From the NCBI GenBank assembly GCA_016190245.1, contig JACPQY010000086.1, positions 1 through 34,390 on the forward strand: a stretch of DNA of 34,390 nt, read 5' to 3'. The stretch is from Nitrospirota bacterium. GTDB lineage: Bacteria > JACPQY01. This document shows, piece after piece, positions 1-34,390 of the stretch. The position numbers were made by a program, and so were the translations under genes. Numbering within the stretch: the first letter of the stretch is position 1; the number at the start of each line of letters is the position of its first letter. The notes under the pieces are model-generated. The model worked only from the letters and a program-made list of their open reading frames with translations. It made no database searches and was not told the DNA's origin.

Positions 1-62
1 ACGCGCCGACCGCGCCGCGAGCCCCGCACCCTCCCAGGATTCCCCGGTTTCCCAGACGGAAG

Positions 63-122
63 CCGGTAGTCGCGGGCTTCAGCCCGCGTCCAGGGCGCAG
101 CCTGAAGGCTGCGGCTACCCGG
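63..122. repeat. Double-hairpin REP-like repeat, copy 1
   Basis: A 60-bp element bounded by inverted ends (CCGGTAG at 63 and CTACCCGG at 115) with two internal hairpins: one built on CGCGGGC/GCCCGCG (71-88) and one on GCAGCCT/AGGCTGC (97-112). The right half matches, in reverse complement and with one base of difference, the first repeat unit inside the proS gene at 18555. The architecture also matches the element at 28966-29024. It lies just past the end of the mlaE-mreD operon, where such repeats often sit. The remaining sequence of 1-238 shows no gene. Confidence 0.75.
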
Positions 123-238
123 AATAGGTTGAAAATGCTGCTCAAACCGGGCTGGAAGCTGCGCGAAACACGCGTTGTTGAACCAATCCCTCTGCTCGAG
201 CGAAGTAAGCGAGACTTGGAGTCAGGGCCGGAGATCGG

Positions 239-769
239 CTACCGGGGCACCACGCCTTCGCGTCGCCGCAGGAGAACCTCGAACCGTTCCATGGCCCCGA
301 GCCAGAGGTGGCACCAGACCGCGCCGAGTGGGAGTTGGGCGACCCCTGCCCACCAGAGGGGGCCCGGCGCCGTGCTGTCAAAGAGGCCGCCGAGGGCCAC
401 CCTCGCCAGCCACGCCACCGCGAACACCCCCGCCCCCAGCACCACACGCGGCCAACCCGACGGCACCTCCACCACGCGCGCCAGGGCTTGTAGGGTGAAG
501 TAGGTCGCCAGGTAGATCACGGCATGGCCGTGGTAGCCGCCGTCCAGCGCATCCATCCACATCCCCAGCAAAAAGACGGCGGAAGCGGCGCCGATGCCCG
601 GCGCCCGCATTCCGAGATACAGCACCTGGGCGAGGCCGATATCCGCCGGCTTGAGCACCCACGGAGCCCCCGAGCCCGCCGCGAGCAGCAGGACGCCGAT
701 CATGACGCACAAGGGGTGAGACCCCCACCACGCGGGTCGCCGGCCGCTGCGCGCTGTCGCCAGCTTCAC
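239..769 (-). CDS. mreD: Rod shape-determining membrane protein MreD
   Basis: A 176-aa polytopic membrane protein of the elongasome, which links MreB/MreC to the cell-wall synthesis machinery. Several hydrophobic helices fill most of the protein (roughly residues 20-36, 45-75, 82-95, 105-125 and 137-158), and a small-residue motif GMWMDALDGGYHG sits at about 69-81, as in MreD proteins. Its ATG overlaps the mreC stop (ATGA), so the two are translationally coupled. Sequence conservation in this family is low; the call rests on topology, length and its place directly after mreB-mreC. It is the last gene of the operon. No PBP2 or RodA gene follows within the window. Confidence 0.85.
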   Translation of the reverse strand: MKLATARSGRRPAWWGSHPLCVMIGVLLLAAGSGAPWVLKPADIGLAQVLYLGMRAPGIGAASAVFLLGMWMDALDGGYHGHAVIYLATYFTLQALARVVEVPSGWPRVVLGAGVFAVAWLARVALGGLFDSTAPGPLWWAGVAQLPLGAVWCHLWLGAMERFEVLLRRREGVVPR

Positions 770-1617
770 GGGCTTGGGGCCGGGTCCGTGGCCGGCGTCG
801 CTTCCACTTTCGCGGGCCTCGTGACGATCACTTCCTCCAACTGGTAGAACCGCACCGCGGGCACCACCTCGATGTCGGCAAAGAACGCACGCGTGGGCCG
901 CTCCACCCGGCTGACCACCCCCAGCCGGATACCCGCCGGATAAAGGGCATCCAGGCCCGAGCTAAGCACCACGTCACCCACCTGCACGTCACCCTCCGCC
1001 GGGAGGTGATCCAACCGGCACCGCCCCCCCCCCGCACCCTTGAGGACGCCTTGCACGCGCGATCGCTGCACGACCGCCCCCACGGCGCTGCGCGGGTCGG
1101 TCACCGGCAAAACCTTGCTGTAGTCGGTCGCCACCGAGACAACCAGGCCGACCATCCCCTCGGAAGACGTCACCGCGTCGTTCCTCTGAACACCTTGATC
1201 GTAGCCCGCCCCCACGAAGATCGCGGAGGCGATGCCGTCCGCCATGCGTGTCACCACGTCCGCTCCCACGCCCGTGAGGCCCGTCCCCTCGCGAAAGCCG
1301 AGCAGTCGGCGCAGTCTGCCCGCCTCCGCCTCCTCTTCGCCCAATCGGAGAACCTCTGCTTCGATTTCGGCCACGCGCTTGCGCAGGGCCTCGTTCTCCT
1401 GCCGGACTCCCACGAGCGCGACATATCCCCTCCACAGGCGAACGGCCTGCCTGTACGGCCATCGCAGCCACTCCACCGGTGCGAGCGTTGCCTCCACGAA
1501 CCATCGTTCGCCCGGGATGGGCGTGGCCGCGCCTTTGCGCCCGGCAGCGTAGAAGACCTGCGCGGCTACGAGCCCCAGGAGGACAGATGTGAGAAGGTGC
1601 GCCCGAAAGCGGACCAA
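766..1617 (-). CDS. mreC: Rod shape-determining protein MreC
   Basis: A 283-aa bitopic protein acting as periplasmic scaffold for lateral wall synthesis. It has a short cytoplasmic start, a membrane helix at about residues 7-26, a coiled coil at about 68-108 (rich in E, R and L), then the beta-rich MreC domain with typical stretches such as GADVVTR, VTSSEGMVGLVV, VLPVTDPRSAVGAVV and GDVVLSSGLDALYPAGIRLG. The tail is Pro/Ala rich. It starts 9 nt after the mreB stop and overlaps mreD by 4 nt. A 10-base C-tract on the + strand (1024-1033) encodes the Gly-rich loop near residues 195-198, so slippage there would truncate the protein. Confidence 0.95.
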   Translation of the reverse strand: MVRFRAHLLTSVLLGLVAAQVFYAAGRKGAATPIPGERWFVEATLAPVEWLRWPYRQAVRLWRGYVALVGVRQENEALRKRVAEIEAEVLRLGEEEAEAGRLRRLLGFREGTGLTGVGADVVTRMADGIASAIFVGAGYDQGVQRNDAVTSSEGMVGLVVSVATDYSKVLPVTDPRSAVGAVVQRSRVQGVLKGAGGGRCRLDHLPAEGDVQVGDVVLSSGLDALYPAGIRLGVVSRVERPTRAFFADIEVVPAVRFYQLEEVIVTRPAKVEATPATDPAPSP

Positions 1618-1626
1618 AAAACGGGC

Positions 1627-2670
1627 CTACTCGACGGCGATGCGCCCCAGCAGCTCCAGCTCGTCGAGAACCTTGCCCGCGCCGAGCACGACGCACTTCT
1701 CGGGCTCGTCGGCCAGGATCACCGGCAGGCCCGTTTCCTCGCGCAGGAGGCGGTCCAGGTTGTGCAGCTTCGAGCCCCCACCGGTCATCACAATGCCGCG
1801 GTCCACGATGTCCGCGGCCAACTCGGGCGGCGTGCGCTCGAGCGTCTCCTTCACCGTCTCCACAATCGCGTTGATGGGCTCGGAAAGCGCCTCGCGGATC
1901 TCGTCCGAGTTGATCGTCACGGCCTTCGGGAGGCCGGACACCTGGTCCAGCCCCTTCACCTCCATCGTCTGGGCCTCGTTGGTGGGGAAGGCGTTCCCGA
2001 TCTGGATCTTGATCGTCTCGGCGGCGCGCTCGCCGATCAGCAGGTTGTATTTCTTCTTGATGAACTGGAGGATCGCCTCGTCGCACTTGTCCCCCGCCAC
2101 GCGCACGGACTTGCTCGTGACGATCCCGGCGAGCGAGATCACCGCCACCTCGGTCGTCCCCCCCCCGATGTCCACCACCATGTTGCCGGAGGGCTCTGTG
2201 ATGGGCAGGCCCGCGCCGATGGCGGCGGCCATGGGCTCCTCGATCAGGTAGACCTCGCGCGCGCCCGCAGACTCGGCGGAATCCTTCACCGCGCGCTTCT
2301 CCACCTCGGTGATGCCGTAGGGCACGCAAATGACGATCCTCGGCCGCAGCAGGGACCGGCGATTGTGGGCCTTGGCGATGAAGTAGCGCAGCATCTCTCC
2401 TGTCACTTCGAAGTCCGCGATCACGCCATCCTTGAGCGGGCGGATGGCCACGATGTTCCCCGGCGTCTTTCCGAGCATTTCCTTGGCCTCCATTCCCACG
2501 GCCAGGACGCGCTTGACGCCGCTCGAATCGGTGTGAACGGCCACCACGGACGGCTCGCTGGCCACCACGCCCTTGCCGCGGATGTGGACGAGGGTGGTAG
2601 CGGTGCCCAGGTCGATCGCGAGGTCGTTGGAGAAGAGGCCGAGGAGGTTGTTCAGGAGGGCGAATCGCAT
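1627..2670 (-). CDS. mreB: Actin-like rod shape protein MreB
   Basis: A 347-aa actin homologue that polymerises under the inner membrane and orients lateral wall growth; the length is normal for the family. Nucleotide-binding motifs are clear: phosphate-1 [15 protein letters not shown] near residue 20, phosphate-2 [14 protein letters not shown] near 165, and adenosine motif [11 protein letters not shown] near 289. The N-terminus [14 protein letters not shown] is typical. It starts 31 nt after the zinc-ribbon gene, the largest gap in the operon. A TATAAG hexamer 8 nt upstream of the ATG could be a weak internal promoter. A 9-base C-tract (2158-2166) encodes the invariant GGG of phosphate-2. 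Confidence 0.98.
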
Positions 2671-2701
2671 GGGGGGTACTTATATGATGGGCCGGACCTT
2701 G

Positions 2702-4372
2702 TCAATCCGGCGGGGAGGGCGATTCGGGCGGCTCCCGCGCCGGGCCTACCCACCGAACGGTGAAGCTGCGCGGGGTGCGCTCCACGGCGGGCAGCACAGC
2801 CACGAACGGCACGGTCTCCCTCGTCGCCTCCCGGCCGGCCTGGAGGTTCTCCACGGCCGCCTCCAATTCGGTGAGCCGGAGGATGGCAAACTCCCTCGGC
2901 GGGATTTCGGGGACCCACCGAGCGGCGACCTCGCCCATTTTCCACCCGTTCTCATCGAGGAAGGTGACCCGCAGAACTTGCCGGGCGGCCTGCTCGCGCG
3001 GCGCCCACCCGGTGACGAGGAACATCGCCTCATCGTACACGTTCCGATACGCACGCCCACGCACACCTTGAATACCTTCTCCCATGTCCACCGTCGCCGG
3101 CCGCAGTCCAGCGAGGGCCGCGAAGGCCGCCGCCGGGCCGGACACTTCGTCCGCCTCACTTCCCTCACCGAACAGGGGCCGAAGCCAAAGCCCGCCGACG
3201 CCCAGGACCGCCACAGCGAACAGGGCCCATGCCGCGGCGGCAACGGACGCATGGGGGCGCAGTTCCACGGAAGGAACGGAGACGGGTTCTTTTGGCTCCC
3301 GCTCCAGGCGTTCCATGAGCTTTGGCCGCACGGACTCCCGCTCGGCAGGCGTGGTGCCCGGCGCGGCGGCGGCTGCCTGTGGACGAGGCGGAGAAATCGG
3401 GGGCGCGAGAGGCTCCGGAGATGCAATTTCGTCCAAGTTCCCTTTGACAAGGCTGCTGCGCCCGAGGGCCTCGAATTCCGCCTTGAGGTCCAGCGGGGAA
3501 CTCGCGGCGGGAGGTGGGGAAGCGAGCGGCGGTGGCATCGGGGGTGGAATCGGAGGCGCGGGTGGAGGCGAGAACGATGTCGGCTCGAACCCGGTCGGCG
3601 CCGGTTCGTCGGTGGGAGGCGGCGCGGCGGGAAGAGCCTGAGGAGAACCGCCGAGCGCTTTCTCATCGAGAGCGAAATCGAGGTCGAGGCCGGCCAAGGG
3701 ATCCCCCCCCCCCGAGGTGGCCTCCGGGATCGCCCCCATCGGCTCGTCGGGCGGGGGTGCCGCCGGCGTACCCGGCAAAGGCGGCGGCTCCTCGAGGGCA
3801 AAGTCTTCCAGGGCCAGTCCGTCAGCCGCAGGTGCGGGCGGTTTCGGCACCGGGGGCGCGGGTGCCGAGGGAGCGGCCATTTCGGGCACCGGCGGCGGAA
3901 GCGGACCTGAGGCCGGGAGTTGATCCACGACACCGAAGTCGATCTGCATGTCGCCCGTGCCCGCCGCGCCGCCCCCCCCCCCAGCCTGCGCGGGCGGTCG
4001 TGGCGTGGTCGGCCTTACCGGCGGGCGGCTCGGCTCGGGACCGCTGGAAAACGTCACCTCATAGGTGTTCTCAGCCTCGACCAGAAAGCCCGAGCCCGTG
4101 GTCTCCATCTTGAAGTCGCGTTCCGGTTCGGACGGGGGCTCGGGAGCGGCCTCCTCGACGGCAAGACCCTGCGGGGCAGCGTCCCCCTCCTCCGGCGCGG
4201 GGGGAGGAAGAGGAGGCGGTGGCGGAGGAGGCGCCTCCGCGGCCGCGGCAGCGGGCGGCACCACGACGAACTCGTTTCCGCACTTCTTGCACCGCACGCG
4301 GGTCCCGGTCGGCTTGATCTTGGCATCGGGCAGGAGGAAGGCCTTCTTGCACTGCCCGCAGGTTACAACCAT
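2702..4372 (-). CDS. Zinc-ribbon (MJ0042-type) protein with Pro-rich linker and DUF3426-like C-terminus
   Basis: A 556-aa protein. The N-terminus carries a zinc ribbon with four cysteines (C5, C8, C28, C31; TCGQCKK and RCKKCGNEF) of the MJ0042/zinc_ribbon_5 kind. A long Pro/Ala-rich, low-complexity linker runs from about residue 40 to 350. One membrane helix follows at about 375-396, then a periplasmic domain resembling DUF3426 (GRAYRNVYDEAMFLVTGW, LRVTFLDENGWKMGE). Proteins of this design are common in deltaproteobacteria-like genomes and have no firm function; a membrane-linked sensor or scaffold role is inference. It sits 7 nt after mlaD and 31 nt before mreB, so it bridges the lipid-transport and shape genes. 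Two 11-base C-tracts (3703-3713 and 3972-3982) lie in the linker and could cause frameshifts. Confidence 0.75.
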   Translation of the reverse strand: MVVTCGQCKKAFLLPDAKIKPTGTRVRCKKCGNEFVVVPPAAAAAEAPPPPPPPLPPPAPEEGDAAPQGLAVEEAAPEPPSEPERDFKMETTGSGFLVEAENTYEVTFSSGPEPSRPPVRPTTPRPPAQAGGGGGAAGTGDMQIDFGVVDQLPASGPLPPPVPEMAAPSAPAPPVPKPPAPAADGLALEDFALEEPPPLPGTPAAPPPDEPMGAIPEATSGGGDPLAGLDLDFALDEKALGGSPQALPAAPPPTDEPAPTGFEPTSFSPPPAPPIPPPMPPPLASPPPAASSPLDLKAEFEALGRSSLVKGNLDEIASPEPLAPPISPPRPQAAAAAPGTTPAERESVRPKLMERLEREPKEPVSVPSVELRPHASVAAAAWALFAVAVLGVGGLWLRPLFGEGSEADEVSGPAAAFAALAGLRPATVDMGEGIQGVRGRAYRNVYDEAMFLVTGWAPREQAARQVLRVTFLDENGWKMGEVAARWVPEIPPREFAILRLTELEAAVENLQAGREATRETVPFVAVLPAVERTPRSFTVRWVGPAREPPESPSPPD

Positions 4373-4379
4373 GTCCGCT

Positions 4380-5885
4380 CTACAGACCCGGGATGAAGGG
4401 GAGGAGCGTTTTGATATCCTCGTCCGTGAAGCGCAGGCCGGCGCCGAAGAAAACCGACGAGCGCCGGCGGGCGTCGAACTCCTCGAAATAGACTTTCCGC
4501 TCCAAGAGACTGGGCTGATAGACGGGGTCGTCCCAGCCTACGTTGGCCGTCACGTAGCGCAGAAAGGTGTACTCCGCGCGAACCTTGAGGTGCGGCCCGG
4601 CGTCGCGCCCGAAGTCGAACCCCTCGGCTGAGAGCATCGCGGCCTCGCGAAAGAAATGGAGATCCATCCCCACGCCGCCGGTGTTTTCCAGAACTCCGCC
4701 GCGCAGCGTGAGGAAGCCGAACTTCTTGGCGATCTCGACTGAGAATTTCACGTCCTCCTGCGTGGCCGTGATCTCGGGGTCACCGACCGTCTGCCCATCC
4801 TTCGTGTAGTTCCGGTTCTGGCGGATGTCGGCCGAGAGCGGATCCACCACGATGCCGAACCGGAAATACTTGTCCGGCCTCGGCTGGGCCCGAATGGAGA
4901 CGTAGTTCTTCATCGTCGGCTCCGTTCCGCCTTCCACCCGCTCGGCAAGGGATACCTCGCCGCGGTACTCCACCCCGATCTTGATCCGGCTGATCTTCTC
5001 GACCGCGCCCTGCACGTCCTCGATCGTCTTCGTGAGCGAGTTGGCCAGCGCCGGATCGTTCACGAGCTTGCCGAGCGTGCCCTCGCCGCGGTCAATCTTG
5101 CCCGTGATGTTCTTCAGGCTATCCGCGGAATCGGTCAGCCGCCGGACCAATTGGTCGAACTGCTCGACGCTCCCCTGGAGCCGATCCCGGTTGGCCGCCA
5201 CGAACTCCTGCACGTCCGCGGCCGCCCGCTCGAGGCGCTCCGCGATCTCCGGCACGGACTCGCCCAGGGCCCGAGCGGTCTCCTGGAAGGATGTCATGCT
5301 GTCCGAAAGCTTGGCCCGGTTCTCCTCCACGATCTGCCGCACGGTGTGGATCGTACCGCGCAGGTCTTCCACCATCGCGCCCAGCTCCTGCTCGCCCTTG
5401 CGGCCGCCGAGCACGCGGCTCATCGCGTCCGTCACCGCCTGTATGTTGTCCGCGATGGACGCGAGCTTCCCCGTGATCTCGTCCAGACTCACCGAGATCC
5501 CCACGCGTTTGATCTCACCCCCGTCCTCGATCGGCGGGGCCTTATCCGTGCAGTCCCGGATTTCCAGGTAGCGGTCGCCCAGAATGCCGGTCGTCTTGGC
5601 GGTCACCAGACAGTCCTCCGTGAGCCGGACGTCCTCTCGAACCCGCACGTGCACGCGGGCGCGGTTCGCGACGAGGTCGATCGACTCAATCTGGCCGATC
5701 GGAACGCCCGCCATCTTGACGAAGCCGTTCGAGCGCAGACCCTCGGCGGATTCCAGCGTCACGCTCACGCGATAGCCGCCGCGCCAGACGCCTCGCTGGC
5801 CGGTCAACTTGAGTGCGGACCACAGCAGGACCACGAGGAGCACCGCCACGAACAGCCCCACTCTCACTTCCGGTCGGATTTTCAC
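4380..5885 (-). CDS. mlaD: MlaD-like MCE protein with long helical region and probable C-terminal beta-barrel
   Basis: A 501-aa lipid-binding MCE protein anchored in the inner membrane. From GTG 5885 the order is: KIRPEVRVG start, membrane helix at about residues 8-24, one MCE domain at about 35-110 (RSNGFVKMAGVPIGQIESIDL, GILGDRYLEI), a long amphipathic helical region at about 125-300 ending in ITGKIDRGEGTLGKLVNDPAL, then about 170 residues of alternating polar/hydrophobic strands resembling an outer-membrane barrel. E. coli MlaD is only about 180 aa; long barrel-fused forms are known from diderm Firmicutes. The upstream ATG 5921 would overlap mlaF by 26 nt; GTG 5885, 10 nt after the mlaF stop, is preferred because it begins at the conserved part. 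No mlaC or mlaB is present, which fits a single protein bridging the envelope. Confidence 0.85.
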   Translation of the reverse strand: MKIRPEVRVGLFVAVLLVVLLWSALKLTGQRGVWRGGYRVSVTLESAEGLRSNGFVKMAGVPIGQIESIDLVANRARVHVRVREDVRLTEDCLVTAKTTGILGDRYLEIRDCTDKAPPIEDGGEIKRVGISVSLDEITGKLASIADNIQAVTDAMSRVLGGRKGEQELGAMVEDLRGTIHTVRQIVEENRAKLSDSMTSFQETARALGESVPEIAERLERAAADVQEFVAANRDRLQGSVEQFDQLVRRLTDSADSLKNITGKIDRGEGTLGKLVNDPALANSLTKTIEDVQGAVEKISRIKIGVEYRGEVSLAERVEGGTEPTMKNYVSIRAQPRPDKYFRFGIVVDPLSADIRQNRNYTKDGQTVGDPEITATQEDVKFSVEIAKKFGFLTLRGGVLENTGGVGMDLHFFREAAMLSAEGFDFGRDAGPHLKVRAEYTFLRYVTANVGWDDPVYQPSLLERKVYFEEFDARRRSSVFFGAGLRFTDEDIKTLLPFIPGL

Positions 5886-5895
5886 GGCCGTTTCT

Positions 5896-6648
5896 TCAAA
5901 CGATCTGGATGGGCCCCTCAACCCGTCGCTCCACGAACTGGCGCACGATGGGGTTCGAGGAAGATCGGATGCCGTCGGGCGTCTCCACCTCCACGATGCG
6001 GCCTTCGTGGAGAAGGGCGATGGAGTCGCCGATCGAGTAGCTCGAGGCGACGTCGTGGCTGATCACGATCGCGGTGAGACCCAGCTCCTTTTGGACCGAA
6101 AGGATCAACTGGTCGATGTTGGCGGAGGTGACCGGATCGAGTCCCGAGGTCGGCTCGTCGAAAATCACGACGTCCGGATCCATCGCGAGGGCCCGCGCCA
6201 GCCCCACCCTCTTGCGCATTCCACCGGAAAGCTCGGCCGGGTAGCGATCCTCCACCCCGCGCAGGCCCACCTGGGCCAGCTTCGTGATCACGATACGGTG
6301 AATCTCCCCGTCGCTCAGCGTGGTGTGCTCGCGGAGGGCGAAGCCCACGTTCTCGGCCACGGTCAAGGAGTCGAACAGCGCAGCGAACTGGAAGAGCATC
6401 CCGAACCTCTTGCGCACCTCGGTGAGTCGGCGCTCGTCGGCCTTCACGAGGTCCACGCCATCCATCACGATCGAGCCGCGGTCCGGCCGGAGGAGACCGA
6501 TGATATGCTTGATGAGCACGCTCTTGCCGCAGCCGCTCTGGCCGAGGATGACGGTCGTTCGACCGCGCTCGATGTCCAGGTCCACCCCGCGCAGCACCGG
6601 CTTGCCGCCAAACGCCTTGTGGAGGCCGCGAACCTCGATGAAGGCCAT
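5896..6648 (-). CDS. mlaF: Mla-type ABC transporter ATP-binding protein
   Basis: A 250-aa ABC ATPase that powers lipid movement through MlaE. All catalytic motifs are intact: Walker A GQSGCGKS near residue 35, Q-loop FQFAALFDSLTV near 87, signature ELSGGMRKRVGLARAL near 138, Walker B DVVIFDEPTSGLDPVT near 158, and H-loop VISHD near 195. FDSLTVAENV and the signature GGMRKR are typical of the MlaF/Ttg2A subgroup. It lies 13 nt after mlaE and runs into mlaD. No STAS partner (MlaB) is encoded nearby. Confidence 0.95.
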   Translation of the reverse strand: MAFIEVRGLHKAFGGKPVLRGVDLDIERGRTTVILGQSGCGKSVLIKHIIGLLRPDRGSIVMDGVDLVKADERRLTEVRKRFGMLFQFAALFDSLTVAENVGFALREHTTLSDGEIHRIVITKLAQVGLRGVEDRYPAELSGGMRKRVGLARALAMDPDVVIFDEPTSGLDPVTSANIDQLILSVQKELGLTAIVISHDVASSYSIGDSIALLHEGRIVEVETPDGIRSSSNPIVRQFVERRVEGPIQIV

Positions 6649-6661
6649 TCTGGAAATGGTA

Positions 6662-7462
6662 TCACGCCGCGAACAGGAGCGCAGTCAGAAAGTAGTCCCC
6701 GACGAGGATCGTGATGCACGCGAACACGACGCCCTGCACCGTCGCCTCCCCCACGCCTTTCGCGCCGCCATCCGCGGTGAACCCGCGGTAGCAGCCGATC
6801 GACGCAAGGAGAAACCCGAAGACGGTGGACTTGAACAGGCCCTGCAACACGTCCCCGATCTTGATCAGCTCGAGGATGCGACCGGTGAAATCGCCGGGGT
6901 CCACCCCGAGGAGCGGGACGGCCACGAAGTAGCAGCCCAGCGTGCCCACGAAATCGAAGAGGATCGTGAGGAAAGGCAGCATGAGGGTGGCGGCCACGAT
7001 ACGCGGCACGAGAAGGTAGTGCACGGGGTCCACGGCCATCGTGTGCAGGGCATCCACCTGCTCCGTCACGCGCATCGTGCCCAATTCCGCGGCCATCGCC
7101 GAGCCGGCCCGCGCCGTCACCATGAGGGACGTGAGAACGGGACCGAGTTCGCGGGTGATGGCCATCACGGAGATCGCCCCCACGAGCGCCTGGCTGCCGA
7201 ACTTCGCGAACCCCCGGTAGGTTTGAAGGGCAAAGACCATCCCCGTGAACGTGCCCGTGAGGAGGATGATGAACCACGACTTCACGCCGATGAACTCCAT
7301 CTGCTGGAAGAGGAGCTGCGTCCGGAACGGACGCCGGAACGTGAGGCGCACCACGCGGGCCATCATCAGCGTGAAGTCACCCAGCGTGGTCAGCCGCCGT
7401 CCGAAGAACTCGGCCCACTTCTCCGGCGCCAACACCTCCATCCACGACTTCTCAACCGCCAT
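6662..7462 (-). CDS. mlaE: Mla-type ABC transporter permease
   Basis: A 266-aa inner-membrane permease with five to six hydrophobic segments. The family hallmark is seen near residues 105-140: ITRELGPVLTSLMVTARAGS followed by AAELGTMRVTEQVDAL. The C-terminal GVGEATVQGVVFACITILVGDYF is also characteristic. It is the first gene of a seven-gene operon down to mreD. A TACAAT hexamer lies just 6 nt before the ATG, with no room for a ribosome-binding site, so a leaderless message is likely. The gene upstream is divergent, with 44 nt between the two starts. Confidence 0.95.
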   Translation of the reverse strand: MAVEKSWMEVLAPEKWAEFFGRRLTTLGDFTLMMARVVRLTFRRPFRTQLLFQQMEFIGVKSWFIILLTGTFTGMVFALQTYRGFAKFGSQALVGAISVMAITRELGPVLTSLMVTARAGSAMAAELGTMRVTEQVDALHTMAVDPVHYLLVPRIVAATLMLPFLTILFDFVGTLGCYFVAVPLLGVDPGDFTGRILELIKIGDVLQGLFKSTVFGFLLASIGCYRGFTADGGAKGVGEATVQGVVFACITILVGDYFLTALLFAA

Positions 7463-7468
7463 CGTGCT

Positions 7469-7474
7469 ATTGTA
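7469..7474 (-). promoter_or_regulatory. Probable leaderless -10 element of the mla-mre operon
   Basis: TACAAT on the minus strand ends 6 nt before the mlaE ATG (spacer AGCACG). The same hexamer at the same distance precedes rmlD (14680-14685). No convincing -35 is seen. The overlapping plus-strand hexamer TACTAT (7473-7478) could serve the divergent NUDIX/eIF2B gene with a leader of about 28 nt, but that is weaker. Confidence 0.55.
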
Positions 7475-7506
7475 CTATTCTCGCCGCACCATTCCCACGT
7501 AATCCT

Positions 7507-8727
7507 GTGCAACCCCAGCCGCGCCGCGTCGTCACCGCCTTCCTCATGCGAGGGAACCGCATCCTTCTCGGGCGGCGGAGTCCGCGCGTCGCCACCTATC
7601 GGGGCGCCTGGGCCGCAATCAGCGGAACCGCCCGGCGGCCAGAGGACTTCCACGTCTATCTCGAGATCTACGAGGAAACCGGGCTGCGGGCGGGAGAGGT
7701 CGTTCTTCTCCAGAAAGGCCGCCCGGTGCAGATCACCGATCGCGCGCTCGGCCGCCGCTGGCTCATCACTCCCTACCTCTTTCGCGTCCGCGGCGGGCGC
7801 CCTCGGCGGAATTGGGAACACGAATGCTTTCGTTGGGTCCGCCCCGCCGATGTGGGGCGGCTGAGCACGGTGCCGCACCTGGCGAAGGGGCTGGCGCGGG
7901 TCTACCCCCCGTTCAGGGGATTTCCCACCCGAGTGCGGCACGCCGGCCTGCGCGAAATCGAACGGATCGCGCTTGATCGAAAACACGGCGCCGCGGAACT
8001 CGCCCGCCGCGCGCACGCCGTCATGCATCGCGCCCGATCCCTGCCTACCCGGGACCGATCTCTCCTCGCCTCGACCCTCGCTGCCGCCCGGCCCCTCATG
8101 CCCGGAATCGGAGCCGCCGCCCTCAGCGCTTTGAGGGGACATGAAACGCGCAACGGCCGCCACGCCCCCGCGCCCGAGCCGAGCGCCCGCCCGCGCCGGC
8201 TCCTTTTCCTCCTGGAAAAGAGCCGCTCCATTCTGACGCACAGCTACTCGTCCTCGGTGATCAACCTTCTCGCGGGCATTCCGGATCGGGAGAGGGTCCT
8301 CTTCGCGACCGATTCCGAGCCACCGGGCGAGGGTCGGCGCACACGGCGTGCACTCCGAGCCCTCGGCTACCGAGTCCATCGAGTGCGAGACCGCGAGGCC
8401 GCACGCTTCCTTCGCCGCACCGACCTCCTGCTCGTCGGCGCCGATGCGATCACGCGCAGCAGCGATATTCTGAACAAGCGCGGTACGCGGCCCCTCGCGG
8501 CGCGCGCCGCCGCCCTGGGCAAACCTGTCCTCTGCGCGGCCGACCCCTCCAAACGCCTGCCCCAAGGACTGGACGAACCCGCGCTCCGACGCCTCATCCC
8601 CGCCCTCGACCCCGAAGGCTACTTCGAGGTCTGCCCCGCCCGTTGGATCGCGGGGTTTGTGGACCCGCCGGAGAACCGCGCCATGCCCACCCTTCCCGCG
8701 CGCCATTCGAGGCCCCGGGGGGGGTGA
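7507..8727 (+). CDS. NUDIX-like domain fused to eIF2B/ribose-bisphosphate-isomerase-like domain
   Basis: A 406-aa two-domain protein. Residues 1-140 are NUDIX-like (VTAFLMRGNRILLGRRSP, YRGAWAAISG) with a degenerate box, GTARRPEDFHVYLEIYEETG: the EExG end is kept, but two residues are missing from the centre and the usual Arg before Glu is Leu. After a linker, residues about 150-400 resemble the eIF2B-alpha/MtnA/ribose-1,5-bisphosphate isomerase fold (ILTHSYSSSVI, LLLVGADAITRSSDILNKRG, LAARAAALGKPVLC). The Cys used by the isomerases in the THCNS segment is Ser here, while the Asp of GADAI is kept. I recall similar fusions from haloarchaea and relatives. The function is unknown; a nucleotide or sugar-phosphate sensor or enzyme is inference. 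The start is GTG; the gene ends in an 8-base G-tract (8717-8724). Confidence 0.75.
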   Translation: MQPQPRRVVTAFLMRGNRILLGRRSPRVATYRGAWAAISGTARRPEDFHVYLEIYEETGLRAGEVVLLQKGRPVQITDRALGRRWLITPYLFRVRGGRPRRNWEHECFRWVRPADVGRLSTVPHLAKGLARVYPPFRGFPTRVRHAGLREIERIALDRKHGAAELARRAHAVMHRARSLPTRDRSLLASTLAAARPLMPGIGAAALSALRGHETRNGRHAPAPEPSARPRRLLFLLEKSRSILTHSYSSSVINLLAGIPDRERVLFATDSEPPGEGRRTRRALRALGYRVHRVRDREAARFLRRTDLLLVGADAITRSSDILNKRGTRPLAARAAALGKPVLCAADPSKRLPQGLDEPALRRLIPALDPEGYFEVCPARWIAGFVDPPENRAMPTLPARHSRPRGG

Positions 8728-8774
8728 CAGAAACTCCGACGCCGGTCGGGACTTCTTCGTCAAGAGCCCGCTAC

Positions 8775-8795
8775 GTCGGACATGTGATGTACGAC
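8775..8795. promoter_or_regulatory. 21-bp imperfect dyad upstream of the polysaccharide export operon
   Basis: Arms GTCG-G-ACAT and ATGT-A-CGAC around a GTG centre (one mismatched pair). It lies within the 201-bp gene-free stretch 8728-8928 ahead of the fecR-like gene, where a regulator of the operon would bind. A smaller dyad CGACG/CGTCG follows at about 8897-8910. No clear promoter hexamers were found. Confidence 0.35.
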
Positions 8796-8928
8796 ACAGA
8801 ACCCAGGCCCGGCCCGAGCCGCGCAACTTGGCGCCCCGGGTGACGAATCGAAGCAACCCCGAACTCCGCCCCCGCACTGCGACCGTCGGGGTGGCACGAC
8901 GATTGCGTCGGCTGACCTGAAACTGCCG

Positions 8929-10383
8929 ATGGACTCTCCTGCCCCGCCCAGCCCCCCGGTCGAACCGGGGGCACCCCCCCCCCAACAAGGTGCCCCGGCG
9001 TCACATGAAGGTAGGGGCCGCATCCGCCGGGGACGATGGCCCGCGATCCTCGGGCTCGGGTTGCTCGCGAGCGGAGCCGCACTCTTCATCGCACGCAAGA
9101 TCGAAGGGCATCGAACCCAAGAGGCGATCAAGCTCTACGAGGGATACTTCAGCGGGCCTCAGGCGTCAACGGTCTTCATCCTCGGCCTCGCCCCACCCGT
9201 AGAATACCGCCGGTCCGGCGAGAAGGCATGGAAGGAGCTTGCGGAGTCCACGGCCCTCTCGATCCATGACACGGTGCGAACCGGATCGCACGGCGCCATT
9301 GACCTGTCTCTCGAACCGGGCGTCGCCGTCCGCGTGGGACCCGATTCCGAGTTCGCGCTGGCCAAACTCGTGCTCGACGCCCTCGGTCGGGCGAAGGATA
9401 TCGAGGTGTCGCTGGTCCGCGGCCGCATCATCAGCGTGGTGGACTGGCTGGCGCAGGGTGCGAGCTTCCAAGTAGCGACGCGCACGGCAACGGCGGGTGT
9501 AAGGGGTACCGTGTTCATGCTCGAACTGCTCGGCGAACTCCTGAACGTGCACGTGCTCGAGGGGACGGTGGAGGTGACGACCCCGGAGGATCCTTCGCAT
9601 CGCGAGGAAGTGGGAGAAGGTGACACGCTTGAGGTGTCTCGCCCGGCGGCCCGGCCCGGCTTCGCGCCACGACCCGTCTTCAGGAGACTCAAAGTACCTC
9701 CCGATATCGAGTCCCAGATGGAGCGCGCCACCCACCTCGCCCGAGCCCTGCCTCCGAGATCCATGCGGTCCGGGGATCAAGGCGAGAAGAGAAGCCCTTC
9801 CCTCCGGGGCAGGGAAAGGGCGCGGGCGCTTCTTGAACGGCGACAGTTGAATCGATCAGCCGCCGGCGAAAAACGCAGCGAACTCCAACGCGCACGCGAG
9901 GAAGCAAGGAGACGACGCTCAGCCGAATCGGGACGTGAGTCCCAAGGTGCCCAAGGCGTACCCGGCGAAGAGCTGCCGCCTCAAGAGAGCAATGCGGGAA
10001 AAGAAGAGCCGTGGGGAGCGCCGACAGGAGACCAGGAGGAGATCCTCTCCCTGATCGAGATGTGTCGCCGGGCGCTCCAGCGCTTGAGCATTGACGCGTG
10101 CCTGGCCGACGCCACCGCACCGGGTTTTCGGGCGCAGGGTCGCGACCTATCCGAAATCCACCGGTTCTTTGACGCGGCGGCCAGGAGCGTGACCCCGCCG
10201 ACGATCACCCTGGGGGGACTCGATGTCCAGATCGTCGGCAACACCGGCTTCGCGAGCTTCTATGCCGTGGCGACATCAGTGCATCTGGAGACGAGCTCGC
10301 CAGTGCGCCGGGAGCATGCCGTCATGATCGAATTCTCGCGTCTGGAGGGCCGTTGGCTTGCCATTTCGGCCCATTTCGACTAA
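8929..10383 (+). CDS. FecR-like membrane-anchored protein with C-terminal NTF2-like domain
   Basis: A 484-aa protein: a Pro-rich cytoplasmic start (residues 1-35), one membrane helix (about 37-55), a FecR-type beta domain at about 105-220 (GAIDLSLEPGVAVRVGPDSE, VATRTATAGVRGTVFML, VHVLEGTVEV), a charged Arg/Glu-rich segment (about 265-345), and a C-terminal domain at about 370-484 resembling the SnoaL/NTF2 fold. It is the first gene of a unit with the Wza-like exporter and the BY-kinase, so a structural or sensing role in polysaccharide export is inferred; there is no sigma factor or TonB receptor alongside as in iron signalling. A 10-base C-tract (8974-8983) near residues 16-18 could switch it off by slippage. 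Confidence 0.7.
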   Translation: MDSPAPPSPPVEPGAPPPQQGAPASHEGRGRIRRGRWPAILGLGLLASGAALFIARKIEGHRTQEAIKLYEGYFSGPQASTVFILGLAPPVEYRRSGEKAWKELAESTALSIHDTVRTGSHGAIDLSLEPGVAVRVGPDSEFALAKLVLDALGRAKDIEVSLVRGRIISVVDWLAQGASFQVATRTATAGVRGTVFMLELLGELLNVHVLEGTVEVTTPEDPSHREEVGEGDTLEVSRPAARPGFAPRPVFRRLKVPPDIESQMERATHLARALPPRSMRSGDQGEKRSPSLRGRERARALLERRQLNRSAAGEKRSELQRAREEARRRRSAESGRESQGAQGVPGEELPPQESNAGKEEPWGAPTGDQEEILSLIEMCRRALQRLSIDACLADATAPGFRAQGRDLSEIHRFFDAAARSVTPPTITLGGLDVQIVGNTGFASFYAVATSVHLETSSPVRREHAVMIEFSRLEGRWLAISAHFD

Positions 10384-10384
10384 A

Positions 10385-11722
10385 ATGTGCGATCGCGTCA
10401 GGCGAAGAGACCACGGGAGGGCTTTACTGACAAGGTTGCATGGCGGCCGGGCTGCCCTGGCGGTATTGGCTGTACTTGGGTGGGCCCCACAGGGCTGGGG
10501 CGATAGCACTTCGCCGGCAACCGAAGCACCTCTTCCCGCCCCCCCCCCCGCCTCCGCGCCCGCCGATGCGAAAGTTCCGGATCCCGCCCTCCTCAGGAAG
10601 ATCCAGAACTTCGAGAGCACCGAGGCCCCGGTTGAATACCGCTTCCTGAAAGGGGACCAGGTCGAGGTGCGGGTGCTCGGGTACCCCGAACTCTCCAAGA
10701 CGTACACCATTTCCGAAGAAGGGATGCTGATTGTAGGCCTGGGGCAGCCGATTCAGGGCGTCGGCCGGAGCAGCGCGGAAGTGCGGGAGGCGCTCGAAGG
10801 GGAACTCAGCCACTACCTCCAACGACCCCGAGTCTCGCTCTTCCTGGCCAAGGCGGGCGAGCGACGTGTCTCCGTCATCGGAGACCTCTCCCACGCGGGT
10901 CAGGTGCCGCTCACCGGCCAGGGCACACTCCTGGAAACGCTCACCCAGGCGGGCTGGAAGTACGACCCGTTCTCGGGTCATCAAGCCACCATTATCCGCC
11001 AGGGGCGTACGCTGACCGTGGAGGTCGGCCTGATCATCCGCTCGAAAGCCCCCGCCCTGAATATCCGGCTGAAGCCGGACGACATCGTGATCCTCGGCTC
11101 ACCGGACCCCGTGATGGTCATCGGAGAGGTGCGCAAACCGGATCGTTTTTCCGTCGGCGAAAGGGGCGGCATCACCCTCCGCGAGCTCCTGGCCAGGGCC
11201 CAGGGCATCACCGAGGCGGCGGATCTGCCGGGCAGCAAGATCATCCGGCGCGACGGCTCGGAGGAGGAGATCGATCTCAACACCTACCTGTTCCGTGGCG
11301 GGCTCGAGGAAGAGGTCGTCCTCAAAGGTGGCGACACCCTCTACATCCCCCAGGGTGGTCAGATCGGGGTCTTCGTTCTGGGCATGGTCATCCGTCCGGG
11401 ATACTTCCGCCAACCGAAGGGCATCACGGTTCTGCAGGCCCTCGCCCTGGCAGACGACCCCCAGTTCGGCGCGAAGCTCTCGCACTCCAAACTGGTCCGC
11501 GGCTACTCCAGCGGGCAGCCCGAGGTGGTGACGGTGAACGTGGATCGCCTCGTGCACAAGGGCGACATGACGCAGAACCTGGCGATGCAGGACGGGGATG
11601 TCTTATTCATTCCGGAGACGGCGACGTCCGATGTGTTGGACTTCGTGAGCCGGATGCTCTCGCCGCTGAACCTCGGAATCTCCACGGGCGCCGCCGCGGC
11701 GGCGGCCATGGCCACGAAGTAG
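10385..11722 (+). CDS. Wza-type polysaccharide export protein with SLBB domains
   Basis: A 445-aa exported protein. An N-terminal hydrophobic stretch (AALAVLAVLGWAPQGWG) acts as signal peptide, followed by a Pro/Ala-rich linker. The Poly_export domain is at about residues 80-170 (YRFLKGDQVEVRVLGYPEL, GMLIVGLGQPIQGVGRS), then SLBB-type domains (VSVIGDLSHAGQVPL, VMVIGEVRKPDRFSVGE, VFVLGMVIRPGYFRQP) and a helical C-terminus. Such proteins form the outer-membrane/periplasmic channel for capsule or exopolysaccharide. The ATG at 10385, 1 nt after the preceding stop, is preferred over ATG 10358, which would overlap. No lipobox Cys is evident. An 11-base C-tract (10539-10549) lies in the linker at about residues 52-55, upstream of all functional domains. 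Confidence 0.9.
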   Translation: MCDRVRRRDHGRALLTRLHGGRAALAVLAVLGWAPQGWGDSTSPATEAPLPAPPPASAPADAKVPDPALLRKIQNFESTEAPVEYRFLKGDQVEVRVLGYPELSKTYTISEEGMLIVGLGQPIQGVGRSSAEVREALEGELSHYLQRPRVSLFLAKAGERRVSVIGDLSHAGQVPLTGQGTLLETLTQAGWKYDPFSGHQATIIRQGRTLTVEVGLIIRSKAPALNIRLKPDDIVILGSPDPVMVIGEVRKPDRFSVGERGGITLRELLARAQGITEAADLPGSKIIRRDGSEEEIDLNTYLFRGGLEEEVVLKGGDTLYIPQGGQIGVFVLGMVIRPGYFRQPKGITVLQALALADDPQFGAKLSHSKLVRGYSSGQPEVVTVNVDRLVHKGDMTQNLAMQDGDVLFIPETATSDVLDFVSRMLSPLNLGISTGAAAAAAMATK

Positions 11723-11724
11723 GC

Positions 11725-13785
11725 ATGGAACGCACGGAACTGTACGAAATCCTGATGCGGATCGTTCACACCGTGGTGAAACGCGCCCACCTCTTCGGGC
11801 TGGTGGCGGCCGGGGTCATCGTGGGCGTGGGGGCGATGTACCTGTCGGTGCCGAAAGTGTTCGAGACCTCGGCCCAACTTCAGTACATCGCGGAAACCCC
11901 GCTCGAGCAGGCCTCGCAGGTCTTCGAGCGGATCGGCAAGATGTTCGGAGCCGGCGAAGGCACCATTGACACCCAGATCGAGATCATCACCAGCGAAGCC
12001 ATCCTGAAGGAAAGCCTGGAGCGGCTGAATCTGATACCCGAGTCAGCCACTCCCGCGGAGGCCCAGGCCGTCGTGGGGCGGTTCAGAGGGCACATCTCGG
12101 CGCGCAAAGTGGGCAACAGCAACACGTTCCAGCTCATCGTTCAGGCACCCACGCCTGACCTCGCCCTGAAGCTCGCCAACACGGTCACCGACGTGTACCG
12201 AGTGAACGACCTTCGCACGCGTCAACGCAACGACCAGGCCATGCGCGGCTACCTCCTGGAGCAGATAGACAGTCTCGAAGCCAAGATCCGCGAGCAGAAG
12301 GGACAGTCGCAATCCTTCGCCACGCTCCAGGACCTGGAGGCCGAGGTCAAAGCACTTGAGAAACAGAGCCAGGAACAACGCCGCGCCATCGAGGCCGAGC
12401 GCAAGAACCTCCTTATCGAGCGCGACGCGCTCATGACCCGCTACACGCCCGAGCACCCCAGCGTGCTCCAAATCGGCGCCGCACTCGAGTACCTCGATGA
12501 AATCCTGGCGGGACGATCGGGTTCCCGGGAGCGCACGACGATCCTGGCCCTCCAGCCCGAGCTTGTGGAACGCTTCGTCAAGCTCCAGGCCACGGACCAG
12601 CTCAGCCGGCGTGATCTGGCGCGCGGCCGGGACAAGCTCGATCGGCGCACGCGGGAGCTTCTCGCCTCCACCCCCCAGTATTCGGACCAGGAATTCCTCC
12701 AACGCGAGCTCGCGCTCAACCAGGAGATCTACGCCAACATGAAGCGCCGCCTCTCGCAGGTGGAGCTCTCGCTCGGGAACCAGTCGCAGAACGTGGTGGT
12801 GCTCCGGGAGGCCGGGCTCCCTCGTAGGCCCGTCAAGCCGGACGCCCGCACGTTCGCCGGCATCGGTTTCATACTGTGCCTTGCCCTCCCGCTGGGCGTC
12901 GTCTTCATCATGGAGGCCATGGACTCCACCATCGGCACGATCCCCGAGTTGGAGAAATTCGCGAAGGCCACGGTCCTCGGAGGGGTCCCGTTCGTCAAAC
13001 ACGCCGCCGACACCACCGCCGGGAAGGCAACCACCGATGGCGTCGCGCTCGATACGACGCAACTCGCCTTCCGGGAGGCGTTCCGGACCCTGCGGACCCG
13101 GATGGACCTTCAGGCGGGCAGGAAGAAGGGACGGATCTTCCTCTTCACGAGCACCCAGCCCGAGGAGGGCAAGACGACGGTCTCGTGCAACCTCGCGCGC
13201 ACGTTCGCCGAAACGGGAACACTCGCCCTCCTCGTGGATTGCAACCTCCGCCACCCCTGTCTCCACGAGTATCTCCGAATTCCGCGCGATCCCGGCCTGA
13301 TCCACGCGCTCCAGAAGAAGATGGGCTGGCGAAGCGCCCTGCAGTTCGGCGAGACGAAGGGCCTGTGCGTGCTCACCTCCGGAGGCGTCCTTCGCAACCC
13401 ACTCCCGGTCTACGAGAGCCGCCTCTTTAGCGAGATCCTCGCTGACGCCCGCACCGTATTCGATCTGGTCTTGGTTGACGCGCCGCCCGCTCTCTTCGTC
13501 TCGGACGCGGCCGCGATGGCCAAGCATACGGATGGGGTCATTCTCATCTGTTCCGCCGACGAGGTGCAGCGCTCCTCGCTGGAACGCAACCTGGACCAGT
13601 TCCGAAAGTCGGGCATCCCCATCCTGGGACTCATCATGAATCACAAGCGCCCGCTGCGCTTCATGATGTCGCCCTACTATCACTACTACTACGGATATCC
13701 CTCCACCTACCCCGTCGGCGCCCGGAAGGGAGATGGACAGCCTTCTACGGCCCAAGCCGCATCCGGAACGGCCGCAGCGGGGTAG
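11725..13785 (+). CDS. Wzc-type chain-length protein and tyrosine autokinase (BY-kinase)
   Basis: A 686-aa inner-membrane protein that controls polysaccharide chain length and export. It has a Wzz domain with membrane helices at about residues 23-43 and 373-395, a long periplasmic coiled coil (about 165-330), then a cytoplasmic BY-kinase domain: Walker A STQPEEGKTTVSCNLA near 475, Walker A' LLVDCNLRHP near 503, Walker B LVLVDAPP near 580. The A' motif reads DxN where DxD is usual. The C-terminus ends with a tyrosine cluster (SPYYHYYYGYPSTYP), the expected autophosphorylation tail. It starts 2 nt after the exporter stop. It is convergent with rmlD, 9 nt away. Confidence 0.93.
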   Translation: MERTELYEILMRIVHTVVKRAHLFGLVAAGVIVGVGAMYLSVPKVFETSAQLQYIAETPLEQASQVFERIGKMFGAGEGTIDTQIEIITSEAILKESLERLNLIPESATPAEAQAVVGRFRGHISARKVGNSNTFQLIVQAPTPDLALKLANTVTDVYRVNDLRTRQRNDQAMRGYLLEQIDSLEAKIREQKGQSQSFATLQDLEAEVKALEKQSQEQRRAIEAERKNLLIERDALMTRYTPEHPSVLQIGAALEYLDEILAGRSGSRERTTILALQPELVERFVKLQATDQLSRRDLARGRDKLDRRTRELLASTPQYSDQEFLQRELALNQEIYANMKRRLSQVELSLGNQSQNVVVLREAGLPRRPVKPDARTFAGIGFILCLALPLGVVFIMEAMDSTIGTIPELEKFAKATVLGGVPFVKHAADTTAGKATTDGVALDTTQLAFREAFRTLRTRMDLQAGRKKGRIFLFTSTQPEEGKTTVSCNLARTFAETGTLALLVDCNLRHPCLHEYLRIPRDPGLIHALQKKMGWRSALQFGETKGLCVLTSGGVLRNPLPVYESRLFSEILADARTVFDLVLVDAPPALFVSDAAAMAKHTDGVILICSADEVQRSSLERNLDQFRKSGIPILGLIMNHKRPLRFMMSPYYHYYYGYPSTYPVGARKGDGQPSTAQAASGTAAAG

Positions 13786-13794
13786 TCGCTTCGG

Positions 13795-14673
13795 CTACGC
13801 GACGGCTGCCCGGTCCTTGAGGTAGGCCGCCAGCGCCTCGCGCCAGGGGCGCATCGGTCCCAATCCCAGGGCATTCCAGCGGGCCTGCGACAGGACCGTG
13901 TACGCGGGGCGAACGTCGGGAGCGCCGAGAGAGGACGTCTTCACGGGTCGCACGCGGACCCGCAGGCCGGCGAGCCGGAAAATCTCCCGGGCGAAGTCCG
14001 CCCACGAGCACGAGCCCTCGTTCGTCACGTGGAAGACGCCGTGGCGGTGCGCCCCAACCAACTTGAGGATGGCCTCCGCCAAGTCCCGGCAATAGGTCGG
14101 GCCCAGGATCTGGTCGCGAACCACGGAGACCTCACCCTTTGACGGCCCGAGGGTCAGCATCTGCTCGACGAAGTTCTTCTTGGCACGTGAAGACTCGGCC
14201 CGCCCGTACAGACCGCTCGTCCTCACCACGGCGACCTTCGACCACGCGCGCCGGACGAAAAGCTCCCCCGCCAGCTTCGAAACACCGTAGAGACTCAGAG
14301 GGTTCGGGGGATCCGACTCCCGATACGGACGACGACGCCGGCCGTCAAAGACGAAATTGGTGCTCACGTGCACGAGAGGGATCTTTGCTTCGCGGCAAGC
14401 CGCCGCCAGGTTGCGCGGGCCGAACGCATTGATCTCGAAGGCCGCACGCGCCGCGTCCTCTTCGGTCTCCGCGCGGTCCACAAAATTGTATGCGGCGGCG
14501 TTCACGAGCGCATCCGGTTTCTCACGACGCAGAGCCTCGCGAACGGAAGACACCTGCCGGACATCCACATCCGCTGAAGAAGCACACCGCACCATGACGT
14601 CGGGGACGATCTCCGCGCTTCGTTTCAATTCCGTACCGAGCTGGCCCTGCCCACCGGCAACGAGGATTTTCAT
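13795..14673 (-). CDS. rmlD: dTDP-4-dehydrorhamnose reductase (RmlD-like)
   Basis: A 292-aa short-chain dehydrogenase of the extended type, catalysing the last step of dTDP-L-rhamnose synthesis (NAD(P)H-dependent reduction). The Rossmann motif is MKILVAGGQGQLGTEL at the start; VNAAAYNFVDRAE, VHVSTNFVFDG and the catalytic YGVSK (about residue 128) are typical. PxxYxxSKxxGE is seen as PLSLYGVSKLAGE. It faces the polysaccharide export genes, which fits rhamnose supply for a surface glycan; rmlA, rmlB and rmlC are not in the window. A TACAAT box 6 nt before the ATG suggests a leaderless message. Confidence 0.88.
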   Translation of the reverse strand: MKILVAGGQGQLGTELKRSAEIVPDVMVRCASSADVDVRQVSSVREALRREKPDALVNAAAYNFVDRAETEEDAARAAFEINAFGPRNLAAACREAKIPLVHVSTNFVFDGRRRRPYRESDPPNPLSLYGVSKLAGELFVRRAWSKVAVVRTSGLYGRAESSRAKKNFVEQMLTLGPSKGEVSVVRDQILGPTYCRDLAEAILKLVGAHRHGVFHVTNEGSCSWADFAREIFRLAGLRVRVRPVKTSSLGAPDVRPAYTVLSQARWNALGLGPMRPWREALAAYLKDRAAVA

Positions 14674-14679
14674 GGGACC

Positions 14680-14685
14680 ATTGTA
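14680..14685 (-). promoter_or_regulatory. Probable leaderless -10 element of rmlD
   Basis: TACAAT ends 6 nt before the rmlD ATG (spacer GGTCCC), with AGTACAAT identical to the mlaE promoter. There is no space for a Shine-Dalgarno sequence. Confidence 0.55.
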
Positions 14686-14748
14686 CTACGACCGTCTCCC
14701 GCTATCGCTCGCGACCCCGCCCGAGCCACAGGAAGGCCGAGGCCAAAA

Positions 14749-14777
14749 TTGTGACGCCACACCCCTTCTGTTATCAT
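14749..14777 (+). promoter_or_regulatory. Probable leaderless promoter of the CCA-adding enzyme gene
   Basis: TTGTGA (14749-14754), a 17-nt spacer, then TATCAT (14772-14777). The -10 ends 7 nt before the ATG at 14785, so transcription should begin at or next to the start codon. Confidence 0.55.
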
Positions 14778-14784
14778 TTTCGCG

Positions 14785-16125
14785 ATGTCGTATCCCATTC
14801 CGGAGGGGGCCCTCAGTATCCTCCAACACCTTCGTGGCAACGGGCACCGCGCGCTCCTGGCCGGCGGCTGTGTTCGAGACCTGCTGATGGGGCGCACCCC
14901 GAAGGACTACGACGTCGCCACGGACGCGACCCCCGAGCGGGTGATGGGCCTTTTCCCGCATACCGCCGCCGTTGGCGCCCACTTCGGCGTCGTGCTCGTG
15001 ATGCAGAACGGACGGCCCTTCGAGGTGGCCACTTTCCGCAAAGACCATGGCTACGCGGACGGCCGCCACCCCGACTCGGTCAGCTTCACCGACGAGGCCG
15101 AGGACGCCCGACGGCGCGATTTCACCGTCAATGGACTCATGTACGACCCTCTGGAAGACCGGGTCCTCGACTACGTGGAAGGCCGTGCCGATATCGAGCG
15201 GCGCGTGCTGCGCGCGATCGGCGACCCCGTGGCCCGCTTCAAGGAAGATCACCTGAGAATCCTCCGCGCCCTTCGTTTCGCCGCAGATCTCGATTTCGGG
15301 TTGGACGCCCAGACGGAGCAGGCCGTGAAGGACCTGGCCCCGCTCAGTGTCGAGGTGAGCGCGGAACGACTGCGGGACGAACTGATCAAAATGCTCACGC
15401 AGGCGCCGGGCGACCGCGCCATCGAGGGGATGCGCGCCACGGGCGTGCTCCGCCACGTCCTCCCCGAGGTCGAGGCCATGATCGGAGTGGAGCAACCGCC
15501 CGAGTTTCACCCCGAGGGAGACGTCTACCGGCATACCCTTCTCACGCTCAAGCACCTCCCCTCTCCTTCCCCCACGCTCGCGTTGGGCGCCCTGCTCCAC
15601 GACGTGGGCAAGCCCCAAACTTTCCAGGTGAAAGACCGGATCCGGTTCGACGGCCACGTGGAACTTGGGGCCCGTCTGGCCGAAGCCATCCTCCGCCGCC
15701 TGCGCGCCCCCAACGATGTTGTCGAGAGGGTTGCGGAACTCGTCCGGCAGCATCTGCGATTCAAGGACGCGCGCAGCATGCGGGAGAGCACGCTCAAACG
15801 ATTCCTCCGGATGGACCATTTCGACGAACATCTCCAGCTCCACCGGGCCGACTGCCTCGCCAGCCACGGAGACCTGGACATCTACGAGTTCTGCCGACAA
15901 AAACTGGAGAGCTACGGTCGGGAGGAGATCCGCCCGCCCCGGCTCGTGACGGGGGACGATCTCATCGAACTGGGACTCACGCCGGGCCCGGCGTTCAAAG
16001 ACATCCTCGAGGAAGTCGAGACCGCCCAACTGGAGGGCAAGCTCCAGTCGCGGGACGACGCGATCGCCTTTCTGCGTCGGGAAGTGCTTCCTCGACACCC
16101 ACAGCAAGACCCGCCCCGGCCGTGA
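14785..16125 (+). CDS. cca: HD-domain CCA tRNA nucleotidyltransferase
   Basis: A 446-aa class II tRNA nucleotidyltransferase that adds or repairs the 3'-CCA end of tRNAs. The nucleotidyltransferase head is clear: LLAGGCVRDLLMGRTPKDYD, with catalytic DYD at about residues 42-44, then FRKDHGYADGRHPDSVSF and RRRDFTVNGLMYDP. The neck reads DHLRILRALRFAADLDF. An HD phosphohydrolase domain follows (GALLHDVGKP near residue 270; HxxxxGA-type motif HVELGARLAEAIL). A pure poly(A) polymerase of this superfamily is possible, but the DYD/RRDFTVN pattern with an HD domain fits CCA addition. Its stop is 14 nt before the proposed ispG start. Confidence 0.92.
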   Translation: MSYPIPEGALSILQHLRGNGHRALLAGGCVRDLLMGRTPKDYDVATDATPERVMGLFPHTAAVGAHFGVVLVMQNGRPFEVATFRKDHGYADGRHPDSVSFTDEAEDARRRDFTVNGLMYDPLEDRVLDYVEGRADIERRVLRAIGDPVARFKEDHLRILRALRFAADLDFGLDAQTEQAVKDLAPLSVEVSAERLRDELIKMLTQAPGDRAIEGMRATGVLRHVLPEVEAMIGVEQPPEFHPEGDVYRHTLLTLKHLPSPSPTLALGALLHDVGKPQTFQVKDRIRFDGHVELGARLAEAILRRLRAPNDVVERVAELVRQHLRFKDARSMRESTLKRFLRMDHFDEHLQLHRADCLASHGDLDIYEFCRQKLESYGREEIRPPRLVTGDDLIELGLTPGPAFKDILEEVETAQLEGKLQSRDDAIAFLRREVLPRHPQQDPPRP

Positions 16126-16139
16126 GAACGACCAACACA

Positions 16140-17384
16140 ATGAACTTCTCGACGAGATCGAAGAGTATTGTTCGAGCGAATCCCGAGCCTGCCGTGTTGT
16201 CCGCAGGCCATCCTGGCCTGCGTTCGTCTCACGGCACCAGGACTCCCTGTCCGGGTGTCGAGGGAGGAGTCGAGAACCCCGAGGGCAAAGCGCTCAACGC
16301 GGCAGGCCGCCCGCGCCGCCCCACACGTCAGATCCGCGTGGGGACTGTCCCCGTGGGCGGAAACGCCCTCGTGACCGTCCAGTCCATGACCTCGACCAAC
16401 ACCTCCGACGTCCGCCAGACGGTCGAGCAAATCCGGCGGCTCGAAGAGGCCGGCTGCGAGATCGTCCGCGTGGCCGTGCCCGACGACGAAGCTGCGTCGG
16501 CGCTCGGCCCCATCCTGCGTGAGATCCGCATCCCCCTCGTGGCGGATATCCACTTCCACTACAAGCTTGCCCTCAAGTCCATCGAGCAGGGCGTCCACTG
16601 CATCCGGATCAACCCGGGCAACATCGGCGGGATCGAGCGCCTGCGTGAAGTCGTGCGGGCCGCCGAGCAGGCCCACGTGCCCATCCGGGTCGGCGTCAAC
16701 TCGGGCTCTCTCGAAGACGACATCCTGCGCCGCCACGGGTTCAAAGTGACGGCGTCCGCCCTCGTCGAGAGCGCCGTCCGCAACGTCCGCATCCTCGAAG
16801 ACGCGGGCTTTGGCGACGTCAAGATCTCGGTCAAGTCCACGGATGTCCTCACCACGATCGAGGCGTACCGGTTGCTCTCCGCGGCAGTGGACTACCCGCT
16901 GCACCTCGGGGTGACGGAGGCCGGGCGAGGCCGGCCGGCCCACATCAAGTCCGCCATCGCCATGGGCGCGCTTCTCATGGATGGGATCGGGGACACGATT
17001 CGCATCTCGCTCACGGAGGACCCCGTGAACGAGGTGCACGCCGCCTACGACCTGCTGAAAGCCATCAAACTCCGCGAGCGCGGGGTGGACCTCATCACGT
17101 GTCCTACGTGCGGGCGCATCGAAATCGATCTCATGAAGCTGTCCGACGAGCTCGAGCGCCGCCTCGGCCACATCCGCGAGCCGGTCCGGGTGGCCGTGCT
17201 CGGCTGCGTGGTCAACGGCCCGGGCGAGGCCCGTGAGGCGGACATCGGCATCGCAGGCGGCCGCGGCGTCGGGATGCTCGTGAAGGACGGAAAGTTCGTC
17301 CGGAAGGTCAAAGAGTCGGATATGGTGGATGTTCTCGTGGAAGAGGTGGAAAAGATCGCGGCGGAGAAGCGCAGGAGCCGATGA
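16140..17384 (+). CDS. ispG: 4-hydroxy-3-methylbut-2-enyl diphosphate synthase (IspG/GcpE)
   Basis: The iron-sulfur enzyme of the MEP isoprenoid pathway, which converts MEcPP to HMBPP. The core is intact: TRQIRVGTVPVGGNALVTVQ, MTSTNTSDVRQTVEQI, VADIHFHYKLAL, IRINPGNIGG, VGVNSGSLE. The [4Fe-4S] ligands are C321 and C324 (TCPTCGR) and C356 (GCVVNGPGEA). From ATG 16140 the protein is 414 aa, with about 60 residues before the usual start. That extension is not conserved in type and contains a perfect 8-bp hairpin, so a later start is possible: GTG 16194 is in frame, but there is no other ATG before the conserved core. No strong ribosome-binding site marks either start. Confidence 0.93.
   Translation: MNFSTRSKSIVRANPEPAVLSAGHPGLRSSHGTRTPCPGVEGGVENPEGKALNAAGRPRRPTRQIRVGTVPVGGNALVTVQSMTSTNTSDVRQTVEQIRRLEEAGCEIVRVAVPDDEAASALGPILREIRIPLVADIHFHYKLALKSIEQGVHCIRINPGNIGGIERLREVVRAAEQAHVPIRVGVNSGSLEDDILRRHGFKVTASALVESAVRNVRILEDAGFGDVKISVKSTDVLTTIEAYRLLSAAVDYPLHLGVTEAGRGRPAHIKSAIAMGALLMDGIGDTIRISLTEDPVNEVHAAYDLLKAIKLRERGVDLITCPTCGRIEIDLMKLSDELERRLGHIREPVRVAVLGCVVNGPGEAREADIGIAGGRGVGMLVKDGKFVRKVKESDMVDVLVEEVEKIAAEKRRSR
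16202..16222. repeat. Perfect palindrome in the ispG 5' extension
   Basis: Arms CGCAGGCC (16202-16209) and GGCCTGCG (16215-16222) with an ATCCT loop. It resembles the hairpin cores of the REP-like elements at 63 and 18555 and lies inside the unconserved N-terminal extension of ispG, so it may be an insertion that moved or lengthened the gene start. Confidence 0.5.
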
Positions 17385-17406
17385 CGCGGCGAGCCGTGGG
17401 CCGTGA

Positions 17407-17412
17407 TATACT
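17407..17412 (+). promoter_or_regulatory. Probable leaderless -10 element of the PaREP1-like gene
   Basis: TATACT ends 6 nt before the ATG at 17419 (spacer CGAATC). No -35 of note. It may also drive proS and the genes downstream. Confidence 0.5.
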
Positions 17413-17418
17413 CGAATC

Positions 17419-17772
17419 ATGAGCCGCTACGACGCGCTCCACAAGAAGTACCTGCAAGATGCAGAGAGGCTTTTGCGGAAGCGGGACTATCCGCAGGCCT
17501 CCGAGAAACTGTGGGGGGCTACCGCGGAGATGATCAAGTCCATCGCGGAACGCAGGCGGTGGAAACACCACAGCCACCGCGATTTGCTGGTGGCCATGAG
17601 TCGTCTGGCCGAGGAGTCCGGTGGCCCCGGAATGAGAACCCTATTTGCATACGCTCAAATGTTGCACGCCAATTTCTACGAGGACTTCATGTCACCCCCC
17701 GTGGCAACCCAATATGCACGGGACGTCAGGCGTCTGATCGTGAAGTTGCAGTCGCTCAACGGGCAACCGTAG
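17419..17772 (+). CDS. PaREP1/HEPN-like small helical protein
   Basis: A 117-aa all-helical protein. The segment YLQDAERLLRKRDYPQASEK followed by LWGATAEMIKSIAE, then SHRDLL and LHANFYEDF, matches the PaREP1 family, best known from archaea and related to HEPN folds. HEPN proteins often work with nucleotidyltransferase partners or as RNases, but the Rx4-6H motif of HEPN RNases is not evident and no NTase is adjacent, so no function is assigned. It lies between ispG (34 nt upstream) and proS (25 nt downstream), an odd place for such a gene, and has its own -10-like box. Confidence 0.65.
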   Translation: MSRYDALHKKYLQDAERLLRKRDYPQASEKLWGATAEMIKSIAERRRWKHHSHRDLLVAMSRLAEESGGPGMRTLFAYAQMLHANFYEDFMSPPVATQYARDVRRLIVKLQSLNGQP

Positions 17773-17797
17773 GCGGCCGACCTGCGCCGCCCCCCTC

Positions 17798-19285
17798 GTG
17801 GCATCGAACTCCCACTCCCCCCGATTCGTCCGCTGGAGCGGCTATTTCGCGCCGACGCTCCGCGAGGAGCCCGGCGACGCGGAAGTGGTCAGCCACCGCC
17901 TCATGCTCAAGGCGGGCATGATCCGAAAGGTGGCGGCGGGCATCTATGACCTGCTCCCCCTCGGCCTGCGCGGTCTGCGCAAGGTCGAGGCGATCGTGCG
18001 GGAGGAAATGGACCGGGCGGGCGCCCACGAGGTGCTCCTACCGATGGTCACGCCCGCCGAGCTCTGGCAGGAAACGGGCCGCTGGGACGTCTACGGCAAG
18101 GAACTCCTCCGATTCCAAGATCGGCACGAGCGCTGGTTCTGCCTGGGGCCGACCCACGAGGAGGTCATCACCGACCTCGTCCGCCGCGAGGTGCGCTCCC
18201 ACCGCCAGTTGCCCATCACGCTCTACCAGATCCAGACCAAGTTCCGCGACGAAGTGCGCCCCCGATTCGGTCTCATGCGCGGCCGGGAATTCATGATGAA
18301 AGACGCCTACAGCTTCGACCGCTCAGACCCCGAGGCCGAGGCCACCTACGGCCGGATGCGCGAGGCGTATGACCGTGTCTTCGCGCGCTGCGGCCTGCGG
18401 TTCACCAGCGTCGAGGCCGCCACGGGCGCGATTGGCGGGTCGTTCTCCCACGAGTACATGGTGCTGGCGGAAAGCGGGGAGGACCAGACCGTGTCCTGCT
18501 CCAAGTGCGGATTCGCGGCCAACATCGAATTTGCCGCCACCGCCCCCATCCCATCCGGTAGCCGCAGCCTTCAGGCTGCCTCCGATGCGCATCCCGGTGG
18601 CCGCACCCTTCAGGGTACGCCTGATGCGCTTCCCGGTAGCCGCACCCTTCAGGGTGCGTCTGCGTCTTCGGACGCGGGCTCCCTGTCCGCCCCCCGGCGG
18701 AAAATCCCGCGCCTACCCGGTGAGCCTTCTCCGTCGCCCATCGAACCACCCGCCCCCTGTCCCAAGTGCTCCGCTCCCCTCTCCCTCACCCGCGGCATCG
18801 AGGTCGGCCACGTGTTCAAGCTGGGAGAGAAGTACTCCAAAGCCATGAAAGCCACCTTCCTCGACGCCGAGGGCAAGGAGCGCACGATGGTGATGGGCTG
18901 CTACGGCATCGGCATCGGCCGGACCTTCGCCGCCGCGATCGAACAGGGCCACGACGAGAACGGTCCCATCCTCCCCCCCTCCATCGCCCCCTTCCACGTG
19001 CTCCTCACGACGGTGGCGCAGGACCCCCGCGCCCTGGAGGCCGCCGAGTCGCTGGCCAAGGAGCTCAACGGCGCCGGGATCGAGGTCCTCTGGGACGACC
19101 GCGACGAGCGCGCGGGAGTGAAGTTCAAGGACGGCGATCTAACAGGCATCCCCGTGAAGATCGTGGTGGGCAAACGGTTCATCGAAAAAGGCACCATCGA
19201 GATCAAGCCCCGCCGAGACGGCGCCGCGTGCGAGGTGCCGCCCTCCGCTGCGCTCGCCGCGGCCCACGAGTTCCTTGCTCGATAG
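17798..19285 (+). CDS. proS: Prolyl-tRNA synthetase lacking the editing (INS) domain
   Basis: A 495-aa class II synthetase that charges tRNA-Pro. Motif 2 region FRDEVRPRFGLMRGREFMMK and motif 3 MGCYGIGIGRTFAAAIEQ (about residue 366) are intact, as is the anticodon-binding domain (PFHVLLTTVAQ, EVLWDDRDERAGVKFKD). Full bacterial enzymes are about 570 aa, with a YbaK-like editing domain of about 180 residues between AANIE and RGIEVGH. Here this interval is about 90 residues of Ser/Pro/Gly-rich sequence, encoded largely by REP-like repeats (18555-18720), flanked by two CxxC pairs (C234/C237 and C321/C324). Editing of Ala-tRNA-Pro in cis is therefore lost. The start is GTG 17798, with no strong ribosome-binding site. 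Confidence 0.95.
   Translation: MASNSHSPRFVRWSGYFAPTLREEPGDAEVVSHRLMLKAGMIRKVAAGIYDLLPLGLRGLRKVEAIVREEMDRAGAHEVLLPMVTPAELWQETGRWDVYGKELLRFQDRHERWFCLGPTHEEVITDLVRREVRSHRQLPITLYQIQTKFRDEVRPRFGLMRGREFMMKDAYSFDRSDPEAEATYGRMREAYDRVFARCGLRFTSVEAATGAIGGSFSHEYMVLAESGEDQTVSCSKCGFAANIEFAATAPIPSGSRSLQAASDAHPGGRTLQGTPDALPGSRTLQGASASSDAGSLSAPRRKIPRLPGEPSPSPIEPPAPCPKCSAPLSLTRGIEVGHVFKLGEKYSKAMKATFLDAEGKERTMVMGCYGIGIGRTFAAAIEQGHDENGPILPPSIAPFHVLLTTVAQDPRALEAAESLAKELNGAGIEVLWDDRDERAGVKFKDGDLTGIPVKIVVGKRFIEKGTIEIKPRRDGAACEVPPSAALAAAHEFLAR
18555..18720 (+). repeat. REP-like repeat array inside proS, three 39-bp units
   Basis: Units begin at 18555, 18594 and 18633 with CCGGTAGCCGCA-type starts; the period is exactly 39 bp, i.e. 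13 codons. The peptide repeats read SGSRSLQAASDAH, PGGRTLQGTPDAL and PGSRTLQGASASS. Units 1 and 3 hold 7-bp perfect hairpins (GCAGCCT/AGGCTGC, GCACCCT/AGGGTGC). The array continues through GCGTCTTCGGACGC to CGCCTACCCGG at 18710-18720, an inverted copy of the left end. Unit 1 is nearly identical, in reverse complement, to the intergenic element at 98-122. The frame stays open across all of it and re-enters conserved ProRS sequence. Confidence 0.88.
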
Positions 19286-19973
19286 GATCATCCTCGCCCT
19301 CGACACGCCTTCCCTCCGGCAGGCGCTCGAGTGGGTCGCCTCGGTCGAGAGCCGCGTCAACTTCTTCAAGATCGGGGTTGAGCTCTTCTCCGCCGAAGGC
19401 CCTCACGCCGTGGAGAAGCTGAAAGAGCGGGGCCTGCGAATCTTCCTCGACCTGAAATACCACGACGTGCCCGCCACGGTGGCCAAGGCGTGCCGGGCCG
19501 TCGCTCCGCTCGGGCTGGACCTCCTCAACGTCCACGCTCTGGGCGGCGAGGCAATGATGCACGCGGCCGCCGAGACACTGCGGGACGACTGCGCTCGGCT
19601 CCGCGTCCCCGCCCCGAAACTGATCGCCGTGACCCTCCTGACCTCCCTCGAATCGGCCGACCTCGAGGCAACGGGCATCTCGCGCCCGATGACCGAAACG
19701 GTCGAGAGGCTGGCCCAGTTGGCGCGCGCGAGCGGGCTTGATGGCGTCGTCTGCTCCCCCCATGAAATCACCCTCGTCCGGAGGGCCTGCGGAGATGACT
19801 TCCTCCTCGTCACACCCGGCATCCGCATGCCGGATTCCCCGCCCGACGATCAGAAACGCAAAGCCACGCCCCGCGAGGCGCTCGCATGGGGCGCCGACTA
19901 CCTCGTCCTCGGCCGGCCCGTCTGGCAGTCCCCCGACCCCGCCGCCGCCCTCGACCGCCTCGCCGCGCCGTGA
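19275..19973 (+). CDS. pyrF: Orotidine 5'-phosphate decarboxylase
   Basis: A 232-aa TIM-barrel enzyme of pyrimidine synthesis (OMP to UMP). Key motifs: IILALDTPS near the start, FKIGVELF, and the catalytic LDLKYHDVPATV with the Lys-Asp tetrad at about residues 60-65; then VVCSPHEI and LLVTPGIRMP near the phosphate site. It starts at TTG 19275, inside the end of proS (11-nt overlap), and its stop overlaps the next gene's GTG, so it is translationally coupled on both sides. Confidence 0.95.
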   Translation: MLDRIILALDTPSLRQALEWVASVESRVNFFKIGVELFSAEGPHAVEKLKERGLRIFLDLKYHDVPATVAKACRAVAPLGLDLLNVHALGGEAMMHAAAETLRDDCARLRVPAPKLIAVTLLTSLESADLEATGISRPMTETVERLAQLARASGLDGVVCSPHEITLVRRACGDDFLLVTPGIRMPDSPPDDQKRKATPREALAWGADYLVLGRPVWQSPDPAAALDRLAAP

Positions 19974-20737
19974 AGCATCGCGAACACACGCGGAGCGAGG
20001 GGGGAAATACTCTGCTCCTCGAAGGCACTCACGCGGTGGAAGAGGCGCTGACCTCCGGCCGCGCGGGCCTGCTCACCGAAATCTATTTCCGGGACGGCGC
20101 CCACGAAGCGCGCTTGGAGGAGGTCCGGAAGCTGGCCGAACAGCACAGGGTCCCGATCCGGCGGCTCGACGCCGAGTCCTTCCGGCGCCGCTTCCCAGAC
20201 CGCCACGCCCAAGGCATCACCGCCCTCCTTCGGGGTTTCCCGTACGCCGATTGGCTCGACGCCGCCAACGTCAATGGCACGATCCTCGTGCTCGATCACG
20301 TGCAGGACCCCCGCAACGTCGGCGCGATCCTGCGCTCCGCGCTCGCCTTCAACTGCGCCGCGGTCGTCATGCCCAAGGACCGCGCGGCCCCAATCACCGA
20401 TGTGACCATCCGGGCCTCCGCTGGCGCCGCCTGGCACCTCCCGATCTCACGGATCGCCAATGTCGCTCAAAGCCTGTCGGCGCTCCGCGATGGCGGCCGC
20501 TGGATTGTCGGGGCCGACGCCCGGGGCAAGCCGCTCGACGAGTGGCAGGCGCCGCCGGGCCAAGCCCTTGTCCTCGTCGTGGGCGAGGAAGGTCGCGGGC
20601 TCCATGACCTCACACGCAAACGGTGCGACGAGATCCTCGCGATCCGCCACAGCCCCAAACTCGCGTCGCTCAACGTTTCCGTCGCCGCCGCGATCATGCT
20701 ATACGAGTTGGACCGCAGGACGGCCGGCACCGGCTGA
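19970..20737 (+). CDS. SpoU/TrmH-family RNA 2'-O-methyltransferase (RlmB-like)
   Basis: A 255-aa knotted (SPOUT) methyltransferase. The N-terminal substrate-binding domain (LLLEGTHAVEEAL, EEVRKLAEQHRVPIRRLD, QGITALLRG) is followed by the catalytic motifs: motif 1 LVLDHVQDPRNVGAILRSA, motif 2 VLVVGEEGRGL, motif 3 SPKLASLNVSVAAAIMLYEL. This pattern fits RlmB, which methylates G2251 of 23S rRNA, though TrmH/RlmB specificity cannot be told from sequence by eye. The GTG at 19970 overlaps the pyrF stop (GTGA); upstream in-frame starts would lie inside pyrF and add only an Arg/Pro-rich stretch. Confidence 0.88.
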   Translation: MKHREHTRSEGGNTLLLEGTHAVEEALTSGRAGLLTEIYFRDGAHEARLEEVRKLAEQHRVPIRRLDAESFRRRFPDRHAQGITALLRGFPYADWLDAANVNGTILVLDHVQDPRNVGAILRSALAFNCAAVVMPKDRAAPITDVTIRASAGAAWHLPISRIANVAQSLSALRDGGRWIVGADARGKPLDEWQAPPGQALVLVVGEEGRGLHDLTRKRCDEILAIRHSPKLASLNVSVAAAIMLYELDRRTAGTG

Positions 20738-20816
20738 ACCGTGCCGGCCCCGCGGAGCGTTGTAGAGAACGCCAGAGAAACCGGGGTTGGGGGGCAGGTC
20801 GAAGGGAGCCACGCGC

Positions 20817-21368
20817 ATGATCAAGACGGATCGCTGGATAAGAAAGATGGCGACCGAGCACGGCATGATCGAGCCGTTCGTGGAGAGGCAGGTGAGCGCC
20901 GGCGTCATCTCGTATGGCTGCTCCTCGTTCGGCTACGACCTGCGCGTGGCGGACGAATTCAAGATCTTCACCAACATCAACACCACCGTCGTTGATCCGA
21001 AGAACTTCGATCCCGCCTCGTTCGTGAATTTCAAGGGGACGTGCTGCATCATCCCCCCCAATTCCTTCGCGCTGGCCCGAAGCGTGGAGTATTTCCGGAT
21101 ACCCCCAAACGTGGTGACCATCTGCGTGGGCAAGTCCACCTACGCCCGATGCGGGATCATCACGAACGTTACGCCGTTCGAGCCCGGGTGGGAGGGCTTC
21201 GTCACCCTCGAAATCAGCAATACAACGCCACTCCCTGCCAGGATCTACGCGGACGAAGGGATCGCACAGGTGTTGTTCTTCGAGAGTCCCGAGGAGCCCG
21301 AGGTGACGTACCGGGACCGGAAGGGCAAGTACCAGGCCCAGCGCGGGATCACTCTCCCGCGGATCTGA
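20817..21368 (+). CDS. dcd: dCTP deaminase
   Basis: A 183-aa trimeric dUTPase-fold enzyme that deaminates dCTP to dUTP for thymidylate supply. Motifs: [17 protein letters not shown], the nucleotide-binding [30 protein letters not shown] with the catalytic Glu, and GIAQVLFF, ending [12 protein letters not shown]. An upstream in-frame GTG exists (20787), but ATG 20817 has a good ribosome-binding site (GAAGGGA, 9 nt away) and begins at the conserved N-terminus ([11 protein letters not shown]). The next gene begins 5 nt after its stop. Confidence 0.95.
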
Positions 21369-21373
21369 GACCC

Positions 21374-22186
21374 GTGCGCGCCCCTGCTTGCCCGTCGGGC
21401 CATGCCCCGTGCTCGGGGCCGCGCTTCGCTCGCGGACGGTCACGGTGTCCAACTCAGGGGGCCGTACTCCTCGCCGTGCTTGCCGCGTGGATGGGATGCG
21501 CCCTGCCGGGCACACGCAAGGATGCGATCGTGCACCAGCGGCTCGGCGAGGCCGCACTGTCCGAGGGCAACTACACCACGGCGCTGGAGGAATTCCTCAT
21601 CGCCGTTGAGAAGAACCCGCGCGAGCCGATGCTCCACCTTGAGCTGGGCGTGGCCTACTACAGCAAGGGGCGACTGGAGGAGGCGCGCCGGCACCTCCTG
21701 CGTGCCGTGGAGCTCAAGCCGGACCTCTCGGAGGCCCACAACAACCTCGGCCTTGTGTACACGAACCAGGGGCTCTATGAGAGCGCCATTCGCGAATACC
21801 GCCTTGCCCTGCAAAACGTCCTCTACCCCACCCCGGAGAAGGTCTTCCAGAACCTGAGCGTGACAAGCTACCTCAAGGGCGACTGCGAGGGCGCGCTCGC
21901 GGCCTCCCGGAGCGCCCTGCAGTTCCGGCCCGATCATCCGATCTACCTCAATGGCTACGGGCTCGCTCTCCACTGCCTGAAGCGCAGCGGCGAGGCTGAA
22001 GAAGCGTTCCGCCGCGCCTTGACGGCCAATCCCGACTACGTGGAGGCGCATCTCAGCCTGGGCAATCTCCTTGCCGAAACCGGCCGCCGCGACGAGGCGC
22101 GCGCAGAGTACCAATCCGTGATCCGCCTGGCGCCGTACAGCCCCGCGGCGGAGACGGCACGCTCCAGGCTCGGCATGGTCAAGTGA
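21374..22186 (+). CDS. TPR lipoprotein, PilF/PilW type
   Basis: A 270-aa exported TPR protein. From GTG 21374, the N-terminus has a basic region, a hydrophobic stretch (GAVLLAVLAAWMGC) and a possible lipobox Cys. It is followed by five to six TPR units (for example ALSEGNYTTALEEFLIAVEK, LELGVAYYSKGRLEEARRHL, HNNLGLVYTNQGLYESAIRE, ANPDYVEAHLSLGNLLAETG). This matches PilF/PilW, the outer-membrane lipoprotein that assists the type IV pilus secretin. The next gene is RodZ-like, the pilF-rodZ order known in gammaproteobacteria next to ispG. No other pilus genes are in the window, so pilus function is inference. The lipobox is imperfect (WMGC). Confidence 0.75.
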   Translation: MRAPACPSGHAPCSGPRFARGRSRCPTQGAVLLAVLAAWMGCALPGTRKDAIVHQRLGEAALSEGNYTTALEEFLIAVEKNPREPMLHLELGVAYYSKGRLEEARRHLLRAVELKPDLSEAHNNLGLVYTNQGLYESAIREYRLALQNVLYPTPEKVFQNLSVTSYLKGDCEGALAASRSALQFRPDHPIYLNGYGLALHCLKRSGEAEEAFRRALTANPDYVEAHLSLGNLLAETGRRDEARAEYQSVIRLAPYSPAAETARSRLGMVK

Positions 22187-22875
22187 CGGGTCTCTTGGAT
22201 CCCCCTCCGAATCAACCCGGCGCCTCCCCCCCCCCGAACGACCGGCTCGGCCCCCTCCTTCGAACCATGCGGGAGCGGGCAGGCCTGACCATCGAGCAAC
22301 TCTCCGGCCTCACGAAGGTCTCGCCCGCCACAATCGAGGCGATCGAGGACGATCGGGCGCTCGGCACCCTTCCCGAACTCTTCTATCGCGCGCACGTCAT
22401 CGAGATCCTCCGAGCTCTCGGTGAGGATCCGCAACCGTGGTCGCCGCGGCTGGCCCTTCTCCTCGGGCAGAGTCGGCAGGCCACCCCCCCGCCTGCCCCC
22501 TCGCCTTCGGCCCGCCGGCGACGCCTGGCGGGCCTGGGCGCGGCGGCGAGCGTCCTCGGGCTCCTCGTACTGTGGGGCTCACTCCCCCGTTCCTCCCCAC
22601 CCACCCTCACGGAGCCACCGGCCTCCCCCATCGAGGGACCGGTCACCGTCGAGGTCATCAGCCGGGAGTTCACGACCGTGGAGTACGCCGCGGATGGAGG
22701 TCCCGCCGCACAACTCTACCTCCGCGAAGGCGAGCGAGCCCACCTCATCGCCCGCCGCCGGCTCCGCGTCACCCTGTTGCGCCCGTCGGCGGTGGATGTC
22801 ATTTACCGCGGCGAGAAGGTGGATCTCTCCGCCGAGCGCGGCTCCGTTGCACGCCTCGAGTTTCCGCGCCGATGA
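22183..22875 (+). CDS. RodZ-like HTH membrane protein
   Basis: A 230-aa bitopic protein. The N-terminal helix-turn-helix (HTH_25 type) is at about residues 22-80 (LGPLLRTMRERAGLTIEQLS, GLTKVSPATIEAIEDDR), then a Pro/Arg linker, a membrane helix at about 113-130 (LAGLGAAASVLGLLVLWG), and a periplasmic DUF4115-like beta domain (AAQLYLREGERAHLIARR, VDVIYRGEKVDL). RodZ anchors MreB filaments to the membrane; the mreBCD genes are elsewhere in this window. The GTG overlaps the preceding stop (GTGA). A 10-base C-tract (22226-22235) sits at residues 15-18, before the HTH, where slippage would abolish the protein. Confidence 0.85.
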   Translation: MTGLLDPPPNQPGASPPPNDRLGPLLRTMRERAGLTIEQLSGLTKVSPATIEAIEDDRALGTLPELFYRAHVIEILRALGEDPQPWSPRLALLLGQSRQATPPPAPSPSARRRRLAGLGAAASVLGLLVLWGSLPRSSPPTLTEPPASPIEGPVTVEVISREFTTVEYAADGGPAAQLYLREGERAHLIARRRLRVTLLRPSAVDVIYRGEKVDLSAERGSVARLEFPRR

Positions 22876-23801
22876 GCGCCGAGCCCGTCCCGCATTCCAT
22901 CTGCCTCGTCGCCAACCCGTTCGCGGCCGCGGGCCGTCTGGGCCGTCGACTGCCCTGGATCCAGGAGGAAGCCCGCCGCCGCTTCAAAGACGTGGAACTA
23001 CTCGTGTCCCGCCGAAAGGGAGATCTTGCAACTCTGGCCGCCCAAGGCGCCGCGAGCGGGCACACCCTCGTGGCGGCCGTGGGCGGGGACGGCACCATCA
23101 GCGAGGTCGCAGACGGGCTCCACGCCGCCGGCGCGAGCGCGGCTCTCGGGGTGCTGCCCGTGGGCACGGGGTCGGACTTCGCTAAGACCATCCAGGTGCC
23201 CCGCGATCCACTCGCGGCCCTCGACTTCCTGGCCGCCACGCCACCCAAACCCACCGATATCGGTCTCTGCCGCCACACGGGACCGGCCGGCGAACCGCTC
23301 ACGCGCCGATTCATCAACATCACCGACTTCGGACTTGGTGGCGAGGTGGTCGCCCGCGCCAACCGGTCACCCAAGTGGCTCGGCAGCTTCTTCACCTTCT
23401 ACATCAACACCGTGCTCACCCTCGCTCTCTACCGGCCCAAACGCGTTCGTCTCACATTCGACGGGCAAACCGTTGAGAAAGGCATCACGGCGGTGATCGT
23501 GGCCAACGGCCAGTACTTCGGCGGGGGGATGCGTTCCGCTCCGATGGCGAAGCTCGACGACGGCCTCTTCGACCTCATCGTGCTCGATGCCATGCCGCCG
23601 CTTAAGATCGTGCGCAACCTTTCGAAGCTGTATGGAGCCACCGAGCTGCTCCAGAATCCGGCGGTGCAGGCCTACCGCGTCACCCACCTGCAGGCCGATT
23701 CAGAGGACGAGACGCTCCTGGATCTCGACGGTGAGCAGCCCGGTCGGCTACCCGCTACCTTCGAGATCGTCCCCGGCGGCTTACGCGTCGTCCGGGCCTG
23801 A
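22872..23801 (+). CDS. YegS/DagK-type lipid kinase
   Basis: A 309-aa soluble kinase of the diacylglycerol kinase catalytic family, which phosphorylates lipids such as diacylglycerol or phosphatidylglycerol. Motifs: CLVANPFAAAGR at the start, the ATP-site VAAVGGDGTISEVADGL, GVLPVGTGSDFAKTI, FINITDFGLGGEVV, and FGGGMRSAPMAKLDDGLFDL. The ATG overlaps the rodZ stop (ATGA), closing a run of coupled genes. Exact substrate unknown. Confidence 0.9.
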   Translation: MSAEPVPHSICLVANPFAAAGRLGRRLPWIQEEARRRFKDVELLVSRRKGDLATLAAQGAASGHTLVAAVGGDGTISEVADGLHAAGASAALGVLPVGTGSDFAKTIQVPRDPLAALDFLAATPPKPTDIGLCRHTGPAGEPLTRRFINITDFGLGGEVVARANRSPKWLGSFFTFYINTVLTLALYRPKRVRLTFDGQTVEKGITAVIVANGQYFGGGMRSAPMAKLDDGLFDLIVLDAMPPLKIVRNLSKLYGATELLQNPAVQAYRVTHLQADSEDETLLDLDGEQPGRLPATFEIVPGGLRVVRA

Positions 23802-23842
23802 TCCTGCCCCAGGCCTTCCCTCTCCTCGAAGAGGACCTGCCC

Positions 23843-23867
23843 GTCCGTCCGCCGTGGCGGACTGGAC
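23843..23867. terminator. Hairpin after the lipid kinase gene, possible terminator
   Basis: TCCGCC/GGCGGA arms with a 2-nt loop, extended by GTCC/GGAC outer pairs with a one-base bulge. There is no T-tract, so a Rho-independent terminator is only possible. It lies in the 282-bp gene-free stretch 23802-24083. Confidence 0.3.
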
Positions 23868-23931
23868 AGGCGGGGAGGGGCAGGGTGAGGAGTCCCGCTC
23901 CTGACACACCGCCCCTCGGGTGACCGCCGGA

Positions 23932-23947
23932 TGTGACATCGGTCACC
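23932..23947. promoter_or_regulatory. CRP/FNR-like palindromic site
   Basis: TGTGACATCGGTCACC: a TGTGA-N6-TCAC match to the CRP-family consensus. A second overlapping dyad uses GGTGACC (23919-23925) with GGTCACC (23941-23947). It is 137 bp upstream of the DUF488-like gene. Short sites of this kind occur by chance. Confidence 0.3.
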
Positions 23948-24083
23948 TCATGTGCACCGTCGCCATGCCGAACATTCCAGAAAGGGGGGCCTCAACCGAG
24001 GCCTGATCGCACGGTCCCGCAACACGCGGAACCCGGCACCGAGAAAAGGGTGGATGGCTGGGACGGACCGAAAGGGGGATCCG

Positions 24084-24482
24084 ATGGTCGAGATCTACAC
24101 GGCCCAGATCGGCCGATACACCGGCTCGGATGCGATCGACGTTTCCAAGCAATCGCGCCACCCGCTGGGCCGCGTCTTCGCCCCGCCCTCCTGGGGGATG
24201 CTCATGTCGGTAAAGAGGGGCCTCATCACGAGCCGGACCTTCGCCAACTACTACCTCTCCTTCCTGCGCGAGACCCGCGGCTCCAACTTTGCGGCATGGC
24301 AGAGAATCCTCGAACGTGCTCGGGTCGTGCTCACGTGCTTGTGTCCGCCCCAGGGTGCGTGCCATCGCACGCTCTTAGCCAAGGCGCTCGCGATGGAGGG
24401 GGGGCGGTACAGGGGGGAGCTCGCGTTGCACGACCCCAACTTTTCGCTCGACTTCGCCCGCTCCGCCCCCGAGGCCGCGTAG
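24084..24482 (+). CDS. DUF488-like conserved protein
   Basis: A 132-aa soluble protein. The start YTAQIGRYTGSDAIDVSKQS, then GRVFAPPSW, and the Cys-containing end VVLTCLCPPQGACHRTLLAK match the DUF488 superfamily, whose members share a C-x-(P)x-x-CHR segment of unknown function. The ATG at 24084 has a purine-rich ribosome-binding site (AAAGGGGGAT) 4 nt upstream; the open frame extends further 5' but without homology. It is apparently a single-gene unit; the next 200 nt (24483-24682) hold no gene that I can support. Confidence 0.65.
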   Translation: MVEIYTAQIGRYTGSDAIDVSKQSRHPLGRVFAPPSWGMLMSVKRGLITSRTFANYYLSFLRETRGSNFAAWQRILERARVVLTCLCPPQGACHRTLLAKALAMEGGRYRGELALHDPNFSLDFARSAPEAA

Positions 24483-24682
24483 CAGCCGGACCGGTCTTCT
24501 TCCGCGGGGGCACGGATCATTCCCCTGCCGGATAGCCTGTCGAACCGCCGTAACATCGGCGGCCCGAGCCGCACGCAGGAAGAGATGGACCAGGATCTCG
24601 GCCTGCGCCGGCCCAATCACCGGGTGCAACGTGGATCGCGCATCCGGCGGTGTGGTCCGCGCCTCAAAGGGAGGACAAACAC

Positions 24683-25192
24683 ATGCTTCGCCGGGTCTTC
24701 TTGCGAACGGCCGGATGCGCGGCGGCCCTGCCCCTCGTAGCCTCACGCGCTCAAGCTCACCACGGAGAGATCGTGAAGTCGAAACTGAGCGAAGACGAGT
24801 GGCGGAAGCGCCTTGCGCCCGAGCAGTACCACGTGCTCCGGGAAGAGGGCACGGAGCGGGCGGGGACAAGCCCATTGAATCACGAGAAACGCCGCGGCAA
24901 GTTTCTTTGCGCCGGGTGCGACCTCGAACTGTTCACGTCCGAGATGAAGTTCGAGAGCGGCACGGGCTGGCCAAGCTTCTTCGATCACATCAAGGGGCAC
25001 ATCGAGACCCAGAAGGACTTCAAACTCATCCTGCCGCGCACGGAGTACCGTTGCGCGCGCTGCGGAGGGCACCAGGGACACGTCTTCAAAGACGGCCCGC
25101 CTCCCACCGGCGAACGCTGGTGCAACAACGGCGTGGCGCTCAAGTTCATCCCCGCGGCGGACCCGTCCGCCACGGGGGCGGACAAGCCATGA
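24683..25192 (+). CDS. msrB: Exported peptide-methionine (R)-S-oxide reductase MsrB
   Basis: A 169-aa enzyme that repairs methionine-R-sulfoxide in proteins. The N-terminus is a likely Tat signal (LRRVFLRTAGCAAALPLVAS, cleavage after SRAQA at about residue 25). Two CxxC zinc pairs are present (GKFLCAGCDLE; EYRCARCGGHQGHVF), and the catalytic Cys lies in GERWCNNGVALKF. FESGTGWPSFF is the substrate-site signature. ATG 24683 follows a good ribosome-binding site (GGGAGGA); an in-frame ATG 33 nt upstream would bury the Tat motif. Its stop overlaps the msrA start (ATGA). Confidence 0.93.
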   Translation: MLRRVFLRTAGCAAALPLVASRAQAHHGEIVKSKLSEDEWRKRLAPEQYHVLREEGTERAGTSPLNHEKRRGKFLCAGCDLELFTSEMKFESGTGWPSFFDHIKGHIETQKDFKLILPRTEYRCARCGGHQGHVFKDGPPPTGERWCNNGVALKFIPAADPSATGADKP

Positions 25193-25803
25193 GGCGCATC
25201 GCAGTGGCCATCCTCCTCACGTGGGCCGCCTCGGCATCCGCCGAATCACCGCCGAAAGCGGCATCCCAGACGCGGATGGCCACTTTCGCCGGCGGCTGCT
25301 TCTGGTGCATGGAGCATGACTTCGCCGCCGTGCCGGGCGTCGTACGCGTCATCTCCGGCTACACCGGGGGCGCGCAGGCCCAACCCACCTATGAACAGGT
25401 GTCCGCCGGAGGGTCCGGTCACTTCGAGGCCATCCAAGTGGAGTTCGATCCGAATCAGATCAGCTACTCAAGCCTGCTGGACGCCTTCTGGCGGAACATC
25501 GATCCCACCGACCAGGGCGGGCAGTTCTGCGACCGCGGTGCGCAATATCGCTCGGCGATCTTCTATCATGACGATGAGCAGAGAGGCCAGGCCGAGGCCT
25601 CCCGCGCGAAACTCGGGCAATCCGGCGTCCTCCACAAACCGATCGCCACGGAGATCCGCCGGGCCGGGCCGTTCTATCCCGCCGAGGACTACCACCAGGA
25701 GTACGCGAAAAAGAACCCCGTCCGCTACGGGTTCTACCGCGCCACTTGCGGCCGCGACCGGCGGCTCAAGGAAGTTTGGGGCCGAACCTCAGAGCGTCCG
25801 TAG
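25189..25803 (+). CDS. msrA: Exported peptide-methionine (S)-S-oxide reductase MsrA
   Basis: A 204-aa enzyme complementary to MsrB, reducing methionine-S-sulfoxide. A Sec-type signal peptide is at residues 1-18 (RRIAVAILLTWAASASA). The catalytic motif is GGCFWCMEHDF with C37 (catalytic) and C40. Also typical: VISGYTGG, YEQVSAGGSGHFEAIQVEFD, DPTDQGGQFCDRGAQYRSAI and YPAEDYHQEY. It is coupled to msrB by ATGA overlap, so both act outside the cytoplasm, probably on oxidised envelope proteins. The electron donor (DsbD/MsrPQ-like) is not in the window. It is convergent with the next gene, 79 nt away. Confidence 0.95.
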   Translation: MRRIAVAILLTWAASASAESPPKAASQTRMATFAGGCFWCMEHDFAAVPGVVRVISGYTGGAQAQPTYEQVSAGGSGHFEAIQVEFDPNQISYSSLLDAFWRNIDPTDQGGQFCDRGAQYRSAIFYHDDEQRGQAEASRAKLGQSGVLHKPIATEIRRAGPFYPAEDYHQEYAKKNPVRYGFYRATCGRDRRLKEVWGRTSERP

Positions 25804-25882
25804 TCCCCGAGCAAAGCTCCGGTCGAGCGTCGTCACCTCTTTGGGCCGCGTCGTTTGACATGTGAAGACAGGGCCCTGTGTC

Positions 25883-28138
25883 TCATTTGTGTTGTGACCC
25901 TGTTCCCGCGACCCGCTTCTCGAGGGCCGTGGCCATTCCGGCGAGGGGCGCGGCAAGGCGGGCGGCGTCGGCAAAGCGGCCGCGGAGGAAATGGGTGCGG
26001 GCCTCCAAGTAGTCGGACGCGAGGCTGGCGAATTCCTTGTCGAGATCGAGGACCTTCTCGCTTCCCGACATCTCGCGCTTGTGCTGCTCCCCCCGTCGGC
26101 GGGCCATCTTGGGTGTGACGTTCTGCCTCACCACGAGCCGTTCCTTCAGCACGGCCTCGATCCGGGACAGGGGCCGAGCGGCGGATTCGAGGGCATCGGA
26201 GGCCCGCCGGATCTCTTCCTTCGCAAGAACTCGATCGAGCGCCGAACGCGCCGCGGCGAGATCACGCGCCTCGACGGCCCGGTCGAACGCCGAGAGATCA
26301 ACGCCTGACCGTCGCGCGGCCACAACCTGAACGCGCACCCGGACCAGATCGAAATCCTTCTCGCGCTCCGGCATCGCCTTCTCCTCGGCAGCCGCACGCG
26401 CGGGGTCTCCCCGGAGATGAAACGCCGCGTCACCCGGCTCGATCCAGATCTCCCGCCCTTCCACGCGCGCGCGGCGCTTCGCGGTCAGATCGAGATTCTG
26501 GAGCATGATCACTCCGATCCCGGACTTGGATTTGAACACGACCGAGTCCACCGCCGGGCTTCGTCCCGCAGCCGTTTCGATCGTCTCGCTTTCCACCCGC
26601 AGATCCGCCGGGGCAATGATCTCGGCCCCCGCCAGAAGCGGCCCCACGGCCGCCAATCGCCGGTTCAGCGCCCCCGCCTCCACCCACAGATCGTGCTCTC
26701 CCTCGTACGGGCGCTCGATGGCATTGATGAAACCGTAGTTCTCCGCGGAGCCGGAGGCTGTCCCGTCGGCCGAAACGACCACCCGGTGGTGGGGGAAGTA
26801 GGGATAGTGAATGAAACCGTCCGCTCCTCCCATGATCAGCCGCCAAGCGAGGAAGCGATACTGCGCCCGCGTCACGCGTTCCCCACCGCCCTCCGTGAAC
26901 CCTTGCAGACAGGGCCAGAAAGGGCCGGACACGAGGGGGCGAATGGCCGACATGAAGTCTCGCACCGCGAGCGCAACGGCCGGTCCGCGCTGCCCGCGAT
27001 ACGGATAGATCCCGGACGATGCCACGGGAAAGACGCGCCCGAAGGTGTGGAGTTGGTGAGGCGACTGGAAGGCCTCCACCACGGGGTGGCCTGGGTCCAA
27101 CTCGTGAAGGATCTTCTGAAGACCCGAGAGGCGCGTCAACAGATGGGGGTACGGCTCATCCACGGGGAAATAGCCCGACAGGGAGGGATGCTTCCGGAAG
27201 CTCGCGACGGGGCCCTCCAGGGCGCTGCGGGTTCGTTGGGCCAGGTCTTTCGTCCACTCGCGCGTCGGGCCGAAACGATCCACCACTTCGGCGGGAACGA
27301 TGGCCTCGAGAGGGATGACGATCCTCACGCCCAGTTCATCGCCCAGGGCAAGCACCCGCTCGATGAGATCCCGCGAATCGGGCGGGTCCTTCGCGCTCCC
27401 CGCGAGCATGATCGTGTCCGCGCCGCTCGCGGCGATGTCCAGCACCTGCCTATCAAGGGCCGCGAACGGATCCCGGCTGAGACCACCCTTGAGGCGCAGC
27501 ATCACCCCACGGATCATGCGGTCCCGAGGGAGGTACCCGCCGGGCGGCGCGTGGAGCCGATCTCGCTCGGCCCGATTCGCGGGCTCGTAGTCCGAGGTCA
27601 AGTAGAGGCCGTCCAGCCACAGATCCCCCCCCGGCGCGGTGCCCTTCAGCGCCACGGCCATGTCGCGTTCGAGCTTGATGGCCCCCAACCCCACCCGCTG
27701 CCACCGCCCGCCTCCGCAAGCCGCATCGGCCTTGAATTCCTCCGGCTTCTTTCGATACCGCGTGTTCACCTCCGCGCGCAGCGAGGCTCCCCCCTTTGCG
27801 GTGCAACGCACGACCGCACCCAACGTATGCCTCCGGCCGATCTTCAGGAGCGAATCGTCGAACGTCCACCTAGCCGGCACGCCAGAGGGCTTCCCCGCCC
27901 GGACAAGCCGGATCGAGAATCCGTCAGGCGCGAACGCATCCGGCTCTCGCACAGTGAAGATCTCTTTGTGAAAAGCGTCTTCCCCGACCTCCACAACCAC
28001 GCGCTCCCGTACTGCCTCCGCGAGAGGTGGGACAGGAGAGAAGGGAACAGCCAGACTCGCGGGGAGCACCGCCAACCCGAACAGGCCCGAACGACCGAAC
28101 CTCCCCGACCGGCGACGGAGGCCTCGAACACCGCTCAC
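25883..28138 (-). CDS. Large secreted glycosidase-like TIM-barrel protein, family unassigned
   Basis: A 751-aa exported protein. A basic then hydrophobic N-terminus (GLFGLAVLPASLAVPF) acts as signal peptide. Residues about 45-165 look like a jelly-roll or carbohydrate-binding domain. The middle (about 190-500) looks like a TIM barrel: DRMIRGVMLRLKGG, ASGADTIMLAGSA, GYFPVDEPYPH with a DEP motif where clan-A-like enzymes place an acid, and AWRLIMGGADGFIHYPYFPH. A beta region (about 510-590) follows, then a helical Arg/Lys/Glu-rich C-terminus to 745. Similar lengths and DEP motifs occur in DUF4091/glycoside-hydrolase-like proteins. Activity and substrate are unknown. It is a single gene with no sugar-transport neighbours. 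Confidence 0.6.
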   Translation of the reverse strand: MSGVRGLRRRSGRFGRSGLFGLAVLPASLAVPFSPVPPLAEAVRERVVVEVGEDAFHKEIFTVREPDAFAPDGFSIRLVRAGKPSGVPARWTFDDSLLKIGRRHTLGAVVRCTAKGGASLRAEVNTRYRKKPEEFKADAACGGGRWQRVGLGAIKLERDMAVALKGTAPGGDLWLDGLYLTSDYEPANRAERDRLHAPPGGYLPRDRMIRGVMLRLKGGLSRDPFAALDRQVLDIAASGADTIMLAGSAKDPPDSRDLIERVLALGDELGVRIVIPLEAIVPAEVVDRFGPTREWTKDLAQRTRSALEGPVASFRKHPSLSGYFPVDEPYPHLLTRLSGLQKILHELDPGHPVVEAFQSPHQLHTFGRVFPVASSGIYPYRGQRGPAVALAVRDFMSAIRPLVSGPFWPCLQGFTEGGGERVTRAQYRFLAWRLIMGGADGFIHYPYFPHHRVVVSADGTASGSAENYGFINAIERPYEGEHDLWVEAGALNRRLAAVGPLLAGAEIIAPADLRVESETIETAAGRSPAVDSVVFKSKSGIGVIMLQNLDLTAKRRARVEGREIWIEPGDAAFHLRGDPARAAAEEKAMPEREKDFDLVRVRVQVVAARRSGVDLSAFDRAVEARDLAAARSALDRVLAKEEIRRASDALESAARPLSRIEAVLKERLVVRQNVTPKMARRRGEQHKREMSGSEKVLDLDKEFASLASDYLEARTHFLRGRFADAARLAAPLAGMATALEKRVAGTGSQHK

Positions 28139-28194
28139 AACGCTGTCATCCTACGCCTCCGCCATCCGAGGTCCAATGAACCCGCGAAGCGAGG

Positions 28195-28235
28195 TTGCGA
28201 TCTAGGAGTATATGATATATGGTACTTGCTATATG
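28195..28235 (+). promoter_or_regulatory. vapBC promoter with phased TATATG repeats
   Basis: TTGCGA (28195-28200), 17 nt, TATGGT (28218-28223), ending 9 nt before ATG 28233. The hexamer TATATG occurs three times in the same direction at 28209, 28216 and 28230, spaced 7 and 14 bp, overlapping the -10 and the start codon. This fits an operator for self-repression by the ribbon-helix-helix antitoxin. Confidence 0.45.
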
Positions 28236-28487
28236 CTTACTGATGCGAAGCTCCAAGTGTATCTCCCCAGGGACCTCGCCTCCAAGATTCGCCGCCGGGC
28301 CCGAAAGGAAGGCAAGACCGTGGCGCAGATCGTCCGGGAAGGGTTGCGCCTATACCTGAACCGCAGCGCACGGGACGAAGTGCGCGAGGCCTTCGCACCG
28401 CTGGACCGCCTCGTCGGCGCGTTCAAGGACGACGGCTCGGGCGTGGCGGAGAACCACGACCAAGTGCTCGGCTCCGGCCCGTGGTAG
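28233..28487 (+). CDS. Ribbon-helix-helix antitoxin (VapB-like)
   Basis: An 84-aa protein. The N-terminus KLQVYLPRDLASKIRRRA and EGKTVAQIVREGLRLYLNR is a ribbon-helix-helix (CopG/MetJ-type) DNA-binding domain; the C-terminal tail (DEVREAFAPLDRLVGAFKDD) would wrap and block the toxin. ATG 28233 is chosen because it begins at the beta strand and suits the promoter; ATG 28212 adds only seven residues. Its stop overlaps the toxin start, the usual coupling of toxin-antitoxin pairs. Confidence 0.85.
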   Translation: MLTDAKLQVYLPRDLASKIRRRARKEGKTVAQIVREGLRLYLNRSARDEVREAFAPLDRLVGAFKDDGSGVAENHDQVLGSGPW

Positions 28488-28903
28488 AACACGCACCCGC
28501 CGACGCCGTCTTCGTCGATACCTCAGCATGGTACGCGCTCTTCGTCTCGACCGATCCGTCCCATGCCAGGGCCGTCGCCACCTACGAGCGGCTCAAAGCT
28601 GGGGCGGCGACGCTCGCCTGCACGGACTGGGTCCTCCTGGAGACGACCGCCCTTCTCACTCGGCGTGTAGGTCCCGCCCAGGCCCGACAAGCCGCGGCAG
28701 CGATCTCCGGGAACGCCCGGCTCGAACTCCTGTGGATGGATGAGGAACTGGGGTCCATCGCCCTCGAACGCTTCCAGGCCGCGCCGCACGGCGTCAGTCT
28801 GGTGGACGTCGGCTCCTTCGTCGTCATGGAAAAGGGCGGAATCACCCGCGCCTTCGCCTTCGGCCAGGATTTCACCTCCGCGGGCTACTCGATCGACCTG
28901 TAG
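28481..28903 (+). CDS. PIN-domain toxin (VapC-like)
   Basis: A 140-aa PIN nuclease. The acidic metal-binding residues appear as D13 in VFVDTSAWYALF, Glu in VLLETTALL, Asp in GVSLVDVGSFVVME, and the fourth Asp in FGQDFTSAGYSIDL. This fits VapC RNases that cleave tRNA or rRNA. In relatives the last motif usually reads FDxHF, so the Asp is shifted by one or two positions here. The GTG start overlaps the antitoxin gene by 7 nt. A MITE begins 7 nt after its stop. Confidence 0.85.
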   Translation: MVEHAPADAVFVDTSAWYALFVSTDPSHARAVATYERLKAGAATLACTDWVLLETTALLTRRVGPAQARQAAAAISGNARLELLWMDEELGSIALERFQAAPHGVSLVDVGSFVVMEKGGITRAFAFGQDFTSAGYSIDL

Positions 28904-28909
28904 ACACCT

Positions 28910-29066
28910 TAGGCTCTGTTTGAAAACGACCTTAAGGGGATCGACCATGGGCAGGACGGTTCTTCGTAGGGGCGGGTCCTTGGACCCGCCCGAGGGGAGG
29001 GAGGGTGCAAGCACCCTCCCCTACAAGGATTGCGGTGGCCGGCGAAGGGTTTTCAAACAGAGCCTA
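28910..29066. mobile_element. 157-bp MITE with 18-bp perfect terminal inverted repeats
   Basis: The ends TAGGCTCTGTTTGAAAAC (28910-28927) and its exact reverse complement (29049-29066) bound a non-coding insert. The outer TA on each side may be a duplicated TA target. There is no transposase, so mobilisation would be in trans. The core holds a double-hairpin repeat (28966-29024). The insertion lies between the vapC-like gene and a lipoprotein gene. Confidence 0.85.
28966..29024. repeat. Double-hairpin REP-like repeat nested in the MITE
   Basis: Inverted ends GTAGGGG/CCCCTAC enclose two perfect 10-bp hairpins: GGGCGGGTCC/GGACCCGCCC (28970-28991, TT loop) and GGGAGGGTGC/GCACCCTCCC (28999-29020, AA loop). 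Size and layout match the element at 63-122, with different stem sequences. Confidence 0.75.
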
Positions 29067-29089
29067 GAAGAAATCCTGCGGGGAGCACC

Positions 29090-29695
29090 ATGAAACCGGG
29101 CATCGTGGCAGGAGCGACCTTTCTGGCGATGGCTTTCGGCTGCTCCTCCGAAGAAGAATCACCGAACAAGTATTCGTTCAAGGCCCGGGTCGCCGAATCC
29201 AACGTGAATCACTCGCTCATCGCCACGAGCGACGCCAGCGATCGCCCTCTGCTCGAAACCGACATGGCATGGACCGAACTCGAAGCTGGAGTTCGGAGCC
29301 TCGCGGAGGGAAGCAATACGCCCATCGAGATCACGCTTTCCTGGCAGGCCAACGGACAGACGCGCGAGTTGAGCCTTGATGAGTTCCTATCCACGGCCGT
29401 CCGCCTAGGGAACGAGGGCGTGGAGGCGGACAACACGCTCGACATGTCGGTAGCCGGAAACAATGCCGACACGGCTGCGACCATGCCCGGCCACAGGGCG
29501 TGCCTTACCGTGTGCCCGTACGGTGTTGTCACGAACGCGGGTCTTCCGATGTCGGCCATGGAGTCGCACACGTTCGGCGTCCGGTCGGGTGTGAGATCGG
29601 CCCTTCCGGAGAAGGGCTCGGCGGTGCAGGTCACGATGGGAATCCGCGGCGGGGTCCGGAGTGGCGTTCGCTTGGCCCCTCCTTCTCGGAACTGA
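29090..29695 (+). CDS. Orphan lipoprotein of unknown function
   Basis: A 201-aa protein not recognised. It has a lipoprotein signal (PGIVAGATFLAMAFGCSSEE; Cys at residue 18) followed by an acidic stretch, then a domain with no known motif. A CLTVCPYG segment lies at about 144-151. The C-terminus has a duplicated motif (GVRSGVRSALP and GGVRSGVRLAPP). ATG 29090 has a GGGGAG ribbon-type ribosome-binding site 4-5 nt upstream. Its left neighbour is a MITE, so it may have lost an upstream partner. Confidence 0.6.
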   Translation: MKPGIVAGATFLAMAFGCSSEEESPNKYSFKARVAESNVNHSLIATSDASDRPLLETDMAWTELEAGVRSLAEGSNTPIEITLSWQANGQTRELSLDEFLSTAVRLGNEGVEADNTLDMSVAGNNADTAATMPGHRACLTVCPYGVVTNAGLPMSAMESHTFGVRSGVRSALPEKGSAVQVTMGIRGGVRSGVRLAPPSRN

Positions 29696-29815
29696 CCCGC
29701 AAGCAGGCGGCGGAGTTTGAAGGGGGCGGACCCCCATACTACCACCCCCTGCCATGACGCGACGCCCTTGTGCAGGGGGACGTTGTTTCCTAGATTGCAT
29801 TGTGACTCGGCTGTG

Positions 29816-29915
29816 ATTCGGGGGACAGTATGCCTATTGTCTTCGCCTCCGGCCGGAGAAGGGACCGCCGGGCTGCGGTGTGAAGAGAGAAATGAATATC
29901 CTGTCCCCGGATTCC
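29816..29915. repeat. ~100-bp inverted-repeat element, copy A
   Basis: The left end ATTCGGGGGACAGTATGCC and the right end GATATTCATTT-type sequence (ending CTGTCCCCGGATTC) are imperfect inverted repeats. A central CTCCGGCCGGAG palindrome (about 29847-29858) is shared with copy B at 31231. No ORF. The right end touches the stop of the AAA/DUF4143 gene. It fills most of the gene-free stretch 29696-29914. Confidence 0.65.
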
Positions 29916-31135
29916 TATGGCAGGGAGCCGAGGAATCGGTCGGCGGAAAGAATCCACCGGTCCAGACCCGATTCGGAGACCTTACGGCACACTCCCGGCC
30001 CGTGAACGACTTGCACCGCCGTCGGGACCTTCATCCTGCGCTGGAAGTGTACAAGCGATGGGGCGAAGTCGCGCTCGGCCTGTTTCACCTCAATCAAGCA
30101 GACCGGAGCGCCCTTGCGGACTACGACGAAATCGACCTCCCGACCGTCGCGGTCACGAAGAAAGTGCAGGGCCACGTCCCCTTCGCCGACTGCTCTCCAG
30201 GTTTGGACGGCCTTGTACAGGTGGAGCGCCACCACGTTCTCGAACCGGACCGGTTCGGTCTCGACTTCACCCCAGTCGTAGAGATACGCCTTTGTTTCCT
30301 TCTTGATGGAGCGTGTGAGCCGGGCGGTGAACGGCGGAAGGCGGAACAGATAGAAGAAGCGCGACAGCGTCTCGATCCAATCGCGCACGCTTTCAAACGC
30401 AACGCCCAGGTCCTCCCGAAGCGCATTCATGGAGAGCGGGCTGCCGATCCGATCGGGGATCAGGGCGGCGAGCGCCTCGACGAGCGAGATGTCGCGGATG
30501 CCGGTCGCGGATCGGATGTCTTCCCGGATCAGTAGTGTGCGGCGCTCTTGAAGCCAGATGTTGTAGAACGACTCCTCCGCCCGGGTGAACGGTTCTGGAA
30601 ATCCTGAAAACCGGGTCAGGTGCTCATACGCCTCCCGCGAGGCGGCATCGTGCCCGCGCGGGTCGCTCAGCGATGCCTTGAAATCCTTCCACGTGGCCGC
30701 CCGGCCGGACAACTCGCCCACGGAGAGCGGGAAGAGGGGCAGCCCCATGTATCGCCCCAGCAGCGAATCCCCACCCCTCTTGAAGAGGTCGAGCCGCCCG
30801 CTCCCCGTCACAAGGAATCGGAATTCTTTCGAGTAGCCGTCGAAGGCGCCCTTGAGATACGACTTCCACCGCGCATACTTGTGGATTTCGTCCAGGACCA
30901 CAAGGAAAGGCTTCCTTGGATTCCGGTTTTCCTTCTCGAAGAAGTAGGGATCGCGGACGATCCGCTTCTGGTCCGTCAGGACATCCCAGTTGACGTATAC
31001 CCCCTGCCCGAACCTTTCCAGAAATCGTTTCGCCAGGGTCGTCTTTCCCACCTGCCGGGGCCCCGAGACAAAGGCCATCTTCGCGTAGTCACCCACCACG
31101 CGCCCGACCGGTCCCAGGAGCAGGCGCTCGATCAC
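29915..31135 (-). CDS. AAA ATPase with C-terminal DUF4143 nuclease-like domain
   Basis: A 406-aa protein. The AAA_14-type ATPase starts at once: Walker A GPRQVGKTT (residues 25-33), Walker B FLVVLDEIHKY near 80, sensor FLVTGSGRLDLF near 112. The C-terminal half is DUF4143-like and ends in a PD-(D/E)xK-like pattern, DGREVDFVVVRKGAPVCLIE followed by VK. Family members are common in archaea and accessory islands; function unknown. It starts at GTG, with a strong TTGACA-17-GAAAAT promoter whose -10 ends 6 nt before the start. It is bracketed by repeat copies A and B. Confidence 0.88.
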   Translation of the reverse strand: MIERLLLGPVGRVVGDYAKMAFVSGPRQVGKTTLAKRFLERFGQGVYVNWDVLTDQKRIVRDPYFFEKENRNPRKPFLVVLDEIHKYARWKSYLKGAFDGYSKEFRFLVTGSGRLDLFKRGGDSLLGRYMGLPLFPLSVGELSGRAATWKDFKASLSDPRGHDAASREAYEHLTRFSGFPEPFTRAEESFYNIWLQERRTLLIREDIRSATGIRDISLVEALAALIPDRIGSPLSMNALREDLGVAFESVRDWIETLSRFFYLFRLPPFTARLTRSIKKETKAYLYDWGEVETEPVRFENVVALHLYKAVQTWRAVGEGDVALHFLRDRDGREVDFVVVRKGAPVCLIEVKQAERDFAPSLVHFQRRMKVPTAVQVVHGPGVCRKVSESGLDRWILSADRFLGSLP

Positions 31136-31141
31136 TCCGGC

Positions 31142-31195
31142 ATTTTCAGGCTCTACCCTGAAAATGTCAAGACTGATTCAGGGAATAGTCTGAAT
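31142..31195 (-). promoter_or_regulatory. Promoter and paired operators of the AAA/DUF4143 gene
   Basis: On the minus strand: TTGACA (31170-31165), 17 nt, GAAAAT (31147-31142), then 6 nt to GTG. A perfect dyad TTTTCAGG-N6-CCTGAAAA (31143-31164) lies between the -35 and -10. A second dyad ATTCAG-N8-CTGAAT (31176-31195) lies upstream; the two centres are 32 bp apart, about three helical turns. Both use TTCAG half-sites, so one repressor could bind both. Confidence 0.6.
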
Positions 31196-31230
31196 TTGCC
31201 GCACCCCTTTCCCGTCCGATCCGGGGTGAT

Positions 31231-31336
31231 ATTCCGGGGACAGCATACCTATTTTCCTGGTCTCCGGCCGGAGGACAGAACACCGAGCGTCCCGGGTTCG
31301 GAGTCAAGGCAAAAACTAGCATACTGTCCCCGGAAA
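31231..31336. repeat. ~100-bp inverted-repeat element, copy B
   Basis: The ends ATTCCGGGGACAGCATACC (31231) and CTAGCATACTGTCCCCGGAA (31317-31336) are imperfect inverted repeats of about 20-24 bp. The centre TCTCCGGCCGGAG is shared with copy A. Same orientation as copy A, on the other side of the AAA/DUF4143 gene. No ORF. Confidence 0.7.
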
Positions 31337-31359
31337 ACCCTCGCCTCGTGGCGAATAGG

Positions 31360-32601
31360 TCAGGTTTCACAAATCGGATTGTACTGGCTCGAATCGCTGA
31401 AACCGAAGGTCCATGCAATGCCGTCTCGCACCGTCAGAATGTGTGGCGGCACACGCAGGAAGTGGGCCTTCCGCGTCGAAGGACACAGCACGGAAACGAA
31501 GGCGGACTTCTCGAGATCACGACCGTCAAGACGGTCCTGGGGATCGCCCGCGTGGAGGAGGAAGCTCTTGCCCAAGACATCGATATCCGCAACCGATACC
31601 AATGGAGTGTCGTAGAAAAAGCGGAACACACTCATACCGTAGTGGCGGGCGAGTTCAGCCCAGAACCAGTCCGCGCGATCAGCGGTCACAGGTATCCGCT
31701 CCTTGAATGGTGTTCGGCAGGTTTCGAGCAGCGAGGCGGAAACACTGAATCCATGTAGGTGATGAAGGCTCCACCCGTCGGGCCATCGCATGCTTGGACC
31801 CGTCTCGGAGTGGAGCCGCTGACGCGCGTCGGTCGCAATCAACGCGGGCCTCTCCGAGAGAACGGAGATATCATCGAAACCCCACCACAGAGCCCCCTCC
31901 CGGGCGATGGCCGCCATGGACATGGTCAGCGGCAATCGAATGCCGCTGAGCAAAGAAACCGCCTCATCGTCGGCAAGCCACCCCCCGGCAAAGGGCCCCC
32001 AGAAAGGGGGCACTTGCTCGGCCCGTTTCCGCAGCGCCGACGGGAGTAATCTGCGGACGGCGACGCTGACCTGTCTGAGCAGGCCGTACCTAACTTTTGG
32101 GCGAAGGATTTCGGTCATATTCCTTTCTATGGTCTCAACCAAACCCTTGGATCGCTTTACCTCCGCCATCATTTCGGACCCCTTCTCGACCCACTCTCGA
32201 TACCTGCCGCGAAGGCTCGATCCTTGTCTCGCGTTTCGACTTGGTGATGATTTCAGCAAAGCATTATGCGCTTGGGCCAGTTCGTCGTCGGGCCCGCCTT
32301 TCTCGGCCAAGGCAACCAGGTGCCGATAGCGCGGAGGCAGGGGTGCCACGGACTCTTGGGTGCGTTCGAGACGATGGATGGCACAGGCGACCACCCATCC
32401 GGCCAGAGGGTTCTGAACCCACAGATATTGACGGGGGCGTGGCAAGCCGAGCAACCGGTAGACCAGCCCCACGGCGGCTTCGGCCCCCCGTCGGTCTACC
32501 GGTCTGGTGGAGTAGGCAACTTGAAGCCAAGTGTCGGTGATTGCCCCCAACTCTTGTTCCACTGTGAACAGTCGCCCGGTAGGGCGCGTTTTCGACTCCA
32601 C
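31360..32601 (-). CDS. DUF6745-like protein of unknown function
   Basis: A 413-aa soluble protein with no signal or membrane segment. The C-terminal half carries stretches I associate with DUF6745: TGPSMRWPDGWSLHHLHG near residue 275, a YG-containing helix (ELARHYGMSVFRFF), AHFLRVPPHILT and GIAWTFGFSDS near the end, finishing in PICET. The N-terminal half is helical and Arg-rich. The GTG start has AGGA 9 nt upstream and follows the 98-aa gene by 19 nt, so the two form an operon. Function unknown; family assignment is from memory of motifs and needs a profile search. Confidence 0.6.
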   Translation of the reverse strand: MESKTRPTGRLFTVEQELGAITDTWLQVAYSTRPVDRRGAEAAVGLVYRLLGLPRPRQYLWVQNPLAGWVVACAIHRLERTQESVAPLPPRYRHLVALAEKGGPDDELAQAHNALLKSSPSRNARQGSSLRGRYREWVEKGSEMMAEVKRSKGLVETIERNMTEILRPKVRYGLLRQVSVAVRRLLPSALRKRAEQVPPFWGPFAGGWLADDEAVSLLSGIRLPLTMSMAAIAREGALWWGFDDISVLSERPALIATDARQRLHSETGPSMRWPDGWSLHHLHGFSVSASLLETCRTPFKERIPVTADRADWFWAELARHYGMSVFRFFYDTPLVSVADIDVLGKSFLLHAGDPQDRLDGRDLEKSAFVSVLCPSTRKAHFLRVPPHILTVRDGIAWTFGFSDSSQYNPICET

Positions 32602-32620
32602 TTATCAATCCTCGAGAGGC

Positions 32621-32917
32621 TCAGTCACCGACCACGACACTTCCGAATGGCCAGTACTCCTTCTGACGCAGTACTCGATACAGTCCCGGCCCCGGGAGGC
32701 GGATGGGGCCATGCTCCGGGTGGGACACCTCCGCCACTGGGCGAAATGTTCGGACGTACATCCCCCGCGGCGAAACGAAGACTTCCGCGGCTGAGGTATC
32801 CACCTCGTGTGTGTGCCCCGTCTCTTCCCCTTCGGCTAGAATGCCATGGTGAACGGGGCGCGCACCTCTTGGCATTCGAGCTACTTGCACGAAAAGGACA
32901 TCGCCTTGTCGGTACAT
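32621..32917 (-). CDS. Conserved 98-aa partner of the DUF6745-like protein
   Basis: A small beta-rich protein: MYRQGDVLFVQVARMP at the start, GILAEGEETGHTHEVD in the middle, then HPEHGPIRLPGPGLYRVLRQ and EYWPFG near the end. The GHxH and HxEHGPIxLPxGxYxVxRQxEY pattern is one I associate with small genes next to DUF6745 genes. The His residues could bind metal, but this is inference. ATG 32917 has a strong ribosome-binding site (GGAGGT, 5-6 nt away). It is the first gene of the two-gene unit, divergent from the WYL regulator with a palindrome between. Confidence 0.65.
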   Translation of the reverse strand: MYRQGDVLFVQVARMPRGARPVHHGILAEGEETGHTHEVDTSAAEVFVSPRGMYVRTFRPVAEVSHPEHGPIRLPGPGLYRVLRQKEYWPFGSVVVGD

Positions 32918-32976
32918 GTGTGACCTCCACGTCTATGAGTCTATGCTTGGCTGCTTTCCCTCGTTTACGGACATGA

Positions 32977-33006
32977 TAGAATAGAGGTGGGACAACGGTT
33001 GTCCCA
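32977..33006 (+). promoter_or_regulatory. WYL gene -10 box and 19-bp perfect palindromic operator
   Basis: TAGAAT (32977-32982) is a likely -10. TGGGACAACGGTTGTCCCA (32988-33006) is a perfect palindrome, 9-bp arms about one base, placed over the expected transcription start; a third half-site GGGACAA follows at 33007. The position fits repression of the WYL gene by itself and perhaps of the divergent two-gene unit. Confidence 0.6.
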
Positions 33007-33019
33007 GGGACAAGGGAAG

Positions 33020-34090
33020 ATGGGAACGAAAAGGAGAATGAGGGTCAGGGGTCGATACCGCAAGCCCACCTACAGCGCCGGTCTCAGGCTTGCGAGGATC
33101 GTCGCAGAACTGCCGGGTCGGCCTCTCGGTTGGAGCTTGGAGGGCATCGCGGATGAACTGGGTGTCCATGCGAAGACGGCGGCGCGTTACGCGAGGGCAC
33201 TCGCCGATCTGACGGACGGGGAGGGTCTTCCTCTCATCGTCAGCGAGAAGAAATGGGAAAAGACCGTACTGCGGTTCGCGGCGCGGGGAAGCGGACGAGG
33301 CGATCCAACCTCTTCTGCCATCGTCTCCCTTCACGTGGCGATCCTGCTCCTCCGCTTCGTGAGGGGTTCCTCCCTCCATCGGCCTTTGGAGGAAGCATTG
33401 CAAAAGGCACTCGATGGCCTGTCACCCACCGAGAGGCGCGCGCTCACCTCATTCGAGACGAAGATTCACTACGTCTCGGAGGGACCAAAGGACTACGCGC
33501 CCCAGGCCGGTCTCATCGACCGGATCCTGTACGCCGTTGTCCACCAGAGAAAGCTGGCCCTCGCCTACCTTTCGCCGTTCCAACCCGAAGGCTCCTGGAA
33601 GGCCTTTTACCATCCCTACACGCTGATGCTTTACAAGCGCGGGCTCTATCTCATCGGACACTCCGAGAGGCACGAACAAGTGAGAACTCTCGCGGTAGAG
33701 AGAATCCGAGACGCCACCGTTACGGAGCATGTGTTCGATGTCCCGACGGGATATTCTCCCGGCGCGCACACCGAGGGGTGTTTCGGCATCGTGAGCGGGG
33801 ATGCCGTGGAGGTTGTCATCCGATTCAAGAAATGGACGAAACCCTTGCTCATCGGAAGACAGTGGCACCCGACGCAACAGTTCAAAACGATGGCGGGTGG
33901 GGATATCCGCTTGCGGATGACCGTGCGGGGTATCCAGGAAGTTCTGCCCTGGGTCATGGGTTTTGGGCCGGCTGCGCGAGTTGAAAAACCCGATGTCTTG
34001 CGAAGGGCCGTCACAAGATGGGCGGCCGAGATGTGCGCCCAATACCGCCATGGACGGTGGGCAAGGGCAGAAGGAGGTTTCGATGGCTAG
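33020..34090 (+). CDS. HTH-WYL domain transcriptional regulator
   Basis: About 356 aa. N-terminal winged helix (PTYSAGLRLARIVAELPGRP, LEGIADELGVHAKTAARYAR), then a WYL ligand-sensing domain (IDRILYAVVHQRKLALAYLS, AFYHPYTLMLYKRGLYLIGH, VRTLAVERIRDATVTE) and a C-terminal extension domain (VEVVIRFKKWTKPLLIGRQW). WYL regulators often bind nucleotides or DNA and commonly control defence genes. ATG 33020 is chosen over GTG 32987, which lies on the operator, and ATG 33038; all have badly spaced ribosome-binding sites. It overlaps the next small gene by 8 nt. Confidence 0.85.
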   Translation: MGTKRRMRVRGRYRKPTYSAGLRLARIVAELPGRPLGWSLEGIADELGVHAKTAARYARALADLTDGEGLPLIVSEKKWEKTVLRFAARGSGRGDPTSSAIVSLHVAILLLRFVRGSSLHRPLEEALQKALDGLSPTERRALTSFETKIHYVSEGPKDYAPQAGLIDRILYAVVHQRKLALAYLSPFQPEGSWKAFYHPYTLMLYKRGLYLIGHSERHEQVRTLAVERIRDATVTEHVFDVPTGYSPGAHTEGCFGIVSGDAVEVVIRFKKWTKPLLIGRQWHPTQQFKTMAGGDIRLRMTVRGIQEVLPWVMGFGPAARVEKPDVLRRAVTRWAAEMCAQYRHGRWARAEGGFDG

Positions 34091-34247
34091 GCGGAGAAAG
34101 ATCACCACGGTCGAAGCATACAAGGGCGATCTTGGCGAGTATCTGAAGAAGTATAACTATCAACCCAAGCTTTCGAACAAACTGGACAACCTTGGAGGTG
34201 CGGCCTTCACACAGGAGCTCATCAACGAAATCGTGCTCTGGAGGTGA
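34083..34247 (+). pseudogene. 54-aa fragment of an EIVLWK-type conserved protein, probably truncated
   Basis: The product has EAYKGDLGEYLKKYNYQPKL and FTQELINEIVLWR, like the first 55 residues of a family of about 170-200 aa whose members continue EIVLWKVNR and later carry a MASTILRF/IIDQRxYR segment that looks DNA-glycosylase-like (family recalled from memory). Here a TGA follows IVLWR. Shifting frame by one base restores VN but then stops within six codons, so this is not a simple frameshift. It has a strong ribosome-binding site (AAGGAGG, 5 nt before ATG) and overlaps the WYL gene end. It could instead be a real small protein. Confidence 0.55.
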
Positions 34248-34324
34248 ATGGTTCTGCGGCATAAAGTGTGGGAATTTGATGGGGAAAAGAGAGCGACGTA
34301 ATCTCCAGATGTCGACAAAACATC

Positions 34325-34340
34325 TCCGCCTTTTGGCGGA
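34325..34340. other. Short hairpin upstream of the last gene
   Basis: TCCGCC-TTTT-GGCGGA... arms TCCGCC/GGCGGA about a short loop. It lies 20 nt before the start at 34361, just upstream of the ribosome-binding site AAAGGAG (34343-34349). It may be a leader structure or chance. Confidence 0.3.
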
Positions 34341-34360
34341 AGAAAGGAGACAACGTCGCC

Positions 34361-34390
34361 ATGGTGAATATAACAGTGGACGTGACCGAG
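34361..34390 (+). CDS. Start of a gene cut by the window edge
   Basis: ATG 34361 with AAAGGAG 11 nt upstream reads MVNITVDVTE to the edge. A competing frame is open from ATG 34279 to the edge (MGKRERRNLQMSTKHLRLLA...), very basic and with AGA/AGG-rich codons unlike the neighbours, so I prefer the former. Too short to identify. Confidence 0.4.
   Translation, partial: MVNITVDVTE

Follow-up and report, generated by a model that had tools for sequence, protein, structure and literature searches.

Small palindromes that are translated in frame in essential genes, and tolerated there, are best known from the Rickettsia palindromic elements (RPEs), a parallel drawn in part from the report on GTAG REPs cited below. 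Intragenic GTAG REPs, including some in tRNA synthetase genes, were reported in 2013 (BMC Genomics; PMC3733652); the REP clusters encode 43-82 amino acids, and inserts were argued to be possibly neutral in flexible linkers. The same report grouped RPE-4 and RPE-6 of R. conorii with CGTC repeats. A functional editing domain of prolyl-tRNA synthetase (ProRS) is missing in 34% of bacteria, many of which rely on ProXp-ala (PMC3973320). Translated palindromes are already known and ProRS lacking the INS domain are common, and the insert described here, in the proS gene of a Nitrospirota genome, adds a case.

The insert resembles the intragenic GTAG REPs of PMC3733652 in its GTAG/GTGG tag, its short stem and loop, its dispersed or paired units and its in-frame position in a housekeeping gene, tRNA synthetase genes being among those hit in both. 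It differs from them in coming from a poorly sampled phylum, in lying at the INS site, and in having three tandem units at an exact period of 13 codons together with a second repeat module. As with the RPEs, small palindromes would be translated in an essential gene and tolerated, whereas their sequence is unrelated to that of the RPEs and they belong to another tag class.

Composition of the proS insert

The contig analyzed (34,390 nt, hereafter the window) was compared with one other genome of the phylum, G001, which belongs to the same family but another genus and was the sole relative found by searches from family to phylum level. The features discussed below are as follows.

63-121, no strand assigned: REP pair in opposite orientations, REPIN-like, of the same family as the proS REPs, at the contig start
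16329-17381: ispG homology, upstream of proS
17798-19285, + strand: proS, bacterial-type ProRS without INS; 495 aa, GTG start; TIGR00409 and NF006625, no PF04073
18555-18722, + strand: in-frame repeat insert, approximately residues 254-308, lacking in proS of the relative and framed by inverted CCGGTAG...CTACCCGG
18557-18580, + strand: REP unit 1, with GTAG tag, stem and TTCA loop; 23 nt identical to the REP at 97-119
18596-18619, + strand: REP unit 2, GTGG tag, 39 bp past unit 1
18635-18658, + strand: REP unit 3, GTAG tag; 23-mer identical to the REP in mtaB (contig C50 of the window genome, 44493-44515)
about 18646-18717, + strand: second module, likewise a dispersed repeat, whose end is an inverted REP terminus (CTAC at 18713-18716)
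19275-19973, + strand: pyrF, 3' neighbour of proS in both genomes

The gene order ispG-proS-pyrF is common to both genomes. A gene of the PaREP1/PaREP8 family (PF05942), whose name comes from archaea, lies between ispG and proS in the window (17419-17772), whereas ispG directly adjoins proS in the relative.

The open frame runs free of stops across the whole of proS, insert included. In family-model searches the 495-aa product scored 580 bits against TIGR00409 and 629 bits against NF006625, and Pfam found the class II core and the anticodon-binding domain and nothing else; with both domains present and the family model above its cut-off, the protein is a bacterial-type ProRS. As the original prediction had it, the editing domain is absent from this enzyme: the YbaK/INS domain (PF04073), whose site lies between motifs 2 and 3, had no match in the window ProRS. 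In this the protein is like other bacterial-type ProRS that lack INS between these motifs, such as that of Caulobacter.

The insert measures 166-168 bp and is composed entirely of dispersed repeats; divergence of the relative's linker leaves a few bases of uncertainty at the insert edges. The predicted in-frame array of 39-bp period between AANIE and RGIEVGH was recovered by Tandem Repeats Finder as the one array in the whole window (18555-18657, period 39, 2.6 copies, 84% matches, no indels). In the protein it is flanked by CSKCGFAANIE and CPKC...RGIEVGH and so separates the two CxxC pairs, within a linker of 92 residues counted from CSKCGFAANIE to RGIEVGH. The 24-mer GGTAGCCGCACCCTTCAGGGTGCG, allowed up to 3 mismatches, matched the window four times (18557, 18596 and 18635 on the + strand, 96-119 on the - strand) and never in 100 shuffles, so the array core is not due to chance. 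The likeness of an array unit to a palindrome at 98-122 also proved correct, positions 18557-18579 and the reverse complement of 97-119 sharing all 23 nt. The 3' module recurs at five more places in the window genome at 90-95% identity (C82:6201, C82:7137, C82:66, C44:1543 and C44:1), and blastn of the insert matched 29 places in this genome and, in the relative, 47. The whole insert is bounded by GTAG and CTAC in inverted orientation (18558-18561 and 18713-18716); since the inverted ends CCGGTAG (from 18555) and CTACCCGG (to 18720) enclose it and the 3' module ends in a REP terminus, we take these ends as the element borders. Three of the six frames of the insert are stop-free, the frame used among them.

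An AlphaFold2 model built from 44 sequences averaged a pLDDT of 84.5, and most core blocks exceeded 90. The REP-encoded residues, 253-312, fell below 50 and formed the sole long stretch that low, so that the insert looks like a disordered loop attached to a ProRS core predicted to be intact. This agrees with the earlier description of the insert as a linker rich in Ser, Gly and Pro that lies between two CxxC pairs. At the RNA level, the coding-strand insert folds better than all of 200 shuffles (z = -5.0), with a stem that closes both of its ends, and REPs are thought to work at the RNA level elsewhere (PMC3733652). Such a fold could point to co-option, with the translated linker or an mRNA hairpin tuning ProRS folding, partner binding or translation. 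Palindromes fold stably in any case, however, and REPs also occur in the unrelated proteins encoded by mtaB and gcvT in this lineage; the insert may have an RNA-level effect, a strong fold being expected of any palindrome, but we regard co-option as unlikely.

REPs in the two genomes and in other genes

The units in proS share the traits of the GTAG-tagged REP superfamily: a GTAG or GTGG tag, CCGC and a stem with a TTCA centre, in many dispersed copies that are largely extragenic and often form inverted pairs. The core, at up to one mismatch, occurs at 46 places in the window genome as against 1 for a reversed control pattern, and at 141 places in the relative as against 0 for the control. Pairs in opposite orientation are often 30 bp apart, and most copies lack a long spanning open reading frame. 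The view that a palindromic repeat of extragenic origin now forms coding sequence in proS was upheld. A longer repeat that contains REPs occupies the first 180 nt of the window; contigs C79, C45, C22 and C31 start or end with nearly the same sequence. Two further repeats were observed in the window. Perfect 18-nt terminal inverted repeats at 28910-29066 surround a pair of palindromes that carry GTAG tags but are of a different type (28966 on the + strand, 29024 on the - strand) in what looks like a small MITE, and a 65-nt direct repeat of 75% identity lies at 29809-29873 and 31224-31288.

Eight Y1_Tnp genes were found in the window genome. The three that were tested resemble the model NF047646 for REP-associated tyrosine transposases, scoring 58-64 bits where its cut-off is 80, and no REP of the proS type was found within 1.5 kb of the RAYT-like genes of this genome.

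REPs also lie in frame in other genes. In mtaB of the window genome (L002:474-2222, - strand, contig C50; TIGR01579 at 356 bits, just below its cut-off), a REP at C50:44493-44515 lies between the UPF0004 and radical SAM domains and is read in the same frame as the proS REP, giving SRTLQGAS; the relative's mtaB has no REP. The gcvT gene of the relative (L168:1531-2919, - strand, contig C5) contains in-frame sequence derived from REPs at two positions, with gcvT family matches flanking the first insert on both sides. A third locus, L239 (contig C44 of the relative, 5321-5426), carries a REP array of 39-bp period in frame in a long open reading frame, with the same 13-codon period as proS. The tandem period is 39 in proS and L239 (in L239 by eye) versus 43 and 79 in arrays without a long spanning open reading frame; as a mark of selection this is suggestive only, the numbers being small. 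Several REP-spanning open reading frames without a Pfam match were left out of the count of decorated genes. Likewise set aside were hemB and genes for an NHL-repeat protein, a cytochrome and an HMG-CoA lyase-like protein, in which the REP is N-terminal of the domain and may precede the true start. We conclude that proS is one among several REP-decorated genes in this lineage and no special replacement.

These loci also bear on the integrity of the assembly. Repeats break this assembly, including at the REP-bearing repeat of window 1-180, and several contigs start or end in a common repeat of this kind; repeats could in this way have been misjoined into proS of a metagenome-assembled genome. 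Against such an artefact, two halves of one gene flank the array in the same frame, the order of the neighbouring genes matches that of the relative, the array is short, and like insertions affect further genes as well as a second genome. We consider a misassembly very improbable.

Order of INS loss and REP gain

The ProRS of the relative is 426 residues long and 71% identical to the window ProRS. Its linker, AANVELTAGTKAESAPVASAGPCPKC, comprises 33 residues and contains neither INS nor a REP array, compared with 92 residues in the window protein and 171-185 in INS-bearing relatives. Linkers were surveyed by alignment at 80 named loci, 79 of them full-length; a first survey by regular expression missed many loci and was superseded. 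INS was lacking at 33 of the 79 full-length loci, in a sample that is tilted toward INS-less forms because the query ProRS itself has no INS. In the tree, the window ProRS pairs with that of the relative with full support, and the rows closest to this pair by path are INS-bearing. INS is present in one of two Saganbacteria sisters and absent from the other, and its loss is therefore recurrent.

The array lies at the attachment point of INS, and INS is absent, as would be expected if the domain had been directly replaced, with loss and repeat gain as one event and the repeats filling the scar. This part of the original prediction did not hold: the relative has likewise lost INS yet has a short linker free of repeats, and with the two ProRS fully paired beside INS-bearing rows, a single INS loss before their split is the simplest account. 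The alignment with the relative therefore places INS loss earlier and REP entry, into an already existing linker, later, and on these sequences the two events are separate in time, with the insertion bracketed by one distant relative in a comparison of two genomes of the phylum. Direct replacement is highly unlikely.

We propose instead, with a probability of roughly 0.85, that a composite cluster of GTAG-tagged REPs entered, in frame, the interdomain linker of a proS that was already without INS. These REPs would be small non-autonomous elements, probably mobilised by Y1/HUH transposases of the RAYT type. The 39-bp (13-codon) unit would then have expanded by tandem duplication, with selection keeping the frame, and the insert would be translated as about 55 disordered residues. 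Since these residues would leave the synthetase core intact, the insert would be tolerated and is most likely near-neutral.

Editing of Ala-tRNAPro

The PF04073 family spans INS, YbaK and ProXp-ala. Searching with this model found nothing in the window genome (84.8% complete) and nothing in the relative (97% complete); of 14 control genomes, 12 were positive. Caulobacter, by comparison, retains a truncated mini-INS and relies on ProXp-ala, whereas a PF04073 protein was found in neither genome here. The lack of a match in both genomes leaves rescue by INS, YbaK or ProXp-ala proteins unsupported, and the suggestion that ProXp-ala or YbaK compensates in this organism was not borne out by the search. 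A divergent homologue or incomplete assembly may lie behind the missing match. We raise, tentatively, the possibility that in this lineage INS-superfamily proteins edit Ala-tRNAPro neither in cis nor in trans, and that it would tolerate Pro-to-Ala mistranslation, have a ProRS that discriminates better at the active site or use an unknown editor, its proteins being repeatedly lengthened by translated REP arrays whose 13-codon period is kept inside genes.

The proS insert is a clear case of mobile palindromes becoming protein in an essential enzyme, accompanied by a relative that lacks the array and by a predicted fold, and two or more other housekeeping genes show the same process in this scarcely sampled phylum. 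A more interesting lead than the insert itself is that Ala-tRNAPro editing may be lacking: the apparently missing editing homologue makes this lineage a testable case of either natural tolerance of mistranslation or a more selective ProRS.

Follow-up and report, generated by a model that had tools for sequence, protein, structure and literature searches.

Investigation of a 34,390-base stretch of DNA (hereafter the window, which is one whole contig ending at 34390 in a genome of 86 contigs that is 84.8% complete) revealed a gene encoding a 98-aa protein and an adjoining gene encoding a DUF6745 protein. The two genes are nearly always found together across about 13 bacterial phyla, plasmids and phages, and their products thus almost certainly act together. 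The most probable reading is that of a co-acting, probably metal-binding two-protein unit, which in the window stands under a stress-type switch. The strongest association of the pair is with the STM4011-4015 radical-SAM cluster, which an earlier note on this DNA had missed. A pair kept over this range, with a function undescribed in the literature searched, is a clean target for further work.

Layout of the locus

The features of the locus are as follows.

31360-32601, minus strand: DUF6745 gene, 413 aa, helical N-terminal module and C-terminal DUF6745 domain (PF20530, AF2)
32621-32917, minus strand: small gene, 98 aa (ORF list, alignment of 98 relatives, AlphaFold2, PHROG)
32988-33006, no strand: perfect palindrome TGGGACAAC G GTTGTCCCA, candidate WYL operator, a single site in the genome
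32999-33013, no strand: second palindrome TTGTCCC A GGGACAA, which adds a third half-site and overlaps the first (sequence inspection)
33020-34090, plus strand: WYL-WCX regulator with N-terminal HTH, DriD-like, in an ORF opening with GTG at 32987 (ORF list, Pfam, PDB search)
34083-34247, plus strand: third gene, 54 codons, coupled to the WYL gene, a remnant of a 175-186-aa family
34361-34390, plus strand: possible start of another gene (MVNITVDVTE...), cut by the contig end

The DUF6745 gene starts 19 nt downstream of the small gene on the same minus strand, and this operon faces the WYL regulator across the exact 19-bp palindrome, an arrangement described in the earlier note and borne out when coordinates and palindrome were re-checked. 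The third ORF overlaps the stop of the WYL gene by 8 nt, and as the contig stops at 34390, sequence further to the right is lost. The profile search that the note had proposed recognised DUF6745 in the 413-aa protein (PF20530, 4.5e-23, 82.1 bits against a cut-off of 27); the small and third proteins matched no Pfam family, and none of the four proteins (small, DUF6745, WYL, third) matched an NCBIfam model.

Conservation of the pair

A genome scan with the single small-protein sequence gave no match, and a profile of eight small proteins was needed, with which 427 relatives were detected in the genome collection, of which 80 were kept, and a further 62 among viral contigs. A DNA-level search of plasmids was also without a match; tblastn of plasmids with the small protein found seven replicons, with DUF6745 immediately downstream in 7/7. 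Of 153 loci examined with local profiles of both proteins, 135 have DUF6745 adjoining the small gene; at 15 of the other 18 the contig ends within about 0.8 kb, so that the pair is present at 135 of the 138 loci with enough flank. This is co-occurrence far above chance, and the conserved pairing suggested in the earlier note therefore stands. The true exceptions are three loci (L039, L069 and L088); in the genome of L088 the only DUF6745 lies elsewhere on the same contig, and the genome of L069 has none.

The two genes share a strand in every paired locus, as they do in the window, where they are likewise adjacent. Both gene orders occur, small gene first in 112 loci and DUF6745 first in 24, the latter mostly viral, and the genes typically overlap or are separated by a few bases; that they stay adjacent although the order is reversed points strongly to a joint function. 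The reverse search, starting from DUF6745 in 60 Streptomycetales genomes, found the small gene adjoining 28 of 30 DUF6745 loci. Between the distance matrices of the small and DUF6745 proteins the correlation is r=0.84, compared with at most 0.12 in 300 shuffles, which reflects co-inheritance, not contact. No natural fusion of the small protein with DUF6745 was found among the loci surveyed.

The small protein

Alignment of 98 relatives of the small protein revealed the motifs R-Q-G-D, G-E-x-T-G-H-x-H, H-x-E-H and Q-R/K-E-Y, in which G5, D6, E31, G34, H37, H66, H69 and D98 are invariant and T33, H35, Q85, E87 and Y88 show at least 97% conservation; the window protein keeps nearly all invariant residues. 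The four near-invariant histidines H35, H37, H66 and H69, from which the metal-binding reading is drawn, may form a metal site. The AlphaFold2 model is all-beta (mean pLDDT 90.2), and a search of the PDB gave no chain with a Foldseek E-value of 0.001 or below or a Z score exceeding 2.9; this was also the search in which a cupin fold was looked for. In a viral structure library, one phage protein matches the model well (E 4.5e-6, TM 0.80) and a protein of Acidianus rod-shaped virus 2 matches it moderately (TM 0.58, E 0.025). At the sequence level the small protein is a relative of phrog_27831 (2.6e-11), a phage family without functional annotation.

The DUF6745 protein

DUF6745 is the C-terminal domain of the 413-aa protein (AF2 mean pLDDT 78.3), and the Pfam entry describes neither the pairing with a small protein nor the two main types of N-terminal module found here, which are helical (97 of 135, the window included) and leucine-rich. 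No paper naming DUF6745 was found in the literature search. The conserved core of the family is N-x-E-x-R-R, with a motif R-V-P-P ... A-W, of which the window protein keeps RVPP, AW and R319, while N308 is replaced by D and R318 by A (both about 97-98% conserved in the family), and Y380 by H. With two conserved residues lost, the window protein may be a divergent or specialised copy. In three phage or provirus loci (L126, L016 and L119) the N-terminal module carries long arrays of four-residue QVxx repeats, spanning about 160-176 residues and perhaps differing in length from one relative to another.

A fold search with the C-terminal domain placed HigB toxins in several of the top rows (Z 3.3 to 2.1), the best of which is a weak match (Z 3.3 over 68 residues, rmsd 5.2). 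These matches, together with the small mobile operon, would suit a toxin-antitoxin pair in which the DUF6745 C-terminus is a HigB/RelE-like toxin and the small protein its antitoxin. Such a pair is quite improbable, however, because the Z values lie within the chance range, the toxin would have 300-500 aa and carry a recognition module, either gene order is common, and the pair is found in a lytic phage and in biosynthetic operons.

The WYL regulator and its candidate operator

The regulator has WYL (5e-11) and WCX (1.1e-12) domains in Pfam. Its listed GTG start at 32987 sits at the palindrome, so that the ATG at 33020, preceded by AAGGGAAG, is the likelier start, and the protein probably begins there. 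The nearest solved structures in the PDB (E 4e-10, alignment over residues 21-347) are the DeoR-family entry 8tp8, presumed here to be DriD, and a WYL entry whose aligned sequence is identical. The whole palindrome TGGGACAACGGTTGTCCCA is exact at 32988-33006, and GGGACAACNGTTGTCCC occurs once in the whole assembly, even with one mismatch allowed.

DriD, an activator triggered by ssDNA, recognises a pseudo-palindrome of 20 bp (PMC12340889); SiwR binds ssDNA and upon genotoxic stress switches on a neighbouring operon of two putative metalloenzyme genes (PMC10693628); and CapW is a repressor acting at 19-24-bp palindromes beside a divergent operon (PMC9122588). The window regulator shares the WYL-WCX organisation with DriD and SiwR and, like that of SiwR, its gene lies beside a two-gene operon of possible metal-binding character, but the operator sequence of these systems differs from the window palindrome. 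With CapW and BrxR it shares the divergent WYL gene and an intergenic palindrome of about 19-24 bp, but the payload in the window is neither CBASS nor BREX, and the regulator is closer in sequence to DriD in the PDB search. Judged from its sequence, the window cassette has the architecture of WYL-regulated systems of the CapW/BrxR/DriD type, an HTH-WYL-WCX protein with a palindrome at a divergent promoter, and by analogy the pair is probably under WYL control here. The layout fits DriD, SiwR and CapW, and thus activation or repression alike. Because the regulator resembles the ssDNA-sensing DriD, damage- or infection-induced expression of the pair is plausible.

A WYL regulator as a conserved partner of the pair was considered and rejected, as a WYL gene adjoins the pair only in the window and at one other locus (L030) in a search of limited sensitivity; the WYL link is therefore local and not part of the module. 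Of the regulated module proposed in the earlier note, probable WYL control in the window is retained and the regulator's membership of the module is not. The other locus, in Rhodanobacteraceae (L030, 7902-13894), has the pair followed by a WYL gene that is divergent from a tandem AAA+ ATPase.

The genome of the window also encodes, on contig C29, a 52% identical WYL paralog without the pair, as well as WYL fragments. This region (L192, 7306-10762) comprises the paralog, two WYL fragments and a 381-aa gene after the last fragment, and represents WYL cassettes with changing partners. The paralog has TGACAGC-G-GCTGTCA at its gene start; the core GACARCNGYTGTC was detected in six places, compared with one for a control, and since these are mostly away from WYL genes, an operator shared between the two regulators is only suggestive.

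Genomic contexts of the pair

The main chromosomal context of the pair is the STM4011-STM4015 cassette (models NF038073-NF038076 and NF006067), whose products are two radical-SAM proteins, a sulfatase/phosphodiesterase-like hydrolase, an ATP-grasp-like protein and the leucine-rich-repeat protein STM4015. At least three of these genes lie within 8 kb in 35 of 80 genome loci, and of the 60 Streptomycetales genomes 26 have both STM4013 and DUF6745, 28 lack both, and each gene is without the other in 3 (Fisher p=1.5e-10). Nearly all DUF6745 proteins whose N-terminal module is leucine-rich are STM-linked. Literature searches on STM4013 and STM4015 returned passing mentions only.

These three lines of evidence, the last recalling the leucine-rich nature of STM4015 itself, favour a role of the pair as an accessory enzyme or scaffold of the STM4011-4015 peptide- or metabolite-modifying route, from which the phage and window copies would have become detached while keeping a similar substrate. 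This is the closest competitor to the two-protein stress unit, although we regard it as possible but somewhat unlikely, given that no STM gene lies within 8 kb at any of the 62 viral loci and that Obscuribacterales and the window carry the pair without STM genes. In the window, whose right side ends at the contig end, no STM protein match was found and the cassette does not adjoin the pair.

The phage copies stand alone, often near replication or methylation genes, and neighbours at viral loci include DnaB, integrase, ParB, terminase and methyltransferases. In the cultured lytic cyanophage Ma-LMM01 (L226, gp173-gp181) the pair is gp175-gp174, situated between gp176 and the uracil-DNA glycosylase gp173, directly before the latter, in a replication operon with DNA polymerase and dUTPase. 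The neighbouring genes gp173, gp178, gp180 and gp181 are classed as middle genes in PMC5780444, where gp174 and gp175 are not mentioned individually. By linking the STM4011-4015 cluster to stand-alone phage copies, including this cyanophage, the pair offers a tractable route to both functions.

In Obscuribacterales and some others the pair has neither an STM nor a phage context. On the tree of the pair the three contexts require 19 changes, compared with about 61 when labels are shuffled; the contexts are clustered, yet with repeated moves. At a locus in Deinococcus ficus (L006, 9360-11219) a VWA-domain gene follows the pair, and a search within 8 kb found no STM genes; the VWA gene brought MoxR-vWA conflict systems into consideration, which were set aside, the text of the key paper having no mention of STM40xx.

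Third gene, and possible defence role or decay

The third gene matches only the first 47-54 or so residues of proteins of 175-186 aa (E 4e-14, 2e-9), and no homologous continuation follows it in any frame, so that its earlier description as truncated is correct. The term DNA-glycosylase-like, also applied to it, is reasonable as a putative label; a full-length relative gives a weak helix-hairpin-helix (HhH) score (0.027). No viral relatives were found. The full-length relative with the HhH score, a protein of 186 aa, is encoded on a Methylobacter plasmid (L160, 4944-5504), next to genes for Hachiman HamA, a helicase and a RecB-like nuclease.

That neighbourhood, the divergent WYL gene with palindrome as in CapW (PMC9122588), and the WYL and tandem AAA genes adjoining the pair at L030 would be in keeping with a pair that serves anti-phage defence and is induced by way of WYL, on the model of CapW-CBASS or BrxR-BREX. 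This remains an unlikely explanation, because PADLOC (2023 library) has no model for the small protein or DUF6745, flanks in cells and viruses show no enrichment of defence genes, and the pair is common in phages themselves, one of them lytic. The earlier suggestion of defence or nucleic-acid stress is thus kept for its second part, which is plausible by analogy; for defence, the flanks offer only kinases and methyltransferases.

The truncation of the third gene bears also on whether the pair could be a decaying, phage-derived leftover without function in the window host, as do the WYL fragments elsewhere in the genome, the conserved residues lost from DUF6745 and the placement of the window pair among viral copies on the tree, which is poorly supported. 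Decay of this kind has a low probability, since both the small and DUF6745 ORFs are intact, nearly all invariant residues of the small protein are kept and the candidate operator is perfect.

Proposed function

The best explanation, held tentatively, is that the pair is a metal-binding nucleic-acid-stress unit, placed in the window under a DriD/CapW-like WYL switch. The small protein would be compact and beta-barrel-like, with H35, H37, H66 and H69 forming a metal site together with E31, E68 and E87, and would bind the DUF6745 protein, which would supply its C-terminal domain together with a recognition module at the N-terminus that can be exchanged, a helical one or, in STM-linked copies, a leucine-rich one. 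In the window, a DriD/CapW-like regulator binding the palindrome would respond to ssDNA or damage signals by switching the pair, and formerly also an HhH-type DNA-repair-like gene. The weakest step is the one that follows, in which nucleic acids or nucleotides would be the target of the pair under stress or when phages infect. As part of the same tentative explanation, the pair would move between phages and cells as one unit. Against it, WYL is not a conserved neighbour and the window DUF6745 is without the conserved N308, R318 and Y380; many chromosomal copies, moreover, keep company with genes for radical-SAM, ATP-grasp and hydrolase proteins rather than with DNA-repair genes.

A broader and more doubtful version is a universal module in which a new beta fold with a four-histidine metal site and a DUF6745 protein with swappable recognition perform new chemistry on nucleic acids or peptides; if true, it would serve phage replication, a bacterial radical-SAM pathway and a DNA-damage-sensing cassette such as that in the window.

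Neighbouring mobile elements

The region to the left of the locus contains a palindrome-ended element and repeats, in agreement with the MITE and paired repeats reported earlier. The MITE-like element (28910-29066, 157 bp) is bounded by perfect inverted repeats of 18 bp (TAGGCTCTGTTTGAAAAC). Another element, of about 105 bp, is present in two diverged copies (about 70-75% identical), at 29809-29911 and 31224-31334, the right one with inverted ends TTCCGGGGACAG...; the two copies flank a gene for an AAA_14-DUF4143 ATPase (29915-31135), which matches the PADLOC candidate family PDC-S01 (1.2e-50).
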